DNA from: Candidatus Bathyarchaeota archaeon | GTDB lineage: Archaea > Thermoproteota > Bathyarchaeia > Bathyarchaeales > Bathycorpusculaceae | DNA: 64,000 nucleotides | NCBI GenBank assembly: GCA_026014485.1 | Contig: JAOZIE010000023.1 | Location: 124,001 to 188,000 of the forward strand | Reading direction: 5' to 3' | Shown here: piece by piece, positions 1 through 64,000 of the stretch | How the letters are laid out: each line of letters opens with the position of its first letter | Position numbering within the stretch: position 1 is the first letter of the stretch | Made by a program: the position numbers and the translations under genes | The notes under the pieces: generated by a model | Database searches by the model: none | What the model was told of the DNA's origin: nothing | What the model saw: only the letters and a program-made list of their open reading frames with translations

Positions 1-1
1 C

Positions 2-142
2 AAGGCAGTAGCTCCATTCAGGGAGGTTGCATTCGTCGGGGACGCCGCAGATTTCCCATTAAGAGACTTAACCAGTTTTGTGGATGTAGACGAAAGACAC
101 AAAATCGGCAGAGAAATCAGCATCTTCCAAAAGCCACAATGA
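2..142 (+). CDS. 3' end of an unrecognised protein (partial)
   Basis: An open frame enters from the left edge and ends at a TGA at 140-142, leaving the last 46 codons. The peptide is mixed and soluble-looking, with segments FREVAFVGDAADFPLRDLTS and KIGREISIFQKPQ at the very end. I do not recognise the family. It is taken as real because its composition is protein-like and because a copy of the dispersed stem-loop element begins 8 nt after its stop, as other copies do behind genes. Confidence 0.55.
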   Translation, partial: KAVAPFREVAFVGDAADFPLRDLTSFVDVDERHKIGREISIFQKPQ

Positions 143-150
143 GCCCGCCA

Positions 151-219
151 ACCTATTTGGCTGCTAATAGCGATTCAGTGCAGAAAAGATAGAGGGGTAG
201 GTCGCTATTGGCGTTTTTT
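151..219 (+). repeat. Dispersed stem-loop element, copy A
   Basis: About 69 nt nearly identical to 22175-22246 (four differences over the first 67 nt) and clearly related to the complement of 35631-35697. Bases 163-173 pair with 202-212 as an 11-bp stem with one G-U pair. The 28-nt loop holds a purine-rich block at 179-198 that is conserved between copies. The stem is followed by a run of six T (214-219), so this copy could also end the transcript of the upstream gene. It is oriented like that gene. The conserved loop argues against a plain terminator. Confidence 0.75.
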
Positions 220-253
220 CCAATCAAAAGAATGTTGGAAACGGCTTCAGAAG

Positions 254-739
254 TTATTGGCCGTCGTATTTTTCGAATTCGTTGTTCACTATAACGAGTT
301 CGACGTCTGCCTGCTTAAACATTTGAATGGTGTCTTCGTCGGCGTGGTAGCGTTTCTCGCAGACCACCCGTTTGATGCCTGCATTAATAATCATCATGGC
401 GCAGGTTCTGCACGGTGTCATCTTGCAGTATAACGTTGCCCCCTCAAGCGGGATACCGAACCTTGCGGCTTGGATGATGGCGTTTTGTTCAGCGTGGAGC
501 GTGCGAACGCAGTGCTGACTGATTTTGTCGTCGTAGCCGATGACTTTACGCAGGTCGTGCCCCACATCGTCGCAGTGCGGTAGCCCAGCGGGGGCGCCCA
601 CGTAGCCTGTGGTCATGATGCGTTTGTCCTTGACGATAACGCAGCCTGCTCTGCCGCGGTCACATGTTGCGCGTTTAGAGACGGCTTCACAGAGATCCAG
701 AAAGTATCTGTCCCAGTTGGGTCTTGAAGAGTTAGTCAA
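254..739 (-). CDS. dCMP deaminase family protein
   Basis: Zinc-dependent deaminase of the deoxycytidylate deaminase (ComEB-like) family, converting dCMP to dUMP for dTTP synthesis. The zinc site is visible as HAEQ (ligand His and catalytic Glu) and PCRTC (two Cys ligands); GAPAGLPHCDDVGH is the family's nucleotide-binding region. The frame stays open to an ATG at 829, but a TATA-like box at 786-796 lies inside that extension and the family normally starts near the RPNWDRYF block. TTG at 739 is therefore preferred, giving 161 residues. It stands alone, convergent with the unknown gene at the left edge. Cytidine-type deaminases of other specificity share the motifs, so substrate is inferred. 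Confidence 0.85.
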   Translation of the reverse strand: MTNSSRPNWDRYFLDLCEAVSKRATCDRGRAGCVIVKDKRIMTTGYVGAPAGLPHCDDVGHDLRKVIGYDDKISQHCVRTLHAEQNAIIQAARFGIPLEGATLYCKMTPCRTCAMMIINAGIKRVVCEKRYHADEDTIQMFKQADVELVIVNNEFEKYDGQ

Positions 740-785
740 CCTTTGTCCCGTCCGATTCCTGTTTGGAAGAAGTCTGCGGAACAAA

Positions 786-796
786 TTAATAAATGT
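786..796 (-). promoter_or_regulatory. TATA-like box for dCMP deaminase
   Basis: On the minus strand the sequence reads TTTATTAA within an AT-rich block about 50 nt before the TTG at 739, giving a transcript start near 763. It argues against the upstream ATG at 829. Confidence 0.4.
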
Positions 797-937
797 AAAG
801 AAAAACCGCTCCGTACCCCCTCCGAGCAACTTTGAACAGTGAGGGGATTCCCCCGCAGATCATTCCGCATCCCCTTTTTCATGCTTGTCACGTTCTTTGA
901 GGTTCACAGTTTTTTCTTTTGACAAAGTTACAAATCG

Positions 938-945
938 TTTAAATA
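938..945 (+). promoter_or_regulatory. TATA box of the L10e-ppsA operon
   Basis: TTTAAATA preceded by a BRE-like AAATCG. Spacing predicts transcription from about 968, only a dozen bases before the ATG at 980. An in-frame TTG at 950 would lie upstream of the transcript, so it cannot be the start. Confidence 0.6.
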
Positions 946-979
946 CAGCTTGAAAGTATCCCTAAAAAGGGATTATCTA

Positions 980-1519
980 ATGAAGGCTCGCAATTACGGA
1001 CCTGTCAAAGGGCAAGCCTACACGCGAAAAGAATACGTTAAAGGCTTTCCTCCACCGAAAATAGTCAAATTCACAATGGGCGATGTCAAGGGTACATGGG
1101 ACTACGAAGCCCGCCTTGTCTCCATACAGAGGAAGCAAATTCGACACTGCGCGTTGGAAGCTGCCCGCGTGGCAACGAACCGCATCCTCATGGACAAATT
1201 GATTAACGATTACCTCGTGAAAGTGTTGCCTTATCCACATATCATCCTTAGAGAAAACAAGATGATTTTTGGTGCTCACGCTGACCGGCTCCAACAAGGA
1301 ATGAGGCGAAGTTTCGGCAGAACTGTGGGGACTGCTGCTCGAATCGAACCTGGACAAACCATCATGACGGTGAGGGTTAAAGCTGCGGGGCTTGAAACAG
1401 CCAAAGAATCTTTGAAACGTGGAACTGCCAAACTACCTCTTACCTGCAGGATAGTCGTCGAGAAACTCGAACCGAAAGTCGAGTCAAAAGGTGACGCAGG
1501 CAAGGTGGACACAGAGTGA
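980..1519 (+). CDS. rpl10e: 50S ribosomal protein L10e (uL16)
   Basis: Large-subunit ribosomal protein of the L16/L10e family, which binds 23S rRNA near the peptidyl-transferase and tRNA sites. The 179-residue length is normal. The family-typical region MRRSFGRTVGTAARI is present, followed by the conserved beta-rich half and a variable acidic/basic C-terminal tail. Start ATG 980 is chosen from the TATA box at 938-945, implying a very short leader. The stop overlaps the GTG start of ppsA (GTGA arrangement), so the two are translationally coupled. Confidence 0.95.
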   Translation: MKARNYGPVKGQAYTRKEYVKGFPPPKIVKFTMGDVKGTWDYEARLVSIQRKQIRHCALEAARVATNRILMDKLINDYLVKVLPYPHIILRENKMIFGAHADRLQQGMRRSFGRTVGTAARIEPGQTIMTVRVKAAGLETAKESLKRGTAKLPLTCRIVVEKLEPKVESKGDAGKVDTE

Positions 1520-3945
1520 GTGAGGAAAAAAAAGAACTTGTAAGTTGGTTTGAAACTCTCCGAGTGACTGATATTCCCTCTGTTGGCGGCAAAAACGCCA
1601 GCCTAGGCGAAATGATTAACGCGGGACTGCCTGTTCCCCCAGGCTTTGCCGTAACTGCTTATTCTTACGAAAAATTCATTGAAGAAACGCTTTTGGTTGA
1701 AAAAATCTACAAAGTCATAAACGAAGTAATCACCGACAAGAATGACCCCAAACAGTACGAAATTGCTTCCAGAAAAATCCGTGCGCTCATAGAGAAAACT
1801 CCCGTGCCAAAATCCATCGAAACCGCAATCAAAGCAGCCTACAAAGAAATGAACAAACGGATGAACATGAAAGACACTTTTGTCGCGGTTAGGTCAAGCG
1901 CCACCGCCGAGGACCTTCCTGACGCTTCGTTTGCGGGGCAGCAGGAAACCTTCTTGAACATACGCGGCGTTGATGACTTGCTGGACAAGGTGCAGAAGTG
2001 CTGGAGCAGCCTGTTTACTCCACGCGCGATTTTTTACCGTAACGAGAAGGGATTTGCCCACGAGAAAGTTTTCATCAGCGTCGGCGTGCAGAAAATGGTG
2101 AACTCTCGTGCTGCAGGTGTCATGTTTACAATAAACCCAACTACTGGCGCAGAAGACGAAATCATGATTGAAGGCAACTTCGGTTTAGGTGAAACCGTGG
2201 TTTCGGGCGCAGTTAACCCCGACAACTTCGTGATTGACAAAAAAGCCGTTTCGATAAAGGAAAGACGAACCGCCAAAAAAACCGTTATGTTCATTCGGGA
2301 CCCCAAAACTGGAAGCACCATCCACTTGGATGTTCCCGACGACAAGCAGAAAGTGCCCTGCGTAAGCGACGAGGAAGTCCTAAAACTTGCTGAACTCGCC
2401 AAGCGCATAGAGAGACATTACGGGAAAGCTATGGACATTGAGTGGGCAATTGACCAAGACCTGCCTTTCCCCCAGAACATGTTCATTGTTCAAGCCCGCC
2501 CAGAAACAGTGTGGAGTTCAAAAACAGTGGAGAAACCAGAAGGAGAAGTAACGCACCCTACAGAGCAGCTTAAAGTTATCACCAAAGGTATTTCAGCTGG
2601 CAGACGAGGTTACGGCGTAGGCGTCGCAAAAGTAGTTCTTAACCCTGACGAAGCAAACAGCGAAATGAAGAAAGGCGACATACTCGTCACCGACATGACT
2701 AACCCCGACTTCGTGCCGTTCATGAAAATCGCCAGCGCCATCGTCACCGACAAAGGCGGCGTCACAAGCCACGCAGCCATCGTCAGCCGCGAACTCAGCA
2801 TCCCATGTGTTGTCGGCACCGAAACCGCCACCCAAGTCATGAAGACTGGGCAGCAGTATACGGTGGACTCCCGAAACGGCGTTATCTACGAAGGCGTCTT
2901 AGCCCAAGCTGTAGAGAAACCTGCCGCTTCAAACGGCGGAACTACGGTTGTGCAGGCTGAGGCAGCACCTGTTACGGCAACAAAGATTTACATGAACTTA
3001 GCCATCCCCGACATGATAGAGCAGTACAAAAACCTGCCCTTCCAAGGCATAGGCTTGATGCGCACCGAGTTCATCTTCGCAGACTACATCGGCGAGCACC
3101 CACTCTACCTTGTGGAGTCTGGTCAAAGCCAGAAGCTGATTGACAAATTCGCAGAGGGCGTCGCCACCGTAGCACGCGCCATACAGCCCCGACCAGTTGT
3201 GGTTCGGTTCAGCGACTTCAAGACCAACGAGTACCGCGACCTCAAAGGCGGCGACAAATACGAAATCGTCGAAGAAAACCCCATGCTGGGCTGGAGAGGC
3301 TGCAGCCGCTACATAAGCAAATGGTACATTGAAGCATTCAGGCTGGAATGCAAGGCAATTCAGAAGTGCCGCACCGAATGGGGACTCAAAAACGTCTACG
3401 TCATGCTTCCGATGATTCGAACCCTGTGGGAAGCCAAGAAAGTTCTCGAAATCATGAAAGAAGAAGGACTCGAACGCGGACGCGACTTCAAGATTTGGTT
3501 CATGGCAGAAACCCCCTCAATCGCCATCATGGCAGACGAATTCAGCAAACTCGTAGACGGCTTCAGCATAGGCAGCAACGACATGACCCAAGGCATACTA
3601 ATGATTGACCGCGACAGCGAACGCCTCGGACAAATGGGCTACTTCGACGAACGCGACCCCGCAGTCAAACGCATCATCGCAAGACTCATCCGCGTCGCCC
3701 ACGAAAACGGCTGCACCGTCAGCATATGCGGCGAAGGCCCCTCAAACCTGCCTGACTTCGCAGAGTTCCTTGTCCGCGCAGGCATAGACAGCATTTCCGT
3801 AAACAACGACGCCGTCGTCGCCACCAAACAGAACATTGCAGGTGTAGAGCAAAAGATAATTCTGGAGCGCCTCGCCGAACAGGCTGCATTAGCCGCTGGG
3901 AAACCCCTCAAGAAACCCACTCCCGACTGGGAATGGGACCCGTAA
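1516..3945 (+). CDS. ppsA: Phosphoenolpyruvate synthase
   Basis: Converts pyruvate, ATP and water to PEP, AMP and phosphate, the entry to gluconeogenesis (reversible in some archaea). At 809 residues it has the standard three parts: N-terminal ATP-grasp domain (about 1-340), swivelling phosphohistidine domain with GGVTSHAAIVSRE (phosphorylated His near residue 419), and C-terminal PEP-binding barrel (about 500-800) with the catalytic Cys in SICGEG (near 738). The GTG start overlaps the L10e stop. No SD-like sequence of its own is obvious, consistent with coupling to L10e. Confidence 0.96.
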   Translation: MSEEKKELVSWFETLRVTDIPSVGGKNASLGEMINAGLPVPPGFAVTAYSYEKFIEETLLVEKIYKVINEVITDKNDPKQYEIASRKIRALIEKTPVPKSIETAIKAAYKEMNKRMNMKDTFVAVRSSATAEDLPDASFAGQQETFLNIRGVDDLLDKVQKCWSSLFTPRAIFYRNEKGFAHEKVFISVGVQKMVNSRAAGVMFTINPTTGAEDEIMIEGNFGLGETVVSGAVNPDNFVIDKKAVSIKERRTAKKTVMFIRDPKTGSTIHLDVPDDKQKVPCVSDEEVLKLAELAKRIERHYGKAMDIEWAIDQDLPFPQNMFIVQARPETVWSSKTVEKPEGEVTHPTEQLKVITKGISAGRRGYGVGVAKVVLNPDEANSEMKKGDILVTDMTNPDFVPFMKIASAIVTDKGGVTSHAAIVSRELSIPCVVGTETATQVMKTGQQYTVDSRNGVIYEGVLAQAVEKPAASNGGTTVVQAEAAPVTATKIYMNLAIPDMIEQYKNLPFQGIGLMRTEFIFADYIGEHPLYLVESGQSQKLIDKFAEGVATVARAIQPRPVVVRFSDFKTNEYRDLKGGDKYEIVEENPMLGWRGCSRYISKWYIEAFRLECKAIQKCRTEWGLKNVYVMLPMIRTLWEAKKVLEIMKEEGLERGRDFKIWFMAETPSIAIMADEFSKLVDGFSIGSNDMTQGILMIDRDSERLGQMGYFDERDPAVKRIIARLIRVAHENGCTVSICGEGPSNLPDFAEFLVRAGIDSISVNNDAVVATKQNIAGVEQKIILERLAEQAALAAGKPLKKPTPDWEWDP

Positions 3946-4026
3946 CCGCCGTTTTTCGGCAACCCTTTTCTTTCCTTTAGTGTTATTATATTCTTTGAGT
4001 ATATACTGCAGATTGAGGACTATGCC

Positions 4027-5028
4027 TTGAAAGGTTTTGATTTTGAAGAAGAACGCATAAAGCAGGAACTCACCCGCCTAAACGCCAAACGGGTCTTGCT
4101 TCAGATGCCTGAGGGACTCAAGCCTGAGGCGCCTCGCATAGCCAAAATAGTGGAGAAAACAGGAGCCGTCGCCATCATATCCGCAGACCCCTGCTACGGA
4201 GCCTGTGATGTGGCGACTTCTGAGGCGGAAAGCTTGGGTGCTGACCTCATTATACACTTTGGACACGCAAAGATGCTCAAACACGAGAAGGTTCCCACAC
4301 TGTACGTGGAGGCGCGGGCAACGTTAACGGTTGAAGCCGCTGTTGTGGCTGCTGTCCCGCTTCTCACTGAATACAAAAAGGTCGGGCTATCCACCACGGT
4401 TCAGCACGTGCAAACTCTTGATGTGGTGAGGGAAATTCTGGTGCGGGCAGGCAAAGTCATCGAAGTCGGCGACGCAGGACGGCTACCCTACGCTGGGCAG
4501 GTGGTGGGCTGCGACTTCAGCAACGCGAAATCCGTAGCTGCAAACGTGGACGCGTTCCTGTTTGTAGGCGGCGGAAAATTCCATGCTCTAGGCGTAGCCT
4601 TAGCCACAGGCAAACCCACCGTTATAGCTGACCCCTACGGGGGCATAGCCTACAGCGTCGGCGCGGAAGTGCAGAAAATCCTCAAGCAACGTTACGCAAG
4701 CATCGAAGAAGCCTCACGCGGCAAAACCTTCGGCGTCCTTGTCAGCCTCAAGCTCGGCCAGAAACGCTTGGAGGAAGCGTTGGCAATCAAGGAATCCGCC
4801 GAGAAAATGGGCAAAACCGCCTGCCTCTTCGCTGTCAGAGAAATCCAGCCCGACGTGCTCGTTGAGTTCCCCACGGTGGACGCGTACGTGAACACGGCGT
4901 GCCCCCGAATTTCTCTGGATGACGCCTCACGCTTCAAAAAGCCCGTGCTTACAATTCAAGAGTTCAAGGTGATTTCAGGAGAATCCTCATGGGAGAACCT
5001 GCTCAAAGGCGGCTTATTCGAAAACTAG
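4027..5028 (+). CDS. dph2: Diphthamide synthesis radical enzyme Dph2
   Basis: Transfers the 3-amino-3-carboxypropyl group of SAM to the target His of elongation factor 2, the first step of diphthamide formation, using a 4Fe-4S cluster in a non-classical radical reaction. The three cluster-Cys regions are visible: DPCYGACD (C56/C60), VVGCDFSN (about 160) and NTACPRIS (about 290). Length 333 is normal. Start is TTG 4027 with a GAGG about 9 nt upstream and AT-rich promoter elements near 3983-4006. The 3' end overlaps the next gene by 40 nt. Confidence 0.93.
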   Translation: MKGFDFEEERIKQELTRLNAKRVLLQMPEGLKPEAPRIAKIVEKTGAVAIISADPCYGACDVATSEAESLGADLIIHFGHAKMLKHEKVPTLYVEARATLTVEAAVVAAVPLLTEYKKVGLSTTVQHVQTLDVVREILVRAGKVIEVGDAGRLPYAGQVVGCDFSNAKSVAANVDAFLFVGGGKFHALGVALATGKPTVIADPYGGIAYSVGAEVQKILKQRYASIEEASRGKTFGVLVSLKLGQKRLEEALAIKESAEKMGKTACLFAVREIQPDVLVEFPTVDAYVNTACPRISLDDASRFKKPVLTIQEFKVISGESSWENLLKGGLFEN

Positions 5029-5690
5029 ACCTCGAACGGTTCCTCAGCAAAATCAAACCGCACCCCACCCCAAACGTCAAACTTGAACAGTACACCCTCA
5101 GCGAATCCGCCGCAGCAACCATACTGTATTTGGCTGCATACACGTACGGCGGCATCGTGGACAAGCGGGTTCTAGACTTGGGTTGCGGCTCAGGCAGACT
5201 CGCCTTGGGCGCCGCCTTCTTGGGAGCAGAGTCGGTTGTGGGCGTGGACATAGACAAAACCGCCGTGAAAGTCGCCAACCAAAACGCCGCTGACGTCGGC
5301 TCAAAAGACGCGGTGGAGTGGGTTCTGGGCGACATCGACGCCGTCACGGGCAGATTCGACACGGTCGTGCAGAACCCTCCGTTCGGTGTCCAGAAACGCG
5401 CCGCCGACCGCCGCTTCATCCAAAAAGCCTTAGCCCTCGGCGACACCGTTTTTTCGCTTCATAATCATCCCGTTTTTGACAAGCGGTTACTGGGTAAGCT
5501 CAAGGCAACTGGGGGACAACCGCTACAGGTGGGGGCTTCACCGTTTATGCAGCGTTTCGTGAAGGAACAAGGCGGACAAGTGGAGACGGTTTACGCTCTG
5601 CCCCTGATTATCCCCCATATGTTTGATTTTCACACTAAAGCAAAACAAGAAATCGTTGTTGACCTGTACGTAATAAAAGGTGGAGAATGA
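4989..5690 (+). CDS. METTL5-like N6-adenine rRNA methyltransferase
   Basis: Class I SAM-dependent methyltransferase. DLGCGSGRLALGA (about 60-72) is the SAM-binding loop, and NPPFGVQKR (about 134) is the NPPF catalytic motif of N6-adenine methyltransferases. The arrangement matches the archaeal/eukaryotic METTL5 family, which methylates an adenosine in small-subunit rRNA; that target is inferred. ATG 4989 lies 40 nt inside dph2, so the two are likely co-expressed; both products modify the translation machinery. Confidence 0.85.
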   Translation: MGEPAQRRLIRKLDLERFLSKIKPHPTPNVKLEQYTLSESAAATILYLAAYTYGGIVDKRVLDLGCGSGRLALGAAFLGAESVVGVDIDKTAVKVANQNAADVGSKDAVEWVLGDIDAVTGRFDTVVQNPPFGVQKRAADRRFIQKALALGDTVFSLHNHPVFDKRLLGKLKATGGQPLQVGASPFMQRFVKEQGGQVETVYALPLIIPHMFDFHTKAKQEIVVDLYVIKGGE

Positions 5691-5728
5691 CAAAGAAGCG
5701 GTCAGATACCCCTCTGAGGCGGGTTTTG

Positions 5729-6115
5729 TTATTTCCATTCCCACATTTTGCCTTCCCATTCGCCATTCTCGTCAGTGTCATATTCATGTAAGCCTACTGT
5801 CTTGTTTAGCTGTGCAAGTTTCTGCGATTGGGTTTTGTGAATAGATGCACCTCTTGTGATTCCGCCCCTGCCCGACGGCCAGCTTACTATGTTGATTTTC
5901 ATATTAACCATATCACCGTCTTTTGTTGTAATGATGCAGTTTTCTTCTCCAGAGAAGACTCCGTTTTCCATACCGACAACAGCAGTGTACATAACAAAAA
6001 CATCCATTCCCAGAAGCTTACCTGTTCCCTGTCCAGACGTTTCAGTTTTTCCATCCGCAAGAACCCTGTAAGTCATGTTTCTGCCTGTGAACTCGCCAAT
6101 TAATTCTCCAAGCAT
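5729..6115 (-). CDS. Conserved hypothetical protein, beta-rich
   Basis: 128 residues, soluble, with alternating Gly and beta-forming residues (MLGELIGEFTGRN, TETSGQGTGKLLG, NCIITTKDGDMVNMKIN) suggesting a small beta-barrel of lipocalin-like type. No catalytic motif is seen. The start is set by a strong ribosome-binding site: GGAGGTGA sits 5 nt before the ATG at 6115. The in-frame TTG at 6130 is itself inside that site. Convergent with the methyltransferase gene (38-nt gap). Function unknown. Confidence 0.7.
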   Translation of the reverse strand: MLGELIGEFTGRNMTYRVLADGKTETSGQGTGKLLGMDVFVMYTAVVGMENGVFSGEENCIITTKDGDMVNMKINIVSWPSGRGGITRGASIHKTQSQKLAQLNKTVGLHEYDTDENGEWEGKMWEWK

Positions 6116-6130
6116 AAGATTCACCTCCAA

Positions 6131-6415
6131 TTAAGACAGAGGCGATTTTTTTATTAGATTATGTGATTGTGACTCTGCAGTCACTGCTACATACCCCAAA
6201 TTGTTTTCTGGCTGAACTGCAAAACGAATAGCCCAAACCTTGCATAACTTAAAGCTGCAAAAAGAACCCCGTTTGTAGCAGCCAAACTTCTCCAGCGCAT
6301 CCCAAACAGCACTAGCACAATCAAAAGGTTTATTGCACAGACTGGAATCTATGGAATGTGCTCGTTCAGCGAACGACTTAACATCGCTTATGTTCAAACC
6401 TAAGGGAAACTGCAT
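6131..6415 (-). CDS. Possible small protein between csl4 and the beta-rich protein
   Basis: A 94-codon frame starting with an ATG that shares the CATG at 6413-6416 with the csl4 start on the other strand and ending 15 nt before the next minus-strand gene. Segments such as DVKSFAERAHSIDSSL and CASAVWDALEKFGCYKRG look protein-like, and position and strand fit an operon with 5729-6115. However, its promoter would lie inside csl4 and no family is recognised. Otherwise this ~290-nt stretch is the csl4 leader, with a TATA-like GGTTTATTG near 6326. Confidence 0.3.
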   Translation of the reverse strand: MQFPLGLNISDVKSFAERAHSIDSSLCNKPFDCASAVWDALEKFGCYKRGSFCSFKLCKVWAIRFAVQPENNLGYVAVTAESQSHNLIKKSPLS

Positions 6416-7007
6416 GACTTTAAAACCTGAAGAAAGAAGCGGCGCCTTGGTGATTCCAGGAGAACGGTTAGGTGTCATCGAAGAATTTATTCCAGACTCA
6501 GGCACCTACGTTCGAGATGGTGTCATCTACTCCAAAATCATCGGACGCGCACTTATGGATATGCTTAACCGACGCGTCTCTGTCTATCCACTAACCGAAG
6601 GTGCTGTTGTTCCCAAAATCGGCGCCACCGTAGTCGGGCAAGTCGGCAACGCCCAATCAGACAACGTATTAGTCCGCATCTTCCAAGTCGGCAACAAGAC
6701 AAAAATGTCTGGCGTCTTTGGCGGAATTCTCCACATCAGCGACGTCTCCGACCGATATATCGACTCCATGAGCGAAGTCTGCAAATCCGGAGACATCATC
6801 CGCGCCAAAGTCATAAGCGAAAAAAACCAGATATTCCACCTGTCAACATCCGACAATAACTTGGGTGTCCTTCACGCTTTCTGCTCGTTATGCGGCAACC
6901 TCCTTGAGCAGAGACGCCACGAGATGTACTGCACCAAATGCGGTAACGTTGAAAGACGCAAAACCACCTTCGACTACGGCAAAGACGAAGTACTTTCTGG
7001 AGCCTGA
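6414..7007 (+). CDS. csl4: Exosome RNA-binding subunit Csl4
   Basis: Cap subunit of the archaeal RNA exosome. The 197-residue protein has the N-terminal domain opening with VIPGERLGVIEEFIPDSGTY, a central S1 domain (about 60-145, GATVVGQVGN...GILHISDVS) and a C-terminal zinc ribbon (CSLCG...CTKCG). The frame extends further upstream, but homologues begin a few residues before the VIPG block, so ATG 6414 is chosen. The stop is 5 nt from rpoL, part of the known clustering of exosome, polymerase and ribosome genes. Confidence 0.94.
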   Translation: MTLKPEERSGALVIPGERLGVIEEFIPDSGTYVRDGVIYSKIIGRALMDMLNRRVSVYPLTEGAVVPKIGATVVGQVGNAQSDNVLVRIFQVGNKTKMSGVFGGILHISDVSDRYIDSMSEVCKSGDIIRAKVISEKNQIFHLSTSDNNLGVLHAFCSLCGNLLEQRRHEMYCTKCGNVERRKTTFDYGKDEVLSGA

Positions 7008-7012
7008 AAACC

Positions 7013-7294
7013 ATGAAAATCAAAATACTCACCCAAACAGATAACGAACTCAAAATAGAAATCGAAGGCGCTGGACACGGAATCTGCAACCTACTGCAGA
7101 AGAGACTGCTGCAGAACACAAAAGTAAGTCAAGCTGGATACGACGTGCCCCACCCGTTAGCTTCTAACCCCATAATCCATGTTCGGATGAAGGGAAAAGG
7201 CAACCCAAAAGAAGCCCTGCTCGAAGCCGCCCAGCAAGCCCGCGCATTCAACCAGGCTTTTAGCCAAGCCCTCGACGCAGCACTTAAAGCTTAA
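7013..7294 (+). CDS. rpoL: DNA-directed RNA polymerase subunit L
   Basis: Rpb11/alpha-like subunit that pairs with subunit D in the assembly platform of archaeal RNA polymerase. The 93-residue length and the hallmark region DNELKIEIEGAGHGICNLLQ followed by DVPHPLASNPIIHV are typical. It begins 5 nt after csl4. Confidence 0.95.
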   Translation: MKIKILTQTDNELKIEIEGAGHGICNLLQKRLLQNTKVSQAGYDVPHPLASNPIIHVRMKGKGNPKEALLEAAQQARAFNQAFSQALDAALKA

Positions 7295-7360
7295 CCTAAT
7301 TTTCCAGTTTTTCTGCTGAAGTGCGTATCTTCAGAGGTTCTTTTTGCCTCGTCACACATG

Positions 7361-7369
7361 TTTTTAATA
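7361..7369 (+). promoter_or_regulatory. TATA box of the L22e-like gene
   Basis: TTTTTAATA about 31 nt before the GTG at 7396. Expected transcription start is 7388-7393, so the mRNA should be leaderless or nearly so. It shows this gene has its own promoter rather than being read only with csl4-rpoL. Confidence 0.55.
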
Positions 7370-7395
7370 CTAGAAAAGCCAAAACACCTTCTTAG

Positions 7396-7743
7396 GTGCA
7401 AAACTTGCTCTTTGGACACAAGCCTAAGCCGCCGCAGGTGGACCTTGGCGACTTAGATAACGAAAAGGAACAGCTTGCGCTTTTCATAGAATCAAAACTT
7501 AAACTCAAAGTCGCCGAAAACCAAAACAAGCTGTTGGTGGTGACATCCGACAAGTTGCCCCCAAAAGAACTACAGCACGTAGTCACCAAGTTCCTCTACC
7601 GCCGAAACCTAAACAACACCTACTACGTTTCCTTAGAAGGCAACACCGTAAAAGTCAACACCTTCAAAAACGTAAGCAAAAAACACAAAAAAACCAAAAA
7701 AGAAGCCTCACATCAAACCGCCGTGCAAAGCTGGGGTCTCTAA
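7396..7743 (+). CDS. Ribosomal protein L22e-like protein
   Basis: 115 residues. After a variable N-terminus, the central region KLLVVTSDKLPPKELQHVVT followed by KFLYRRNLNNTYYVS and a strand KVNTFKN resembles the conserved core of eukaryotic L22e (VTS, then a helix rich in Lys/Leu ending KKNNL, then a strand). The C-terminus is Lys-rich (KKHKKTKKE), as in rRNA-binding proteins. Placement right behind rpoL fits a translation role. Start GTG 7396 is supported by the TATA box. The match is from memory of motifs, so the family call needs a profile search. Confidence 0.65.
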   Translation: MQNLLFGHKPKPPQVDLGDLDNEKEQLALFIESKLKLKVAENQNKLLVVTSDKLPPKELQHVVTKFLYRRNLNNTYYVSLEGNTVKVNTFKNVSKKHKKTKKEASHQTAVQSWGL

Positions 7744-7778
7744 CCAATCCAAGTAGTCAGTTCTAGAGAAGATTGGGA

Positions 7779-7856
7779 TGGTGCTCCGGCCGGGATTCGG
7801 ACCCGGGTCTTCGGCTCGAAAGGCCGGAATACTTGACCGGACTATACTACCGGAGC
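7779..7856 (-). tRNA. tRNA-Glu (anticodon TTC), CCA encoded
   Basis: Cloverleaf on the minus strand: acceptor GCTCCGG paired with CCGGAGC, anticodon loop CTTTCGA giving TTC, T-arm CCGGG-TTCGAAT-CCCGG, discriminator A and a genome-encoded CCA (7781-7779). The lowest anticodon-stem pair (27-43) is C-A. No intron. Confidence 0.93.
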
Positions 7857-7931
7857 GCTCCTAAAACAGAGAGCATCATCCAAATGTTTTTTCACTCGAA
7901 TAAACCTTACCCTTCCGCCGGCTGTTCAGGG

Positions 7932-8471
7932 TCATGGGTTCGGTTTGTTTTCTTTGAACAGAAACGCCGTTATCTGCTCAACCAGTTTGCCTGTGGATTT
8001 GGCGGTTTTTTCGAGTTCTGCCACGCGTTTCTCTAAGTCGCCTGAGATGATTTTGCCTTCTATACGGTTGGCGGAGCGGAACATAAGCAGAATCCTAAAC
8101 ACGTCGTCGATTGCCTTTTCCTGCTCCTCTGCTGATGCTGGCTTGGTTCCTGCGCAGATGGACAGCAAATCGACGTAGTGTTCTTTGATTTTTAGTTCTT
8201 GGTTAACGGAGGGGTCGGTGGGGAAGGTTATGGATAGCGGGTTCTTTTTGCTTAGCTCCGCGGCGGTTGGGAAATGGATGGTTATGTCGCCTCGGATCCA
8301 TGAAGCAACAAACTCGGTGACGAAGCGGCGCACATCTTTGGGAGAAAATAATGCGGCTTCAGCTGCTGCGGGCAGTTCAGGTTTGCTCTTGCGGATTCTA
8401 ACCTTGATGACTTCATTGTCGTCTGCTTTTTTCTTTGAAGTTTTCTTCGTTTGGGCCCGCCCCCGCGCCAT
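7932..8471 (-). CDS. Conserved hypothetical protein, basic N-terminus and coiled-coil end
   Basis: 179 residues. A Lys/Arg-rich start (MARGRAQTKKTSKKKADDNE) is followed by a mixed central domain containing FVTEFVASWIRGDITIHFP, and a helical C-terminal part (ISGDLEKRVAELEKTAKSTG) likely to form a coiled coil. No recognised motif. It lies downstream of the HD-domain gene on the same strand after a 72-nt gap. The basic tail suggests nucleic-acid contact, but this is only inference. Confidence 0.7.
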   Translation of the reverse strand: MARGRAQTKKTSKKKADDNEVIKVRIRKSKPELPAAAEAALFSPKDVRRFVTEFVASWIRGDITIHFPTAAELSKKNPLSITFPTDPSVNQELKIKEHYVDLLSICAGTKPASAEEQEKAIDDVFRILLMFRSANRIEGKIISGDLEKRVAELEKTAKSTGKLVEQITAFLFKENKPNP

Positions 8472-8543
8472 TTCTTGTCACTCCACCCTTTTTCCCACGT
8501 AATCCCGAATTAAACGTTTCCGCTTCATCCGTGACCGTTTGCT

Positions 8544-9824
8544 TTAGTAGGAGATTTTCGCGGAGGTCGGGATTTTCCCCAGCACCTTCACCGTTGCCTT
8601 CTCTACGCGTTCGCGGTTTTCCGCATCTGTGTAAACTCGCATTATGTTGATGAAGCCTTTGAGGGTTTGGAAAATCTTGGAGATTTCGCTCATTCGATAC
8701 ATGGTTTTGTCGCCTGTGCTGGTTCGGCTGAAGACGGGTATCTCCATGTTTTCCATGAGCGCGCTGTGATGGTACGGAACCGACGGCACTGTTGGCACAT
8801 CGATTATTACGGCTTCCTCTGGCACTTCTGCTTCTTGGGCGATTTCTCCTTGTACTTGGTGTCGGTAGGCGTCGCGGCTGAATATGTTGGAAACCATTGT
8901 GTCCTTATCGTAGAAGGTGCGTTCGTAGACGCATTTGAGCATGCGGCGGTGCTCCAAATTCTCGATGATGGGTTTGGATTTTTTGCATTTCTTGACCGCA
9001 GCCCAAATCGTGTAGTCATCCATCGACAAGTACTCTTCAGGTGTCTTGAATGCTGTTAACCCCAGTTCATCGTTGGCTTTTTCCATAGCTGTCGCCAGCA
9101 TAATCTGGGCGGCTCTGCCGACGCGGTGGAAGTAGATGCTTTTGAAGGATTCGATGCGGGCTATGATGAAGGACTCCAACGCGGACAACGCACCCAACTC
9201 AACTGCCAAGTTCTCGCCCAGCACGTCCAAAGCGTGAATCAGCCTGAAAACGTCTATGAACCCGTACTCGGCACCCGTGTGGTAGGTGTCCCTTACAATA
9301 AAGTCCTGTTTATCTGCGTCCACGGCGCTACTGATTATCTGATCCAGAAATGCCCTGTTGGGTTTATGCAGTTTGCCCACGGCGAGTTTGCCGATTTCCT
9401 TCGGATTGTAGCCCATCTTGTCGAGTTTGTCGGCTACTTCACTTTTCTCCACAATCCACGAGGTGATGTCCTCATGAGTCATGTCTAGCTCCCTGACCAG
9501 CAAGTGCTCAAACACATGCGAAAACGGGCCATGCCCCACATCATGAAGAAGCGCCGCCAACCGCGCAACCTGAGCTTCCTCATCGTTTACCACACGGCTC
9601 ACATTCGGGTTCTCCAGCACCTTACCTGCAAGGTACATGACGCCGACGCAGTGCTCAAACCGCGTATGATTCGCGCCGGGATACACGTACTCGGAGCCAG
9701 CAAGCTGCCTTAGCCGCCGCAACCGCTGCATCGGGTAGGTGTCGATTACGTTTTTCTCCGCTTCGGTAATGTAGACGTATCCATGAACGGGGTCTTTGAT
9801 TTCGCCCCAATAAGCTTTCGGCAT
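8544..9824 (-). CDS. HD-domain phosphohydrolase (SAMHD1/dGTPase-like)
   Basis: Metal-dependent phosphohydrolase of the HD superfamily, in the branch containing dNTP triphosphohydrolases such as SAMHD1. Metal-binding residues are in RFEHCVGV and LAALLHDVGHGPFSH, and the N-terminus HGYVYITEAEKNVIDTYPMQ is typical of this branch. Substrate (dNTPs) is inferred from similarity and from the divergent thymidylate kinase gene. A longer start at 9869 is possible, but the TATA box at 9847-9858 lies inside it, so ATG 9824 (426 residues, near-leaderless) is chosen. Confidence 0.88.
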   Translation of the reverse strand: MPKAYWGEIKDPVHGYVYITEAEKNVIDTYPMQRLRRLRQLAGSEYVYPGANHTRFEHCVGVMYLAGKVLENPNVSRVVNDEEAQVARLAALLHDVGHGPFSHVFEHLLVRELDMTHEDITSWIVEKSEVADKLDKMGYNPKEIGKLAVGKLHKPNRAFLDQIISSAVDADKQDFIVRDTYHTGAEYGFIDVFRLIHALDVLGENLAVELGALSALESFIIARIESFKSIYFHRVGRAAQIMLATAMEKANDELGLTAFKTPEEYLSMDDYTIWAAVKKCKKSKPIIENLEHRRMLKCVYERTFYDKDTMVSNIFSRDAYRHQVQGEIAQEAEVPEEAVIIDVPTVPSVPYHHSALMENMEIPVFSRTSTGDKTMYRMSEISKIFQTLKGFINIMRVYTDAENRERVEKATVKVLGKIPTSAKISY

Positions 9825-9846
9825 GTTTGCGCGCTCCAACGTGGGA

Positions 9847-9858
9847 ATATTATTTATG
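9847..9858 (-). promoter_or_regulatory. TATA box of the HD gene
   Basis: Minus strand reads CATAAATAATAT, centred 28 nt before ATG 9824, which decides that start. The same AT-rich block lies about 50 nt before tmk on the plus strand, so the divergent promoters are nearly back-to-back. Confidence 0.55.
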
Positions 9859-9906
9859 CGTCTACCCATTAATGCTTAACCATTTCGTCGGCAGGATGAC
9901 TTAGAC

Positions 9907-10506
9907 ATGACCCGTAAAGGCGCCTTCATAGTCATAGAGGGTTTGGATGGTTCAGGAAAAACCACTCAGGCAAAACTCCTTGCAGCGAAGCTGAAAAAGA
10001 GCCACGGTGCAGTCTACACCGCTGAGCCTAGCCGCGGAAAAATCGGCAAATTCATCCGAAACCATATCCTCTACGGTGAAGAGCGCCCGCCGACGTCTGT
10101 GGAAGCCCTGCTTTTTGCCGCTGACCGCATCGACCACGTTCAAACTGAAGTGGCGCCTGCGTTGGAGAGGGGTCAACTGGTGGTTTCTGACCGTTACCTC
10201 TACAGTTCCTTGGCTTATCAAGGCAGCGCGGGGCTGGGCCTTCAATGGATAGAGGCTTTGAATCAGCATGCGTTGAAACCTGACCTTGCCCTATTCATTG
10301 ATGTGGACCCTGAAACCGTGCTTGGTCGTCTTAGGCGGAAAAAATCCGTTATGGAGACCCTTGAAACCCAAAGAAGCGTCCGCCAAGTATACCTTCACTA
10401 CGTAGCAAAAGGTGACCTCACCAGAATAGATGGAAACAAACCGAAAAAAGCGGTGGCAGAGCAGGTTTTGTCGGCTGTGACCGCTTTCTTGGGGACCCGC
10501 AGCTAA
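9907..10506 (+). CDS. tmk: Thymidylate kinase
   Basis: Phosphorylates dTMP to dTDP with ATP. The 199-residue protein has the P-loop GLDGSGKTT (about 12-20), the DR(Y/H) dTMP-binding motif in SDRYLYSSLAYQG (about 97-109) and an Arg-rich LID region (RLRRKKS). An AGGATGA about 7 nt upstream supports ATG 9907. It is divergent from the HD dNTPase-like gene and overlaps the 3' end of the convergent gene by 4 nt. Confidence 0.95.
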   Translation: MTRKGAFIVIEGLDGSGKTTQAKLLAAKLKKSHGAVYTAEPSRGKIGKFIRNHILYGEERPPTSVEALLFAADRIDHVQTEVAPALERGQLVVSDRYLYSSLAYQGSAGLGLQWIEALNQHALKPDLALFIDVDPETVLGRLRRKKSVMETLETQRSVRQVYLHYVAKGDLTRIDGNKPKKAVAEQVLSAVTAFLGTRS

Positions 10507-11015
10507 GTTTGCTTGTTGCGCTTTAGGATTTTCCTTTTTGATGACAGGTTGACTCTGCACTCTATGAGTGCGATAATGTCCTCGGGTGTGATGTATCTTG
10601 GTCCTCGTTCATGGAAAACTGAACTTGTCATGGTGTCTTTTTCGGGGAAGTCTAGTCGTAGCATGTAGTAGTCAAATCTGAGCGGCGCCTTTTTCTTCTT
10701 GGCGTTCTTGTAGTAGCGGATGCCGCAGAACCAGTCCATGATCTTCATGGGTTCAACGTCCAACCTTTCTTGCAGACGTTGGGCTTCTTCCTCGGTTAGG
10801 AAGCTGAAGCCTTCCGCGTCGGCGATGCCGAACTCGAAAATTACGGTGCAGTTGGGCACGGTTGGGGTTCCGACTTCTTCAAAACTGAATGTTTGGCGGT
10901 TGACTTCCTGTAGTGCTTGGACGATTTTCCGTTGGAGTTTTCGTCGTGCAAGCGTAAAAGTGAAGGTTTCGGATAGGTGAATGGTTAGGGGAAAGTTTTC
11001 GTAGAGCCCAAGCAT
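10503..11015 (-). CDS. Conserved hypothetical protein
   Basis: 170 residues with no recognised motif. There is a central TVIFEFGIADAEGFSFLTEE segment followed by PMKIMDWFCGIRYYKN and a very basic C-terminus (SSKRKILKRNKQT). It is immediately downstream (5 nt) of the p27-autoantigen-like Zn protein on the same strand, so the two form an operon. Soluble; function unknown. Confidence 0.72.
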   Translation of the reverse strand: MLGLYENFPLTIHLSETFTFTLARRKLQRKIVQALQEVNRQTFSFEEVGTPTVPNCTVIFEFGIADAEGFSFLTEEEAQRLQERLDVEPMKIMDWFCGIRYYKNAKKKKAPLRFDYYMLRLDFPEKDTMTSSVFHERGPRYITPEDIIALIECRVNLSSKRKILKRNKQT

Positions 11016-11020
11016 CCGTT

Positions 11021-11380
11021 TTAGCTCTTCATTTTCCTTATTTTTTCAAGGCTGTTTAGTAGTTCGGTGAGAGCAGCGGTTAGTTTTCCCAGTTCTTGTA
11101 CGTCGTCGGTTTTCTCGATTTTATCCTGCAAGCTCTGCATTTTCGTCATGAGCGTCGCCTCCAGTTTGTCCATTGCTGGGTTAACTGCAGGTTTGGGGGT
11201 TTCTTCGCCTTCTTTGACGATGATGACTTTTTTTTGGTCTTTGCCGCACCATAGGGTGCCGTCTTGAAGCCTGAAAAGCGGGGAGGAACAGTTGGGGCAT
11301 GCTAAGTCAGTTAAGGTGGCGCCTTGACGGAGCAGGTCAGCCATGCGTTTAATGTGCGTGTCGTCTGTTCTGCCTTGCAT
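11021..11380 (-). CDS. Sjogren/scleroderma autoantigen 1 (p27)-like zinc protein
   Basis: 119 residues. The N-terminal region matches the autoantigen p27 family: helix IKRMADLLRQGATLTDLACP, then a zinc ribbon with CPNCSSPLF and LWCGKD (last position D rather than a second Cys pair). The C-terminal half is a long helix, probably coiled coil. The family's biochemical role is not settled. Divergent from the UPF0147 gene across a 76-nt promoter region with a TATA at 11411-11420. Confidence 0.82.
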   Translation of the reverse strand: MQGRTDDTHIKRMADLLRQGATLTDLACPNCSSPLFRLQDGTLWCGKDQKKVIIVKEGEETPKPAVNPAMDKLEATLMTKMQSLQDKIEKTDDVQELGKLTAALTELLNSLEKIRKMKS

Positions 11381-11456
11381 ATAACAACCTCAAAGTAAAT
11401 ACATATCAAAGCTTATATAACTTGGTTACTGCGACACTTCAGATTGGGTGATATGT

Positions 11457-11735
11457 ATGGTGCGCAAGAAAAAAGTTGAAGAATATGAGGAACGAACCAG
11501 ACAGGCTTTAATGGTGCTTGGTGAAGTTTCCGAGGATAGTACAACTCCCCGAAACATTAGGCGCGCCGCTAAAGACTCAATGAACGCGCTTCAGAGCGGA
11601 GAATTCACGCCTGCGGTGCGGGCTTCAAACGTCATAAGCATTCTGGATGAGATTCTACAGGACCCGAACATGCCAGCGTACACTCGGGTTAAACTCTGGA
11701 ATATAATGAGCCTCATCGAAGCCATCAAAGACTAA
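11457..11735 (+). CDS. UPF0147 family protein
   Basis: 92-residue all-helical archaeal protein. The conserved stretch EDSTTPRNIRRAAKDSMNAL and the ending SILDEILQDPNMPAYTRVKL are characteristic of UPF0147. Function unknown. GGGTGA at 11446-11451 lies 5 nt before ATG 11457, which is preferred over GTG 11448 or the immediately following GTG. Confidence 0.9.
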   Translation: MVRKKKVEEYEERTRQALMVLGEVSEDSTTPRNIRRAAKDSMNALQSGEFTPAVRASNVISILDEILQDPNMPAYTRVKLWNIMSLIEAIKD

Positions 11736-11771
11736 ACACGAAGCGACTACCCTGTACACAGCGTGAACTGG

Positions 11772-12119
11772 ATGAGTAACGTCTTCCACTACGACTCCGT
11801 AAAAGCCGAGCAGGTTGATATGGAGGGCGCCTCACGAGTCAAAATGCGGTGGCTAATCACTAAAGAGATGGGCGCTGGCAACTTCGCCATGAGAGTTTTC
11901 GAGGTTGAGCCCAGCGGCTTTAGCCCATTGCATAAGCATCTGTGGGAGCACGAGGTTTTCATACTGGAAGGTTCAGGTGAACTTTTTAACGGCGAAAAAG
12001 CCATTCCGCTCAAAGCAGGCGACGTAGTTTTTGTGCCGCCAAACGAAATGCACCAATTCAGAAGCAACAGCGCGACCCCGCTTCGTTTTCTATGTTTAAT
12101 ACCCTACCTCAAAGAATGA
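11772..12119 (+). CDS. Cupin-domain protein
   Basis: Small single-cupin protein (115 residues). Metal-ligand motifs are visible: LHKHLWEHEVFILEGSGE (two His and Glu of motif 1) and PPNEMHQFRSN (His of motif 2). Such proteins bind metals or small molecules, and specificity cannot be read here. GTG 11763 is an alternative start three codons upstream. It stands 36 nt after UPF0147 and may share its transcript. Confidence 0.88.
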   Translation: MSNVFHYDSVKAEQVDMEGASRVKMRWLITKEMGAGNFAMRVFEVEPSGFSPLHKHLWEHEVFILEGSGELFNGEKAIPLKAGDVVFVPPNEMHQFRSNSATPLRFLCLIPYLKE

Positions 12120-12155
12120 ATGATTCTTCAAACGCGAATCTGACAGGCTGTTTGG

Positions 12156-12569
12156 CTAAGCAGAATTTTGCTGAGTGTTAGCGTATTCTGTATTGCCGCT
12201 TAATGCGAAGGCTCCGCCGATTACTCCCAGTATTAATCCAGCTATGAAGCCGCCCCCAGCGAATATGCTCAACGCAGAAAACGCGACAACAGTGATTGCG
12301 CCCTGTCTCACTCGGTCTGGCTTTTTTAGGAGAAACGCTCCCACTAGGACAACCACGCCGACCATTATCGATAGGGCTCCGATTACCTTGTAGTCGGTTC
12401 CTCCCAGTGAATGCTTGCGGAATTCGCCTAACCCAAGTTCCAATCCCCACTGGCTGCGAACCAACCGAAGAACTCCCTGCAGAAGTATTAGCGTGCCTGA
12501 AACTACAGATAAGACGAAGGCTGCACTTACTTGTTTATGAGGTTCAACCTGCGCCTGCAAGAACGCCAC
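12156..12569 (-). CDS. Small membrane protein with four transmembrane helices
   Basis: 137 residues with four hydrophobic segments at about 15-37, 62-83, 91-105 and 106-124; the last is Gly-rich (GGGFIAGLILGVIGGAFALS). The N-terminus is short and cytosolic-looking. It resembles DUF6114-type integral membrane proteins only in general layout. GTG start. Convergent with the cupin gene. Confidence 0.7.
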   Translation of the reverse strand: MAFLQAQVEPHKQVSAAFVLSVVSGTLILLQGVLRLVRSQWGLELGLGEFRKHSLGGTDYKVIGALSIMVGVVVLVGAFLLKKPDRVRQGAITVVAFSALSIFAGGGFIAGLILGVIGGAFALSGNTEYANTQQNSA

Positions 12570-12886
12570 CTACTTAGTACTCTGTTGACTTATCTTTTAA
12601 CCATTCTGATGGTGGACTATAGAACGTTTACACGACCTATATTCAAAGTATACCCGTTACGTTGCGTAGTGACTCCTTTTTTGGCGGGTTTCTTTGATGC
12701 TTGTTCCCCCAAAGGAGTTGATTGCGGCGCTTAACTATTACGGCGTTCTCCATTTTTGCAGGTGCCCAAAACGCAGTAACTGAGCTTTAGCGTTCTCGTT
12801 TTACTTGTGTTTTCTTTTCTTCGTATTCGCTAGTAATATATGCTAGTTACTACATCTAAAACAGGGTTCCACGGAGTTAATGCCCA
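12570..12886 (+). other. Intergenic stretch between divergent genes
   Basis: 317 nt with no supported gene. Its right end carries TAATATATG at 12833-12841, a good TATA box for the FAD gene at 12887, and GGAG shortly before its TTG start. The left end must contain the promoter of the membrane protein. A possible 67-codon frame in the middle has no protein-like features. Confidence 0.5.
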
Positions 12887-14269
12887 TTGAAATACGATGT
12901 GATAATCGTCGGTGCCGGTCCAGCAGGAATCTTCTCTGCATTAGAACTCACTCAAAAAAATAACCTTAACGTGCTGATTCTTGACCGCGGTCTAGAAATT
13001 GACCAGCGTAAATGCCCCTCAAGTCGAGGGCTGGAATGTCACCACTGCGAACCCTGCTCGATTCTTTCAGGATGGGGCGGCGCAGGCGCTTACAGCGACG
13101 GCAAACTCACCCTGTCAACCGAAGTAGGCGGGTGGCTTAACCAGTATGTTACCGAAAAAGAACTCAAGGCGCTTGTGAAGTATGTGGATGATGTCTACTT
13201 GAGGTTCGGCGCCAGCGAGCACGTTTACGGCGGGGACACTGACGCAGTAGACGAAATTGAGCGCCAAGCTGCCGCAGCGAGTCTTCGGCTGATTCGGCAA
13301 GAAGTCCGACATATGGGCACCGAGAAATGCGCCGATACCCTGCGTATGATGCACAAGGAACTAGATGACAAAATCACGTTTATGCCCAAAACCGACGTGA
13401 AAGGGCTTCTCATTAACAACCGAACGCTTGAAGGCGTCGAAACAGTCGACGGCGAGAAATTGAAATCTAAATACGTGATTGTTGCGCCCGGCAGGGGCGG
13501 AGCTGAATGGCTGCAGACTGAAGCGCAAATTAACGGGTTAAAAACTGTTAATAACCCCGTGGATGTCGGCGTAAGAGTTGAGGTTTCCGCGACCGCCATG
13601 GAACGGTTGACTTCAGTTCTTTATGAGCCCAAGCTTGTTTACTACAGCAAACTTTTCGACGACATGGTCCGCACTTTTTGTGTTTCTCCCTATGGCGAGG
13701 TCACAACCGAATCCTATGATGGCGTCTTAACCGTCAACGGCGGAAGCTACGCTGAGAGAAAAACAGACAACACAAACTTTGCGGTTCTTGTAAGCACATC
13801 TTTCACGGAGCCTTTCAAAGAACCCATCGCCTACGGCAAATACATTGCTAGGCTCTCGAACCTGCTCAGCGGTGGTGTGATGGTGCAGCGTCTGGGCGAC
13901 TTAGTGGCTGGGCGTCGAAGCACTCCTGAAAGGCTATCCCGCAGCGTCGTTACGCCTTCTTTGAAGAACGCGACTCCCGGAGACCTCAGCTTCGTTTTGC
14001 CTTACCGATACCTGCAGGACATACGCGAGATGCTTCAAGCCTTAGACGTAATCGCTCCTGGCGTACACTCACGGGATACTCTGCTGTATGGTGTAGAAGT
14101 GAAGTTCTACTCTTCCCATCTGCAGCTTACCAACTCTTTGGAAACCAAGATTCCCAACATGTTTACCATTGGAGATGGCGCCGGCGTCACCCGAGGCTTG
14201 ATTCAAGCTTCAGCTTCAGGCGTTATCGTGGCAAGGGAAATTTTGAAGCGTGAACATTTGAAGGAGTAG
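12887..14269 (+). CDS. FAD-dependent dehydrogenase (COG2509 type)
   Basis: 460-residue flavoprotein. The N-terminal dinucleotide-binding motif VIIVGAGPAGIFSALEL is followed by a Cys-rich insert (CPSSRGLECHHCEPC) and GWGGAGAYSDGKL, typical of this uncharacterised group. The C-terminal FAD motif is GDGAGVTRGLIQASASG. No substrate is known. TTG start at 12887 follows a GGAG. Only 2 nt separate it from the Zn-ribbon gene, so it leads the 12.9-17 kb operon. Confidence 0.88.
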   Translation: MKYDVIIVGAGPAGIFSALELTQKNNLNVLILDRGLEIDQRKCPSSRGLECHHCEPCSILSGWGGAGAYSDGKLTLSTEVGGWLNQYVTEKELKALVKYVDDVYLRFGASEHVYGGDTDAVDEIERQAAAASLRLIRQEVRHMGTEKCADTLRMMHKELDDKITFMPKTDVKGLLINNRTLEGVETVDGEKLKSKYVIVAPGRGGAEWLQTEAQINGLKTVNNPVDVGVRVEVSATAMERLTSVLYEPKLVYYSKLFDDMVRTFCVSPYGEVTTESYDGVLTVNGGSYAERKTDNTNFAVLVSTSFTEPFKEPIAYGKYIARLSNLLSGGVMVQRLGDLVAGRRSTPERLSRSVVTPSLKNATPGDLSFVLPYRYLQDIREMLQALDVIAPGVHSRDTLLYGVEVKFYSSHLQLTNSLETKIPNMFTIGDGAGVTRGLIQASASGVIVAREILKREHLKE

Positions 14270-14271
14270 CC

Positions 14272-15018
14272 ATGGACGCGGTAGCCCAGCAAATCCGGTG
14301 TAGCCACTGCGGTGCTCCCGTGCAGTTTAATCCGGGGGAAATCATCGCTACCTGCAAGTACTGTGGCTTCACAACCGTTATACAGACCGGGCAAGCCTTC
14401 ACCTTTGAACATAGCCTTATCCTCAACAAGTATGACCCAGCAACAATCGAGGAACCCATTAAAAACTGGATGAGCGGGGGCTTCCTGAAACCTGGCGACT
14501 TAGCACGGAAATCTACGCTTTTGGAGAAGAATCTGGTTTACCTGCCGTTTTGGGTGGTTTCCGTTGAAGCTAAAAGCATCTATAAAGGTATCTTTGAACG
14601 CATCGCGCCTGCCATAGTGAAAGAGGGCACGCTCACCAAGGAGTATGATTGGCTGATTCTGGCAAGGGAAGCCTCTGGTTTTCCTACACGCGAATACAAG
14701 ATTCCTCTGGAAGGAAAGATTCCCTACGACTTTCGGCGAATCGAGGGGTTTGCTAAGCTTTTGAACAGCGAAATCAACCGTGAAGAAGCACTGGATCTTG
14801 CCCAAACCCAGATTGATGCTCGCCACCGCTTTCTGCTTCAGGAAGATGTTGACCGGGTCATAGAGATTAAGACCGAGCTTAACTTGAAGCAGATGGTTTA
14901 CCTACACGCACCCATCTGGTTCATAAAATACAAGTACAAAGGCAACGTTTACCAGTTAACGGTGGATGGCGCCACGGGTATGGCAGTGAAAGGCGACATT
15001 CCATCTAACAGATTTTAA
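14272..15018 (+). CDS. Zinc-ribbon protein of the SPFH operon
   Basis: 248 residues. An N-terminal zinc ribbon (CSHCGAPVQF...CKYCGFTT, about 10-38) is followed by a mixed alpha/beta domain with no transmembrane helix. The layout recalls B. subtilis YdjG-type proteins, often mis-annotated as helicase-related from the ribbon alone. It is second in an operon ending in SPFH and membrane proteins, suggesting a role at the membrane. Family assignment is tentative. Confidence 0.75.
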   Translation: MDAVAQQIRCSHCGAPVQFNPGEIIATCKYCGFTTVIQTGQAFTFEHSLILNKYDPATIEEPIKNWMSGGFLKPGDLARKSTLLEKNLVYLPFWVVSVEAKSIYKGIFERIAPAIVKEGTLTKEYDWLILAREASGFPTREYKIPLEGKIPYDFRRIEGFAKLLNSEINREEALDLAQTQIDARHRFLLQEDVDRVIEIKTELNLKQMVYLHAPIWFIKYKYKGNVYQLTVDGATGMAVKGDIPSNRF

Positions 15019-15092
15019 AAATGTTTGATTAACAAACTTTAAAAGTGTCCTTTTGTTATGAACGAATGCCGAAAAAAGGCGGAGAAATGAAA

Positions 15093-15632
15093 ATGAGCGA
15101 CAAAAAGGATGATGTTTATTCAGAAGTGAAAGGTCAAATGCGCCTTTCAGAACGCATAGTTGCGTTCATTCCCGGTTTCCGGGGCTACAAAGAAAAAGAG
15201 TTGCGTCGTGAAAGCGACAGGCTGCTTAGGAATCATCTTTACCTGAAACTCTCCGCGGCTAAAACTGATCTGAAAATCCTCTCTCAAAAGTTGTCTGACC
15301 GCCGCTACTTTGATGTCTTAACAGACATGGATCGGCTTGTTGCAAAAACTGACCGTGTAGTCGAGAAAGTTAACCATGCATCCTACGGTTACACTGGGTT
15401 CTTTGACGCCGTTAAAGTGAAGGAAGAAGCGCTTGACAGGATGATAAATTTCGATAGTACCCTCATGGAAGGAATAGATGCTTTAATCGCAGAAGTTGAC
15501 GCCTTCAAGTCGGAGTTGACAAGCGGCGAAACCAAGAACCTCAAGACCCTCATCCAGAACGTAACCAGTAAGCTTGATAGTCTAGAAAGCACTTTTGATA
15601 AACGTGAAGAAGTAATTTTAGGAGTGACCTGA
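15093..15632 (+). CDS. Helical coiled-coil protein of the SPFH operon
   Basis: About 179 residues, nearly all helix and highly charged (KEKELRRESDRLLRNHLYLK; LIAEVDAFKSELTSGETKN). There is a conserved-looking amphipathic start around ERIVAFIPGFRGYKEKE. It occupies the place that PspA-type coiled-coil proteins hold in bacterial SPFH loci, but I cannot show homology. GGCGGAG at 15078-15084 favours ATG 15093 (ATG 15087 is possible). One nt separates its stop from the SPFH gene. Confidence 0.72.
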   Translation: MSDKKDDVYSEVKGQMRLSERIVAFIPGFRGYKEKELRRESDRLLRNHLYLKLSAAKTDLKILSQKLSDRRYFDVLTDMDRLVAKTDRVVEKVNHASYGYTGFFDAVKVKEEALDRMINFDSTLMEGIDALIAEVDAFKSELTSGETKNLKTLIQNVTSKLDSLESTFDKREEVILGVT

Positions 15633-15633
15633 C

Positions 15634-16614
15634 ATGCCGCAAGTTATCGAATGGCTAAACGCTGGTCCCGACGACATAGTCTGGCGTTACCCCAGCGAAG
15701 ACATTACGTGGGGCGCCCAACTCATCGTGCAAGAGTACCAGATGGCGGTGTTCTTCCGAGACGGCAAAGCCTACGACGTATTCAACGCGGGACGCCACAC
15801 CCTGACAACCCTGAACCTGCCGCTGCTGACTAGTTTGTTAACACGTTTAGCGGGGTTCGGCGGTAACAAGCCCTTCAAAGCATCCGTTATATTCATCAGC
15901 AGCAAGGTCTTCGCTGGCAAATGGGGCACCCGCGCGCAAACCACTGAGCTGGCGCCGCTGCAGGTGTTTGGGCAGTTCTGGTTCAAAATCGAGGACGCAT
16001 CGCTGTTCGTGAACGAGGTTGTTGGTGGGCAAAACGCTTACACCACCGACGAAGTTAACACTTACCTGCGGGGCTTTTTGAACGAGAAAATAATTGATGA
16101 ACTCAGCCACTACGACTTAGTTACGGTGTTTACGCGGCTGGATGAAACCTCTGTTATCGTGAAGAACTCGCTGATTGACTACTTCAAACGTGTCGGCATC
16201 GAAATTACAGACCTACGCTTCGGAGGCATCGACACCACACCCGAATACCGTGAACGTCTCTTCTGGCTCAAAACAGGCAAAACCGCACCTGACGAAGTCC
16301 TGCGGATGGAGACCCTTAAGAGCGCAGCAGATTCACTGGGGAAGTCCGGTGGAGGTGGAGCAGCACTGGGAACGGGCATGGTGCTTATCCCGCAGATTAT
16401 GACGCCCACTGGTGCTCAAGCAGCGCCTGCGGCAGCCTTAGTTATCTGTCCTAAATGCAGCGCTCGAGTTCCAGCCACAAGCAAGTTCTGCCCCGAATGC
16501 GGCGCGGCGCTGGCGCCTCCAGCAGCGGGAGCCATAAACTGCCCCAAATGCGGCAAGTCGATTCCAGCCAACTCCAAGTTCTGCCCTGAATGCGGGCAAT
16601 CAATCTCCTCTTAA
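15634..16614 (+). CDS. SPFH-domain protein with two C-terminal zinc ribbons (YdjI-like)
   Basis: 326 residues. The SPFH/band-7 domain (about 15-230) is of the YdjI or 'virion core protein' type, with WRYPSEDITWGAQLIVQEYQ and DVFNAGRHTLTT near the start. A Gly/Ala linker (about 232-268) leads to two zinc ribbons, CPKCSARVP...CPECG and CPKCGKSIP...CPECG. SPFH proteins scaffold membrane microdomains. Operon context with a Zn-ribbon, a helical and a membrane protein matches PspA-YdjGHI-type envelope stress loci. Confidence 0.9.
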   Translation: MPQVIEWLNAGPDDIVWRYPSEDITWGAQLIVQEYQMAVFFRDGKAYDVFNAGRHTLTTLNLPLLTSLLTRLAGFGGNKPFKASVIFISSKVFAGKWGTRAQTTELAPLQVFGQFWFKIEDASLFVNEVVGGQNAYTTDEVNTYLRGFLNEKIIDELSHYDLVTVFTRLDETSVIVKNSLIDYFKRVGIEITDLRFGGIDTTPEYRERLFWLKTGKTAPDEVLRMETLKSAADSLGKSGGGGAALGTGMVLIPQIMTPTGAQAAPAAALVICPKCSARVPATSKFCPECGAALAPPAAGAINCPKCGKSIPANSKFCPECGQSISS

Positions 16615-16631
16615 GCGACGGGGTAACGGCT

Positions 16632-16970
16632 ATGGCGGAAGAGAGACGGCAAACCCTAACAGTTGGCGTCTTCTTACTCGTTTTGGCAGTAGCTTTACTG
16701 TTGGCGGCGACTCAAATCATAAGCTGGGGGCTGTTTGCTCCCGTGGTTCTGGTGCTGTTCGGCATCTGGATGCTGGCTTTGGCGGCTTTGCGCGGCGCGA
16801 ACCCGCAGAAGTACGCACGTGGTTCCTTTGGCACTGCTGTAATGGGTTTGCTGTTAATTGCTGTAGGCGGCGCATGGTATCTGTTCAGCGTTAACTGGCT
16901 CTATTCCATAGTCGTAATTCTGCTGGTTGTGGCAGTTATCGCAATTGTAGCTGCCCTAAAACGCAAATAA
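16632..16970 (+). CDS. Small membrane protein closing the SPFH operon
   Basis: 112 residues with four hydrophobic helices at about 10-30, 33-51, 66-84 and 87-107, and a basic C-terminus (LKRK). No motif. ATG 16632 follows ACGGGGTAACGGC, 18 nt after the SPFH stop. It would anchor the operon's complex if that role is right. Confidence 0.75.
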   Translation: MAEERRQTLTVGVFLLVLAVALLLAATQIISWGLFAPVVLVLFGIWMLALAALRGANPQKYARGSFGTAVMGLLLIAVGGAWYLFSVNWLYSIVVILLVVAVIAIVAALKRK

Positions 16971-16974
16971 CCCC

Positions 16975-17000
16975 GCGGAGCCCTTTTTTGGCTCCCGCCT
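16975..17000 (+). terminator. Hairpin terminator after the SPFH operon
   Basis: GCGGAGCC at 16975-16982 pairs with GGCTCCCGC at 16990-16998 (one bulged C) around a T-rich loop, followed by CTTTTAATTTC. Archaeal termination needs mainly the U tract, so the hairpin is supportive only. Confidence 0.45.
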
Positions 17001-17154
17001 TTTAATTTCTGGTCCTGCCTTTCTGGCAAAGAAGCCGAACCAGAAGTTATTATGTGAAATCCTTGTTTTCTTTGTTTTTGTGCTGCTTTGATTTTTTGAT
17101 TCAACTCATTGCGGATACATTAATGTACCCCCACAGTTTCTTTAGAGGTGCCCA

Positions 17155-19596
17155 ATGAAGCATCGTTATTGGATACTCGTTGCCCTGCTCACGACTATTC
17201 TAATTCAAACATACGGTGCGTGCCAAGTTACCTGCACAACCGCAAGTTCCACTACTGACAATTGGACAATGTTTCAATATGGTCCGAACCGTTGCGGTTA
17301 CACCAATTGTGGGGACACAACAAACTCTGCTGAACTTTTGTGGGCTTTCACAACAGGTGCCTCTGTATATTCCTCTCCAGTGGTAACGAACTCTTCTGTT
17401 ATCATAGGCGCTGGAGATGGTCACGTTTACTGTCTTAATGCTTCAGATGGAGCGTCTCTGTGGCAGTATTCAAATGGCAGCACGAAAAATTATTATTCCT
17501 CTCCTGCAGTCAGCGAAGGACGTTTGTACATAGGTTCAAGTGACGGTAACCTAACCTGCATAGACAGCGGCACTGGCCTGTCTTTTTGGGTAACGAATCT
17601 TAACGGTGCCGTTTGGTCTTCTCCGCTTATACTAAATGGCTGCGTCTACGTGGGTTCCAAAGATTGCAATTTCTACTGTCTTAATGCTTCAAACGGCGAC
17701 ACCCTATGGAGGTACCCAGTAGAGGGCACCCTCGGCTCTTCACCCGCCTTCGCAGATGGCATAGTCTATTTCAGTTCAGATTACTATGTTTACGCCGTTA
17801 ACGTAACCACCCGAGAAGAAGTGTGGCATACTTTCACTGAGAGCGGCAGCAACTCCCCCGCCATATACGAAGGATGCCTGTATATAGGTGCCAATGACGG
17901 CACAATTCTCTGTTTAAACGCGTACACTGGTGTTATCAACTGGAAGTACGTCACCTATGACTCGGTGGTTTCTTCGCCCGCTGCAGCTTACGGATGCATC
18001 TACATAGGCTCCGAAGACACCAATCTTTACTGTCTTAACGCTTCAACTGGCGAGAAAATCTGGCAAACCCCCACGGGATATTGGATTTGTTCTTCGCCTA
18101 TAGTCTCAGGCGGCAACGTGTACATTTGCTCTCAAGATTACAACATATACTGTCTTGACGCCTTCACGGGCTCCATCAAATGGAGCTATTCAACAGGAGC
18201 AGCCGTAAACGCTTCCCCCGCAATCGCCGACAACACCCTCTACATCGGCTCAGATGACAACTTACTGTACGCTTTCACTTTATGTAACTCCACTGAAAAT
18301 AACCCTCCTCCACGCCCTGATGGCTCCTTAAAGTTTTCTACAATGGTTATCGATACAGTTGCCTGTGCTCTATTCATCGGAATCATCCCCGCATTTGCTT
18401 TCCTCTTCGTTAAATCAAAGCGGCGCACGGGGCAACCAGTTGACCTTGAAGCCCAAAAAATGCCTTGGTATAAGAAGCACATCGACTTGCTCTGTGTGTT
18501 GGTTATTCTGTCTTTTGCGATAATTCTTTTTCTCAATTTAGAAAACTCAATTCTCTGGGTTGATGATGAACAAACATACTCACAATGGTCATTTCACATG
18601 CTTAAAACAGGCGATTACCTGACTCCTTGGAATTTCGGCATTACCTCCTTGTGGATAGGCAAACCGCCCCTTAACATGTGGCTGGTGTCTCTTGCTTACC
18701 AATTCTTCGGAGTTAGCAATTTCAGTTCACGATTCTGGAGTGCGCTATTTGGCGGCTTATCTTTAGTTCTCATGTACTATTTAGGAAAAACCCTCTACAA
18801 CCGTTATGTGGGGATGCTCTCTGCTTTAGTTTTAGGAACCTTCACAATGTTCTACACGTTTGCAACACGCCTGATGACTGATGTTCCGCTTGTTTTCTTC
18901 ATTCTAGCCAGCATATACTTCATGATTCTAAGCGAGAAAACAAAACATCCCTTGCTGTACCCTGCTCTAAGCGGTTTATTCTTCGGGTTAGCGTTAATGA
19001 CAAAGCAAACTGAAGCTTTGTTGATTCCCGCGATTGCCTTTACCTACTTGGTCTTGACAAGAAGAAACCTTGTGTTTCTTTTCACTAAACGGGTCGCTTT
19101 GTTTTTCGGGGTTGCCCTTCTGGTTTTTGCGCCTTGGCTCATTGCCATGAGCGTTCGTTTTGGCATGGATTTCTGGAACTATTACTTCCTATATTCCACC
19201 TATATACGTGTGATAAGCCCTATCGAAGGGCACGTCGGCGGCTTTCTGTTTTACTTCAACTACATAGCCACCCATGAGAACCTGCTTTGGTTAATTCTGT
19301 TACCTTTCTCAGTTGGACTCAGCTTATACTGGGCTATCAAACGCTCCAAAAGCGACCTTTTACTCATTACATGGATAGCCATCGTGTTCTTGGTGTTCAC
19401 CATTGCCCAAACAAAACTCCACTACTACATACTCCCCGTTTACCCCGCTTTTGCCCTTGCCATAGGCAGCCTATTGTATCAGCTTTCAAAGAAAATATGG
19501 TCTTCCACGTACCCCCACCGGCTTAACCTGGAAAGCAAAACCCATATTGCAGCCCTTAAAACGAAAATAGTATCCATTAGAGCTTTATTGCTCTAA
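17155..19596 (+). CDS. PQQ-type beta-propeller fused to a GT39-like glycosyltransferase
   Basis: 813 residues. A signal peptide (1-22) is followed by an extracellular propeller (about 40-375) with repeated blades such as VYCLNASDGASLWQY, FYCLNASNGDTLWRY and LYCLNASTGEKIWQT. After a transmembrane helix (about 395-415) comes a multi-helix GT-C domain (about 440-800). Its first outer loop has LWVDDEQTY, placing the catalytic acid, and GKPPLNMWLVS follows, as in the ArnT/PMT (GT39) family that uses polyprenyl-phosphate sugars. The combination suggests surface glycosylation coupled to a binding propeller. The GT domain is shorter than many GT39 enzymes. Confidence 0.85.
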   Translation: MKHRYWILVALLTTILIQTYGACQVTCTTASSTTDNWTMFQYGPNRCGYTNCGDTTNSAELLWAFTTGASVYSSPVVTNSSVIIGAGDGHVYCLNASDGASLWQYSNGSTKNYYSSPAVSEGRLYIGSSDGNLTCIDSGTGLSFWVTNLNGAVWSSPLILNGCVYVGSKDCNFYCLNASNGDTLWRYPVEGTLGSSPAFADGIVYFSSDYYVYAVNVTTREEVWHTFTESGSNSPAIYEGCLYIGANDGTILCLNAYTGVINWKYVTYDSVVSSPAAAYGCIYIGSEDTNLYCLNASTGEKIWQTPTGYWICSSPIVSGGNVYICSQDYNIYCLDAFTGSIKWSYSTGAAVNASPAIADNTLYIGSDDNLLYAFTLCNSTENNPPPRPDGSLKFSTMVIDTVACALFIGIIPAFAFLFVKSKRRTGQPVDLEAQKMPWYKKHIDLLCVLVILSFAIILFLNLENSILWVDDEQTYSQWSFHMLKTGDYLTPWNFGITSLWIGKPPLNMWLVSLAYQFFGVSNFSSRFWSALFGGLSLVLMYYLGKTLYNRYVGMLSALVLGTFTMFYTFATRLMTDVPLVFFILASIYFMILSEKTKHPLLYPALSGLFFGLALMTKQTEALLIPAIAFTYLVLTRRNLVFLFTKRVALFFGVALLVFAPWLIAMSVRFGMDFWNYYFLYSTYIRVISPIEGHVGGFLFYFNYIATHENLLWLILLPFSVGLSLYWAIKRSKSDLLLITWIAIVFLVFTIAQTKLHYYILPVYPAFALAIGSLLYQLSKKIWSSTYPHRLNLESKTHIAALKTKIVSIRALLL

Positions 19597-19643
19597 GCGT
19601 TTCTTATTTTATACATCAGTCAATTTAACAGAAGGCACTTGTG

Positions 19644-21245
19644 ATGAGTGAAAAAATAGTCGGTCGCGGCACATGGTACGACCTCATGGCGAAAAAGGTA
19701 GTTGACCGAGAAAAGAAGCTGGGCAGAAACACCGACCGAATCCGCACGGAGATGGGTCTTGGCGCCTCTGGTTTTCCTCACATCGGCAGCTTAGGCGATG
19801 CCTCCCGCAGCTACGCCGTCACGTTGGCGCTTAGGGATATGGGCTTCAACTCGGAGTTAGTGGCCTACTGTGACGACAAGGACGGACTCCGCAAGGTCCC
19901 CGCTGGCTTATCTAAAGATTTGGAGAAGTATCTGGGGCACCCCGTTTCCAGCATCCCCGACCCATTCGGATGCCACGAAAGCTTTGGCAAACACATGAGT
20001 TCGCTGCTGCTCGAGTCACTGGACAAGTGCGGCATCGAATACCGATACTTCAGCGCAAAGGAAGTTTACGAGAAAGGCATAATCCTACCCGAAATCCGCA
20101 CCATACTAGCGAATGCGCAGAAGGTGGGCGAAATCGTCAAGGAAGAAGTCGGGCAGGAACGTTACACCGAGCGGCTACCCTTTTTCCCCGTCTGCGCCAA
20201 ATGCGGACGCATCTACACCACCAACGCCTACGCGTTCGAACCGAAAACCGACAAGGTGCTCTACAAGTGCGAGGGTTTGGAAATCCGCGGCAAACTCATC
20301 AAGGGCTGCGGCCATGAGGGCGAAGCCGACATAACCAAAGGCGAGGGCAAGTTGACTTGGAAAGGCGAATTTGCCGCCCGATGGAAAGCCCTCGACATCA
20401 GGTTTGAAGCGTTCGGCAAAGACATAGCCGACTCCGTACGCATCAACGACCGCATCAGCCGCGAAGTCCTCAACTTCGAGCCACCCAGCCACGCCCGCTA
20501 CGAGATGTTCCTTGACAAAGGCGGCAAAAAAATCAGCAAATCTGCAGGTAACGTGTTTACGCCGCAGGTTTGGTTCCGCTATGGCAGCCCCCAGTCGCTT
20601 CTGCTGCTGATGCTAAAGCGGTTCGTGGGCACCCGCAGCTTGGACGTTTCAGACATCCCCTCATACATGAACGAGTTGGACTACCTTGAAGAAGTTGTCT
20701 TCGGCACAAAGCAGGTCAGCAAACGGGAACTGGTGAAGCTGAAGGGCTTATACGAGTACTGCTGGGTCACTAAACCACCTGCCAAACCCAGTGTGCATGT
20801 ACCCTACAACCTGATGGCGTTCTTAGCCAAGATGGCGCCCAAAGAGAACCCTGAAGATTTCATCGCTGACACGTTACGCAGCTACGGTTACCTGCAGAAG
20901 AACCAGCAAATCGACGACGGGTTGCGGCAGCGCATCGAGTACGCCTTCAACTGGGTTCTCGACTTCGAGGAGATAAAGGAAACCTCGGTTACCCTGTCGG
21001 AGCAGGAACGCACAGCCATATCGACTCTGCTGGAAACACTAAACGCCGAGGCAGATGCGGACAAAATACAAAACGCCATATTCCACGCCGCCAAAAGCAA
21101 CGGTCTGCAACCGCGCAGCTTCTTTAAGCTGCTCTACACGGTGCTGATGGGCGCGCCGCAGGGACCCCGCTTGGGACCTTACGTGCTGGCTATGGGCAAA
21201 CAGAACGTAGTTGCCGCGCTGCAGCGTGCGTTAGCCAAACGCTAA
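19644..21245 (+). CDS. lysS: Lysyl-tRNA synthetase, class I
   Basis: Charges tRNA-Lys using the class I enzyme found mainly in archaea. HIGH-type motif in GFPHIGSLGD (about 45-54), KMSKS-type motif KKISKSAGN (about 293), and a zinc-finger region with CAKCGRIYTT and KGCGHEGEA. Length 533 is normal. GTG 19641 directly precedes ATG 19644; the ATG is preferred. Confidence 0.96.
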   Translation: MSEKIVGRGTWYDLMAKKVVDREKKLGRNTDRIRTEMGLGASGFPHIGSLGDASRSYAVTLALRDMGFNSELVAYCDDKDGLRKVPAGLSKDLEKYLGHPVSSIPDPFGCHESFGKHMSSLLLESLDKCGIEYRYFSAKEVYEKGIILPEIRTILANAQKVGEIVKEEVGQERYTERLPFFPVCAKCGRIYTTNAYAFEPKTDKVLYKCEGLEIRGKLIKGCGHEGEADITKGEGKLTWKGEFAARWKALDIRFEAFGKDIADSVRINDRISREVLNFEPPSHARYEMFLDKGGKKISKSAGNVFTPQVWFRYGSPQSLLLLMLKRFVGTRSLDVSDIPSYMNELDYLEEVVFGTKQVSKRELVKLKGLYEYCWVTKPPAKPSVHVPYNLMAFLAKMAPKENPEDFIADTLRSYGYLQKNQQIDDGLRQRIEYAFNWVLDFEEIKETSVTLSEQERTAISTLLETLNAEADADKIQNAIFHAAKSNGLQPRSFFKLLYTVLMGAPQGPRLGPYVLAMGKQNVVAALQRALAKR

Positions 21246-21259
21246 ACTGCCCTCTTCTT

Positions 21260-21907
21260 TTACTCTTTTTTTTGTTCCTTGTCTCCTGAAGCCGCAGGCG
21301 TGGCTGCCGAGGACGCAGAGGGCTTCGCGGACGGCGCAACCACAATTTTGCCTTGGAAAACGTCGATGCTTACATCATGGTTTTTCAAGAATTCGTTGAT
21401 GGCTTTCCCTGCGCTGTCTTTGACTTTGCCAAGGTAGTATTTGAGATTCTGCTTGAACCCCTCTTTCTTGGCGGTTGAAATCGCCTCTTTCACTTTGTTC
21501 TGTATGAACAGGTTGTAGATTTCCTGTATGCACTCAACTATTTCGGTTTGGTTGCCTAAAACTTTAGAGTTATCGATACGGGCAAACCCAGTGGTTGCGT
21601 TATTTTCCTCTTCAGCGGTAGCGAAGGCAGGGGCACCTGAAATCACAACTGCAGGACTCTTCTTAATTTGGAAGTAAGTGATTATGGTCTCGTAGTCTGG
21701 AGCGTCGGCGCTGAGCAGCCCGATGAAAGCGTTTTTGCCCGTGGTCTTACCCCACGCGTTCAAGGTTTTCTGCAGCTCAGGGTAGTTGACGATTCCGGGG
21801 ATGTAGAAGATGTAGACTTTACTGTCGCTTGGAACTTCCGAAGCCAACTTCAAGTCGGAGACAACAGCCTTAAACAAAGGCGCGTTAGGTTCAAGATACA
21901 AACTCAT
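21260..21907 (-). CDS. Conserved hypothetical protein, possible thioredoxin-like fold
   Basis: 215 residues. The N-terminal part alternates strands and helices (KVYIFYIPGIVNYPELQKTL; NAFIGLLSADAPDYETIITY; KSPAVVISG) in a thioredoxin-like pattern, but there is no CxxC. A helical segment follows, and the tail is an Ala/Ser/Pro-rich low-complexity stretch ending KEQKKE. Convergent with lysS across a T-rich 14-nt gap. Function unknown. Confidence 0.7.
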   Translation of the reverse strand: MSLYLEPNAPLFKAVVSDLKLASEVPSDSKVYIFYIPGIVNYPELQKTLNAWGKTTGKNAFIGLLSADAPDYETIITYFQIKKSPAVVISGAPAFATAEEENNATTGFARIDNSKVLGNQTEIVECIQEIYNLFIQNKVKEAISTAKKEGFKQNLKYYLGKVKDSAGKAINEFLKNHDVSIDVFQGKIVVAPSAKPSASSAATPAASGDKEQKKE

Positions 21908-22027
21908 AAACGTCCATATACATCCGTGAGCTTATAGTTTTTTCTAACCTTCTGAGCACCACTATTTTTAAGTTCCAGCAGCGTGTTACTATTCTGCCCT
22001 CTCTTTCGGGGCACAAAACACCTCGGT

Positions 22028-22106
22028 GGGCTCGTAGTCTAGTACGGATTATGACACTGGCCTGCGGAGCCGGAGGTCCTGGGTTCAAATCCCAGCGGGC
22101 CCGCCA
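22028..22106 (+). tRNA. tRNA-Arg (anticodon GCG), CCA encoded
   Basis: Acceptor GGGCTCG pairs with CGGGCCC, anticodon stem CTGGC/GCCGG encloses CTGCGGA giving GCG (decodes CGC), and the T-arm is CTGGG-TTCAAAT-CCCAG. Discriminator G73 is followed by CCA at 22104-22106. The first three D-stem pairs form (GTC/GAC). No intron. A TATA-like ATTTTTAAG lies near 21964. Confidence 0.93.
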
Positions 22107-22174
22107 CAATCTCCCTCCAACCTGTTTTCAATAACCCAGCACACCAACCAAACGTGTTTTTACACAAACACGCA

Positions 22175-22246
22175 ACCTATTTGGCGGCTAATAGTGGTTC
22201 ATTGCAGAAAAGATAGAGGGGTAGGTCGCTATTGGCGTTTTCTGCA
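22175..22246 (+). repeat. Dispersed stem-loop element, copy B
   Basis: Second copy of the element at 151-219, placed 69 nt behind tRNA-Arg on the same strand. Arms 22187-22197 and 22226-22236 form the same 11-bp stem, with three base changes in the 5' arm all giving G-U or Watson-Crick pairs. In addition the loop sequence TGCAGAAAA (22203-22211) is exactly complementary to TTTTCTGCA (22238-22246), allowing a pseudoknot or alternative hairpin. Confidence 0.8.
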
Positions 22247-22255
22247 GTTTATAGC

Positions 22256-22621
22256 GTGTTGAAGAGCCGTGGGTGCCGCAGTCATGGTGGTTGTTGGCTT
22301 AAAACTCCAAGGATAAAGAAGCCTATCGTTAACTGCAGAAAACCTGGGGCATACCGCATCGGCGTGGGGGCAAGGGAAAACCCGCCTGACGCCCCCGTCT
22401 TCTTTGTCGAGGTCGTGGTCAATTTGGCAGATGAATCTGGAGAGGTGGATTTGCCCCGTTTAGAGCAGGCGATAAGCTGCCTGAAGACGCTGCAGGCAAG
22501 AGGCTACACGCTGACTTACGAAGACGGAAACTGCATCTCCTGCGAAACAACCAACCCCCTCCAAAACCCAAACGAAGAATACGCCGCTGTAGAGGCGCTG
22601 ATGAAAAGAATCTTTACGTAA
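22256..22621 (+). CDS. Conserved hypothetical protein
   Basis: About 120 residues. The region NCRKPGAYRIGVGARENPPD followed by APVFFVEVVVNLADESGEVD and a helix LPRLEQAISCLKTLQARGYT looks like a real compact alpha/beta domain. The start is unclear. In-frame TTG 22232 lies inside the repeat element, GTG 22256 and TTG 22259 directly follow it, and a TATA-like TTTATAG (22248-22254) would place transcription even further down. A near-cognate start closer to the domain cannot be excluded. Confidence 0.6.
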   Translation: MLKSRGCRSHGGCWLKTPRIKKPIVNCRKPGAYRIGVGARENPPDAPVFFVEVVVNLADESGEVDLPRLEQAISCLKTLQARGYTLTYEDGNCISCETTNPLQNPNEEYAAVEALMKRIFT

Positions 22622-22802
22622 ACCAACCAGCCGTACTCTCTTTTTCTTGAAACCAGTCTGAACTCTTTTGCCTTTTTGTTGTTGTATTACCGAGGCTTCT
22701 GTTTCGTACACAGAAACTGCCCAAATTTTTTTGTGTCAAGGAATCTTTACAAAAAAGCCTTTATGGCAAAAATAGCGAATATCAACCAGAGTGTCCCTGA
22801 AG

Positions 22803-24371
22803 ATGAAAGCTAAAATTTCCCTATTGCTGATTTTGGTGACTCCTGTTATGCTTGTTGCTGTTACACCGTTTCCAGCTAACTCAGCAATCACCCAACTCTG
22901 GAACTTCAAATGCGACACCTCTTGTATCTCATCTCCTACAATAGCAAACGGTTTGATTTACGTAACCTCCAAAAACGTAGCTTCCCCAGACACCCACTTA
23001 TACTGTATCAACGCGTCCGCTGGAAACCAAGTTTGGGGTCGCTTTGCAAGTCCCTTGAACTTCGTCGTTACAGACGGGTACCTTTACGTAAGTGAGGGCA
23101 TGAGTTACGACGGCTCAGTTTCCTGTCTTAACGCCTACAATGGGAAACAGATATGGAGTTGCGGTGGAACAGGCTTTAGCTCTCCGGCTGTAGCTGAAAA
23201 CCGCATCTACATTGGCGGGTCTAATGTTGTATTCTTGGGTTCAGCAGCAGATGGGAACGGCTATAATTGTAATTTCACTGGGTTCATTTGTGCAGTTGAC
23301 GCCACAACAGGTCACGAGATTTGGCGGTATTCAGGCATAAATTGCACCGCTTTTGGCGATCAAACGCTGATTCTTTCAGATGGATATCTCTATGCAATAA
23401 GTAATTACCATCTGGCTGGTAAGTCTTGGACTAATGGGGTTTACGCAATTAATGCTTCAACTGGAGAGAACATCTGGGCATACACAGCTACTGACACCTT
23501 TTTTGATTCTTCCACCGCCATGAACGGTTATGCATATTTTAGGTATCATCAAACAAATTCTCAAGGCGTTTCTTTTTCGGGTGGCATAATAGCCTTTGAC
23601 TCCTCCAATGGAACTATACTGTGGGACTTCCCAGTCGTCCTTACTCAGGATTTAGATGATTCCTTTGATGCTGCTCCTATCGGGTCTCCGGTTGCATACA
23701 ACGGTGTAGTTTACGAAGTTGTAGAAAACAGCGGTGCCTACGCACTGAACGCATCTGACGGAAAAATAATCTGCCATTACAGCGTTGAGCAAGGACTAAC
23801 GTATTCAAGCCTGACTCCGCCTCTGATTGTGGATGACAAACTTTACCTTTTGTCTTCTGTGGGCTTGCATTGTTTTAACTTGCACAGCGGAACGATGATG
23901 TGGAGCTTTATCCCCGCAGACAACAAATCTTTTGGAAGCTCCCCAGTTTATGCTAACGGACTTCTCTTCGTGGGTTACAATACTAGTCTTTATGCGATTA
24001 ACGCCTTCACAGGCAATTCAGTTTGGAATTATACTTTTGGATACGCTGTTGGGTCCCCCTTGATTGACGCAGACACTGTCTACATAGGTGGAAGTGACTT
24101 GAACGCTGGTACCTTCCTTGCAGAGGGAGGCGTTGTTATCGCTTTAAAACCAGATTTCATGCTACTGCCTCCTCCAACCTCAACCCCCAGCCAGACATCC
24201 ACTTCACCTACTCTAACTTCGTCGCCTTCACCCACTTCCTGTTCAACACCAACTTCCGAGCCTTCGCCTTCCATCCCAGAGTTTCCCTCTTGGTTTGCTT
24301 TGCCGTTTTTGGCGTTGATGATTCTGGTGGCTGTTGCTGTTAAGAAAGTCAGGAGGGCTTCACGGGTTTGA
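22803..24371 (+). CDS. Secreted eight-bladed PQQ-like beta-propeller with PEFP C-terminal anchor
   Basis: About 522 residues. A signal peptide is followed by eight repeats of the blade motif (for example VSCLNAYNGKQIWS, ICAVDATTGHEIWRY, VYAINASTGENIWAY, LYAINAFTGNSVWNY). A Ser/Thr/Pro linker leads to a tripartite tail: IPEFPSW, a transmembrane helix and the basic KKVRRASRV. This is the layout of archaeal C-terminal sorting signals. A TATA-like CTTTATGG near 22759 puts the transcript start at about 22790, favouring ATG 22803 over GTG 22791. It overlaps the next gene by 4 nt. Confidence 0.85.
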   Translation: MKAKISLLLILVTPVMLVAVTPFPANSAITQLWNFKCDTSCISSPTIANGLIYVTSKNVASPDTHLYCINASAGNQVWGRFASPLNFVVTDGYLYVSEGMSYDGSVSCLNAYNGKQIWSCGGTGFSSPAVAENRIYIGGSNVVFLGSAADGNGYNCNFTGFICAVDATTGHEIWRYSGINCTAFGDQTLILSDGYLYAISNYHLAGKSWTNGVYAINASTGENIWAYTATDTFFDSSTAMNGYAYFRYHQTNSQGVSFSGGIIAFDSSNGTILWDFPVVLTQDLDDSFDAAPIGSPVAYNGVVYEVVENSGAYALNASDGKIICHYSVEQGLTYSSLTPPLIVDDKLYLLSSVGLHCFNLHSGTMMWSFIPADNKSFGSSPVYANGLLFVGYNTSLYAINAFTGNSVWNYTFGYAVGSPLIDADTVYIGGSDLNAGTFLAEGGVVIALKPDFMLLPPPTSTPSQTSTSPTLTSSPSPTSCSTPTSEPSPSIPEFPSWFALPFLALMILVAVAVKKVRRASRV

Positions 24372-25696
24372 TTTTGAAAATTAGTTGGGTCTCTGCGGTT
24401 TTGGTGTTGGTGCTTGTTTTTGTAGGGTTTGCTGCTTTGGCGTTGCCTGTTCATGCCGATGCGGCTTGGGACGTGCAGGTTGTGGATGAAAAGGCTGCAC
24501 TTAATGGTTTGTCTTTGGCTTTGGACTCTGATGGCAACCCGCATTTGGCTTACTTGGACTGCGAAAACGGACACTACTTTGATTACACTAACGCTTCAAG
24601 CTCAAACCTCAGACCCAAAAGTCAAGAATACCTCATGTATGCAAGTTGGAACGGCTCAGCTTGGGAACTGCAAACTGTAGACACCCTGCATTTCACTCCT
24701 GCCGAAGGGAACCCGGGATACATCGGGTATAGTAGTCTCGTGTTGGACTCCTGTGATTATCCGCATATAGTGTACGAAGTTGCTGATAGTAATACTTCTC
24801 CAGTTGGTTACTTGCTGAAGTATGCCCAATGGACTGGAACTGATTGGAGCATTCAAACGGTTGATAACGGCACTGAAAGCTCTATTGTCCTTGATTCGGC
24901 TGGCAACCCCATTATCGCTTACGCAGGCAAAAATGGGCAATTGAAGTGCGCAGTTTGGAACGGATTGAACTGGACAATAGAAGTAGTGGACCCTGCAGGC
25001 ACATCCCACAACTGTATAGTAATAGACGCAAACAGCCGTCCTAGCATTTTTTACGAAGCTGGAGTGGGGTCGCCAGTTAAATGGGCTGTGAGGAACGTGG
25101 AGGGTTGGGTTTTGCAGTCTTTGCCTCCTAATTTGGGTTCAAGCTTTGGGAATGTCGTTTTAGACTTCAAAGGCTATCCCCATTTAAGTTACAACTGGAA
25201 CGATACGATAATGTATTGTTGCTGGAACGGTTCTGACTGGAGCGAACAACCGGTTATGCCTATTTCTTGGGGACGCAGTTTTCTGACATTAGACTCAAAC
25301 GATGACCCCCATATCACCTACACTAACTATACGTCTTATTCTTTTTCAGTGAGTTACATAAGGTGGACAGGGGAAACTTGGGATGTTCAGTTAGTGGTCA
25401 AGAATATGGTTCTCAGACTGATGCCGTTGGCGTTAGATTCTGAGGGCAATCCCCACATGTGTTACTTTCTTCCCCGTATGGAAGGTCCATATTTCGTTAG
25501 TGGAACAGTAAAGTATGCCACGAGCAATCAACCCGTGAAGACTCCCACACCAGCGCCTACGGAAACGCCTTCGCCGACGCCTTCCGTCCCCGAGTTCCCC
25601 TGCAACGCGTTTGTTTTTTGGGTTCTGTTGGTTGTTGTTGGGGCGGTAGCGGTTTTCTGCAGACGACGTTCCGTGGGGCTGCGTGGAACTCTCTGA
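24368..25696 (+). CDS. Secreted seven-bladed beta-propeller with PEFP C-terminal anchor
   Basis: 442 residues. A signal peptide is followed by seven repeats about 50 residues apart built on LDSxGNPHxxY: LALDSDGNPHLAYL, LVLDSCDYPHIVYE, IVLDSAGNPIIAYA, IVIDANSRPSIFYE, VVLDFKGYPHLSYN, LTLDSNDDPHITYT and LALDSEGNPHMCYF. A Thr/Pro linker, VPEFPCN, a membrane helix and the basic RRRS end the protein. TTG 24368 overlaps the previous stop (TTGA), so the two surface propellers are made together. Ligand unknown. Confidence 0.83.
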   Translation: MILKISWVSAVLVLVLVFVGFAALALPVHADAAWDVQVVDEKAALNGLSLALDSDGNPHLAYLDCENGHYFDYTNASSSNLRPKSQEYLMYASWNGSAWELQTVDTLHFTPAEGNPGYIGYSSLVLDSCDYPHIVYEVADSNTSPVGYLLKYAQWTGTDWSIQTVDNGTESSIVLDSAGNPIIAYAGKNGQLKCAVWNGLNWTIEVVDPAGTSHNCIVIDANSRPSIFYEAGVGSPVKWAVRNVEGWVLQSLPPNLGSSFGNVVLDFKGYPHLSYNWNDTIMYCCWNGSDWSEQPVMPISWGRSFLTLDSNDDPHITYTNYTSYSFSVSYIRWTGETWDVQLVVKNMVLRLMPLALDSEGNPHMCYFLPRMEGPYFVSGTVKYATSNQPVKTPTPAPTETPSPTPSVPEFPCNAFVFWVLLVVVGAVAVFCRRRSVGLRGTL

Positions 25697-25835
25697 ACGA
25701 GAACAGCAACGGGTGTGGCGTCTGTGCATGACGTTCATGCCCGACTCAGCATCCACAGTTTCCTCAAAGCCGAGTTTGTCATCGCAAGTTAAATAACCCA
25801 GCAGACCCCAACATGAGTTGACTTCGTGACCCAGC

Positions 25836-27125
25836 ATGTTAGACATCAAACTTATCCGCGAAAACCCCGAGCTCGTCAAAGAAAACCTCGCCAAACGAGG
25901 CAACCCCGAAAGCCTAATCATGCTCCAAGAACTCATCGATGCAGACAAACGTTGGCGAGAAGACCTCACCAAACTCAACGACCTCAGGCACGACCGCAAA
26001 GTCTGCACCCAAGAAATCGCCACCCTCAAAAAAGCGCGCCAAGACGCCACAGCCCAAGTGGAGAAAGCCAAAACCATCGACACCCAAATTACCGCCATGG
26101 AAAAAGAAGTCACCCAGATAGAGCAGAAAACACGCCAAATCCTCATGGACCTGCCCAACCTGCTTCACGAAACCGTCCCCTACGGAACAAGCGACCAAGA
26201 CAACGTGGAAACCAAAACCTGGGGCAAACTTCCCCAGTTCACCTTCACGCCAAAAAGCCACATTGACCTTGCCCTAAACTTGGACATTGTGGATTTGGAG
26301 CGTGCAGGAAAAGTTGCAGGCGCCAGATTCTTCTTCCTCAAAGGCTTAGGCGTGCTATTGGACTATGCGCTTATGAATTTTGCTTTGGAAACCCTCTACA
26401 GCAAAGGCTACACCCCAATTGAACCGCCATACCTCATGAAACGAGAACCATACGAAGGCGTAACCAGCCTTGGTGACTTCGCAGATGTCCTCTACAAAAT
26501 CGAAAACGAAGACCTCTACCTCATAGCCACAAGCGAACACCCCATGGCAGCCATGTACATGAACGAAGTCATCAAACAAGACGACCTGCCACTAAAACTT
26601 GCAGGAGTCAGTGCATGCTTCCGTAAAGAAGCAGGAGCACACGGCAAAGACACCCGCGGCATCTTCCGCACCCACCAATTTAACAAAATCGAACAGTTCA
26701 TCTTCTGCATGCCTGAAGACAGCTGGCAACTGCACGAGGAGCTCGCAGCTAACTGTGAAGAAATCCTGCAGAAACTGGAATTGCCCTACCGCATGGTCAA
26801 CGTCTGCACAGGCGACATCGGCACCGTTGCAGCCAAAAAATACGATTTTGAAGCATGGATGCCCGCGCAAGGTGCATACCGAGAGGTTATAAGTTGCAGT
26901 AACTGCACCGACTATCAAGCGCGGCGGCTGGGCATTCGGTTCCGAGAAAAAGAAGGTGCTCCCCCTAAAGGCTGTCTGCACACCCTCAACAGTACAGCTA
27001 TTGCTACAGGCAGAACTATAGTTGCCTTGCTGGAAAACTGTCAACAAGAAGACGGTTCCATTGTCATCCCCAAAGTTCTGCGCAAATACATGGGAGACAT
27101 GGAGAAGATTACGCTTAAACGGTAA
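25836..27125 (+). CDS. serS: Seryl-tRNA synthetase
   Basis: Class II synthetase charging tRNA-Ser (and tRNA-Sec where present). The N-terminal long coiled-coil arm (about 28-105) recognises the tRNA long arm. Motif 2 is FRKEAGAHGKDTRGIFRTHQ and motif 3 contains STAIATGRTIVALLENCQ. 429 residues; the common type, not the rare methanogen type. TATA-like GTTAAATAA near 25785 suits ATG 25836. Confidence 0.96.
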   Translation: MLDIKLIRENPELVKENLAKRGNPESLIMLQELIDADKRWREDLTKLNDLRHDRKVCTQEIATLKKARQDATAQVEKAKTIDTQITAMEKEVTQIEQKTRQILMDLPNLLHETVPYGTSDQDNVETKTWGKLPQFTFTPKSHIDLALNLDIVDLERAGKVAGARFFFLKGLGVLLDYALMNFALETLYSKGYTPIEPPYLMKREPYEGVTSLGDFADVLYKIENEDLYLIATSEHPMAAMYMNEVIKQDDLPLKLAGVSACFRKEAGAHGKDTRGIFRTHQFNKIEQFIFCMPEDSWQLHEELAANCEEILQKLELPYRMVNVCTGDIGTVAAKKYDFEAWMPAQGAYREVISCSNCTDYQARRLGIRFREKEGAPPKGCLHTLNSTAIATGRTIVALLENCQQEDGSIVIPKVLRKYMGDMEKITLKR

Positions 27126-27175
27126 AGCTTTTAATACCGCTTTGAGACTGATGAAAGCGCATTCGGAGGATTAAC

Positions 27176-27835
27176 TTGTCTTCGAAATCCAGTAAACACG
27201 TTCGCGATAAATGGCGTAGTAAAGTATGGTATCTAATCGTTGCTCCGCCATACTTTGGAAACGTTGAGTTAGGTGCTGTGCCCGCTCAAGAAGAGCAAAG
27301 CCTCATCGGCAGAGTAACTGAAGCTACACTCTACGACATCACAGGAGACTTCTCGCATCAAAACCTGAAAATGTACTTCCAGGTAACCGCAATTGAAGGC
27401 AAAACCGCGCGTACCGTCTTCAAGGGACACGAATACAGCCGAGATTACCTCAGAAGCCTAGTGCGTAGAAGAACAACCAAAGTTGATGGACTCTTCAACC
27501 TCACCACAAAAGACGGCTATAAACTGCGTGTTGCCGTTTCTGCGCTTACGCTTTCCAGAATCAAGACGTCACAGGAGAAAATCATCCGCAAAATCATGGA
27601 TACAATCGTCAAGGAAAAAGCAGCAGTACTCACGCTTGACCAGTTCGTGCAAGAGATGGTTCTGGGTAAGATAGCTTCAGACATCTACAACGAATCCAAG
27701 CAGATTGCGCCGCTACGGCACGTTGGTATCCGAAAATCCAAGCTTGTCGGTCAACCAGCCGTTCTGCCCGAACAGACGCCTCTTCAGGAACCCGCTGCAG
27801 AAGTCGAAGAAATCCAAGAAGAAGCAGAAGCGTAA
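27176..27835 (+). CDS. rps3ae: 30S ribosomal protein S3Ae (eS1)
   Basis: Small-subunit protein of the archaeal/eukaryotic eS1 family, located near the mRNA exit. 219 residues with family-typical RDKWRSKVWYLIVAPPYFGN near the start and HEYSRDYLRSLVRRRTTKVD in the middle. The tail is acidic (EVEEIQEEAEA). The TTG start has GGAGGA about 7 nt upstream and a TATA CTTTTAATA at 27127-27136. Confidence 0.95.
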   Translation: MSSKSSKHVRDKWRSKVWYLIVAPPYFGNVELGAVPAQEEQSLIGRVTEATLYDITGDFSHQNLKMYFQVTAIEGKTARTVFKGHEYSRDYLRSLVRRRTTKVDGLFNLTTKDGYKLRVAVSALTLSRIKTSQEKIIRKIMDTIVKEKAAVLTLDQFVQEMVLGKIASDIYNESKQIAPLRHVGIRKSKLVGQPAVLPEQTPLQEPAAEVEEIQEEAEA

Positions 27836-27861
27836 CCTGAAAACTCAGGTTCTCCAATCCC

Positions 27862-27895
27862 TCAACGATATCTTCGTTGAATCTTTTTCATTTTT
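27862..27895 (+). terminator. Terminator after rps3ae
   Basis: TCAACGA (27862-27868) pairs with TCGTTGA (27874-27880) around a 5-nt loop, followed by ATCTTTTTCATTTTT. A stem plus two T5 runs directly behind the S3Ae stop. Confidence 0.55.
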
Positions 27896-27969
27896 AGTTC
27901 AAGTTTGCTTTTTCAGCGGCGAATCCGTTATTAATCCAAACCCTCTTCTATCCAGCAAGAGGCAGCAAC

Positions 27970-28434
27970 ATGACTAACCACGCGGGTGTGCATGAAAAAG
28001 GCTCTTTTTCTCTTCAAGACCTGATGGAAACCATCAAAAAGAACAGCGACTTCGCCAAAACAGGCGCCATCGGCTTATTCGTAGGTCTAGTGCGTGGAGA
28101 AAATAACGAGGGTCAAACAGTTCAGAAGCTTACATTGGAAGCCTACGAGGAGAAAGCCAACGAAGTTTTGGAAACTATTTGTGCTGACCTCCAAAAAAGA
28201 CCTGGCATCGTCGAAGTGCAGATTCACCATCTCCTAGGCGAATTCAACGTGGGTGAAGACCTCGTGTACGTTTCCGTTGCAGGTTCTCATCGTCCAGAGG
28301 TTTTTTCTGTTCTGCGGGAAGCAGTGGAAAGATACAAGCATGAAGCGCCAGTCTTCAAGAAAGAGCAAACAGTCAACCAGAAAGGCGAAACGCAGGCGTC
28401 GTGGGTTTCCGAAAAACAAAACAGCCCGCAGTAG
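27970..28434 (+). CDS. moaE: Molybdopterin synthase catalytic subunit MoaE
   Basis: With MoaD thiocarboxylate it converts precursor Z (cPMP) to molybdopterin for Mo/W enzymes. Hallmarks: LTLEAYEEKA, VGEDLVYVSVAGSHRPEVF and the catalytic Lys region PVFKKEQT. 154 residues, normal length. A moaD-like gene lies at 49282, not adjacent. cofD follows 61 nt downstream. Confidence 0.93.
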   Translation: MTNHAGVHEKGSFSLQDLMETIKKNSDFAKTGAIGLFVGLVRGENNEGQTVQKLTLEAYEEKANEVLETICADLQKRPGIVEVQIHHLLGEFNVGEDLVYVSVAGSHRPEVFSVLREAVERYKHEAPVFKKEQTVNQKGETQASWVSEKQNSPQ

Positions 28435-28495
28435 CAGGCGATTTGGCTGAGGGTTTGGTTCAAATAAGCGCGGAAGAATATGTTGCTTTGCGGAT

Positions 28496-29428
28496 TTGGG
28501 TGAATTAGGCGTGATTACGGCTTTGGCGGGTGGAGTCGGCGCAGCGAAACTGCTCACTGGACTGGCAAAGACAGTTAGCCAGAAGGACATGGTTGTCATC
28601 GGGAATACAGGTGACGACATTGAATTGTACGGATTGCATATTTCTCCTGACTTGGATATCGCAGCTTACTCTTTAGCGGGGGTTGTGGATGAAGCGAAGG
28701 GTTGGGGAATCAGCGGCGACACTTTCCACTGTCTTGACGAGCTGAAGCGGTACACTGGTTTTGGATGGTTCAACGTGGGCGACAGAGACTTAGCCACCCA
28801 CATCTACCGAACTAACCTTCTCAGGCAAGGATACACTTTGACTGAAGTTACCCAGAAAATCTGTGCAGCTTTAGGTGTAACAGCCAAGATTTTGCCCATG
28901 ACCGACAACAAGTTTGAGACTCGAATCACAACCAAAGACGGCACCATGCACTTTGAAGAGTACATGGTTAAACGGGGCGCAAAAGACGAGGTTCTCAACG
29001 TGGAGTTTTTTGGGGCAGAAACCGCCAAGCCAGCTGCAGGGGTAACTGAAGCGATTGCAGAAGCGGAACGTGTGGTGGTTTGCCCCAGCAATCCTGTAGT
29101 AAGCATCAGCACGATTCTGTCGGTTAAAGGTATCCGGGAGGCTTTGAGGGAAACAGCCGCAGGCGTCGTGGGGGTTAGCCCAATCATCGGCGGTTTACCC
29201 GTGAAGGGACCTGCTGATAAGCTGCTGCGGGGTTTAGGTCGTGAAGTTTCCGCTTTTAGTGTAGCTGAGATGTATGCGGATTTTCTTGATTTCTTTATCA
29301 TCGACAGGGTGGATGCCGCTGAAAAATCGCGTATAGAGAAGCTTGGCGTTTCGGTGAAGGTGGCAGACATAGTTATGCGAAGTTTGGAAGATAAGGTTCG
29401 GCTGGCAAATACTGTGTTGCAGGCTTGA
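28496..29428 (+). CDS. cofD: 2-phospho-L-lactate transferase CofD
   Basis: Joins the lactyl-phosphate (or PEP-derived) moiety to the deazaflavin Fo in coenzyme F420 synthesis. The conserved N-terminus ALAGGVGAAKLLTGL and NTGDDIELYGLHISPDLDI are clear. 310 residues. Start TTG 28496 is the longest; GTG 28511, 7 nt after GGGTGA, is an equally good alternative that begins right before the conserved block. Confidence 0.94.
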   Translation: MGELGVITALAGGVGAAKLLTGLAKTVSQKDMVVIGNTGDDIELYGLHISPDLDIAAYSLAGVVDEAKGWGISGDTFHCLDELKRYTGFGWFNVGDRDLATHIYRTNLLRQGYTLTEVTQKICAALGVTAKILPMTDNKFETRITTKDGTMHFEEYMVKRGAKDEVLNVEFFGAETAKPAAGVTEAIAEAERVVVCPSNPVVSISTILSVKGIREALRETAAGVVGVSPIIGGLPVKGPADKLLRGLGREVSAFSVAEMYADFLDFFIIDRVDAAEKSRIEKLGVSVKVADIVMRSLEDKVRLANTVLQA

Positions 29429-29804
29429 GGCGGCGGCTTTTTTCTGGTTGTTTCTCAATAGTTTACTGTTTGTTCTATAGATTATTTGGGCAGTTCAAAT
29501 AAGCTTGGAAGAGCAGTTACCATCTGGGAAGAAGCGTGCATAGAGCTTACGTTGGGTTTTCAGCCCTTCGCAAGTGTAAGTTTCAAAAAAATACGGTTTA
29601 GAGTGAGGGAAAAACGGCAATGGAGAAAAACGTGGGGAAACGAAAACTGGAAGACCTTGAAGCCTCTGAGTTGGTTGATTGGTTTTTGGCGATTGACTCA
29701 TGTTTAGCCTAACTATTATGCTCCGCGGAGGGCATTTTAGAAATGCAACTTTATAAGAAGGGTTATATGTGAACCGCGCAAATAGTGCTATGAGGAGATT
29801 GACA
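29429..29804 (+). other. Intergenic stretch with a possible 30-codon gene
   Basis: 376 nt. The right end holds the PhoU-like promoter (CTTTATAAG near 29750). A short frame at 29620-29712 starts with ATG 9 nt after GAGGGA and encodes MEKNVGKRKLEDLEASELVD followed by WFLAIDSCLA, which has helical protein-like composition. It is too short to support more. Nothing else is seen. Confidence 0.35.
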
Positions 29805-30473
29805 ATGGAAAGAAGAAGCTACGACTGGTTTGAAAAACGTCGTCGAACAAAAGGCTTAGAATTAGCCCATGAACAGATCACGAAAGCCTTCGACACTGTA
29901 ACCTTGCTTCATAAAGCGACCAAGAGTTTTGCCGAGGGCAACCTTGTGGAAACCCGAAAACACATTCAGAATCTCTACAAGGCAGAGGAGGAAGTTGACA
30001 AACTTAGAACAGACGTTTTCACCGAGTTATCCAAGGGTGCTGCGTTGGTTGCAGATTACCGGGAAGATCTCCTTCACTTGGTGAAGCGGCTAGACACTTT
30101 GGCTGACCACACGAAGGATGCTGCTAGATGTATGCAGATGTTGGGTGATGCCAAGATTCCTGAGGAGCTGTGTAGTAAAACGGTTTTTATGACGGGGAAG
30201 CTTGTGGATGCAGCTCAGGCGTTGCGTGGCGGCATCGAGAAAATCTCTTCGAATGCAGCTGAAGCCATCGCTGAAGCAGGAAAGGTTCAGGTTTACGAGC
30301 ATGACCTTGACAAGGAATACCTTAACGCCAAAACCCTGTTTGTTAAGTATGGCGGAGAAATCAACTGCGGAGCCATGGTTATCTTTGACGATTTAATCGA
30401 GTTCATTGAGCACGCAGCAGACATGTGTGCAGACACAGCAGACTACATTGTGGTTCTGTCAAGCAGAGACTAA
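29805..30473 (+). CDS. PhoU-like DUF47 family protein
   Basis: 222-residue all-helical protein of the DUF47 (TIGR00153) family, which normally accompanies Pit-type phosphate transporters and is thought to regulate them. PhoU-like repeats are seen as KAEEEVDKLRTDVFTELSKG and VYEHDLDKEYLNAKTL with acidic metal-binding residues. GGAG 8 nt before ATG 29805 defines the start. No transporter gene is next to it. Confidence 0.85.
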   Translation: MERRSYDWFEKRRRTKGLELAHEQITKAFDTVTLLHKATKSFAEGNLVETRKHIQNLYKAEEEVDKLRTDVFTELSKGAALVADYREDLLHLVKRLDTLADHTKDAARCMQMLGDAKIPEELCSKTVFMTGKLVDAAQALRGGIEKISSNAAEAIAEAGKVQVYEHDLDKEYLNAKTLFVKYGGEINCGAMVIFDDLIEFIEHAADMCADTADYIVVLSSRD

Positions 30474-30489
30474 AAATCAACAAACCCCT

Positions 30490-30515
30490 TTTCCATTTTT
30501 GGAAACCTTTCTTTA
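30490..30515 (+). terminator. Terminator after the PhoU-like gene
   Basis: TTTCCA (30490-30495) pairs with TGGAAA (30500-30505), followed by CCTTTCTTTAC. A second G/C hairpin (CCCCC 30536-30540 with GGGGG 30552-30556) and T runs follow before the convergent TrmB gene. Confidence 0.45.
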
Positions 30516-30662
30516 CACTGCGCTTTTTCTACTCTCCCCCTCGGTTTCTGCGGGGGTTGCCTCTGGTTGCTTTTTTGTTTCTGGTTACGTTTTGGGTTTC
30601 TTTTGCGTCTAAAAAAGGGTGAAAACGGCAGATTCTGGCTCAAAAAGGCTGGAGGGGCTGTT

Positions 30663-31412
30663 TTATGCGGTGGCTGAGGAGTCCCAGAGGAACTGGAAGT
30701 ACTCTCGGGCGAATCCGACTAAGCCGACGTGGTTGCTCCATATGACTAGGCTTGGTTTGTCTTCGCCCAGAAATAACATGGCTTCTTTGCCGTCTGCGAT
30801 GACGCCGCCGCCGAACATGTGGTCTCTCACCCGTAGCTCGTTGATGGCCGCCATTTTTTTCAGGGGGATCCATTCGTTGCTTTTGCCTGCTGCCATAAGC
30901 TTTACGGTCACGTTCTTTTTCAGTCCCGTCAGCAGTTGTTCCGCGGAAGCGAAGATGGGTTTTGCGAAGGTTGGTGCGGCTATCATAATTTCCTTGTTTG
31001 CCTTTTTGAGAACTTCCTCCAGCTTGGCTAACACTGCCTGCTGTCCGTGGAGGATGAGTATGTCGGGTCGCTCGACGAGTTCGCGTTTCTCGTAAAGCGG
31101 CTGCAGCGCCTCCGATACGGTTTGCTCCCAGCCCAGATAGCGGTCTTCCAGCCGCTGCTTCGTGAACGCTGTTGCCTCCAAGGGCGGCACAGGATAGTAT
31201 TTGAAGGGTCGGGTTTCGCTGCTTTTTATCCAGCCTTTCTCCTTGAGCGAATTCAGGACCTCATAAATCTTAGAGTAGGGCACTTTGGCTTCGCTGCTGA
31301 TTTCCATGGCGGTCAACTGCCCGTTTTCCAGAAGCGCTAAGTAAGCGTCGATTTCGTAGGCGTTTAATCCCATCTCACGCAGCGTTTCACGGGTATGCTC
31401 GTCAACCGACAA
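30663..31412 (-). CDS. TrmB family transcriptional regulator
   Basis: 249 residues. An N-terminal winged helix (about 8-75: MGLNAYEIDAYLALLENGQL, AKVPYSKIYEVLNSLKEKGW) is followed by a phospholipase-D-like ligand-binding domain (about 110-245), the layout of TrmB sugar-sensing regulators. It is divergent from the Tes-like radical SAM gene with about 100 nt between starts. It may control that gene or itself; the ligand is unknown. Confidence 0.9.
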   Translation of the reverse strand: MSVDEHTRETLREMGLNAYEIDAYLALLENGQLTAMEISSEAKVPYSKIYEVLNSLKEKGWIKSSETRPFKYYPVPPLEATAFTKQRLEDRYLGWEQTVSEALQPLYEKRELVERPDILILHGQQAVLAKLEEVLKKANKEIMIAAPTFAKPIFASAEQLLTGLKKNVTVKLMAAGKSNEWIPLKKMAAINELRVRDHMFGGGVIADGKEAMLFLGEDKPSLVIWSNHVGLVGFAREYFQFLWDSSATA

Positions 31413-31513
31413 GTGTTTTCCCCTTTTTCACCGTTGTATTAGTTTGGAAACATTATTATGTACTCTACGGCTCTTAAGCACTTCGAAAACAAAAGTCACT
31501 ATTAGTGGTCAGC

Positions 31514-33004
31514 ATGAAAGTAATCAAGAGCACCAAATCAATTTGCCCCGAATGCTTCCAAGCACTGGACGCAGAAATCTACGAGGACGGCGGCAAAGTA
31601 TTCATCAAAAAAACGTGCCCCCAGCACGGCGAGTATCGAGAACTTTACTGGTCAGACTACGACCAATACATACGGGCGGAGAAGTTCCGCTTCGACGGCG
31701 AAGGCATAGAGAACCCGCGCACCCAAAAAGTCAGGGGGTGCCCGTTTGACTGCGGCATCTGCCCCGAACATAAATCCCACACGGCGCTTGCCATCATCGA
31801 CGTGACGAACCGATGTAACCTTAAATGCCCTGTATGCTTTGCTAACGCTTCCGCCGCAGGGTACGTTTATGAGCCCACGGCTGAGGAAATCACGGGCATG
31901 CTGGAGAACCTGCGTGCAACCAAACCCGTTGGCGCCACGGCACTGCAGTTCAGCGGCGGCGAACCCACCATCCGCAATGAACTCTTCGACTTTGTTCGAA
32001 AAGCCAAAGAACTAGGGTTCCGCCACGTGGAAATTAACACGAACGGCGTGCGAATCAGCAAAGACGTCGAATACGCCAAACAACTGAAAGAGGCTGGCGT
32101 CAGCACTATTTACCTGCAGTTCGATGGTTTAACCCCTGACGTTTACAAGTTTATCCGCGGTGTAGACCTGCTTGAAACCAAAATGAAGGCTATACAGAAC
32201 CTTCGGGAAGCAGGCATTCACAGCATCGTGTTGGTCGTCACGTTAGTTAAAGGCGTCAACGACACGCAACTGGGCGACATCATAAACTTCGCCAAGGACA
32301 ACTTTGACGTTGTCCGATGCATCAACGTGCAGCCCGTTTCGCTCTGCGGACGTATACCCCAGCAGGAACGCGAAAAGATGCGTATAACAATCACCGACTT
32401 CATGAGGCTAGTTGAAGAGCAAACTGACGGAAATGTGAAAACATCCGACTTCTATCCTGTTCCCACAGTTGCTCCCATAGCTAAAGCCGTTGGCTCCATC
32501 CAAGACAAACACTTCATCGAATTCACGGGGCACCCTCACTGCGGCATGGCAACCTACCTGTTTGTGGAAGACGGCAAAACCACGCCGATAACCCGCATCG
32601 CTAACGTAGAGAAATTTACTGACGCCATGAAAAAAGTCTACGAGGAAGCTCAGAAAGGCAACAAGAACCGTGCAAAACTGCGTTTAGTCGGCGCGGCGAG
32701 GCACGTAAAGTTCAGTTTCCTACGCAAATACGTGTTCCGTGTCCTGTCGGAGGGTAGCTACGAAAGCTTGGGTGACCTGCAGCGGAAATCGCTTCTGCTT
32801 ACCTCCATGCACTTCATGGACCCCTACAACTTTGATTTAGAACGTGTACAGCGGTGCCTAATCCACTACGCCGTGCCAGATGGACGCATAATCCCATTCT
32901 GCACCTACAACAGCATTCACCGTCCAGAAGTCGAGAAGAAACTTGGCGTTCCAATCGAACAGTGGCAAAACAAGCATAAGGTTGAAATAAGCCAGGCAAT
33001 CTAG
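31514..33004 (+). CDS. Radical SAM enzyme of the tetraether synthase (Tes)/COG1964 type
   Basis: About 496 residues. An N-terminal Cys-rich region (CPECFQ; CPQHGEY; GCPFDCGICPEHKSH) precedes the radical SAM motif TNRCNLKCPVCFANA, with FSGGEPTIRNELFDF after it. This arrangement is that of COG1964 enzymes, the group containing archaeal tetraether lipid synthase, which couples two archaeol chains to form tetraethers. Other COG1964 members have different or unknown roles, so Tes is a good candidate, not a certainty. GTG 31505 is an alternative start. Confidence 0.82.
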   Translation: MKVIKSTKSICPECFQALDAEIYEDGGKVFIKKTCPQHGEYRELYWSDYDQYIRAEKFRFDGEGIENPRTQKVRGCPFDCGICPEHKSHTALAIIDVTNRCNLKCPVCFANASAAGYVYEPTAEEITGMLENLRATKPVGATALQFSGGEPTIRNELFDFVRKAKELGFRHVEINTNGVRISKDVEYAKQLKEAGVSTIYLQFDGLTPDVYKFIRGVDLLETKMKAIQNLREAGIHSIVLVVTLVKGVNDTQLGDIINFAKDNFDVVRCINVQPVSLCGRIPQQEREKMRITITDFMRLVEEQTDGNVKTSDFYPVPTVAPIAKAVGSIQDKHFIEFTGHPHCGMATYLFVEDGKTTPITRIANVEKFTDAMKKVYEEAQKGNKNRAKLRLVGAARHVKFSFLRKYVFRVLSEGSYESLGDLQRKSLLLTSMHFMDPYNFDLERVQRCLIHYAVPDGRIIPFCTYNSIHRPEVEKKLGVPIEQWQNKHKVEISQAI

Positions 33005-33026
33005 AACAGAGACGCAAGTGATAATC

Positions 33027-33359
33027 ATGGGTGGAAAAAAGAGAATCGGCTTGAAACAGATGGAACGCCAGCAAGCCAAAGTTGACCAAGCAAAAGCGGC
33101 GAAAGAAAAGAAAGACAAAAAGGCAGCACCGCCAAAAGAACGCAAAACTATCATCAACGTTATTCCGCCAGACGCTAAGAATGACAAAATCGTCGCTGAA
33201 GTGAAGAGGATGCCTGTTCTTACGCCGTACGCAGTTGCCACACGATACAACGTCCGCATAAGCGCAGCCAAAGAATTCCTGCAGCAGCTACAGCACAACG
33301 GCGACGTAGAGCTGGTTTCAGGCAGCCACACAATAAAGGTTTACAAGCCCTGCGCTTGA
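33027..33359 (+). CDS. rps25e: 30S ribosomal protein S25e
   Basis: 110 residues. A Lys/Ala-rich N-terminus (KQMERQQAKVDQAKAAKEKK) is followed by the winged-helix core with VKRMPVLTPYAVATRYNVR and HNGDVELVSGSHTIKVY. S25e occurs in TACK archaea and eukaryotes but not in most euryarchaea. ATG 33027 is chosen; the frame extends three codons upstream. Confidence 0.94.
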   Translation: MGGKKRIGLKQMERQQAKVDQAKAAKEKKDKKAAPPKERKTIINVIPPDAKNDKIVAEVKRMPVLTPYAVATRYNVRISAAKEFLQQLQHNGDVELVSGSHTIKVYKPCA

Positions 33360-33417
33360 TTTTTCTTTGCGCAGTTAACATTTTACTTTTTCCCTTTTGG
33401 TTAGGAGAGTATTCGTC

Positions 33418-33897
33418 TTGGAGTTTCCAGAGAGAGTTTACACTGAAGAGGAACACAAAAAAGCCAAGCAATTAGTTGACGCTGGATACAAGCACGAGTT
33501 GGCAGTTAACGGCGAAGCCGATTTCGTGGAGAAAGTGAACAAGGCGCTGGACCTGGCTAAAACCGCTGGATACTACGAGTTCCTCAGAACCTACCTGCGG
33601 GAAATCAAAGAAATAGACGGCTTAACCCAACTACGCGAAACCGAAGTTGCCATCTGGGCAAACGAATTCGCCGTGGAAAGCGCCGTGGACTTCGCCAGCC
33701 TCCTTGTCCAAAAAGCCTACCACATGAAAGAGTATTTGGATGGGCAACTCTACTACGGCGGCGCCTCAGAGAAACGCACCATCCAGAAACGCATGGAGTT
33801 TCTTGAACAACTCAAAGACAAAGCCGCAGACGCCAACGTGAAGGCGGAATGCGAGCGGCTGCTTGATATGTGGCGGGAAAGCTCACTGGCTTTCTAG
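33418..33897 (+). CDS. Conserved hypothetical helical protein
   Basis: 159 residues, mostly charged helices: TEEEHKKAKQLVDAGYKHEL, KVNKALDLAKTAGYYEFLRT, RMEFLEQLKDKAADANVKAE. No motif or membrane segment. AGGAG at 33404-33408 with suitable spacing supports TTG 33418 over the upstream TTG 33397. It follows S25e by 58 nt and overlaps the 3' end of the convergent gene by 15 nt. Function unknown. Confidence 0.72.
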   Translation: MEFPERVYTEEEHKKAKQLVDAGYKHELAVNGEADFVEKVNKALDLAKTAGYYEFLRTYLREIKEIDGLTQLRETEVAIWANEFAVESAVDFASLLVQKAYHMKEYLDGQLYYGGASEKRTIQKRMEFLEQLKDKAADANVKAECERLLDMWRESSLAF

Positions 33898-34269
33898 CTG
33901 CTCCACGCGGATGATGGTTCCGCTTTTCACTTTACTGAAAATCTCCAAGTTCTTCGTTATTGTTCCAAGGACACTCACTGGACTGTAGGGCTGCGAGTTC
34001 CCGTAAAACACGCATAAGGCGCTGCCCATAGGCCAAAAAGCTATAACGCCTGGCTCCACATTAGGCTTGGCTTTTTCTTCCCCCATCTTTAGGGGGAGTT
34101 CAAAGTACACTTCCTCTTTCCATGTGGCAGCGCGTCCTTCTATGGGGAGCCTGCGGACTATGGTGTCCACGGTTCTGGGTGCCCTAAAACGGACCAGTTC
34201 CCCTTCAGCCTCGCCTAAGCCTTCGATGAGGAACTTTATTTTTATGCGGGAAACTTCTTCACTCAACAC
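33883..34269 (-). CDS. Cyclophilin-like fold protein (COG2164)
   Basis: About 128 residues matching the small archaeal/bacterial cyclophilin-like family (PF04126): KIKFLIEGLGEAEGELVRFR, RTVDTIVRRLPIEGRAATW, GVIAFWPMGSALCVFYG. Peptidyl-prolyl isomerase activity has not been shown for this family. The frame continues to GTG 34299, but GAGGA lies 6-8 nt before GTG 34269/TTG 34266, which are preferred. Confidence 0.8.
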   Translation of the reverse strand: MLSEEVSRIKIKFLIEGLGEAEGELVRFRAPRTVDTIVRRLPIEGRAATWKEEVYFELPLKMGEEKAKPNVEPGVIAFWPMGSALCVFYGNSQPYSPVSVLGTITKNLEIFSKVKSGTIIRVEQLESQ

Positions 34270-34374
34270 GTTCCATCCTCGTTTAAGAACTTGCCTCACG
34301 CCAGAGACAAACGGGTCTAGGTATTATTTGAAGTCTGTATTAAACTCTTGCACTCGCCAGTAAAACCCGCTGTA

Positions 34375-35517
34375 TTACTGAAGCATCTTTAGCAGTGTTT
34401 CGCCTATGAAGGTAACTTGCTCCTTGGTTACGCCTGGGTGAATAGGCAAAGAGAACACCTGCTGGGCGGCTTTTTCGGTTTCAGGAAGCTCCCGAGCGCC
34501 GAAACTGCGGTAATAGGGCATCCTGTGGACGGGGTTCACGTAGTAAGCTTCCGCGCCTATGCCCTTTTTGTGCAGTTCATCCAAAAGCCTGTTCCGCTCT
34601 GCTTCTGTGCCGTTACACAGCCGCACAGTGTAGAGGTACCAACTGTGATTTCCCCCTGCAGGCTCCACGGGCAGACAGAGCTTATCCGACTTCGACAGCA
34701 CCTCCGTTAGCCTCTGCGCATTCTGAGTGCGTTTCTCCACAAACAACGGCAGCTTCTCCAGCTGAACCACCCCTATGGCAGCTTGCATCTCAGACATGCG
34801 GTAGTTGCAGCCGAGCATCTCCGAGGCGTACTTGGCTTTTTCTCCATGCGTCCGCATCATCCTCGTGAGCTCCGCCACTTTATCGTCGTTGGTGGTGACT
34901 ACGCCGCCTTCCCCCGTGGTCATGTTCTTGCTTGCGTAAAGGCTCCAGCACGCTGCATCCGCAAACGCTCCCGGAGGCTTCCCCCTGTAGCTTAACCCGT
35001 GGGCTTGAGCGGCATCCTCCACAACGGCAAGTCCATGTTTATCTGCGACCTCGCGGATGGGCTCCATGTCCGCTGACAACCCGTAAAGATCCACCGGCAA
35101 AAGGGCTTTGGTTTTCTGCGTAACGTTTTTTGCAGCTTCACTGGGCGAAAGATTATACGTTTTCGCGTCTATGTCGGCGAATACGGGTTTGCCGCCTGCC
35201 AACACCACCGCCTCCGCCGTAGCCACAAAAGTGAAGCTGGGCAAGATAACTTCGTCACCCGCTTGGACCCCCACCGCCACCAAGGCTGCGTGCAGCGCTG
35301 CGGTGCCTGTGTTCACGGCTATGGCGTGTTTGGCGCCTGCAAACTTGGCAAACCCCGCCTCAAATTTTGTAACTTCAGGACCCGCACCCAGACTGCTGGT
35401 GACATAGCCGCTGCGCATAACTCTGACGACGGCTTGAACTTCTTCTTCACCGATTTTGGGGAGATTAATAGGAATCAACGTTGCATCCGCTCCACCGTAG
35501 GTTAAAGTAGTGTTCAC
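34375..35517 (-). CDS. DegT/DnrJ/EryC1/StrS-family sugar aminotransferase
   Basis: 380-residue PLP enzyme that aminates keto-sugars bound to nucleotides. The PLP-lysine is in LYASKNMTTGEGGVV; AVNTGTAALHAAL binds the cofactor phosphate and VEDAAQAHG holds the ring-binding Asp. ATG start with RBS not obvious. No other sugar-nucleotide genes are adjacent; it may serve surface glycans such as those made by the GT39-like protein. Confidence 0.92.
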   Translation of the reverse strand: MNTTLTYGGADATLIPINLPKIGEEEVQAVVRVMRSGYVTSSLGAGPEVTKFEAGFAKFAGAKHAIAVNTGTAALHAALVAVGVQAGDEVILPSFTFVATAEAVVLAGGKPVFADIDAKTYNLSPSEAAKNVTQKTKALLPVDLYGLSADMEPIREVADKHGLAVVEDAAQAHGLSYRGKPPGAFADAACWSLYASKNMTTGEGGVVTTNDDKVAELTRMMRTHGEKAKYASEMLGCNYRMSEMQAAIGVVQLEKLPLFVEKRTQNAQRLTEVLSKSDKLCLPVEPAGGNHSWYLYTVRLCNGTEAERNRLLDELHKKGIGAEAYYVNPVHRMPYYRSFGARELPETEKAAQQVFSLPIHPGVTKEQVTFIGETLLKMLQ

Positions 35518-35630
35518 AGACAGCTATATTTCCGTTTAGCAAACCACCCCGTCATCAAACACTGCCGCCTCTGTAGGTAGGTAGCAGCTTTCTTTGTGCA
35601 AGGGAAACCTGGTTTGTCATGTTTTTGGAC

Positions 35631-35697
35631 TGCAAAAACGCCAATAGCGACCTCCCCCTATCGTTTTCTGCAATGCATCACTATCAGCATCAAATAG
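35631..35697 (-). repeat. Dispersed stem-loop element, copy C
   Basis: More diverged third copy, on the minus strand, about 100 nt behind the stop of the NAD-kinase-like gene on that strand. Arms (complements of 35678-35688 and 35640-35650) form the same 11-bp stem: the 3' arm is identical to the other copies and the 5' arm has changes that all still pair. The loop keeps TTGCAGAAAA, which can pair with the GTTTTTGCA behind the stem with one bulge. The rest of the 280-nt gap (35518-35795) shows no gene. Confidence 0.72.
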
Positions 35698-35795
35698 ACT
35701 AACGCCCCGTAAAAACGGGTAAACGCGGAACCAACGCTCTGATGTTGATGATTCATTGAGCTTAATTCATAGAGCCGTTGGTAGCCAGTTTTGGT

Positions 35796-36935
35796 TTATT
35801 CCACTGGTTTTGGCTGTTCGGTTTTGTAGTCGGAGATGACCTTGATTTCTTGGCTTCGGAACTCTGTGTCTAGGAGGGGGTCGCCTGTGTCTACTTTTAG
35901 GGTTTTTAGGCTGCGTAGCTTGCTTTCTGTGGCTATTACGGTGACGTTTTTTATGCCTACTTGGCGGATGACTTGGGCGCTCAGTTGCTGGTTGCCTCTT
36001 CCGAAGATGAAGCCTTGCCCGCCTATGGGGGTAACGATAATTTTGGCTGCTTTGCCTTCTGTAGCCTCCAGAATCTGCTTCTCCGTTAAGTCTCGCGCAA
36101 TAATTTTCTTGTTGAGGAAAAGGTCTACGCCCAGCAGAGTTTTCTTCTGGTCCAGCAGGTCCGCGATTGTGCGGGTGGTGGTTCCGGGACCGACAATGTA
36201 TAGTGTGTCTGGCTGCATGTTTTCGATGATGTAGATAGCCATTGCAGCTTGGTTGCGCACCTCATCCTCGGTCATGGGGCTTGCAAGCTTGTTTGTCTGA
36301 ATCAGATGCGGCTCGTACGGTGTAAGCACGTAGCCGAACAGCTCCGCAGAGACTCGCCCCTGCCGAAAAACGGCTTCGTCTACATCCATAACTTCGGCTT
36401 CCCTCAGCGGCAGTTCTCCCCAAAGAAAATTCAACGCTACCCGAGCAGCCGCGGCTGGGGTCACGGCGAAGACTGCGCTGTGCATCTTTACCCCCGTGGG
36501 TACACCTAAAACTGGAACCTCCCTGTCCACCGCCTTCAACACATCGCGGGCGGTGCCATCTCCTCCACAGAAAACCAGCATATCCACCCCCAAAGTCTTC
36601 ATTTTCTCTGCCGCGGCGCGGGTGTCTTGGGCAGTGGTTTCATTTTTGCATTCTCCGACGGCAGTACAGGTGAACCCCATGGAGTGGGCTTCGTTTTCTC
36701 CCATTGCCCCTGCGCCCGCGAACAGGCGGATGTGCTCTTTGGCGGGGCTTAGCTGGGTAAGGAACGCTTCGGCTCGGGTGGGCGCGACGGGTTTGGCGCC
36801 GAGGGTGATGGCTTTCTTCAGGATTTCTTTGCCATCTGTGCCTTTCAGTCCGACTGGTCCACCCATACCTGCAACTGGGTTAACAATGAAACCGAGCTTT
36901 TTTTCAGGAAGATTAACCGTGTTTTTTTCCATCAT
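35796..36935 (-). CDS. ATP-NAD kinase family protein (COG3199/AcoX-like)
   Basis: About 379 residues. The N-terminal GFIVNPVAGMGGPVGLKGTD and VFCGGDGTARDVL are the phosphate-binding motifs of the NAD/diacylglycerol-kinase fold. The C-terminal half contains GPGTTTRTIADLL and VTPIGGQGFIFGRGNQQLS, typical of the COG3199 branch, whose true substrate is uncertain. Two adjacent ATGs (36935, 36932) can start it; the longer frame to 36995 adds an atypical His/Arg tail and is not favoured. Confidence 0.85.
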   Translation of the reverse strand: MMEKNTVNLPEKKLGFIVNPVAGMGGPVGLKGTDGKEILKKAITLGAKPVAPTRAEAFLTQLSPAKEHIRLFAGAGAMGENEAHSMGFTCTAVGECKNETTAQDTRAAAEKMKTLGVDMLVFCGGDGTARDVLKAVDREVPVLGVPTGVKMHSAVFAVTPAAAARVALNFLWGELPLREAEVMDVDEAVFRQGRVSAELFGYVLTPYEPHLIQTNKLASPMTEDEVRNQAAMAIYIIENMQPDTLYIVGPGTTTRTIADLLDQKKTLLGVDLFLNKKIIARDLTEKQILEATEGKAAKIIVTPIGGQGFIFGRGNQQLSAQVIRQVGIKNVTVIATESKLRSLKTLKVDTGDPLLDTEFRSQEIKVISDYKTEQPKPVE

Positions 36936-37032
36936 AAGGCACCCGCGTTTCTTGGTGTATCTATGGTGCAACGGCGGCATAAAAAGAAACAGCAATGTCC
37001 ACGGGAAAGGGTGAAAGAAAAAACAAAGAGGA

Positions 37033-37053
37033 AAAGACCACAGTGTGGTCTTT
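37033..37053 (-). terminator. Terminator behind trpB2
   Basis: AAAGACCAC (37033-37041) and GTGGTCTTT (37045-37053) form a 9-bp perfect hairpin with a 3-nt loop, 12 nt after the trpB2 stop. On the minus strand it is followed by TCCTCTTTGTTTTTTCTTTC. The strongest terminator-like structure in the window. Confidence 0.65.
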
Positions 37054-37064
37054 GTGGGTTTGGT

Positions 37065-38477
37065 TTAGAGGGGTTCGCAGCTGATGTATTGCTTGTTGAC
37101 TTTGTCCAGCCATGGGTACAGGGTATGTAGTTTGTCCATGGATTCCGCGACTTTCTCTGTTGGGTACTCGTAGGGCTGTAGTTTGCCCATGTGGTAGTCT
37201 TCGTAGGCTTGCATGTCGAAGTGCCCGTGACCGCAGAGCAGGAAGAGGATGGTTTTTTCTTCGCCTGTTTCTTTGCATCTGAGGGCTTCGTCGATGGCGC
37301 CTTTGATGGCGTGTGATGGTTCAGGGGCGGGTATGATGCCTTCGCTTTGGATGAACAGTTTAGCTGCGTCAAAGACATCTAGCTGGTTGTAGGCTTCGGT
37401 GGTCATTTGGTTTTCTTGGGTTAGGATGCTTATGGTGGGGGCGATGCCGTGGTATCGGAGTCCGCCTGCGTGGATGGGGGCGGGTATGAAGTCGTGTCCG
37501 AGGGTGTGCATGGGAACCAGCGGCGTGATTCTTGCGGTGTCGCCGTGGTCATATATGTACTGGCCTTTGGTGACTTTGGGGCATGCGGTGGCTTCGGTGG
37601 CTATGAGTTTGGTTTCTTTGGGTGCTTTCTTGGTAACTTTGTCGTGGTAGAAGGGCCAGATGAGTCCGCTGTAGCTGCTGCCTCCGCCTATGCAGCCGTA
37701 AATTACGTCTGGGTAGTCATCTACCATTGCCATCTGCTTTTGGGTTTCTAAGCCTATCACAGTTTGATGTAGCAGCACGTGGTTGAATACGCTGCCTATG
37801 GTGTAGTTAGTTTTCACTTCGCTAACTAGTGCGTCTTCAACTGCTTCGCTGATGGCTATGCCTAGGCTGCCTTTGTTATCTGGGTCTTCAGCGAGGATTT
37901 TTCTGCCTGCCTCGGTTTGTTTGCTTGGGCTGGCAAAGATTTCTCCGCCGAAAGCGTGAATCATCATTTTTCGGTAGGGTTTCTGGTCATAGCTTGCGCG
38001 TACCATGTAGACGGTGGCTTTAACCCCGAACGTCATGGCTGCGAAAGATAAGGCTGAACCCCATTGTCCTGCGCCTGTTTCCGTGGATACGCGGGTGACG
38101 CCTTCTTTCATGTTGTAGTAGACTTGGGGAACGGCGGTGTTGGTTTTGTGGCTGCCTGCTGGGCTGACGCCTTCATATTTGTAGTAAATTTTAGCGGGAG
38201 TTTTCAGCAGCTTCTCCAAGTGGGTTGCTCGGTAGAGCGGGCTGGGTCTCCAGATTTTGTAGACTTCGCGGACTTCGTCGGGGATGTCTATCCATCGTTC
38301 TTTGCTGAGTTCCTGTCCGATGATGGCTTTGGGGAAAATTTTGGGGACGATGCCGACACCTGGTTCTTTGGTGCTGGGGTCGATGAAGGGTGGCATGGGT
38401 TTGGGGAGGTCGGGGGCTATGTTGTACCATTGTTTTGGTATGTCGTCTTCGGGTAGGAGGATTTTTTTGGTTGGCAT
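37065..38477 (-). CDS. trpB2: Tryptophan synthase beta-like protein TrpB2
   Basis: PLP enzyme condensing indole (or a related acceptor) with serine. 470 residues and the extended N-terminus mark the TrpB2 branch common in archaea, which may act without TrpA. PLP Lys in [11 protein letters not shown]; phosphate-binding loop [12 protein letters not shown]. No other trp genes are in the window. Divergent from an HTH-ACT regulator across a 101-nt region containing an inverted repeat. Confidence 0.94.
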
Positions 38478-38506
38478 GGTTTTTCACTTGTTATTGATAT
38501 TCTTAC

Positions 38507-38523
38507 GTGTTGGTAATCAACAC
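38507..38523. promoter_or_regulatory. Inverted-repeat operator candidate between trpB2 and its neighbour
   Basis: GTGTTG-GTAAT-CAACAC, 6-bp arms with 5-nt spacer. It lies between the AT-rich TATA region of trpB2 (minus, about 38490-38500) and the CATATTTA box (about 38532-38540) of the divergent regulator gene, a position from which a dimeric protein could control both. Confidence 0.5.
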
Positions 38524-38578
38524 ATTCAGGAACATATTTATGCGTTACTGTACAGAAATGTACTCGTGAAAAGTGGGC

Positions 38579-39082
38579 ATGTGGCGCAACATAAAAAAAC
38601 ACTTCGACGGTTACCCTGAAAGACTCAGAGTAGCACGCGTTCTAGTCGAAAACGGCTTAAGCGTAAAGAACGGAAAAATATTCCTCAACAAAATCGAAAT
38701 TCCCCCAGTCCGCATCGCCCGCGCCGCAGAAGTAGACCGACGCACCGTAACCGAAACCGTCAGCGTCATCAAAGCCAACCGCGAACTCAGACTACTATTC
38801 GAGGAGATACGACCCGCTGGACACTCACTCAAAGAAATCGCCAAACACCTAGACTTAGGCGTTGTAGAAATAACTGTGGTGGATGCAAAAGCCCACGGCA
38901 TCTTAGCGAACTCCGCCATGCTGCTCACCACCGGCGGCTTAAGCATCAGGCAAGCCATCGTGGATGACCCTGAGCTTTCACCTGAACCAAAGCTGACGCT
39001 GATTGTGGAAAAGAAAATTCCCGGCGAATTAATTTCTGACCTCCTGAAAATTGAGGGTGTCGCTAAAGTTTCCGTATACTAA
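38579..39082 (+). CDS. HTH-ACT regulator (COG2061-like)
   Basis: 167 residues. A helix-turn-helix-like region (about 44-66: RIARAAEVDRRTVTETVSVI) is followed by an ACT-like amino-acid-binding domain (about 95-167, ending IPGELISDLLKIEGVAKVSV). Such archaeal proteins are predicted amino-acid-responsive regulators. Divergence from trpB2 suggests tryptophan or a relative as ligand, by inference. ATG 38579 sits about 40 nt after its TATA; GTG 38573 is an alternative. Confidence 0.82.
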   Translation: MWRNIKKHFDGYPERLRVARVLVENGLSVKNGKIFLNKIEIPPVRIARAAEVDRRTVTETVSVIKANRELRLLFEEIRPAGHSLKEIAKHLDLGVVEITVVDAKAHGILANSAMLLTTGGLSIRQAIVDDPELSPEPKLTLIVEKKIPGELISDLLKIEGVAKVSVY

Positions 39083-39234
39083 CTTGATTTTTGCCGTTTT
39101 GCAGTGGTTGCACATTAACGCAGCAAAATATGCAGTATGAGCTGGATTAAGCATGGTTAGCCACGTCATCTTTTAGAAAAACTTATATGTTAAAGGTGTT
39201 TTGTTGTTGTTCGCATTAAAGGGGTTTATGGAAC

Positions 39235-40899
39235 TTGTCATCAAACATTCAAGCTGGCGGTGTGCCAGTTCTCGTATTAAAAGAGGGCACAAACAGGACT
39301 CGCGGGGGAGAAGCCCAGCATACAAACATCACTGCAGCTAAACTTATCGGCGAAAGCGTTAGAAGTGCCTTAGGTCCAAAAGGCATGGATAAAATGCTCG
39401 TCGACAGCTTCGGTGACGTAACCATAACCAGCGACGGACGCACCATCCTTGACGAAATGGATGTGCAGAACCCAGCAGCTAAAATGATGGTTGAAGTTGC
39501 CAAGGCTCAAGACAAAGAGGCAGGCGACGGAACAACCTCCGCTGTCGTCATTGCTGGAGAGCTTTTGAGCAGAGCCGAAGAGCTTTTGGACAAAAACATT
39601 CACCCAACCGTAATTATCGACGGCTACAAGTTAGCCCAAGAAAAAGCCCTAGAGACCCTTGAGAAAATCGCTATGCCCATAGACCTAAAAAAGAAAGATT
39701 TCCTCAAAAAAGCCGCAGTTACCAGCATGGCAAGCAAACTTGTGGCTGAGCATAAAGAGTATCTGGCGGATATCGTTGTTGAGGCGATGCTCGCGGTGGC
39801 AGAGAAAACCGAAGCCGCCTACAAAGCAGATGTTGATGATGTTTTGGTGGAGAAGAAAACTGGGGAATCCCTCAGAGACACAAGCCTCATCAACGGTATA
39901 GTGGTAGACAAGGAAATTGTCCATTCTGGCATGCCAAAAAGAGTGGAGAAAGCCAAAATCGCTTTGCTTGACTCTTCTTTGGAAATCGAGAAAACCGAGT
40001 ACGACGCGAAACTCAACATTGAATCGCCAGACCAGATTGAAGCTTTCCTCAAGCAGGAAGAAAGCATGCTAAGAGTTATGGCTGACAAAATCGCCGCGTC
40101 AGGCGCAAACGTAGTCATCTGCCAAAAAGGCATCGACGACATGGTGCAGCATTTCTTGGCAAAGAAAGGTGTCGCTGCTATCCGCAGAGCCAAAAAATCC
40201 GACATGGAACGGCTCGCGAAAGCCACAGGCGGAAGCATAGTCAGCAACTTAGAGTCGCTCACAGCAAAAGACCTTGGCGAAGCCTCCCTGGTTGAAGAGC
40301 GAAAAATCGCTGAGGACAAAATGACGTTTATCGAAGGCTGCAAGCGCCCCAAGGCAGTCACCATCCTGATTCGCGGTTCCTCACCCCGAATGAACAACGA
40401 GACCGAGAGGTCAATCCACGACGCCCTCTGCGTAGTCCGCGACCTCGTTATGGAGCCAAAAATCGTGGCGGGCGGCAGCGCTCCCGAACTGGAGATGTCC
40501 AAAGTTCTCAGGAAATACGCTGAAACCCAGCCTGGACGAGAACAGCTCGCCGTTAAAATCTTCGCGGAATCCTTAGAAGTAATAGCAACGGTTCTGGCGG
40601 AGAACGCGGGTTTAGACCCCATCGACATACTGTCTGAACTCCGTTCAAAGCATGAGAAAGGCGAAACATGGGCTGGAGTCGAGGTTCTCTCAGGAAAAGT
40701 CCAAGACATGTCCAAAGCAGGCGTCTTTGAACCCTTAACCGTAAAGAAACAAATCATTAAATCCGCCTCTGAAGCAGCCATGCTGATTCTCAAAATAGAC
40801 GACGTCATCGCATCCCAAAAGATGAAAGCGCCCCCGACACCGCCAGGCGGCATGGGTGGCATGGGCGGAATGGGCATGGGCGGCATGGGAGGCTTCTAA
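39235..40899 (+). CDS. thsA: Thermosome subunit (group II chaperonin)
   Basis: Subunit of the archaeal double-ring chaperonin. 554 residues. ATPase motifs [16 protein letters not shown] and [11 protein letters not shown] near the N-terminus, the apical region (about 220-380), and the Gly/Met-rich tail typical of thermosomes. TTG start with a GGGG ahead and TTATAT box near 39183. An overlapping ATG at 39228 is out of frame. rpoK begins right behind the stop. Confidence 0.97.
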
Positions 40900-40901
40900 A
40901 C

Positions 40902-41156
40902 ACGGCTGCCCAAGAACACGTTGAAGTCGGTCCCCCAAAAATTACCCGTTTCGAGAAGGCCAGAATAGTTGGTGCGCGGTCCCTGCAGATTTCTATGGGT
41001 GCTCCGATACTCATAGAGGTTGACAACACCCTGTCCAGCCCAATCGACATCGCCTTAAAAGAACTGGATATCGGCATTCTACCCATAACCATCCGAAGAA
41101 CCCTGCCCGACGGAACCTTCCAGGACATCCCGCTGAAGTGGCTGATGGTAGCCTAA
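40902..41156 (+). CDS. rpoK: DNA-directed RNA polymerase subunit K (apparent ACG start)
   Basis: Rpb6/omega-like subunit that helps assemble RNA polymerase. The frame encodes [20 protein letters not shown], then MGAPILIEV, an unmistakable RpoK core, and ends at TAA 41154-41156. No ATG, GTG or TTG occurs in this frame before the Met of ISMGAP, and the frame runs open into the thermosome tail. A perfect GGAGG (40888-40892, within the last thermosome codons) lies 9 nt before ACG 40902, giving an 84-residue protein starting (M)[12 protein letters not shown], as expected for the family. Either a near-cognate start or an ATG changed to ACG by mutation or sequencing error. Confidence 0.85.
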
Positions 41157-41165
41157 ACCAGCTTT

Positions 41166-41642
41166 TCACCTTTCTTTTACTTTCTCTTTTGCCTCTTGCA
41201 AAGTTGCCCGAATTTTAATCCAGTGTGCACCCTGCCAGTAGACGGCGCCGCAGTTGGGACACCTCCAGAACTCGTTGTAGTGGAGTAGCGTGTTTTTTTG
41301 GACTTGATTTGTGATTTCGTCTTTAGGAACCGACGCGAGGTTAGTGTTGCATTTTGGGCAGCGCGAAACGGCAAGGTCAATTTCCAGAGGAATCCGAAAG
41401 CGCCCATAGAGCTCAGCCAACCGTTCGGGTCCCGTGTTGCCCTCCACACAGTAGACGCTGATGCCTCTGACGGTTGCTTGCTGAAAAAGCGCAAAGTCTC
41501 GAGTGAGCAGCACACGCTGTTCCTTTTTGGCGACTGCAAGCAACTCGGCGTCATCAAGCACAGTTGAATACTTGGCGTCGTGCCCCATCATCCGCAGCCA
41601 CCGCGTCAGCTTGCCCAGCATGCCGTCCAAAATGAAATTCAA
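41166..41642 (-). CDS. Mut7-C RNase domain protein
   Basis: 158 residues. The N-terminal PIN-like Mut7-C domain (ILDGMLGKLTRWLRMMGHDA; LLTRDFALF) carries the acidic metal-binding residues of a predicted RNase. A C-terminal zinc ribbon follows (CPKCNTNL...CPNCGAVYWQGAHW). The start overlaps the pyrC stop by 4 nt, so it is co-transcribed with pyrC. RNA target unknown. Confidence 0.9.
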   Translation of the reverse strand: MNFILDGMLGKLTRWLRMMGHDAKYSTVLDDAELLAVAKKEQRVLLTRDFALFQQATVRGISVYCVEGNTGPERLAELYGRFRIPLEIDLAVSRCPKCNTNLASVPKDEITNQVQKNTLLHYNEFWRCPNCGAVYWQGAHWIKIRATLQEAKEKVKER

Positions 41643-42997
41643 GACTGCAGTCTCCGCACCACGCTGCCCACTCCAGCTTTAGCCACGATTTCGCCTTCAT
41701 CCATGACCAGTTGACCGTTAACGAAGGTTTTCACTGGTTTACCCTGCACTTCCCACTTGTCAAAGGGCGAAAACTTGGATTTAGACTTGAACTTTGCCGC
41801 GTCAATTTTGAATTTCAAGTTAAAATCCACAACCGCCAAATCCGCGTTTCTTCCCTGCTCCAAGCGTCCCCTGTCTGCGAGATGGAAGATTTCGGCGGGT
41901 TTCTCCGAAAGCAACTGCACGGCGCGGGCAAGACTTAGCCTGTTCTGGTGAATTGCCGTAAGGATTAGCGGCAACGTAGTTTCTAAGCCTGGTACGCCTG
42001 GCGTTGTGTCCCAGATGCTCGCAGAGTCTTTTTCCTGCAACGTATGAGGTGCGTGGTCTGAGCCTACCGTGTCCACGGTGCCTTCGTTTATGCCGCTCCA
42101 AAGTGCCAAGACGTTTTCTTTGGTGCGCAGCGGAGGCAACGTTAACGCAAACACTCCCAGCCGCTCGTAATCGTCCTTTGTAAGCAGCAGATGATGCGGC
42201 GTCACTTCACAGGTCACCATTTTGCCTGCTACCTTTGCTTGGGCGACTGCGTCAAGGGCTTTCTGCGTGGACACATGACAAAAATGTATCCGCGCGTTTT
42301 CGGTTTCGTTGGCAATTTTTAGTAAGCGTTCTACGGCGGCGAATTCCACTTGTTCATCATGGGCTTTAAGAAACGCAGCCATGTCATGCCTTTTGGAAAG
42401 CTTAAACTGGTCAACGCGGTGTTTGATTAGGTCGTGGTCTTCGGCGTGAACCGCAACAGGGACACCCAACTTGCCTGTTACTTCAAGTGCTTCTTTGACG
42501 GCTTGGTCATCGTTGATGTTTAATCTGCCCACCTGCTCCGCCATGAAAAGCTTAAACCCCACTGCCCCTTCCGCGGCAATCGCCTGACTTTCTTCGGGGG
42601 CTGCTGGAAACGCCGAGTAAAAGCCTATGTTAACAAGTACACGGCGCCCCGCAAGTCTCATGCGATTGCTGAGTGCTTCTCTGCTCATAGTGAGGGGTGA
42701 ATTGTTTGGCATATCCAAGACTGTGGTTACTCCCCCAGCGGCAGCAGCAGCCGTTCCCGTCAGGAAGGTTTCCTTATGTGCTCTGTCTTCGTCGCGGAGA
42801 TGCACATGAGAATCAACAACGCCCGGCAACACCAGCAGGTTTCCCAAGTCGATTTTCTGGTCTGCTTTGGGCATGTTTGTTTCTCTGCCGATTTTCTGGA
42901 TTTTACCTTCATCTATGGCAAAGCAGCAGTCTACAACCTCGCCTTTAAGGTAGGCTTTGGCATTGTTCAGTACAGAGTCAACAATCAAGTAACGCAC
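41639..42997 (-). CDS. pyrC: Dihydroorotase
   Basis: Cyclises carbamoyl-aspartate to dihydroorotate in pyrimidine synthesis. 452 residues, class I (multifunctional/allantoinase-like) type. Metal ligands in DSHVHLRD, the Lys in GFKLFMAEQVGR, VHAED, HFCHVST and catalytic Asp in GSDHAPHT. Allantoinase is the main alternative. AGGTG lies before the start codon. Its promoter region contains an imperfect AT-rich inverted repeat (43002-43024). Confidence 0.92.
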   Translation of the reverse strand: MRYLIVDSVLNNAKAYLKGEVVDCCFAIDEGKIQKIGRETNMPKADQKIDLGNLLVLPGVVDSHVHLRDEDRAHKETFLTGTAAAAAGGVTTVLDMPNNSPLTMSREALSNRMRLAGRRVLVNIGFYSAFPAAPEESQAIAAEGAVGFKLFMAEQVGRLNINDDQAVKEALEVTGKLGVPVAVHAEDHDLIKHRVDQFKLSKRHDMAAFLKAHDEQVEFAAVERLLKIANETENARIHFCHVSTQKALDAVAQAKVAGKMVTCEVTPHHLLLTKDDYERLGVFALTLPPLRTKENVLALWSGINEGTVDTVGSDHAPHTLQEKDSASIWDTTPGVPGLETTLPLILTAIHQNRLSLARAVQLLSEKPAEIFHLADRGRLEQGRNADLAVVDFNLKFKIDAAKFKSKSKFSPFDKWEVQGKPVKTFVNGQLVMDEGEIVAKAGVGSVVRRLQS

Positions 42998-43090
42998 CTA
43001 TCCTTTAATTAATGAATTAAAAGGGTGCAAAGTCGCTTATTTGCTTATTCAAAACAAAAGCCGAAATCCCGCAGAGTATGCGGTTTTCTC

Positions 43091-43672
43091 TTAGGCTTCT
43101 ACTTCAATGCGGCAGTCTTCGCAGAGAAATTGACCGTCTACTTCTCTTAGACCTTCCGAGTAAACTCCGCATTGGTCACAGTAGCCTGAAAGAGGGGTCT
43201 TCTCGATTTCGGCGATTTCTTCAGAGCGATCCACACCCTCTATTCTTGACCGCTCCTGAATTATCTCTATAAGTTCAGGCATAACGCCGAGGATGTCTTT
43301 GCTTGAAATTAACCCAATGAGGTCGCCTTTGTAAATCACTCCGAGTCTTCGCACGTCTAAGCGGCTCATTCTGCGCGCTGCATCGCTTATGGTTGCTTCA
43401 GGCTCAATTGTGGCTAACGGCGCCGTCATGACGTCTCTAGCCAAGACCACTTCAGGCTTCAGGTTCTTTGATAAAACACGCGCCACCAAGTCTCGCTCCG
43501 TTATTATCCCCAGCGGTTTGCCATCTTCGTTTGCAACGATGACGCAGCCAAACTTGTTTTCTTCCAGAAGCTTAGCGATTTTGTTGCTGGGCGCTTCCTC
43601 ATCTGTGGTCACAACTGGGCTGCTCATTACATCTTTGACCAGCATCCGTGTTCTTAATCCAATTTCAGACAT
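43091..43672 (-). CDS. Twin CBS-domain protein with C-terminal zinc ribbon
   Basis: 193 residues. Two CBS motifs (about 10-70 with GIITERDLVARVL, and 80-135 with IGLISSKDILGVM) form an adenosine-nucleotide-binding module. The C-terminus has CDQCGVYSEGL and FLCEDCRIE, a zinc ribbon. It probably senses energy charge and acts through a partner; the target is unknown. ATG 43672 is preferred to an in-frame codon three residues upstream. Confidence 0.88.
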   Translation of the reverse strand: MSEIGLRTRMLVKDVMSSPVVTTDEEAPSNKIAKLLEENKFGCVIVANEDGKPLGIITERDLVARVLSKNLKPEVVLARDVMTAPLATIEPEATISDAARRMSRLDVRRLGVIYKGDLIGLISSKDILGVMPELIEIIQERSRIEGVDRSEEIAEIEKTPLSGYCDQCGVYSEGLREVDGQFLCEDCRIEVEA

Positions 43673-43974
43673 AGTAAACATCTCAACAACTTTTTCGGGC
43701 TTGGCGTGTACAAGTCAACAATGGAGAAGCGCAATTTAAGAGTTTTCCAACACAAAAGGCCGCGTCTCCTGCTTAGACAACGAATTGGCAAGAAATTTGT
43801 TTGTTCTTTATCGGGCTGTTTTTGCAGTAAATGGCTTGTTTCGCCGTTGAAAAAGGGTAAACCCCAAAAAAGTCTGTCCAACAGAAAACATGGTTTTCCA
43901 GTTTCAGCATAGAGCACATATATAAGTCAGTAGAGTGAGTATCTGTTGAATGAACCAAAAGGGGTTTCATTAGA
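43673..43974 (+). other. Intergenic region upstream of S26e
   Basis: About 300 nt. The supported features are a strong TATA box (ACATATATAAG, 43916-43926) for S26e and an AAAGGGG about 10 nt before its TTG start. A 63-codon basic frame (from ATG 43721) and an overlapping antisense frame have no protein-like character. No other gene is seen. Confidence 0.45.
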
Positions 43975-44265
43975 TTGCCATCTAAACGGAAAAGCCGAGG
44001 AAGATCCAAAGGAAGCAAAGGCAGCAGCAGCTTGGTTCAATGCGCCAACTGCGGTCAGCAAGTGCCAAGAGACAAAGCTAAACGTTCCACTCGTCGAGTA
44101 TCCTTCGTTGAGCCTCAATTAGCCAAAGAGCTGAGGCAGAAGGGAACCTACATATCTTCGTGGGTGGACACAAAATGGTACTGTGTTTCCTGCGCAGTCC
44201 ACAGAGGCATCGTGAAGGTCCGAGCTGAAAGCGAAAGGCACTCACGCGCAAAGCGACGATACTAA
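43975..44265 (+). CDS. rps26e: 30S ribosomal protein S26e
   Basis: 96 residues. A basic N-terminus (KRKSRGRSKGSKG) is followed by the zinc ribbon: VQCANCGQQVPRDKAKR and WYCVSCAVHRGIVKVR. S26e is found in TACK archaea and eukaryotes, lying at the mRNA exit channel. TTG start, own promoter at 43916-43926. Confidence 0.95.
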   Translation: MPSKRKSRGRSKGSKGSSSLVQCANCGQQVPRDKAKRSTRRVSFVEPQLAKELRQKGTYISSWVDTKWYCVSCAVHRGIVKVRAESERHSRAKRRY

Positions 44266-44285
44266 TTCTTTCCATTTACCTACAC

Positions 44286-44319
44286 GGAAAGCCGCTTAGG
44301 CGGTTTCCTAAACATTTTT
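44286..44319 (+). terminator. Terminator between S26e and the phosphatidyltransferase gene
   Basis: GGAAA(G)CCGC (44286-44295) pairs with GCGGTTTCC (44300-44308), one bulged G, 4-nt loop, then TAAACATTTTTC. It sits between convergent genes 20 nt after the S26e stop. Confidence 0.5.
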
Positions 44320-44377
44320 CATAATACCGTTGGGTTTACACCGTATCCGACTGCACACCACTTGGCAGTTGACGGTG

Positions 44378-45016
44378 TTACGCGCCGACAATCATTTTGA
44401 CTTCTGGCTTCTCTGTTCCTCTTCTCTTTAGCATCTTGTATGCGTGTATTGCTCTTTGCAGCACAGTGACTGTGGCTAAAACGGCGATTAAAATTACCCC
44501 TATGTTCAGGATTGGCAAATAGAAGACTGCGGCTATGCTTGCCACCGCTAAGATTATGATGCGTTCGGGTCTTTCAGCGATGCCCACCGACTCCATTTTT
44601 ACCCCTGCTGCTTCCGCTCTAGCCCGAGCATAACTCACCATAAGAGAGCTAGCTAACGCAGCTAAGCCCACCGCGAGGTTGCATAACCCGCTGATTATTA
44701 TGCCCGCCAAAACGAACACGTCAGCGTACCGGTCAAGCAGGGAATCCAAGAAACCCCCAAAAGCAGTTGCCTGCTGGTATGTTCTAGCTAACGCACCGTC
44801 TAAGGTGTCGCAGAATCCCGACGCCATGAGCAGGGCAACCCCAACAAGCAGCCACCACGTTTGTTCCGGTGTTGCGACCGCGTAGGCGGCGGCTGCTAAA
44901 ACCGACAACGCGAAACCTATTGCCGAAACCATGTTCGGTGTTAATCCTATTTTGTGTGCTGCGCTGACTTCTGAAGATAGCAACTGCTGGACTTTTTGTT
45001 TCAGTTTGGTGAGCAT
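44378..45016 (-). CDS. CDP-alcohol phosphatidyltransferase (archaetidylinositol-phosphate synthase-like)
   Basis: 212-residue membrane enzyme with about six helices. The family motif DTLDGALAR, followed by GGFLDSLLDRYAD, supplies the metal-binding Asp residues. Archaeal members join CDP-archaeol to inositol phosphate or glycerol phosphate. An inositol-phosphate synthase gene at 56306 makes the inositol version plausible. TATA and AGGAGG-like sequence lie 30-40 nt upstream. Confidence 0.85.
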   Translation of the reverse strand: MLTKLKQKVQQLLSSEVSAAHKIGLTPNMVSAIGFALSVLAAAAYAVATPEQTWWLLVGVALLMASGFCDTLDGALARTYQQATAFGGFLDSLLDRYADVFVLAGIIISGLCNLAVGLAALASSLMVSYARARAEAAGVKMESVGIAERPERIIILAVASIAAVFYLPILNIGVILIAVLATVTVLQRAIHAYKMLKRRGTEKPEVKMIVGA

Positions 45017-45317
45017 GGTTGGGTTCTTAGTTTTGTATGTAACCTCCTGTATTAAAGTTGGACTGTAAACCTTGCCTTCGGCTGCTTTGCCCCTGTGTAC
45101 TGTCTGTTTAAGTGGTGGTGTATGCGGCGGCGTTTCTTGTTTGTTTATGGTATAGAAGATTTTTGTCTGTTCGTTTAATCAGAGATTTCAGCGGGAAGCC
45201 ATTTTTTACATAGAACATATAAGGAAGAAGCCAAAATATTTAGTCTAGTAACGCTCTGTCGCGGATACACGGAAACGCGCCCGGCAACGTTACAGAATAC
45301 AAAAGGAGTAAAATAAA
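45017..45317 (+). promoter_or_regulatory. Intergenic region with the structured alba leader
   Basis: 301 nt between divergent genes. TATA-like ACATATAAGG (45218-45227) and AATATTTAG (45235-45243) precede alba by 75-100 nt. The stretch between can fold: GTAACG (45248-45253) pairs with CGTTAC (45288-45293), enclosing a GC-rich segment with GCG/CGC pairing. AGGAG at 45304-45308 is the ribosome-binding site. The left 150 nt hold only the pgsA-like promoter. Confidence 0.45.
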
Positions 45318-45602
45318 ATGACAGAAAACGCAGACGTTATCTTCGTCGGAAACAAACCACCAATGAGCTATGTTCTGGCAATAATAACCAGTCTCTCCTC
45401 AGGAAACTCAAAAGAAATAACCCTGAAAGCACGAGGCCAAGCAATAACCACCGCCGTTGACGTGGCTGAAATAGCCCGAAACAGATTTGTAAAAGACCTA
45501 AAAGTTACAAAGATTGCTATTGGCACCGCTGAGATGCCGCCACGAGAGGGCGAGACCAAGTCCAGAATGGTTTCGACGATGGAAATAACGCTAAACAAGT
45601 AA
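45318..45602 (+). CDS. alba: DNA/RNA-binding protein Alba
   Basis: 94-residue dimeric chromatin and RNA-binding protein. FVGNKPPMSYVLAIITSLSS is the conserved DNA-binding N-terminus, containing the Lys that is acetylated in some archaea; EITLKARGQAITTAVDVAEI and KVTKIAIGT follow. Good AGGAG ribosome-binding site 9 nt upstream. Long leader for this genome. Confidence 0.96.
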   Translation: MTENADVIFVGNKPPMSYVLAIITSLSSGNSKEITLKARGQAITTAVDVAEIARNRFVKDLKVTKIAIGTAEMPPREGETKSRMVSTMEITLNK

Positions 45603-45802
45603 AATCGTCAACAGAGCAAACGAAACCAAAACCCCTAATCTCAAACCTTCTTTCATTTTTTATAGACTACCTTCGACATTAACAGCAAATACTCTGCGTT
45701 CTTCCTTTTGTAGTGTTAAGAAAAGCGTAGGCTACCGCCTTTGTTCAGTTTTCCACCGTAAAATCAAGCGGTAAACAAAAAAGGGAAGAAGGGGAACGGC
45801 GT

Positions 45803-46024
45803 TTATTTTCCCATGACTTTTCGAGATGCAATCTCGATATCTTCAGACTTGATTGTTTTTCGCCCTGCGTGCATCGCAAAATCTAAGGCTTCCTTGGCGA
45901 TTTTAACGCCGATTTCCTCTAAAGCTTTGGCAAGTTCTTTTGCCGCTGCTTCACTTACTCTGTCGGCGCCCGCTTTCTTGCACAATCTGTGCATAGGGGC
46001 AACTGCTAATTCCAAATCGGTCAT
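45803..46024 (-). CDS. Archaeal histone
   Basis: 73 residues, a single histone fold without tails: [20 protein letters not shown], then a central helix [20 protein letters not shown] and [19 protein letters not shown]. Forms dimers and polymers wrapping DNA. GGAG 7 nt upstream and TATA (TTAAATAC) near 46060 support the ATG. It is convergent with alba across 200 nt that hold no recognisable gene. Confidence 0.95.
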
Positions 46025-46168
46025 AAAGACACTCCGTAGCCTCTTTTTCTTTTTAAAGCTGTATTTAACCTTTGTTATTCTCTATCCCCTTAAAACGCTC
46101 AGCAACATCAATTTGTCACTTGAATAAAAGAAAAACATTAAAGCGTTCTCACCGTATAATGCGAGCTT

Positions 46169-46960
46169 ATGGTATCCAATTTAAAGCTGGTCGACGCCCA
46201 CATTCATCTATCTGACCCGCAGTACACGGGACACACAGACATGCTTATCGACGATGCCAAAAACTCGGGTTTAGTTGCCCTAGTTTCCAACGCCATGGAC
46301 TACGCCACCAGCGTGGAAGCGCTCAAACTCAGAGAAAAAAACCCTGAGCTAATCCATGTGGCGCTGGGCATTCACCCATGGAACGTGAACATCCTAAAAG
46401 AAGGCGAACTTGAAGAAACCATAAGCCTCATCACCGAGCAGCACCAACTGGGGAACGTTCTTGCTATAGGCGAAATCGGGTTAGACTGCAAGTACGAATC
46501 CATCTGGGAACACCAGCTTATGGTGTTTGACAGAATGCTGCGTTTAGCCGAGAAACTTGGGCTTCCCGCCATAATACACTCAAGAGGAACCACTGAATTC
46601 ATCGTGGATATGTTGCCCTCATACAACCTGAAGCGTGTTCTGCTACACTGGTTCAGTCACCCCATGACCGCCCTCTACAAAGCCATGGAACACGGATACT
46701 ACATAACTGAAGGTCCCCCCACTGTGTACTCAACAGGCATCCGCGAAGTCGTGACCAACGCGCCGCTGACTAACCTGCTTACCGAAACTGATGGGCCTGT
46801 ACTGTTCAGGAAGGCACCTTTCAACGGGCAAATGACCCGTCCGTCTTTTGTCAGAGAGGTTGTGCATGCTATCGCCGACGTTAAAGGTCTATCCGTTGAA
46901 ACCGTTGCCGACCAGATAGTTAGGAACTTTGAAGTCTTCTTTAACGTTAAACTCATTTGA
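46169..46960 (+). CDS. TatD family metal-dependent hydrolase
   Basis: 263 residues, amidohydrolase fold. Metal ligands appear in VDAHIHLSDP, AIGEIGLDCKYES, IHSRGTTEF, LLHWFSHP and ETDGPV. TatD proteins are often 3'-5' DNases; the activity here is inferred. Divergent from the histone gene. Confidence 0.88.
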   Translation: MVSNLKLVDAHIHLSDPQYTGHTDMLIDDAKNSGLVALVSNAMDYATSVEALKLREKNPELIHVALGIHPWNVNILKEGELEETISLITEQHQLGNVLAIGEIGLDCKYESIWEHQLMVFDRMLRLAEKLGLPAIIHSRGTTEFIVDMLPSYNLKRVLLHWFSHPMTALYKAMEHGYYITEGPPTVYSTGIREVVTNAPLTNLLTETDGPVLFRKAPFNGQMTRPSFVREVVHAIADVKGLSVETVADQIVRNFEVFFNVKLI

Positions 46961-47089
46961 TGCAGTTGCTTAGTTTTCGGCTTTGCATCTTTCTGGAAGG
47001 GTAACCTTAAATGGAGCTTCGCTTCTATTGAGAACTTGCTTTCACGCTTTTATGCGTCAAAGAAAACTCACATAAACGGAGGAACGAAC

Positions 47090-47329
47090 ATGGGAAAAGT
47101 AAAGACTGAACAGATAAAGCACATAGCCAAAGAGCTGATAGCGAAGTTTCCAGAAAAGTTTTCCACAAACTTCGAAGACAACAAACATATGGTCAGCGCA
47201 CTCACAGAACAAATAACCACCAGAGTACGCAACCAAGTTGCAGGCTACATAACAAGAACCTACACGTTAAATCAGCAAGGAGTGCCCCTGCAGGAAGACG
47301 AAATCCTCTTAGAAGACACCGAAGTATAA
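47090..47329 (+). CDS. rps17e: 30S ribosomal protein S17e
   Basis: 79 residues, with VKTEQIKHIAKELIAKFPEK and VRNQVAGYITRTY matching the archaeal S17e core. GGAGG 9 nt before ATG 47090 decides the start; the upstream in-frame extension is not coding. Confidence 0.92.
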   Translation: MGKVKTEQIKHIAKELIAKFPEKFSTNFEDNKHMVSALTEQITTRVRNQVAGYITRTYTLNQQGVPLQEDEILLEDTEV

Positions 47330-47350
47330 ACCCGCAAACGGGTAACAGCC

Positions 47351-47725
47351 ATGATGGACGAATACAGGCGGGGATGGGCACACCGATACCTTCGCGAAGC
47401 AAAAGCTGAGCTGGAAGCCGCCCAAAAAATTCCCTACATGGCCCCCAACTTGTACATGGAAGCCATCCGAAAAGCCCGAAACGCCATCTACTACAGCCTA
47501 GGCGAACCTGCCTTTATCGAAGTTCTGATCCGCGACGAACTCGGCAAACCAAAACCTGAAAACGATGTTATCCTGCGTTTTCTCATCGACATGGAGAACA
47601 CCGTGCAACAGCTCTCCGAGCTTGAAGAGGTAAACGGCGAAGCCGTTATGAGGCAGGCAGATACCATCGTGCAGGTTGCCTCTGAATTCGTTCAAACCTT
47701 AACGGAAGACAAAATCGGCAACTAA
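47351..47725 (+). CDS. Hypothetical helical protein, HEPN-like layout
   Basis: 124 residues, all helix. HRYLREAKAELEAAQKIPYM followed by YMEAIRKARNAIYYSLGEP resembles the helix pattern of HEPN proteins, though the Rx4-6H catalytic motif is not evident. ATGATG start (47351/47354), 22 nt behind S17e, likely co-transcribed. No toxin or nucleotidyltransferase partner is adjacent. Confidence 0.65.
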   Translation: MMDEYRRGWAHRYLREAKAELEAAQKIPYMAPNLYMEAIRKARNAIYYSLGEPAFIEVLIRDELGKPKPENDVILRFLIDMENTVQQLSELEEVNGEAVMRQADTIVQVASEFVQTLTEDKIGN

Positions 47726-47883
47726 CCGTTCGCCCTAATATTTTTGGACACCAAATAGCTGATTTGTTAACCCACATACTCCCCTTTGAGTTCCATCTTT
47801 AAGATGGAAAGAACCGCAAAACAGTTTATTAGCCCATCTACACTGATTCCACAGCACACTAAACCGCGCAGGACGGCACCCAA

Positions 47884-49263
47884 ATGGTTCACATACAAAA
47901 CCGACAGCAACTAATCGAAAACGGCGCCACGGGACAACTGCGGAAAGCCCGTGCTTTCGCCCTTCACAGCCTAGAGTGCGCCTTAAACGCCGCTGACCCC
48001 AAGCAGCTGCTTCACTCTAAAGTCAAGCTGGAAAACTCTCTGCTCACCGTTGAAGGCGGCGACTGTTTTAATCTGGAGAATTTTAGGCATGTCTACGTTG
48101 TGGGAGGCGGCAAAGCTGGTTCTGCGATGGCTCAGGCTCTGGAAGAAGTCTTAGGTAAATACATAACCGCGGGGCTTGTGAATGTTCCCTACGGAACTAA
48201 ACTGGAAACCGCCATTATCGAGCTTAATGAAGCAAGCCATCCCGTTCCTGACCAAGCAGGCGTAGAAGGCACCTTTCGTATACTGGACTTTGCTGACCAA
48301 GCCAAAGATGAGGACCTTGTGATTTGCCTCATTTCAGGAGGCGGCTCCAGCCTCATGCCCTTGCCTAGGACAGGTGTGTCCCTTAAAGACAAGCAAACCC
48401 TCACCGACGCCCTCCTGAAAAGCGGCGCTCCCATAACCGAAATCAACATTGTCCGAAAGCATCTTTCCGCTTTCAAAGGCGGTTGGCTAGCCAAAAAAGC
48501 GTATCCCGCTACCCTTCTAAACTTGATTCTTTCGGATGTCATCGGCGACCCGTTGGAGTCCATCGCGTCAGGTCCCACCGTTCCAGACCCCTCAACATTC
48601 CGCGACGCCCAAAACGTCCTAGAAAAGCATGGCTTATGGCAAACCGCTCCCGTCTCCGTTCGTAAAGTTCTGTCGGAAGGCTCTGAGGGGCTGCTGGAGG
48701 AGACGCCTAAACCCAAAGACCCCGCATTCAATAATGTTTACAACGTTATTATCGGAAACAACCGAACCGCCAGCCAAGCCGCTGCGGAATGCCTCAAATC
48801 CGAAGGGCTAAAGACGATACATTTTGATGACCCCTTGGATGGCGAAGCAAGCCACATAGGCAAGGCGCTTGCTAAATTTGCCTGCCGCGTCTCCGCACAC
48901 GATTTTTCTCTTCCTAAACCCATCGCTGTAGTTGCGGGCGGCGAAACAACGGTGGTTGTTACGGGGAAAGGCTTGGGTGGCAGAAATCAGGAGTTGGAGT
49001 TGTCCGCTGCGATGCACCTTAAAGACGCCCAGACCTGCGTGATTGCCTCCTTAAGCACTGACGGCGTGGACGGTCCCACAGACGCGGCGGGGGCAATTGT
49101 TGACGGCTACACTTTGAAGCGGACAACGCAACTTGGGCTTACCCCCGAAACGTTTCTGGCAGACAACGATTCTTACCATTTCTTTTCAAAACTTGGCGAC
49201 CTTATCATCACAAAACCGACGGGAACAAATGTTAACGATATATCTGTGATTATAGTTCTGTAA
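47884..49263 (+). CDS. Glycerate 2-kinase (MOFRL family)
   Basis: 459 residues. The N-terminal DUF4147 domain has VYVVGGGKAGSAMAQALEEV and LISGGGSSLMPLP; the C-terminal MOFRL domain has GGETTVVVTGKGLGGRNQEL and STDGVDGPTDAAGA. It phosphorylates D-glycerate, usually to 2-phosphoglycerate, in sugar or serine breakdown. 18 nt separate it from the moaD-like gene. Confidence 0.93.
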   Translation: MVHIQNRQQLIENGATGQLRKARAFALHSLECALNAADPKQLLHSKVKLENSLLTVEGGDCFNLENFRHVYVVGGGKAGSAMAQALEEVLGKYITAGLVNVPYGTKLETAIIELNEASHPVPDQAGVEGTFRILDFADQAKDEDLVICLISGGGSSLMPLPRTGVSLKDKQTLTDALLKSGAPITEINIVRKHLSAFKGGWLAKKAYPATLLNLILSDVIGDPLESIASGPTVPDPSTFRDAQNVLEKHGLWQTAPVSVRKVLSEGSEGLLEETPKPKDPAFNNVYNVIIGNNRTASQAAAECLKSEGLKTIHFDDPLDGEASHIGKALAKFACRVSAHDFSLPKPIAVVAGGETTVVVTGKGLGGRNQELELSAAMHLKDAQTCVIASLSTDGVDGPTDAAGAIVDGYTLKRTTQLGLTPETFLADNDSYHFFSKLGDLIITKPTGTNVNDISVIIVL

Positions 49264-49281
49264 TCAACGTTGGGAAACGAA

Positions 49282-49566
49282 ATGCCTGTTACCTTAAAGT
49301 TTCTGGGTGCGTTGCGTCACGCTTCTGGAAAAGCCGAATTAAGTTTTCCCTGCAAAGATGAAGGTTCAGTGCTGGATTTAGTGGATGCCTTAACCAAGCA
49401 GGCGCCTGAACTGCGGCGGAACCTGCTTGATGAGCAGCTTGAAGCGCCCAAGCCGAACGCATTGATGTTGGTCAACGGCAAAGAAATCAGCATCCTAGAC
49501 GGGTTAGATACAAAGGTGAATGACGGCGACGAAATAGTTTTTGTGCCAGTTGTACACGGCGGATAA
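49282..49566 (+). CDS. moaD: MoaD/ThiS-like sulfur-carrier protein
   Basis: 94-residue ubiquitin-fold protein ending VPVVHGG, whose terminal Gly is adenylated and thiocarboxylated. It probably partners MoaE (27970) in molybdopterin synthesis; a role in tRNA or cysteine thiolation or as a SAMP-like modifier is possible. The frame starts four codons earlier, but ATG 49282 fits the family. Confidence 0.88.
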   Translation: MPVTLKFLGALRHASGKAELSFPCKDEGSVLDLVDALTKQAPELRRNLLDEQLEAPKPNALMLVNGKEISILDGLDTKVNDGDEIVFVPVVHGG

Positions 49567-49634
49567 AGGCTGCAGGAGCCTTTGGTCTGGTGCGTTTACA
49601 GCAAACCTTAAAACGCGATATTTGACATTTATCT

Positions 49635-50186
49635 TTGGTTGGACAGAGATTGGTTAAAGCAGCTTTAATCACTCCGATGTATCTCTCAGTTGCTTGGACT
49701 TTAATGGTGAGTTATCAGCTCTTCACCGAAACCGCTGTCACTTCTGTTTTGGGGCAAATCGATTTGTATCTTCCCGCCGCGAGTGTATGGCTGGCTTCCC
49801 GAGCAGATATGATTGTCTTCATCTATGCTTTTGCATGGGTTTTCGTTTTATCTTCCGTAATTCCATCTGCGATTCTGGGCAAAGAACGTAGCGTACTCGT
49901 CCAATTCTTCGTCTGTCTGACGTTAACTTTATCCGCCTTCGTTTTGCTGGACGTTCTGAAAAACTACGCTGGCAACCCTCTTGAGCAACTGCTAAGTTAC
50001 TCCTTCCTGTTTAGCAACCCCGTGATTGCGGTTCTCTACCTGTCGGTGCCATACGTCTTCATGCTTGGCATTGATTTGCGAGGACGCAACAAGCGCAAGC
50101 GCGAGAAAGAACGCATCGCAAATCTCACCCAAGACTACCTAGACAACGCCTCAGCAACGGAGCAAAAAGGTCAAGAACTGGTATAA
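49635..50186 (+). CDS. Membrane protein with four transmembrane helices
   Basis: 183 residues with hydrophobic helices at about 9-28, 55-79, 87-106 and 125-145, and a long basic cytosolic tail (RGRNKRKREKERIANLTQDY). No catalytic motif. TTG starts at 49635 or 49650. It precedes the SAM hydrolase gene by 20 nt. Function unknown. Confidence 0.7.
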   Translation: MVGQRLVKAALITPMYLSVAWTLMVSYQLFTETAVTSVLGQIDLYLPAASVWLASRADMIVFIYAFAWVFVLSSVIPSAILGKERSVLVQFFVCLTLTLSAFVLLDVLKNYAGNPLEQLLSYSFLFSNPVIAVLYLSVPYVFMLGIDLRGRNKRKREKERIANLTQDYLDNASATEQKGQELV

Positions 50187-50205
50187 CCATACCAGATGCT
50201 GACAA

Positions 50206-51000
50206 ATGTCCCCCAAGATAATCACTTTAACCACAGATTTCGGGTTAAAAGACCCCTACATAGCCGAAATGAAAGCTGCGATCCTCAGCATATGCCCAAA
50301 CGCCAACATCGTGGACATAACACACCAAGTTGACAAGTTCAAGGTTCCAACGGGCGCCTTCATTTTGGCTTCTGCAGCCCCGTTTTTCCCAAAAGACACC
50401 ATACATGTGGCTGTCGTGGACCCAGGAGTGGGCACTCAGAGACGCCCCATAATTTTGGAGACACCGCGAGGTTTCTTTGTTGGACCCGACAACGGCTTGC
50501 TGGTTCTCGCCGCAAAAGCTCAGGGCATAAAACAAGCAAGAGTGATAGCGCACAGGCGCTTCATGTTGCCCCACGTTTCAGCAACCTTCCACGGGCGAGA
50601 CGTATTTGCACCCGCCGCCGCACACTTAGCCAACGGCGCGGCTTTGGAGGAATTCGGTCCCGAAATAACAGATTTTGCCCAGCCAAGTTTTGTCCAGATA
50701 AAACGCACCTCCGAGAAGCTGTTGGGTGAGGTTTTGCATGTGGACGATTTTGGGAACATAATCACGAACATACGCGCTGCCGACTTGCCCGATTTCAAAG
50801 GCGCCCCTATACAGGTAACCCTGAAATCCCATACGCTCCCGCAGACGGTGCTTTCCAGAACGTACGGAAACGCCGAACCTGAGGCGCATGTGGTGCTGAT
50901 TGGAAGCCACGGGTACCTGGAGGTAGCTTTGAATCAGGGGAGCGCAGCGGCTAAGTTCGGGGTCAAAGCAGGCGACGCGGTTGCAGTGTCCAGAGCGTGA
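50206..51000 (+). CDS. S-adenosylmethionine hydrolase (adenosine-forming, DUF62)
   Basis: 264 residues. Hallmarks of the DUF62/fluorinase-related family: TLTTDFGLKDPYIAEMKAAI, VVDPGVGTQRRPI, FVGPDNGLL, ATFHGRDVFAPAAAHLA and DDFGNIITNI. Members split SAM into adenosine and methionine using water or hydroxide. Its physiological use in archaea is unclear. Located between a membrane protein and a CofE-like gene. Confidence 0.93.
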   Translation: MSPKIITLTTDFGLKDPYIAEMKAAILSICPNANIVDITHQVDKFKVPTGAFILASAAPFFPKDTIHVAVVDPGVGTQRRPIILETPRGFFVGPDNGLLVLAAKAQGIKQARVIAHRRFMLPHVSATFHGRDVFAPAAAHLANGAALEEFGPEITDFAQPSFVQIKRTSEKLLGEVLHVDDFGNIITNIRAADLPDFKGAPIQVTLKSHTLPQTVLSRTYGNAEPEAHVVLIGSHGYLEVALNQGSAAAKFGVKAGDAVAVSRA

Positions 51001-51065
51001 TGTACCCCTTAATCTTTTAATAACATACATAAGCTGAAAAAGGGTGCTTAAGCAAGAGTGACCTG

Positions 51066-51920
51066 ATGGCAAGATACCGCGCTTTGGCGTTAACCACGAA
51101 ATACTGGAAACCCGAAACAGACTACATACGCCAGATAGTCAACGCGGTAAACGGCAAAATCGTTGACGGCGATTTCGTGGTTGTTTCCGAGAAGGCACTT
51201 TCAATCGCGAAAAACCTCATTGTGAATGAAGAAGCCTCCCAACCCAGCTTCACCGCAAAACTTCTCGCTACAACTTGGATGCGCATCGGCTGGGGATACC
51301 TCCTTGGAGTAGTCTGCGGTTTCGGACAGAGGCTTCTGCGCCGACTCAGAGAGTACCCTGCTGAAGCAGGCAGCCGACACAAACAGGTCGCTCTTCAGCA
51401 TGCGGGTTTTCTGCAGGCTTTGATGTTTGGATCGGAAGGCGGAATCGACGGGTCAAACCTTCCCTATTCGCTGGTGTGTCTGCCTCTAAACAACGCAGTT
51501 GCAGATGCCGAAGCTGTTCGCCTGCGTATCATGCGTGAAACTGGCAGGAAAGTCACCGTGGTCATTGTGGACACAGACAAAACCTACACTTTCCGAAACT
51601 TCCACTTCACCCCCAGACCCAACCCCCTAAGGGGCATCCAAAGCCTCGGCGGGGTAGCTGCCTACGTTCTCGGTAGAGCTCTTAAACTCAGGAGGCGACC
51701 AACCCCGCTTGCCGTGGCTGGACAGGCTCTCCTCGCAGAAGAAGCGTTAACCGTCGCAAACGTCGCGGATAGGGCACGTGGTCCAGGTTCAGGCGCCACG
51801 GTGTGGGATATGGCGGCAAGGTTCCACGTTACGGTGACTCAGGTGACTTGGGCGATGCTTGACTCGGTGAAGCATAAACCCGTCGTAATTGTGCGAAAAG
51901 CCCCAAATAAGCACCCTTGA
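51066..51920 (+). CDS. Coenzyme F420-0:L-glutamate ligase-like protein (COG1478)
   Basis: 284 residues. The N-terminus (GDFVVVSEKALSIA) and the internal region NNAVADAEAVRLRIMRETGR, VIVDTDKTY match the CofE fold, which adds glutamates to F420-0 with GTP. An internal hydrophobic/basic segment (MRIGWGYLLGVVCGFGQRLL) sets it apart from canonical CofE. With cofD at 28496 it supports F420 synthesis, but a different ligase role is possible. Confidence 0.82.
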   Translation: MARYRALALTTKYWKPETDYIRQIVNAVNGKIVDGDFVVVSEKALSIAKNLIVNEEASQPSFTAKLLATTWMRIGWGYLLGVVCGFGQRLLRRLREYPAEAGSRHKQVALQHAGFLQALMFGSEGGIDGSNLPYSLVCLPLNNAVADAEAVRLRIMRETGRKVTVVIVDTDKTYTFRNFHFTPRPNPLRGIQSLGGVAAYVLGRALKLRRRPTPLAVAGQALLAEEALTVANVADRARGPGSGATVWDMAARFHVTVTQVTWAMLDSVKHKPVVIVRKAPNKHP

Positions 51921-52035
51921 GGGGTGGAGGGTTAAGCGTAGGAATTAATACTGGTATCTGTATAGTAGGTTTTTGGATAGCAAAGCATAAAAAACAGCAG
52001 TTTTATTTTAACGCCAAACTTAGCAGGGATGAATA

Positions 52036-53532
52036 ATGGAGGAATCGTTGAGGAAGCTGGATGCATTCTTTAATCCGTGTTCAGTAGCCGTCATAGGTGC
52101 GACTAAAAAAGTCGACAAGGCTGGACACGTAATTTTCAAGAACTTCGCAACCAACAAGCAGCGGGGCGTCTTCAAAGGCGACCTTTACCCCGTTAACCCT
52201 GGCGAAGACTCCATTTTAGGGTTCAGATGTTACCCCTCCATTAAAGATATCCCAAGCGACGTCGAGTTAATCGTTATAATTGTCCCCGCAAAGGTGGTTC
52301 CCAGCGTCATGGAGGAAGCCGCCAGCAAAAACGTCCAAGCCGCCATCATAGTCAGCGCAGGCTTCAAAGAAATCGGCAACTTAGAGCTTGAAAACCAAGT
52401 GGTCGCGGCAGCGCAGAAAGGCGGCATCCGCGTTCTAGGTCCCAACTGTTTGGGCATTTACTATTCGAAGACGGGCGTGGACTCGCTTTTCCTGCCTGAA
52501 ACCAAAGTTCTCACCACCGGCGAAGATGTTATAGCTACGCCGCGTCCGATGCCAGGCAACATAGCTATGCTTACCCAGAGCGGAGCCTTCGGCGTTGCAG
52601 CTTTGGATTATTTAACTGGGCAGCAGATGGGCGTAAGCAAGTTTGTCAGCTTCGGCAACAAATGCGACGTAACTGACTCAGAAATTCTAAATTATCTACT
52701 ACACGACAAAGAAACCCGCGTCATCCTAGCATACGTGGAAGACATCAAACGCGGCAGAGACTTCCTCAAAGTAGCCAAGAAAGTCACCGCTAAGAAACCC
52801 GTTGTGGTGATTAAGTCAGGGAAAGGCGAGGCAGGCGCCAGAGCAGCCGCGTCCCACACAGGCGCCATCGCAGGTTCAGACAAAATCTACGCTGCAGCCT
52901 TCGAGCAGGCAGGTGTAATCCGCGCGCGGGACATGGAGGAATTCTTCGATGTTGGGAAAGCTCTTGCCATGCAGCCGCCTGCGTTGGGCAAAAACATTGG
53001 CATACTCACAGATGCAGGTGGACCAGGCGTAATGACGGTTGATGAATTGGAGATGTTGGGGCTTACGGTTGAGCCTTTCTCTGAGCAGGTGATTCAGGAG
53101 TTCGAGAAGCTCAAAGCCGACGGCGTTATCTTGAAAATCGCGGCGACCCACAACCCCGTTGACCTTACTGGTTCAGTTACAGATGACCAGTTCGAGATAG
53201 CCGCTGACCTTATGTTCCAGGACTCGGAGATTGACGGGATAATCTTTTTGGGTTTACATCATATGCCTGGGCTTAGAGAAAAATACATAGACAGTGTAGC
53301 TAAAGTTGCCCGTAAATACTGTAAGCCGCTAGTCATGTGTGATATTGGGGAAACAGAAATGGCGCTCTACACCCGAAGCCGATTCGCCAGGCTAGGCATT
53401 CCTTCTTATTCTTCGCCTGAAGACGCCGCCCGCTCCATGAAAGGCCTTGTCACCTACGGACTTTACCTGCAGAAGAACAACTGCGCAGAAGAGTACCTTA
53501 AAGAATACCTGCAAAGACGAGACAAACAGTAA
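52036..53532 (+). CDS. acdA: Acetate-CoA ligase (ADP-forming), alpha subunit
   Basis: Converts acyl-CoA, ADP and phosphate to the acid, CoA and ATP, a substrate-level phosphorylation step of peptide- and sugar-fermenting archaea. 498 residues. The N-terminal CoA-binding domain (FFNPCSVAVIGATKKVDKAG) leads to two ligase domains; the phosphorylated His is in ASHTGAIAGSD (about residue 274). The beta subunit (ATP-grasp) is not fused and not adjacent. ATGGAGG overlaps the start. Confidence 0.93.
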   Translation: MEESLRKLDAFFNPCSVAVIGATKKVDKAGHVIFKNFATNKQRGVFKGDLYPVNPGEDSILGFRCYPSIKDIPSDVELIVIIVPAKVVPSVMEEAASKNVQAAIIVSAGFKEIGNLELENQVVAAAQKGGIRVLGPNCLGIYYSKTGVDSLFLPETKVLTTGEDVIATPRPMPGNIAMLTQSGAFGVAALDYLTGQQMGVSKFVSFGNKCDVTDSEILNYLLHDKETRVILAYVEDIKRGRDFLKVAKKVTAKKPVVVIKSGKGEAGARAAASHTGAIAGSDKIYAAAFEQAGVIRARDMEEFFDVGKALAMQPPALGKNIGILTDAGGPGVMTVDELEMLGLTVEPFSEQVIQEFEKLKADGVILKIAATHNPVDLTGSVTDDQFEIAADLMFQDSEIDGIIFLGLHHMPGLREKYIDSVAKVARKYCKPLVMCDIGETEMALYTRSRFARLGIPSYSSPEDAARSMKGLVTYGLYLQKNNCAEEYLKEYLQRRDKQ

Positions 53533-53538
53533 AAAAAC

Positions 53539-53925
53539 CTAGATGCAAACAGAAACGGTTACAGAGTCGCCATCCTTCACTTTTAGGGCTTCCCGCAGAT
53601 TAACAGGAGCAATGAGCTCCAAAACGCCTTTCGGGTAGTTCTCTATTTGGGGCGCTACAACGGCGCATTTTATACCTTTCACCGAGGCCTCGAAGAGGAG
53701 ACCCACACAGTAACCTCGGGCAGGGGAAATCGCGTCTGTCTCCGCTTCCTCTAAAAGTTTCTTGCGTGTAATGCTTTCTTTGGTTAACTGCAGGTTTAAG
53801 GTGCCCAAGTACGGGGTAAAACCGAGTTTTTCTTCCACTTGCCTCTTAACCCATGGAAGTGAAAGGTACTTTTTGCCGTCGCCTTTGCCTGTGATGATTT
53901 TGCCTTCAAAAGTGACGCTGTTCAA
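53539..53925 (-). CDS. ribK: CTP-dependent riboflavin kinase (DUF120)
   Basis: Makes FMN from riboflavin using CTP, the archaeal replacement for ATP-dependent kinases. 128 residues with GKGDGKKYLSLPWVK, YLGTLNLQL and YPKGVLELIAPVNLRE. It supplies FMN for the several flavoproteins encoded nearby. Nine nt separate it from the upstream hypothetical gene on the same strand. Confidence 0.92.
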   Translation of the reverse strand: MNSVTFEGKIITGKGDGKKYLSLPWVKRQVEEKLGFTPYLGTLNLQLTKESITRKKLLEEAETDAISPARGYCVGLLFEASVKGIKCAVVAPQIENYPKGVLELIAPVNLREALKVKDGDSVTVSVCI

Positions 53926-53934
53926 TGGGACAGC

Positions 53935-54309
53935 CTATTTCTGTTCTTTGAGCCATCGGGCTACTTTGCTGAGCAGCGGGTTGGAGGATATGTTGATGAC
54001 TGGGACAATCATTTTCTCCTTTGTTTCTATGGTGGCTTCGTATTTGGGCATGAGCGCGTAACCTACAAATGTCCAGTACACTTTCCCGTTTTCAACAAGC
54101 ATCTTTGCCACTGTGGTGTTTGAGGGCGGCAGAGGGAAATACAGGAAAACTACACCTTCAGCCCAATACAGACCTGCGAGCTTGCCTCCTGCAATCACAG
54201 AGGTGAACCTAGCCATATCCTCGGGTGTTTTAAAGCAGGTTTGCTCCATTATCACGATTTCCTTAAAGGGCTCATACCTTATGTTTACGTTGCTTTCGTC
54301 TGCACTCAT
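53935..54309 (-). CDS. Conserved hypothetical protein
   Basis: 124 residues, mixed alpha/beta (RYEPFKEIVIMEQTCFKTPE; GLYWAEGVVFLYFPLP; GKVYWTFVGYALMPKYEATI). No motif. It starts an operon with ribK, so a link to flavin metabolism is conceivable but unsupported. ATG 54309 or a codon three residues upstream. Confidence 0.72.
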   Translation of the reverse strand: MSADESNVNIRYEPFKEIVIMEQTCFKTPEDMARFTSVIAGGKLAGLYWAEGVVFLYFPLPPSNTTVAKMLVENGKVYWTFVGYALMPKYEATIETKEKMIVPVINISSNPLLSKVARWLKEQK

Positions 54310-54524
54310 AGAACTCAATCAACCTGCTAGAAAGTTAGTGCGAGCCCCCTTTTAACCTTGCCATTTCTCCGTTTTCAGGCAAGCCTCCCTACTGCGGCTT
54401 TATGCTGAGGTCACCTCTGTTCTTTTAGGAGAACAACCTGTTCTTCGGGGAGAGCTAAAAGCACCCGCGCCAGACGTACATACATAACCCCGTTGCTGGT
54501 CTTCGGTTGAAGATTTGGCGTACA

Positions 54525-56096
54525 ATGGATGAGGTGAAGTTGAGGTTGCAGAATTCAGCTGGTAACGAAAAGAAAACCCCGAACTCCCCAATTAAGTCTG
54601 TAAAGAAACGTGCAGCTTTACTGCTTATCGTTGCCGTCTTGGTGTTGGCTTCTGTTGCGACCCTATCTTCTGCGGTGGGCCGTTCCAGCATACTTGTTGT
54701 CCCCGATGATTACTCCACCATCATCGAGGCCATTGACGCCGCCACCGACGGTGACACTATACTGGTTAGGAAAGGAATTTACGATGTGCCGCAGAACCAG
54801 ACGCTTACAATAACCAAAACATTATCATTAATAGGTGAAGACGCCGACTATACCCTTCTGAAGCTTCATCCCCTCTATCATGAGGTGTTTATTTTGGGGC
54901 AATCTTGCGGTTGGACATGGGCGGATTCTGCCAAAATTTCTGCAGATGCGGTTGTTATTTCTGGTTTCACCATAGTAAGCGACGGTGGAGCTTTCTTGGC
55001 AAATGGAAACGGAACCAAACTAATGGGCAACATCGTCATGGCAAACGTTAATCTGAACGGGTCATCGCAAATCTTTGCCTACAACCTCCTGACCCCCGCC
55101 ACTTATCCTAACGGGACCCTTAACATGTACTCCCGTGGGATGGTTGAATGCTCAGGCACCTATAATCAAGTCGCCGCCAACACGCTGGAAAACGGAGTCA
55201 TCGCAGCTATGGGTCGCTACGGCACTGTCTTTGCTAACTTCGGCACGGGGTCTATATGTGCAGGTGGGACCTCCGACTCCAACGTAATCTACAATAACAC
55301 CCTAACAGATGGTGACGGTATATGGGGAGCAAGCACCCACCTCACCATCGCATGCAACACCGTAATCAACAGCAGCTCCGATGGCGTCGCAATAAGATGG
55401 GGCTACTACAACTCTGTCTACTGCAACGTCATCACAGATTGCCTTGGCGTGGGACTGCTTGAAATAGACAATGCAGGCGCAAACACCTTCTACGCCAACC
55501 AAGTTGCGAACAACTCTTGGGGCGCCAAAATCGCAGCATGGAGTTCAAACACCTATCACACCACATTGTATAACAACAACTTTGTAGGCAATTCCCAGCA
55601 GGTCAACACAGACAAAACCGAAACCTTTTCCTCGGCAGGGCTAAACTTCACCAGACAAATCAACCACGGCGGCTACTTTGATAACGGTACCGTGGGGAAT
55701 TATTGGAGCACCTATAACGGCACAGATAACAACAGTGACAGCATAGGCGATACGCCATACGTAATTGATGACAACCGTTCCGACCATTACCCCCTGATGA
55801 ATCCCTTTGACATTACCCTCGTGAAAGTGCAGCTTCCCGCATGGGCAAACGCTACATTACCAACGCCAATTCAGATGCCAGCTTTTCAGCCGCAACCCAC
55901 CCCGTCGCCAAGTATACCCTCAACGCCGTTGTCTTCGTCTGAATCAACCGCAACCGCCACTGATAGCCCAATACCTTCGTCTTCTATCCCTGAACTGCAG
56001 CCATGGATAATTCCTGCTTTGCTAACCACAGTTTTGGCATGTTTTGTGTTTGTCAACCTTCGGAAGAATGCCAACTGGAACCAAGCCAACCGTTAA
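54525..56096 (+). CDS. Secreted right-handed beta-helix protein (NosD-like) with C-terminal anchor
   Basis: About 523 residues. A membrane/signal helix (about 27-50) is followed by the entry motif VVPDDYSTIIEAIDAATDGD, and then parallel beta-helix repeats rich in Asn (NVIYNNTLTDGDGIWG; NTVINSSSDGVAIRWG). A Ser/Pro/Thr linker, SIPELQPW, a membrane helix and a basic end (NLRKNANW) follow. Such proteins often bind or cleave polysaccharides. ATG 54525; a TTG six codons upstream is possible. Confidence 0.83.
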   Translation: MDEVKLRLQNSAGNEKKTPNSPIKSVKKRAALLLIVAVLVLASVATLSSAVGRSSILVVPDDYSTIIEAIDAATDGDTILVRKGIYDVPQNQTLTITKTLSLIGEDADYTLLKLHPLYHEVFILGQSCGWTWADSAKISADAVVISGFTIVSDGGAFLANGNGTKLMGNIVMANVNLNGSSQIFAYNLLTPATYPNGTLNMYSRGMVECSGTYNQVAANTLENGVIAAMGRYGTVFANFGTGSICAGGTSDSNVIYNNTLTDGDGIWGASTHLTIACNTVINSSSDGVAIRWGYYNSVYCNVITDCLGVGLLEIDNAGANTFYANQVANNSWGAKIAAWSSNTYHTTLYNNNFVGNSQQVNTDKTETFSSAGLNFTRQINHGGYFDNGTVGNYWSTYNGTDNNSDSIGDTPYVIDDNRSDHYPLMNPFDITLVKVQLPAWANATLPTPIQMPAFQPQPTPSPSIPSTPLSSSESTATATDSPIPSSSIPELQPWIIPALLTTVLACFVFVNLRKNANWNQANR

Positions 56097-56305
56097 TTTG
56101 TTCTCTTCTTTAGCAAGTGTGCCTTTGCTTCATATTGCCAAAAGAAAAACAAGAGAAAAACTCAACCCCCCGCCGCAAACCCGCAAGAAGTGCTGTTGCC
56201 CAAGCTATACCCCGCGAAAACGAGAACAAACAAACCGAACATTGAGAAAAAGTTATAGCGCAGACACGCGTAAGCCATCCATCAACAAAAGGAAGGTTAC
56301 TACTC

Positions 56306-57391
56306 TTGCCTGAAATCCGCGTAGCAATCATAGGCGTAGGCAACAGCGCATGCGCTCTCATCCAAGGAACCCAATACTACAAAGACGCCAAAGAAACTGA
56401 AACCGTACCCGGTTTGATGCACGTTAACTACGGTGGCTACCACATCCGAGACATCCGATTCGTAGCCGCTTTCGAAGTTAACAAAGACAAAATCGGCAAA
56501 GACCTCTCAGAAGCCATCTGGGAGAAGCCCAATGTATGCGAGAAATTCGCGGATGTTCCCCGCTTAGGCGTCACGGTTTCTCCCGCGCCAATCTTGGACG
56601 GGGTAGCGCCACACATGCGGGAAACCTTCAACGTCTACGACGACAGCAAAACCGACAAAGCCAGCGTCGTCCAGAAGCTTAAGGAAACCCAAACTCAAGT
56701 TCTCGTTAACTACCTGCCTGTAGGCAGCCACGACGCCGTACGCTTCTACGCGCAGTGCGCCATCGACGCGGGATGCGCCTTCGTGAACTGTATGCCTGAA
56801 TTCATCGGCTCCGACCAGACAAAAGAGTGGCCCGCAAAATTTGAGAAAGCAGGCTTACCTGTGCTGGGAGATGACATCAAAAGCCAAGTGGGCGCCACCA
56901 TACTGCACCGAAGCCTTGTGCGGCTATGCTTGGACCGGGGCGTCATAGTTGATGAAACTTATCAGTTGAACCTTGGCGGCGACACTGACTTCCAGAACAT
57001 GACCGTCGAGAACCGCCTTAAATCTAAACGTATCAGCAAAACCGAAGCCGTCACCAGCCTAGTGCCCTACGCGTTGCCCACAAGGATTGGCCCCTCGGAT
57101 TACGTGCCGTTTCTACGGAACAAGAAAATCTGCTACATCTCCTTAAAAGGACGCAAGTTCGGCGACCGCCCTATAACCATCAGCGCCAAGCTGGAAGTGG
57201 AAGATTCCCCCAACAGCGGAGGCGTCGTCATCGACCTTATCCGCGCCGCAAAAATCGCTTTGGACCGCAAAATCAGCGGTGCCCTACTAAGCATGCCCGC
57301 ATACGCGTTTAAGCATCCGCCTATTCAGGTGCCTGACCCAGTCGCTAGACAGATGACTGAGGACTGGATAGCAGGTAAAAGAGAACGATAA
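56306..57391 (+). CDS. ino1: myo-Inositol-1-phosphate synthase
   Basis: NAD-dependent conversion of glucose-6-phosphate to inositol-1-phosphate, precursor of archaetidylinositol. 361 residues. NAD-binding AIIGVGNSACALIQG at the start, then NYLPVGSHDAVRFYAQCAID, VNCMPEFIGSD, GDDIKSQVGATILHR and NLGGDTDFQNM, the family signature. TTG start with GGAAGG upstream; TATA-like GTTATAG near 56250. The 209-nt gap before it shows no other gene. Confidence 0.94.
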   Translation: MPEIRVAIIGVGNSACALIQGTQYYKDAKETETVPGLMHVNYGGYHIRDIRFVAAFEVNKDKIGKDLSEAIWEKPNVCEKFADVPRLGVTVSPAPILDGVAPHMRETFNVYDDSKTDKASVVQKLKETQTQVLVNYLPVGSHDAVRFYAQCAIDAGCAFVNCMPEFIGSDQTKEWPAKFEKAGLPVLGDDIKSQVGATILHRSLVRLCLDRGVIVDETYQLNLGGDTDFQNMTVENRLKSKRISKTEAVTSLVPYALPTRIGPSDYVPFLRNKKICYISLKGRKFGDRPITISAKLEVEDSPNSGGVVIDLIRAAKIALDRKISGALLSMPAYAFKHPPIQVPDPVARQMTEDWIAGKRER

Positions 57392-57443
57392 CCTGACTTA
57401 CTTGAATAAAAAGGCAGTTAGCCCTTTTAATGGGCTTCTGCGT

Positions 57444-57737
57444 TTATGTTTCTAGCTCTTTTTGGATTACATCCACCTTTTTGGCAAGCTCGCTCATTGT
57501 GGCTTTTATTTCGGTGAGTTCAAGAGATGTTTGTATTTTGGCTTTGGCGAGGGGGCTTTCTTGTCGCATGCCTCCTAATCCGAAGGTTAATCCGAAGGTT
57601 AAGATAAAAGCGACGACAACAAGCAATCCGACAATTATGTTTGTTCCCCAGTTTACTCCCCCAACATAGAGGTACATGGAGGCGATGATGGCTACGGCTA
57701 TCCAGCAGCTTGCAACTATGACGGCTTTACTATCCAA
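57444..57737 (-). CDS. Two-helix membrane protein paired with the ArsR regulator
   Basis: About 97 residues: two transmembrane helices (about 5-23 and 29-51) and a C-terminal coiled coil (LELTEIKATMSELAKKVDVI). AGGAGGTG lies about 9 nt before TTG 57737, inside the end of the upstream regulator gene (8-nt overlap), so the pair is translationally coupled. It may signal to or be controlled by the regulator. Confidence 0.75.
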   Translation of the reverse strand: MDSKAVIVASCWIAVAIIASMYLYVGGVNWGTNIIVGLLVVVAFILTFGLTFGLGGMRQESPLAKAKIQTSLELTEIKATMSELAKKVDVIQKELET

Positions 57738-58035
57738 GATTTTCCACCTCCTTTTTGAGAATCTGAGGGGTGACATGTATGTCAAAGGGACAAAGTTCGT
57801 AGTAGCGGAGGGCTTTGGCTTCACCTTCAGATAGGGCAATGCGGGTTTTTGCTAGTCCTGCTTTTTCGAGCTTTTTAAGGTGGATTTTGGCGAGGGCGCG
57901 GCTGATTCCTATGGCGTTGGCTATTTCGTTTAGGTACATTTCTTGGTTTCGTTTGGCGAGGGTGGCGATTATGCGGAGGCGTATGGGGTGTCCTAGCGCG
58001 TCGAGTTTGGCTGCGAGTTCGCTGATTTGAGGCAT
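57730..58035 (-). CDS. ArsR-type winged-helix regulator
   Basis: 101 residues. The ArsR-like core reads LDALGHPIRLRIIATLAKRN, then YLNEIANAIGISRALAKIHL (recognition helix region) and a wing. No metal-binding CxC is seen, so the signal is not obvious. ATG 58035 is preferred. A perfect 18-bp palindrome lies just upstream of the promoter, suggesting autoregulation. Confidence 0.85.
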   Translation of the reverse strand: MPQISELAAKLDALGHPIRLRIIATLAKRNQEMYLNEIANAIGISRALAKIHLKKLEKAGLAKTRIALSEGEAKALRYYELCPFDIHVTPQILKKEVENLG

Positions 58036-58052
58036 AACTGTCACCGTATTAA

Positions 58053-58070
58053 TTGATTACATGTAATCAA
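58053..58070. promoter_or_regulatory. Perfect 18-bp palindrome, operator candidate
   Basis: TTGATTACATGTAATCAA, exact dyad symmetry, 18 nt ahead of the regulator's ATG (minus strand) and directly behind its TATA-like ATTAATAC. A further half-site (ATTACAT, 58074-58080) follows. Typical size for an ArsR dimer. Confidence 0.65.
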
Positions 58071-58182
58071 AATATTACATATAAGTTTTCTTTCCCCTCG
58101 TTTAAATTTCCCAATAAGCTTCATGAAGACTTTTAAGCGTCGAAGCATTCCAAGGTACTTACTAGTAAGAAGGTGCAAAGAC

Positions 58183-58590
58183 ATGGTTAAAGTTGGAGCA
58201 TACGAAGTGCCGGAAGGCCTCTACTACTCGAAAGATTTTGAATGGATCAAAGTTGAAGGCGACAAAATCCGCATGGGCGTAACAGACTACGCACAAAAAT
58301 CTCTGCGGGAAATCGTCTACGCGGAGTTACCCAGCGCAGGCGGAGAAGTCAAACAGGGAGAACCCTACGGAACAGTTGAGTCTGTGAAAGCTGTCTCTGA
58401 CCTAATCGCCGCCGTCAGCGGAACCATCGAGGAAGTCAACGAAGAAGTCCAGTCTAAACCTGAATTGCTCAACGAAGACCCATACGATAAGGGCTGGCTG
58501 CTTGTGGTGAAACCCGCAGACCTGCAGGCGGAGCTTGCCAACCTTATGGACTTCGACGCCGCTGTGGAATGGCACAAAAATCAGGCGTAA
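58183..58590 (+). CDS. gcvH: Glycine cleavage H-like lipoyl protein
   Basis: 135-residue lipoyl-domain protein. The lipoylated Lys is K69 in GTVESVKAVSDLIAAVSG; FEWIKVEGDKIRMGVTDYAQ is the family N-terminus. In the glycine cleavage system it carries the aminomethyl group; no gcvT or gcvP is present in the window. The frame continues 20 codons upstream, but ATG 58183 matches the family. 15 nt separate it from the disulfide oxidoreductase gene. Confidence 0.92.
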   Translation: MVKVGAYEVPEGLYYSKDFEWIKVEGDKIRMGVTDYAQKSLREIVYAELPSAGGEVKQGEPYGTVESVKAVSDLIAAVSGTIEEVNEEVQSKPELLNEDPYDKGWLLVVKPADLQAELANLMDFDAAVEWHKNQA

Positions 58591-58605
58591 TGAAGGCGCG
58601 GGCAA

Positions 58606-59952
58606 ATGTCTAAACGCATAATCGTCGTGGGCGCAAACGCTTCAGGAGTGGAAGCTGCTTCAGCCGCGCGTAAGAAGGACCGCACCGCCGAAATCACGCT
58701 GATTTCACAGGAGAAAAATTCGGGTTATAGCCGCTGTGGGTTACCTTTCGTTATCGGCGGGCACATAGCCAACTTCTCCGACTTGGTTGTTTATCCACCA
58801 GCGTATTTCCAGATGCTTAAGCTCACGTTGAAGCCTGAAACCACAGTCACAGCCGTAAACACCAAAGACAAAACCGTAACCTACGTCACCAAAGAAGGCG
58901 TCACAGAAACAGTGCCCTACGACAGTCTTGTGCTGGCTACAGGTGCAGATGCCTTCATGCCGCCCATCAAAGGACGCGAGAAACAGGGCATCCTTAGCCT
59001 CCGCAGTCTCGAAGACGGCGAAAAAATCCAAGCTGCAGTCAAGGCAGGAGCCAAATCTGCAGTCATCATGGGTGCAGGCTTAATCGGCTTAGAAGTAGGT
59101 GTCGGCTTAATTGAGCAGGGACTCACAGTAACCATCGTGGAGATGCTGCCGCAGATTCTGCCGCAGTTGCTGGACGCGGACATGGCAAAGCTTGTCCAAG
59201 AGCACTTGGAGGAGAAGGGCATGCGCATCCTCACCAGCAAAGGCGTCGAAGAATTCCTCGGAGACGACAAAGTGACCGCAATCGTGGCGGGCGGCGAAAA
59301 AATCGAAGCCGACCTGTTCATCAGCGCCTTTGGCGTACGTGCAAACACGAAACTCGCCGTGGACGCTGGCATCCCGCTGGGTGAGAGTCGGGCAATTAAG
59401 ACAAACGGACGCATGGAAACCGCTGTAAAAGATGTCTATGCAGTCGGCGACTGCGCTGAAGCGCCAAACCTCATAACTCATCGACCTATGTGTGCGCAGT
59501 TGGGCACCATAGCTGTTCGTCAAGGTAAGGTTGCAGGCGTAAACGCTGGCGGCGGCTACGCACAGTTCACGGGCATCTTAGCTTCAGCAGTGACGCGGCT
59601 TTTTGAAATCGAGGCTGGTAACACTGGCTTAACGGAAACCTCTGCCGCAAGAAACAGAATCGAAGTCGTAACCGGCGCAATAAGCAGCAAGACCAAGGCG
59701 GACTACTTCCCTGGTGCCAAACCCATCAAGGTGAAGTTGGTTGTTGAAAAGGAGTCGCAACGCATCATCGGCGGACAAGTCGTAGGCGGAGAAGAAGTCA
59801 CACAGCGCATAAACGCCCTCAGCTTCGCCATCCAAAAAGGCATGACCATCCGCGAACTCGCCAAGGCAGACACGGCATACGCGCCGCCTCTGAACGAAAC
59901 GTGGGAGCCAATGGTTCTCGCGGCAGAAATGGTTCTCATGAGGCTGCGGTAA
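58606..59952 (+). CDS. FAD/NAD(P) disulfide oxidoreductase (CoA-disulfide reductase/NADH oxidase type)
   Basis: 448 residues. FAD motif IIVVGANASGVEAASAA, single redox Cys (C44) in YSRCGLPFVIGG, NAD motif VIMGAGLIGLEVGVGL, and the FAD motif DVYAVGDCAEAP. The single Cys places it with CoA-disulfide reductases and NADH oxidases rather than dihydrolipoamide dehydrogenase (CxxxxC). Operon with gcvH suggests a thiol or lipoyl-linked redox role, by inference. Confidence 0.88.
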   Translation: MSKRIIVVGANASGVEAASAARKKDRTAEITLISQEKNSGYSRCGLPFVIGGHIANFSDLVVYPPAYFQMLKLTLKPETTVTAVNTKDKTVTYVTKEGVTETVPYDSLVLATGADAFMPPIKGREKQGILSLRSLEDGEKIQAAVKAGAKSAVIMGAGLIGLEVGVGLIEQGLTVTIVEMLPQILPQLLDADMAKLVQEHLEEKGMRILTSKGVEEFLGDDKVTAIVAGGEKIEADLFISAFGVRANTKLAVDAGIPLGESRAIKTNGRMETAVKDVYAVGDCAEAPNLITHRPMCAQLGTIAVRQGKVAGVNAGGGYAQFTGILASAVTRLFEIEAGNTGLTETSAARNRIEVVTGAISSKTKADYFPGAKPIKVKLVVEKESQRIIGGQVVGGEEVTQRINALSFAIQKGMTIRELAKADTAYAPPLNETWEPMVLAAEMVLMRLR

Positions 59953-60000
59953 ACCTCTTCCTCATTTTCTTTTTTGGTTTTTTTGTTTTTGTTTTCCACA
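59953..60000 (+). terminator. Poly-T terminator region
   Basis: Runs of T (CTTTTTTGGTTTTTTTGTTTTTGTTTT) directly after the oxidoreductase stop, without a clear hairpin, as usual for archaeal intrinsic termination. Confidence 0.5.
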
Positions 60001-60050
60001 TGGTGCTTTTTGGGGCAACCTTTTATGCTTGAAATAAGAATTTTTGGGTA

Positions 60051-61229
60051 ATGTACCCAGTTGAAAATCGCGGTTTAAATCGGAAAATCTTGGTCTTCAG
60101 TGTCGTTGCCCTCTTGGTTTCTGCGCTTTTTGTCTCCGCTGGTTTTTGGGCGCTGTCGCAAAGCCAGAATCCCCAAGCGTCTACGGCAGACCCCGCCGAC
60201 TTTTACCTAGGCGTCACAACAGGCGGTAACGTCTCAGAAGCCAAGGCAGTCATCGATAAAGTCAAAGGGTACACTAACATTGTTGCCTTCACCAGCTTGG
60301 AGGTTACAACGAACAGGACCAGCCTTGAAGAGGTCGCCGACTACGCATACAGTAACGGGTTGAGTTTTCTTGTGCAGATGGTGTATCCGTCGCCGTTTGC
60401 CAGCTTGAACTTTGACCCTTTTGAGTGGGCTTCAGATGCTAAAGTCAAGTACGGTGGGCAGTTTCTGGGTTATTACTTGTATGATGAGCCAGGCGGCAAC
60501 CAATTGGAAGGTGCAGGGTTTATCCAGTTTGACAGCAGCTCCATGCCCTACGACTACCGGGACGCCGCCAACACTTACGTTTATTATCTGTATCTTCAGA
60601 TGCGGGACTTTGTGAAGTGTACCCCTCTGTTCACTTCGGATTACGCGCTTTACTGGTACGATTACGAAGCAGGCTACGACACCGTTCTATGCCAGTTAGG
60701 CTGGAACAACTCCCGACCTTTGGAAATCGCGCTTTGCAGGGGCGCCGCGGAGATGCATAACAAAAGCTGGGGCGCCATTTTGACGTGGACGTATCAGCAT
60801 CCGCCGTACATGGAGTCTGCCTCCGAGCTTTATGCGGATATGGTGACCGCTTACAACGCAGGCGCCAAATACGTGCTCATCTTCAATTACCCCCAGACGG
60901 GACCCTACGGCGTGCTAAATGAAGACCACTTCAACGCCATCGAGGACTTCTGGAACTACGCATCACAGACCCCCCAGAACAAGACGTCGAACACGCAGAA
61001 GACGGCATATGTTGTCCCCGACAACTACGGCTGGGGCTTCCGAAATCTAAACGAGAAAATCTGGGGCGTCTGGGAAGCAGATGAGTTGTCGCCTGCGCTT
61101 TTGAGCGGCGTCACGGGGTTTGTGCAGACCTACGGCGACGGCTCCGACATAATCTATGGCTCTCCGTGGACGCAGGCTTTTTACAGGCTTCACTATGACC
61201 GCTTAATCTGGTGGAATAGCACAGAGTAG
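60051..61229 (+). CDS. Secreted TIM-barrel glycosidase-like protein
   Basis: 392 residues. An N-terminal membrane anchor/signal (about 12-35) is followed by an extracellular domain with DFYLGVTTGGNVSEAKAVID, FLGYYLYDEPGGNQ (candidate acid pair) and TWTYQHPPYM, AGAKYVLIFNYPQ, a pattern like glycoside-hydrolase barrels. No GH family can be named with confidence. Many Asn-x-Ser/Thr sites suggest N-glycosylation. TATA-like TTTTATGC near 60021. Confidence 0.7.
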   Translation: MYPVENRGLNRKILVFSVVALLVSALFVSAGFWALSQSQNPQASTADPADFYLGVTTGGNVSEAKAVIDKVKGYTNIVAFTSLEVTTNRTSLEEVADYAYSNGLSFLVQMVYPSPFASLNFDPFEWASDAKVKYGGQFLGYYLYDEPGGNQLEGAGFIQFDSSSMPYDYRDAANTYVYYLYLQMRDFVKCTPLFTSDYALYWYDYEAGYDTVLCQLGWNNSRPLEIALCRGAAEMHNKSWGAILTWTYQHPPYMESASELYADMVTAYNAGAKYVLIFNYPQTGPYGVLNEDHFNAIEDFWNYASQTPQNKTSNTQKTAYVVPDNYGWGFRNLNEKIWGVWEADELSPALLSGVTGFVQTYGDGSDIIYGSPWTQAFYRLHYDRLIWWNSTE

Positions 61230-61236
61230 CTCTGAA

Positions 61237-61422
61237 CTATTTCTCAGAGGATTTTTCGCCAAACCACTTTGAAAACCAATTAAAGCTGTTGCATTCATCT
61301 TTGGACGGGCAGGATACGCAGGGGAACTCTTCGCCTGCAAACTGAACAATCTGCATTATCTTGGTTTTTGCGGCAGCGTCCAGTTGAAGGGTGTTAAGCT
61401 GTTTTTCGAATTCGCTTTCCAC
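61237..61422 (-). CDS. Small Cys-containing protein
   Basis: 61 residues with a C-x2-C-x5-C cluster (FPCVSCPSKDECNSFNW) between two charged helices. It may bind Fe-S or zinc. It follows the ferritin-like gene on the same strand after 52 nt, with a GGAGACTGCCC just ahead of the start region, so it is probably co-expressed with it. Not a known family to me. Confidence 0.65.
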   Translation of the reverse strand: MESEFEKQLNTLQLDAAAKTKIMQIVQFAGEEFPCVSCPSKDECNSFNWFSKWFGEKSSEK

Positions 61423-61474
61423 TTGGGCAGTCTCCTTTTTTCAATCCAGTTTCTTCGTGCTGTGGTCTTGTGGG

Positions 61475-61933
61475 TTACTGCACGTTGGATATTCCCGGTT
61501 GGGTGAAGGGTTCTGTTATGCCGACAAGCAGTTTGCCGAACGTGTTTATGTGCTCCTCTTCTTCTGCTAAGATGTCTTCAAGTAGCCGCCGTGTAGTGTA
61601 ATCGCCTTCTTTGGCTGCTTGCTGTATAGCTTGCTTGTAGAGGTTTATGGCTTCCTCCTCGTTTTGCTCGTCCTGCTTGAGCATCTCGACGAGGCTGCCG
61701 CCGACGAAAATCGGGTCAGGCTCGGTTGTTGGCACCCCATCCAAGTAATCTAGCCGTTCCGCGAGGCGCTCAGCGTGTTTCATTTCGGCGATGGCGATTT
61801 TTCGGAAAATCCCCTCCACCACGGCGCCCTCTAAGCTGGTGACTTGGATGTGCTGCCACATGTATTGGATACTGACTTGGAGTTCAGCTGCTATTGCTTT
61901 GTTTAGGAATTCTATGAGTTTTTCAGAAACCAT
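61475..61933 (-). CDS. Bacterioferritin/ferritin-like diiron protein
   Basis: 152 residues, four-helix bundle. Iron ligands in LNKAIAAELQVSIQYMWQH, FRKIAIAEMKHAERLAERLD and EDILAEEEEHINTFGK (paired ExxH motifs). It stores or detoxifies iron and peroxide in anaerobes. TATA on the minus strand GCTTATATAG (61976-61985) lies about 45 nt upstream. Confidence 0.92.
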   Translation of the reverse strand: MVSEKLIEFLNKAIAAELQVSIQYMWQHIQVTSLEGAVVEGIFRKIAIAEMKHAERLAERLDYLDGVPTTEPDPIFVGGSLVEMLKQDEQNEEEAINLYKQAIQQAAKEGDYTTRRLLEDILAEEEEHINTFGKLLVGITEPFTQPGISNVQ

Positions 61934-61975
61934 AGTTATTCACCTAAGAATTGATGTTTAAACGTAGACTATCTT

Positions 61976-62035
61976 GCTATATAAGCTGAGTTCTTCCTGA
62001 ACCTCGTGGCGCTCTGGCAAGGTAGTTCTTATAAA
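61976..62035. promoter_or_regulatory. Divergent promoters of ferritin and flavodoxin genes
   Basis: Minus-strand TATA CTTATATAG (61976-61984) serves the ferritin gene; plus-strand TTCTTATAAA (62026-62035) serves the flavodoxin gene and predicts a transcript start near 62058, which decides TTG 62070 over an in-frame codon at 62040. Confidence 0.5.
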
Positions 62036-62069
62036 TCGAATGCCCCAAATATACCGTGAGGAAACAGAA

Positions 62070-62636
62070 TTGAACACTCTGGTCGTTTATGGAACTCGCT
62101 ATGGGGCAACCACGGGAACCGCTGAGGAAATAGCGAAAATTCTCCGCGAAGAGGGCTTTGACGTGAAAGTCGTCAACGCGAAAAAAGAAAAAATCAAAGA
62201 CATCACACCATACGACCTCATCGTTGTAGGCACAGGCGTAGCACTGGGCAAGTGGACTGGCGAAATCCAAGACTTTGTTAAACGTTTTGAAACCGAGCTA
62301 ACACAAAAGAAGATGGCGCTTTTTGTTTCAACAGGTAAGTTCATGGCTGAGCGTCAGCTTAAGGAAAAACCAACCGCTGTGGAGGATACTCGCAAAATCG
62401 ACATCGACGACAAAGTTGCCAAATACAAGCTGCATCCGATATCCATAGGCTTTTTTGGCGGCGTATTAAACCTCAACAAAATGAATTTTCTCAGCCGAAG
62501 AATGTTTGGGGGCTTCATCAAAGAGCAGATGGGCACGGACGGTTTCAACGAAACAGAGCCTGGCTTCTATGACATGCGGAACTGGGAAGAAATCCAGGTG
62601 TGGACAAAAGACCTCGCTCAAAAAGCCCGCCAGTAA
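62070..62636 (+). CDS. Flavodoxin-domain protein (HemG-like)
   Basis: 188 residues. FMN phosphate loop YGTRYGATTGTAEEIAKILR at the N-terminus, then DLIVVGTGVALGKWTGEIQD and FVSTGKF, as in flavodoxins and menaquinone-dependent protoporphyrinogen oxidase (HemG). Electron partner unknown. Start TTG 62070 from the TATA box at 62026-62035. Divergent from the ferritin gene, so it may join an iron or oxidative response. Confidence 0.87.
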   Translation: MNTLVVYGTRYGATTGTAEEIAKILREEGFDVKVVNAKKEKIKDITPYDLIVVGTGVALGKWTGEIQDFVKRFETELTQKKMALFVSTGKFMAERQLKEKPTAVEDTRKIDIDDKVAKYKLHPISIGFFGGVLNLNKMNFLSRRMFGGFIKEQMGTDGFNETEPGFYDMRNWEEIQVWTKDLAQKARQ

Positions 62637-62757
62637 CTTCCGCGCGTTTTCTGGTTGTTTTCCAAACTTTAGAACAGTCTTTGGCAGAGTTTAGAACGTT
62701 TGTTCCAAGGCATGGCGCTATAAGATGGGAAAACAATGCGTCCATTGGTGAAGAAGG

Positions 62758-63207
62758 ATGAAACATCCAAAACTGATATCGCTAATAGTCATGTTGACCA
62801 TCTTTGGCGGCGTTGCGGGTATATGCTGGGCACTTGTCAACACTCATCAACCAACTGACCAGTTGCCTACTTCGGTGCCGAACCTCACGATTCCTGAACA
62901 AGTACGAGACGACGCAGTAGCCTACATTGCAGCTAACCACGTTGAGACCGCGCAGTTCATGGATAGCTTTTCGTGGACCGGTGGACGAGTAACTCCTGAG
63001 GGTCTCTTGGGCGGCGAAACCTACATGTACCAAAGCCAAGGCTGGAACGTAACCATCACGTACCCCGTTGTGGTTGCTCCCGTCTACGATGTCACAGTCG
63101 ACTATTCGACCGCATCTGACGCCATAGGAATACCCTACCATGTAACCTGGGAAGGCATTTGGCAAGATGGATGCGTGACTGAGGCAAGCTACGTCTTCGT
63201 TCAGTAG
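62758..63207 (+). CDS. Membrane-anchored secreted protein, one copy of a repeat module
   Basis: 149 residues. N-terminal membrane anchor (about 7-27), short Pro/Thr linker, then one ~95-residue module starting QVRDDAVAYIAANHVETAQF and ending IWQDGCVTEASYVF. The module is clearly related to one in the next gene. Function unknown. TATA-like CTATAAGA (62719-62726) puts the transcript start close to ATG 62758. Confidence 0.78.
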   Translation: MKHPKLISLIVMLTIFGGVAGICWALVNTHQPTDQLPTSVPNLTIPEQVRDDAVAYIAANHVETAQFMDSFSWTGGRVTPEGLLGGETYMYQSQGWNVTITYPVVVAPVYDVTVDYSTASDAIGIPYHVTWEGIWQDGCVTEASYVFVQ

Positions 63208-63440
63208 ACCCCTCTCTCCAATCTGCCAACGAAGAGTGCTTCCTCAGTCTACCTTTTTTCTTTCTTTATTCGCAAAATATGTTGTTCCCACAGACTTTAC
63301 CGCTGAGAAATAAGTGGACAATTTTTTCGTTGGTGACGCTTGCTGTAGCATTTCTGTTCAACAATACCTTCAATAAGGTGTTTTGATGCCTAGAGTTATA
63401 TAGATTATTTCGACAAAAGAAATCTTTAGGTGAAGACAAT

Positions 63441-64000
63441 TTGGCTAACAAGATGTTATTTTCTGGAATAGCTTTAGTTATCGTAGTTGTACTTATCACT
63501 GGCTACGTCGGCTACACACTTAACCAGCCCGCTTCAACCCCGTCACCTTCTCCTTCTGCCTCTCCAATTCCTACGGCAACCGAAGAACCTCCTCTACAGA
63601 CAATAGAAGAATCAACGCAAAAGCAGGTACGCGACGAATCTATGGCGTATATTGAAAGCAACCACCCTGAAACCGCACAGTTCATGCAGGACCTTAACTG
63701 GTCAGGCGGCAGAGTCGAAACAGGATTGGTCGGCGCAGAAAACTACGCCTACACCACGCTTACCTCTGCGCCTGGCGCTGCAGGCTGGACGGTGACACTT
63801 AACTACCCCGTCGTTCCCGACCCAACCTACAAGGTGACTGCAAACTACACTCAAACAGGCGTTCAATTCCCCGTTGACATCTCATGGAACGGAACATGGC
63901 AAAACGGAAGCATCACAGAAACAAGCTACATATCAAATGTGAACGCGAATGAGCTTGCACCGCAGGAGCAAGTGCGAAACGACGTGATGAGCTACATACA
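63441..64000 (+). CDS. Membrane-anchored secreted protein, two or more copies of the same module (partial)
   Basis: 186 codons run off the right edge. TTG 63441 has AGGTGA 7 nt upstream and TATA-like TTATATAGA at 63396-63404. N-terminal membrane helix (about 6-26), a Pro/Ser/Thr linker (PSPSPSASPIPT), a module starting QVRDESMAYIESNHPETAQF and ending NGSITETSYI, then the beginning of a second module (QVRNDVMSYI) at the edge. A paralogue of the preceding gene, probably from tandem duplication. Confidence 0.82.
   Translation, partial: MANKMLFSGIALVIVVVLITGYVGYTLNQPASTPSPSPSASPIPTATEEPPLQTIEESTQKQVRDESMAYIESNHPETAQFMQDLNWSGGRVETGLVGAENYAYTTLTSAPGAAGWTVTLNYPVVPDPTYKVTANYTQTGVQFPVDISWNGTWQNGSITETSYISNVNANELAPQEQVRNDVMSYI

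Follow-up and report, generated by a model that had tools for sequence, protein, structure and literature searches.

Does the five-gene locus at 12887-16970 of this Bathyarchaeota stretch (64,000 nt, hereafter the window) encode an archaeal counterpart of the PspA-YdjGHI membrane-stress system of Bacillus? The original prediction likened it to that system, with a helical protein in the place of PspA and a flavoprotein added to the operon. We find that the PspA idea was half right: the gene set resembles a bacterial membrane-repair operon, PspA is absent, and an apparently unrelated small protein, here called CC, stands in its place.

A YdjI-type SPFH protein and its neighbours

The tight packing of the five genes, all on the forward strand, is real, and the gaps of 2, 74, 1 and 17 nt, in order, agree with the earlier description. 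An FAD-dependent dehydrogenase (12887-14269; 460 aa, TTG start) is followed by a zinc-ribbon protein, ZnR (14272-15018; 248 aa), and by CC (15093-15632; 179 aa), whose listed reading frame reaches back to a GTG at 15045 and whose homologues begin at about the ATG at 15093. Next come the SPFH protein (15634-16614; 326 aa) and a small membrane protein, TM4 (16632-16970), for which the listed frame begins at 16590 and the ATG at 16632 is common to homologues. Where a terminator had been predicted at the operon end, a GC stem with T runs does exist (16975-16998, forward strand), but its folding z is only -1.95, making it a possible, weak terminator, and a terminator scan, which gave no excess over shuffles, did not call it. 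Sigma-type promoter predictions are uninformative here, the host being an archaeon.

The SPFH protein matches Band_7_1 (E=6.8e-33), carries two zinc ribbons at its C terminus and itself lacks a membrane segment. A Band_7_1 domain, a C-terminal zinc ribbon and the lack of a membrane segment are what we mean by YdjI-type, and all three are shared with the SPFH protein of the Bacillus subtilis pspA-ydjGHI operon; the available text of PMC8581546 reports YdjI to be without a membrane segment. A Bacillus subtilis control also scored in the family search, and the prediction of a YdjI-type SPFH/zinc-ribbon protein of the same family was borne out. The comparison of ZnR with YdjG held in part. ZnR has N-terminal zinc-ribbon cysteines that are invariant in the family, though under Pfam cut-offs, and 16 of the 18 zinc-ribbon relatives tested from outer archaeal lineages end in one or two C-terminal membrane segments, in line with descriptions of YdjG; the window ZnR, however, has none and is soluble. 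Besides the zinc ribbon, ZnR has a beta-rich domain that is perhaps PepSY-like in its predicted structure: its top structural matches are YpeB, CD1622 and YpmB, which we take to be PepSY-type domains, at Z of 5.6-6.4 over 62-67 residues, under the tool's caution level of 8. TM4 shows three clear membrane segments by hydropathy and a possible fourth under threshold, and these three to four membrane helices make it a candidate for the place of YdjH, the second membrane protein that anchors the Bacillus complex. A kinship of TM4 with LiaF/LiaI was dropped, as 2/16 and 1/16 members matched, all below cut-off. The locus shares with pspA-ydjGHI a zinc-ribbon protein, membrane protein(s) and a helical protein beside them, but it differs in that the operon and genome are without PspA, CC has no sequence kinship with PspA in the tests applied, ZnR is soluble, and an FAD gene precedes the set.

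Conservation of the CC-SPFH pair

A gene-neighbourhood survey revealed that the SPFH/zinc-ribbon, second zinc-ribbon and membrane protein genes are conserved around CC in relatives. Among relatives, 46 carry CC and wide loci were examined for 40; in 39 of these 40 loci CC is found directly upstream of SPFH, and the remaining one has SPFH in the same locus. The same holds for 17/20 wider same-phylum loci, where SPFH is nearby in the other three, and for 79 of the 80 loci from a GTDB scan, the eightieth being cut off at a contig edge; this GTDB set comprises the 80 best among 205 confirmed loci, is skewed towards close relatives and overlaps with the other locus sets in some genomes. These linkage counts are based on all ORFs, and not on the longest-ORF rule by which neighbour genes were called and under which some are mis-framed (e.g. 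L181, L091). Across 81 same-phylum genomes, a strong SPFH match was present in 39 of the 40 with a CC match (Fisher p=1.6e-15, uncorrected for kinship), and the two genes lay at most 400 nt apart on one strand in 35 of these 39. Because gene order is kept across many genomes, the arrangement is far beyond chance. What is conserved is a smaller and older unit than the original prediction supposed: its core consists of two genes, those for a YdjI-type SPFH protein and for CC, its constant neighbour in archaea, to which a zinc-ribbon gene and one for a small membrane protein are often added. That prediction had offered, as grounds for its own rejection, the lack of a conserved neighbourhood in relatives combined with an unrelated helical protein; the neighbourhood is conserved. 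No report of the CC-SPFH pair was found in the open-licence literature searched, in so far as its text was available, and a plasmid search with CC gave no match.

The FAD gene is probably a lineage-specific local neighbour and not a core part of the operon. Its product matches FAD-dependent reductases, carries a PF21688 C-terminal domain and has 3nlc (VP0956) as its closest solved relative. The gene occurs near CC in 18/40 relatives and in 42/80 GTDB-scan loci, but in 0/20 of the wider same-phylum loci. Order-level relatives (L044-L048, L052) keep the other four genes without it, and in L055 it adjoins LysRS rather than CC-SPFH; it is probably a passenger that neighbours the lysyl-tRNA synthetase region. 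A single redox-linked membrane lipid operon comprising all five genes would fit the position of the FAD gene, which immediately precedes the zinc-ribbon gene in many Bathyarchaeota and does so here with a gap of 2 nt, but given the distribution above we find this scarcely credible and already disfavoured.

CC also has clear homologues in Chloroflexota, some of which adjoin SPFH and others not. Twenty Chloroflexota genomes carry CC; 19 loci were examined, and the twentieth (G132, locus L159) belongs to the GTDB set. In 12 of the 19 there is no neighbouring SPFH gene, and CC is therefore not strictly an SPFH partner. Eleven of these 12 resemble molybdenum-hydroxylase clusters, a reading based on the sequences of L247, L258 and L262 and, for the other eight, on matching gene sizes. 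The Chloroflexota SPFH operons share the adjacent CC-SPFH pair and have a zinc-ribbon membrane protein upstream, but their SPFH protein has a weak SHOCT-like tail and no zinc ribbons, and they add a large DUF2207 membrane protein and, in a membrane-anchored winged-helix/zinc-ribbon protein, a winged helix. Seven loci were inspected as bacterial, and one of them, L183, was then set aside as a probable archaeon.

CC compared with PspA and ESCRT-III

Judged by sequence, CC is a homologue of the LIMLP_15305 family (NCBIfam NF047596), and this homology is strong though under the cut-off: the match spans ~137 residues at E=2.6e-17, but its 63.3 bits fall below the curated 210, a level reached in 0/81 same-phylum genomes. 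Searches brought up no function for the family, and in the text available the single paper that mentions the LIMLP_15305 locus only lists it next to a non-coding RNA (PMC7567364). The structural model of CC is a four-helix bundle (pLDDT 75, pTM 0.63), whose longest predicted helix has 41 residues and whose four helices are broken by a conserved glycine-tyrosine loop.

If CC were a highly diverged PspA/ESCRT-III member, the operon would be a true archaeal PspA-YdjGHI that remodels membranes by polymerising. CC is helical, of similar size and likewise sits next to a YdjI-type SPFH gene, and PspA is absent from the same genomes: PF04012 had no match in the operon or the genome, was over cut-off in 0/81 same-phylum genomes, this one included, and had no match at all in 8/8 other CC-bearing genomes. 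However, the window CC matches neither PF04012 nor PF03357 at E<=1, and neither is among the 25 commonest of the 99 families found in a scan of 40 CC members. Profile comparison gave 0.9-2.4% probability against PspA over 19-30 columns and 0.1-0.2% against CdvB, although such controls are weak, PspA against archaeal CdvB likewise giving just 0.1%. With all filters off, the PspA profile matched two of 67 CC proteins at E ~3e-4; each match is made up of two weak stretches and scores 12 bits, and we read both as coiled-coil noise. PspA has a long two-helix hairpin, unlike the four-helix arrangement predicted for CC, and the fold matches listed for the CC model include no ESCRT-III chains but helical bundles of every sort, with a best Z of 14.0, close to what is common for helical models. 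Furthermore, CdvB/Snf7 genes are present separately elsewhere in the genome. Pfam, NCBIfam, PDB sequence profile, Foldseek, VIA-align and hhalign thus yielded nothing in favour of a kinship; the PspA-CdvB control failed too, and we therefore claim no more than that kinship is not supported. The helical protein, to which the original prediction gave the place of PspA, has no kinship with PspA or Snf7 detectable from sequence, and we regard a diverged PspA/ESCRT-III member as quite unlikely. A PspA-like N-terminal amphipathic helix in CC was also considered and dropped (moment median 0.56, the 84th percentile within each protein, n=65, which is moderate).

A putative role in membrane homeostasis

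We propose, with roughly even confidence, that these genes encode a complex built on an SPFH scaffold, in which CC is the soluble partner, with a putative role in membrane homeostasis. The SPFH protein would oligomerise into a scaffold at the membrane's inner face, where TM4 and/or the zinc-ribbon protein may tether it; the accompanying genes supply membrane segments, through TM4 here and through the C-terminal segments of zinc-ribbon proteins in outer lineages. At membrane patches that are damaged or fluid, the scaffold would then bring in CC, predicted to be a soluble four-helix bundle. CC would thereby act as effector or adaptor in organisms that lack PspA, served by the scaffold and its tethers as PspA is served by YdjI/YdjG/YdjH in Bacillus.

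The same parts could instead form a complex for the quality control of membrane proteins or for regulation, and not for repair, in which the SPFH protein is the scaffold, a PepSY-like ZnR modulates a protease or signalling protein, and CC is an adaptor. The PepSY-type matches of ZnR and the Chloroflexota operons with DUF2207 and a winged-helix/zinc-ribbon protein point this way, but those matches lie below the caution level, and no recurrent protease gene appears among the labelled neighbours, many neighbours being unlabelled; we consider it unlikely. A sorting or trafficking-like complex of SPFH, arrestin-like (Spo0M/Vps26-type) proteins and CC, following the logic of archaeal adaptin/SPFH ESCRT loci, seems very unlikely. 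Arrestin-like genes or fusions occur within 4 kb of CC in 4/40, 4/20 and 2/80 loci (6 of these 10 loci supplied the search model), with Arrestin_N over cut-off in L049, L094 and L067 and under it in L055 and L059. As far as the available text of PMC11188069 goes, methanogen adaptin-type ESCRT loci combine trafficking-like genes with SPFH proteins that have a zinc ribbon and a coiled coil; compared on SPFH and arrestin-like genes, they resemble the CC loci of some lineages, but in the CC loci CC is a separate gene. Arrestin-like genes are, however, found in a minority of loci and not in the window.

Returning to the SPFH scaffold with CC as partner, the pair would separate scaffold (SPFH) from effector, which is testable with two purified proteins. 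A published survey, in its available text, describes Psp parts as poorly conserved in archaea (PMC9239133), and archaea of this phylum may cope without PspA by virtue of a conserved SPFH operon in which the helical partner is another protein. More tentatively, YdjI-type SPFH scaffolds across Thermoproteota-type archaea and in part of the Chloroflexota may have CC as their client in place of PspA, CC being a membrane-maintenance effector that has so far gone unrecognised and has no relation to ESCRT-III; in some archaea, arrestin-like proteins would join the scaffold to make a minimal sorting complex without ESCRT. If CC does replace PspA, SPFH scaffolds would serve interchangeable effectors. 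Among 121 Chloroflexota genomes, PspA occurs in 3 of the 20 with CC versus 57 of the 101 others (both in 3, CC only in 17, PspA only in 57; Fisher p=0.001, confounded by lineage).

A conserved gene pair within a five-gene set

Five genes are packed on the plus strand at 12887-16970, as the original prediction described. Their ORFs encode an FAD-dependent dehydrogenase (12887-14269), a zinc-ribbon protein (ZnR; 14272-15018), a 179-residue helical protein (CC; 15093-15632), an SPFH protein (15634-16614) and a small membrane protein (TM4; 16632-16970), separated by gaps of 2, 74, 1 and 17 nt, in a 2.37 Mb genome of 96.5% completeness. The SPFH protein is YdjI-type, with two zinc ribbons (Band_7_1 match, E 6.8e-33) and no membrane segment. 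A domain search found no Pfam family for CC, whose sole curated-family match (LIMLP_15305, 2.6e-17) falls far under the family cut-off.

CC is present in 46 of 60 relatives. We fetched loci from 40 of these 46, added 20 same-phylum loci that had an SPFH gene at their centre, and scanned named GTDB genomes for another 80; an SPFH gene starts directly 3' of CC in 39/40, 17/20 and 79/80, respectively. The neighbourhood is deeply conserved. One other gene separates the pair in locus L070, SPFH lies 0.8 to 1 kb downstream of CC in L092 and L098 and on the opposite strand in L101, and L186 stops at the edge of its contig. Across 81 same-phylum genomes, a CC match was accompanied by a strong SPFH match in 39 of 40 genomes; in 35 of these 39 the two genes share a strand and are no more than 400 nt apart. 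Six strong-SPFH genomes gave no CC match in the first search; a family model recovered CC in both loci fetched from these six (genomes G114 and G116).

The FAD gene is a local neighbour, because order-level relatives retain ZnR-CC-SPFH-TM4 without it and it occurs in only 18/40, 0/20 and 42/80 of the three locus sets. It remains close to lysyl-tRNA synthetase (19641-21245 in the window) in Bathyarchaeota, and in L055 the two are near each other though CC-SPFH does not lie between them.

CC in Chloroflexota

Archaeal and mainly bacterial CC profiles matched over their whole length at 100% probability, the mainly bacterial alignment also containing archaeal rows. CC occurs in 20 of 121 Chloroflexota genomes sampled. 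In six loci read there, not every gene being seen in each and only L159 being domain-scanned, the operon order is a DUF2207 membrane protein, a two-helix membrane protein carrying a winged helix and a zinc ribbon, CC, and an SPFH protein with a weak SHOCT-like tail. CC is not tied to SPFH everywhere, since only 7 of 19 Chloroflexota CC loci fetched have SPFH adjoining. Eleven lack SPFH (L247, L249-L251, L253, L254, L257-L259, L261, L262) and have CC followed by a small membrane protein and then molybdenum-hydroxylase-like (xanthine/CO dehydrogenase type) subunit genes, read by sequence in three loci and by gene sizes in eight; one has neither neighbour.

CC as a possible PspA stand-in

The original prediction likened the operon to a PspA-YdjGHI membrane-stress locus, possibly in an archaeal version, with the helical protein in PspA's place. 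The architecture is partly right; the equation of CC with PspA is not supported, as sequence comparison finds no kinship between the two, although the same method also missed the PspA-archaeal CdvB control link and could therefore overlook a very deep relationship. An AlphaFold2 model of CC (pLDDT 75, pTM 0.63) predicts four principal helices, respectively 41, 22, 34 and 20 residues long, together with a conserved glycine-tyrosine loop; ESCRT-III chains were not among the matches listed in its fold search. CdvB/Snf7-type genes sit elsewhere in the window's genome, where one match exceeds the Pfam cut-off and the other falls short of it (G000:C5:46160-46678, G000:C7:63475-63774).

The interest of the locus lies in CC as a possible PspA stand-in. 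No PspA was found in the window's genome, in any of 81 same-phylum genomes over cut-off (11 had weak partial matches) or in any of the eight further genomes with CC that were searched, of which six belong to Chloroflexota. PspA exceeds the cut-off in 60 of the 121 Chloroflexota genomes. Three of these 60 also carry CC, whereas another 17 genomes have CC but no PspA above the cut-off, a sub-threshold PspA match being present in one of the 17 (Fisher p=0.001, without correction for kinship); the presence of one protein thus tends to go with the absence of the other.

In Bacillus, YdjI is soluble, with YdjG and YdjH required to take YdjI and PspA to the membrane (PMC8581546). By analogy, we propose that TM4 and ZnR would tether the archaeal SPFH protein as YdjG/YdjH do, and that the tethered protein would bind and recruit CC as PspA is recruited, possibly for membrane repair. 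Two observations count against this model: in some Chloroflexota loci CC lacks an adjoining SPFH gene, and three genomes carry CC as well as PspA.

The zinc-ribbon protein and module variants

The ZnR model matched in 27/40 relatives, 15/20 same-phylum and 58/80 GTDB-scan loci. Outer archaeal lineages carry two tandem ZnR paralogues, and in 16 of 18 outer-lineage proteins tested the C terminus bears one or two membrane segments, as has been described for YdjG. Another clade has a longer ZnR, and L067 and L099 encode ZnR as a fusion with an arrestin/Spo0M-like domain. Eight further loci have free-standing arrestin-like genes no more than 4 kb from CC. Such genes near or fused into the module (L049, L055, L059, L067, L094, L095, L097, L099, L166, L176) frequently encode a C-terminal zinc ribbon.

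Foldseek with the predicted ZnR model (pLDDT 80) gave a best match of only E=0.14. The top four VIA rows were YpeB, CD1622 and YpmB (twice), at Z 5.6-6.4 across 62-67 residues. We take these structures to be PepSY-type domains, and the modelled likeness is a lead only.

In one Bathyarchaeota clade, a convergent short gene just past SPFH encodes a protein like the SPFH zinc-ribbon tail (L054:5889-6215, L058:8587-8955, L066:9066-9380). An ATPase gene follows SPFH in some Brockarchaeota-type loci, being AAA_14 by domain scan in L087 (3067-4341) and similar by eye in L084 (3454-4734). Finally, L183, recorded as 'bacterium isolate Centralia_MAG_577', has an archaeal-type SPFH operon adjoining what by eye looks like the gene for archaeal RNA polymerase subunit L; this entry is probably mislabelled and belongs to an archaeon.

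Follow-up and report, generated by a model that had tools for sequence, protein, structure and literature searches.

A conserved fusion of a PQQ-type beta-propeller with a predicted ArnT-like GT-C glycosyltransferase in Bathyarchaeota

A gene in the window, which is the whole 64,000-nucleotide stretch of Candidatus Bathyarchaeota DNA that was analyzed, encodes a protein in which a PQQ-type beta-propeller is followed by a membrane glycosyltransferase of the GT-C type, and this architecture is real, conserved and specific to its lineage, where the fusion has long been kept. In agreement with a preliminary description of this DNA, the gene is a single uninterrupted frame of 813 residues; it starts with ATG. 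The domains of the protein come in the order signal peptide, propeller, an additional membrane helix followed by basic residues, and GT-C glycosyltransferase (Table 1). The signal peptide, also proposed in that description, was recovered both by hydropathy and as a helix in the AlphaFold model. Pfam assigned the N-terminal half to PQQ_2 (169 bits) and Beta-prop_ACSF4 (301 bits), and the C-terminal half to PMT_2 (84 bits at 503-663, cut-off 26.1) and PMT (55 bits at 447-677, cut-off 22.7). Promoter-like matches were at the level expected by chance.

Table 1. Features of the fused gene and of its product, with positions in the window.
Feature	Residues	Position	Strand	Basis
Whole gene: PQQ-type propeller and ArnT-like GT-C transferase	813 aa	17155..19596	+	frame, Pfam, homologues
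Signal peptide / N-terminal hydrophobic helix	5-25	17167..17229	+	hydropathy; helix 4-17 in AlphaFold model
Eight-bladed BamB/PQQ-type beta-propeller	27-376	17233..18282	+	Pfam; 32 strands in model; Foldseek
Blades 6 and 7, most conserved propeller part	267-346	17953..18192	+	conservation in family
TGYW loop of blade 7, specific to fused proteins	307-310	18073..18084	+	fused vs unfused comparison
Additional membrane helix between the two domains, with a basic tail (KSKRR) in the cytoplasm	about 395-424	18337..18426	+	hydropathy; model helix 395-424
GT-C glycosyltransferase core, ArnT/PMT_2 type	438-785	18466..19509	+	Pfam, profile and fold matches
First extracellular loop, equivalent of ArnT D55/E56 (catalytic)	D471-E472	18565..18570	+	27/27
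Equivalent of ArnT K85, donor phosphate contact (KPP)	K503	18661..18663	+	27/27
Equivalent of ArnT D158, acceptor side	D576	18880..18882	+	27/27
Equivalent of ArnT K203, salt bridge to D158	K617	19003..19005	+	27/27
Position of ArnT R270	R685	19207..19209	+	27/27
Candidate metal or donor site	E691-G-H693	19225..19233	+	E691, H693 27/27; alignment
Equivalent of ArnT Y345, near donor phosphate	Y758	19426..19428	+	26/26 rows without a gap

A profile of the transferase half was searched against 163 genomes of the order and gave matches in 24 genomes. Reading the frames around these matches revealed 27 intact fused frames in 22 Bathyarchaeota genomes, which belong to six genera and two families. 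The fused open frames are 762-874 codons long (one, in G085, runs off its contig), and the named records with the fused gene are all Candidatus Bathyarchaeota MAGs. It had been considered beforehand that a misassembly around 18300 might have joined two genes, or that homologues might always be separate proteins. Nothing was found in favour of the first possibility, or of a sequencing error to the same effect. We regard its probability as negligible, and it is ruled out because the same junction, with a membrane helix and a linker in all, is found in 27 frames from 22 separate genomes; the second is contradicted by the same fused homologues. The preliminary description of one protein of unusual architecture, in which a propeller outside the cell is joined to a membrane transferase of the GT-C type, is supported. 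As a stand-alone protein, the transferase half was seen in a single close relative (375 aa, 45-47% identical), and a GT2 gene adjoins it. In a 300-genome sample of the phylum, no close relative was detected outside the same family at a strict threshold; the next relatives in named genomes were Omnitrophota transferases, which are unfused and about 33% identical. In addition, a search of open-licence papers found no description of this combination of propeller and transferase. Extra copies were observed at two loci: two intact fused genes lie side by side in G109:C5, and in G097:C58 (L085:2208-4611) a broken second copy with internal stops lies just upstream of the intact one.

The transferase half modelled alone (pTM 0.79) had ArnT as its best fold match (TM 0.69 by query length), followed by AglB, STT3 and Pmt4. 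Residues were paired through an alignment to ArnT, using a construct-to-native offset of three residues that was verified on residues given in PMC7801869; the same paper describes the roles of ArnT D55/E56, K85, D158, K203 and Y345. Because the catalytic and donor-contact residues of ArnT are invariant in the family (Table 1), the fused protein is likely an active polyprenyl-phosphate-sugar transferase, both activity and donor type being read from sequence. All 16 members scanned match GT-C profiles of the PMT_2 clan, and the acidic residue that follows the first core helix in these enzymes is present within a GT-C fold (D471 and E472, 27/27). The first loop had been described as DDE-type; D471 and E472 are indeed kept in every frame, but D470 is not conserved, which leaves DE only. 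The HEH metal motif of ArnT is likewise missing from its expected place, and the invariant E691-G-H693, which sits a few residues later, may serve instead.

Profile comparison also placed the transferase nearer to ArnT (9.6e-29) than to yeast Pmt1 (6.6e-4). With respect to GT83, no solved protein is closer than ArnT in either sequence or structure and the catalytic and donor residues are kept, whereas the NCBIfam ArnT equivalog model reached 129.6 bits against a cut-off of 567 and the C-terminal periplasmic domain of ArnT is missing, the match ending at construct residue 370-374 of 578. With respect to GT39, neither PMT_4TMC nor MIR, the latter a feature of eukaryotic members, was present in any of the 16 members scanned. 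Furthermore, the same genome has a separate 650-aa protein with PMT and PMT_4TMC and a soluble stretch near its N-terminus, encoded at L130 (G000:C12:72500-79500) beside a GT2 gene, in a cluster that also includes a GT87-type protein and is likely the protein O-mannosylation locus of this genome. Together with the weak Pmt1 match, these observations do not support the GT39-like assignment made in the preliminary description, and the transferase is here called an ArnT-like PMT_2 protein, outside GT39 as judged from profiles and models and with no CAZy family assigned to it.

The membrane helix between the two domains, with basic residues after it, is present in 27/27 fused frames. The chain runs from the signal helix through the propeller and a single helix followed by basic residues to the first core helix, which leads into the D471 loop. 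Given this order, the propeller and the loop should lie on the same outer side, so that propeller and active site are predicted from hydropathy and charge to share the outer membrane face. In the full-length model (pTM 0.51) the linker has pLDDT <50 and the relative placement of the domains is unreliable.

In the AlphaFold model of the fused protein, built from 15 family members, the propeller (pLDDT mostly 80-93) has 32 strands arranged as eight four-stranded blades, which makes exact the earlier count of about eight, and strand 58-66 closes the last blade. The best solved matches in Foldseek were the designed Cake8 (TM 0.94), BamB (about 0.8) and YxaL, with TM normalised by target length, and the eight four-stranded blades and PQQ_2 repeats place the domain among the PQQ/BamB-type propellers. 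A PQQ-dependent dehydrogenase was rejected (TIGR03075, 90 bits against a cut-off of 480); the term PQQ names the repeat only and there is no sign of the cofactor. Conservation is uneven along the propeller: mean entropy at matched positions is 0.92 in blade 6 and 0.73 in blade 7, compared to 1.22-1.38 in blades 1-5 (blades 6-7 versus blades 1-5, Wilcoxon p 8e-6). The TGYW loop was found in 26/29 fused frames and in 0/29 unfused propellers; W310 is kept in 26/27, and position 309 is Y or F in all 27 fused members. Two further frames with TGYW, L072 and L073, come from loci where the fused gene is present in tandem or broken copies, and were taken as pieces of that gene. Since blades 6-7 and TGYW are selectively conserved in the fused proteins, the propeller probably has a task specific to the fusion, and the pattern argues for either acceptor docking or contact with the transferase domain.

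We propose that the protein is a surface GT-C enzyme of the ArnT/PMT_2 kind in which the propeller is a substrate-docking module, the fusion having a single origin; taken as a whole, we give this explanation an even chance. The enzyme would draw its sugar from a carrier of the polyprenyl (dolichyl) phosphate type at the outer membrane face and pass it to an acceptor outside the cell, for which a surface glycoprotein or the glycan on it is the most likely candidate. D471 would be the catalytic residue, K503, R685 and Y758 would surround the donor phosphate, and D576/K617 would be on the acceptor side. The one extra membrane helix would tether the propeller beside the outward-facing active site, where it would replace the C-terminal soluble domain of ArnT as docking module and hold the acceptor mainly through blades 6-7. 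Recognition of the acceptor by the propeller is plausible and docking is our leading idea, but it is also the least certain part of the explanation, weakened because the conservation of blades 6-7 could come from folding or from contact with the transferase. The unreliable domain placement in the model, the loss of HEH from its ArnT position and the gene neighbourhood described below also count against the explanation.

Propellers are a common local building block in this genome: about 20 frames contain 81 PQQ_2 matches, many of the frames coding for long (>900 aa) proteins of surface type, and this large protein set probably sits at the cell surface. This is in line with a different role, somewhat unlikely in our view, in which the transferase is active and the propeller is structural, anchoring or spacing the enzyme in the surface layer or binding its lattice, with no part in acceptor choice. 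Such a role is also favoured by conserved sequons that occupy the same loop (LNASTG) of several blades in the fused family (N95, N177 and N216 in 15/15 members of the alignment, N255 in 14/15 and N295 in 13/15) and hint that the domain is glycosylated at the surface. A sequon seems to be an inherent part of the blade repeat in this lineage, although the sequon excess in the propeller of the window protein is not significant (10 against a shuffle mean of 6.3, with 7.3% of shuffles reaching 10). However, the conservation of blades 6-7 and TGYW only in fused proteins points to a fusion-specific task and not to a purely structural propeller.

It could also be that the substrate modified by the enzyme is a lipid, a lipid-linked glycan or an N-linked glycan, much as lipid A is for ArnT, and that the propeller binds glycan and not protein. 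ArnT is the closest relative of known function and modifies a lipid, and polymer-modifying GT-C enzymes related to ArnT have been described (PMC11127046). Moreover, the genome encodes one STT3/AglB, hence probably has N-glycans to modify, and the separate PMT+PMT_4TMC protein is available for protein O-mannosylation. Nevertheless, the acceptor of a GT-C enzyme cannot be read from its sequence and the Pfam scan found no known glycan-binding family in the propeller half, and we consider this alternative as a whole unlikely. The docking proposal itself can be taken one step further, to surface glycosyltransferases that form a class of their own in this lineage and whose blades 6-7 would capture a particular surface protein or glycan and present it to the ArnT-like site, in a process distinct from AglB N-glycosylation and PMT O-mannosylation; we offer this only as a tentative possibility.

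The genes around the fused gene differ among its relatives, and because of this variation no acceptor is suggested by linkage. The surface proteins encoded at 22803, 24368 and 54525, put forward earlier as targets, consequently gain no support, and in the window no donor-synthesis gene adjoins the fused gene. A class I lysyl-tRNA synthetase and an SPFH/Band-7 protein are encoded near the fused gene in the window (15634-21245), in L041/L078 and in L082, while in L083 the synthetase alone was seen; these recurring neighbours suggest descent in place and not a functional link.

The 27 transferase halves formed one clade against five others (SH-aLRT 91), and the 27 propeller halves formed one clade against 12 unfused propeller rows (support 81), both supports being moderate. 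Because each half forms one clade, a single old fusion event is the simplest history, and the trees are consistent with a fusion that arose once and is old. In the transferase tree the closest grouping of the window protein is with L068 (94), but the propeller tree puts it with L062 (97), a conflict that hints at domain exchange between copies, or at tree error. Regarding the parents of the fusion, a PQQ protein in the same genome, L127, has a signal sequence and a propeller followed by one helix at the C-terminus that bears RRRR, and a protein of this type would be the expected kind of parent for the N-terminal half. Since every fused member has the inter-domain helix and L127 shows the corresponding layout, it looks as if the gene of a surface propeller protein, including its own C-terminal membrane anchor, was linked in frame with an entire short transferase gene.

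To our knowledge, surface glycosylation in Bathyarchaeota, which are widespread and uncultured archaea, has had no bench study. The putative docking domain, built in on the active-site side, offers a direct handle for finding the acceptor because the propeller can be made alone as bait. The fused gene also looks like a clear case of an enzyme gene capturing a surface protein, and, if the tentative extension of the docking proposal is true, it would represent a substrate-selected extracellular sugar-modification system of Bathyarchaeota.

Among known systems, the fused protein shares with ArnT (GT83; PDB 5EZM/5F15, from Cupriavidus metallidurans) the GT-C fold, the DE of the first outer loop, the K of KPP and the equivalents of D158/K203, R270 and Y345, but it is without the C-terminal region of ArnT, has not kept the HEH motif and has in addition a propeller at its N-terminus and one more membrane helix. 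The AglB/STT3 oligosaccharyltransferases are also GT-C proteins with a large extracellular domain; unlike the fused protein, they transfer a whole oligosaccharide to Asn and have a C-terminal soluble domain and no propeller, and the STT3 model gave no match to the window protein in the Pfam scan. BamB and the YxaL-type propellers have the same eight blades and PQQ_2 repeats, whereas they are separate soluble or lipid-anchored proteins with no transferase attached. The GT39 enzymes Pmt1, Pmt2 and Pmt4 have in common with the fused protein the PMT/PMT_2 clan, the GT-C fold and the DE motif, but not PMT_4TMC and MIR, which it lacks. In the eukaryotic PMT-clan proteins TMTC1-4 the soluble repeat domain fused to the transferase consists of C-terminal TPR helices, whereas the domain found here is an N-terminal beta-propeller. 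Like the fused protein, TMTC1-4 have a GT-C core of the ArnT kind (PMC7801869). With this protein, the propeller joins the soluble modules known to be attached to transferases of the GT-C type.
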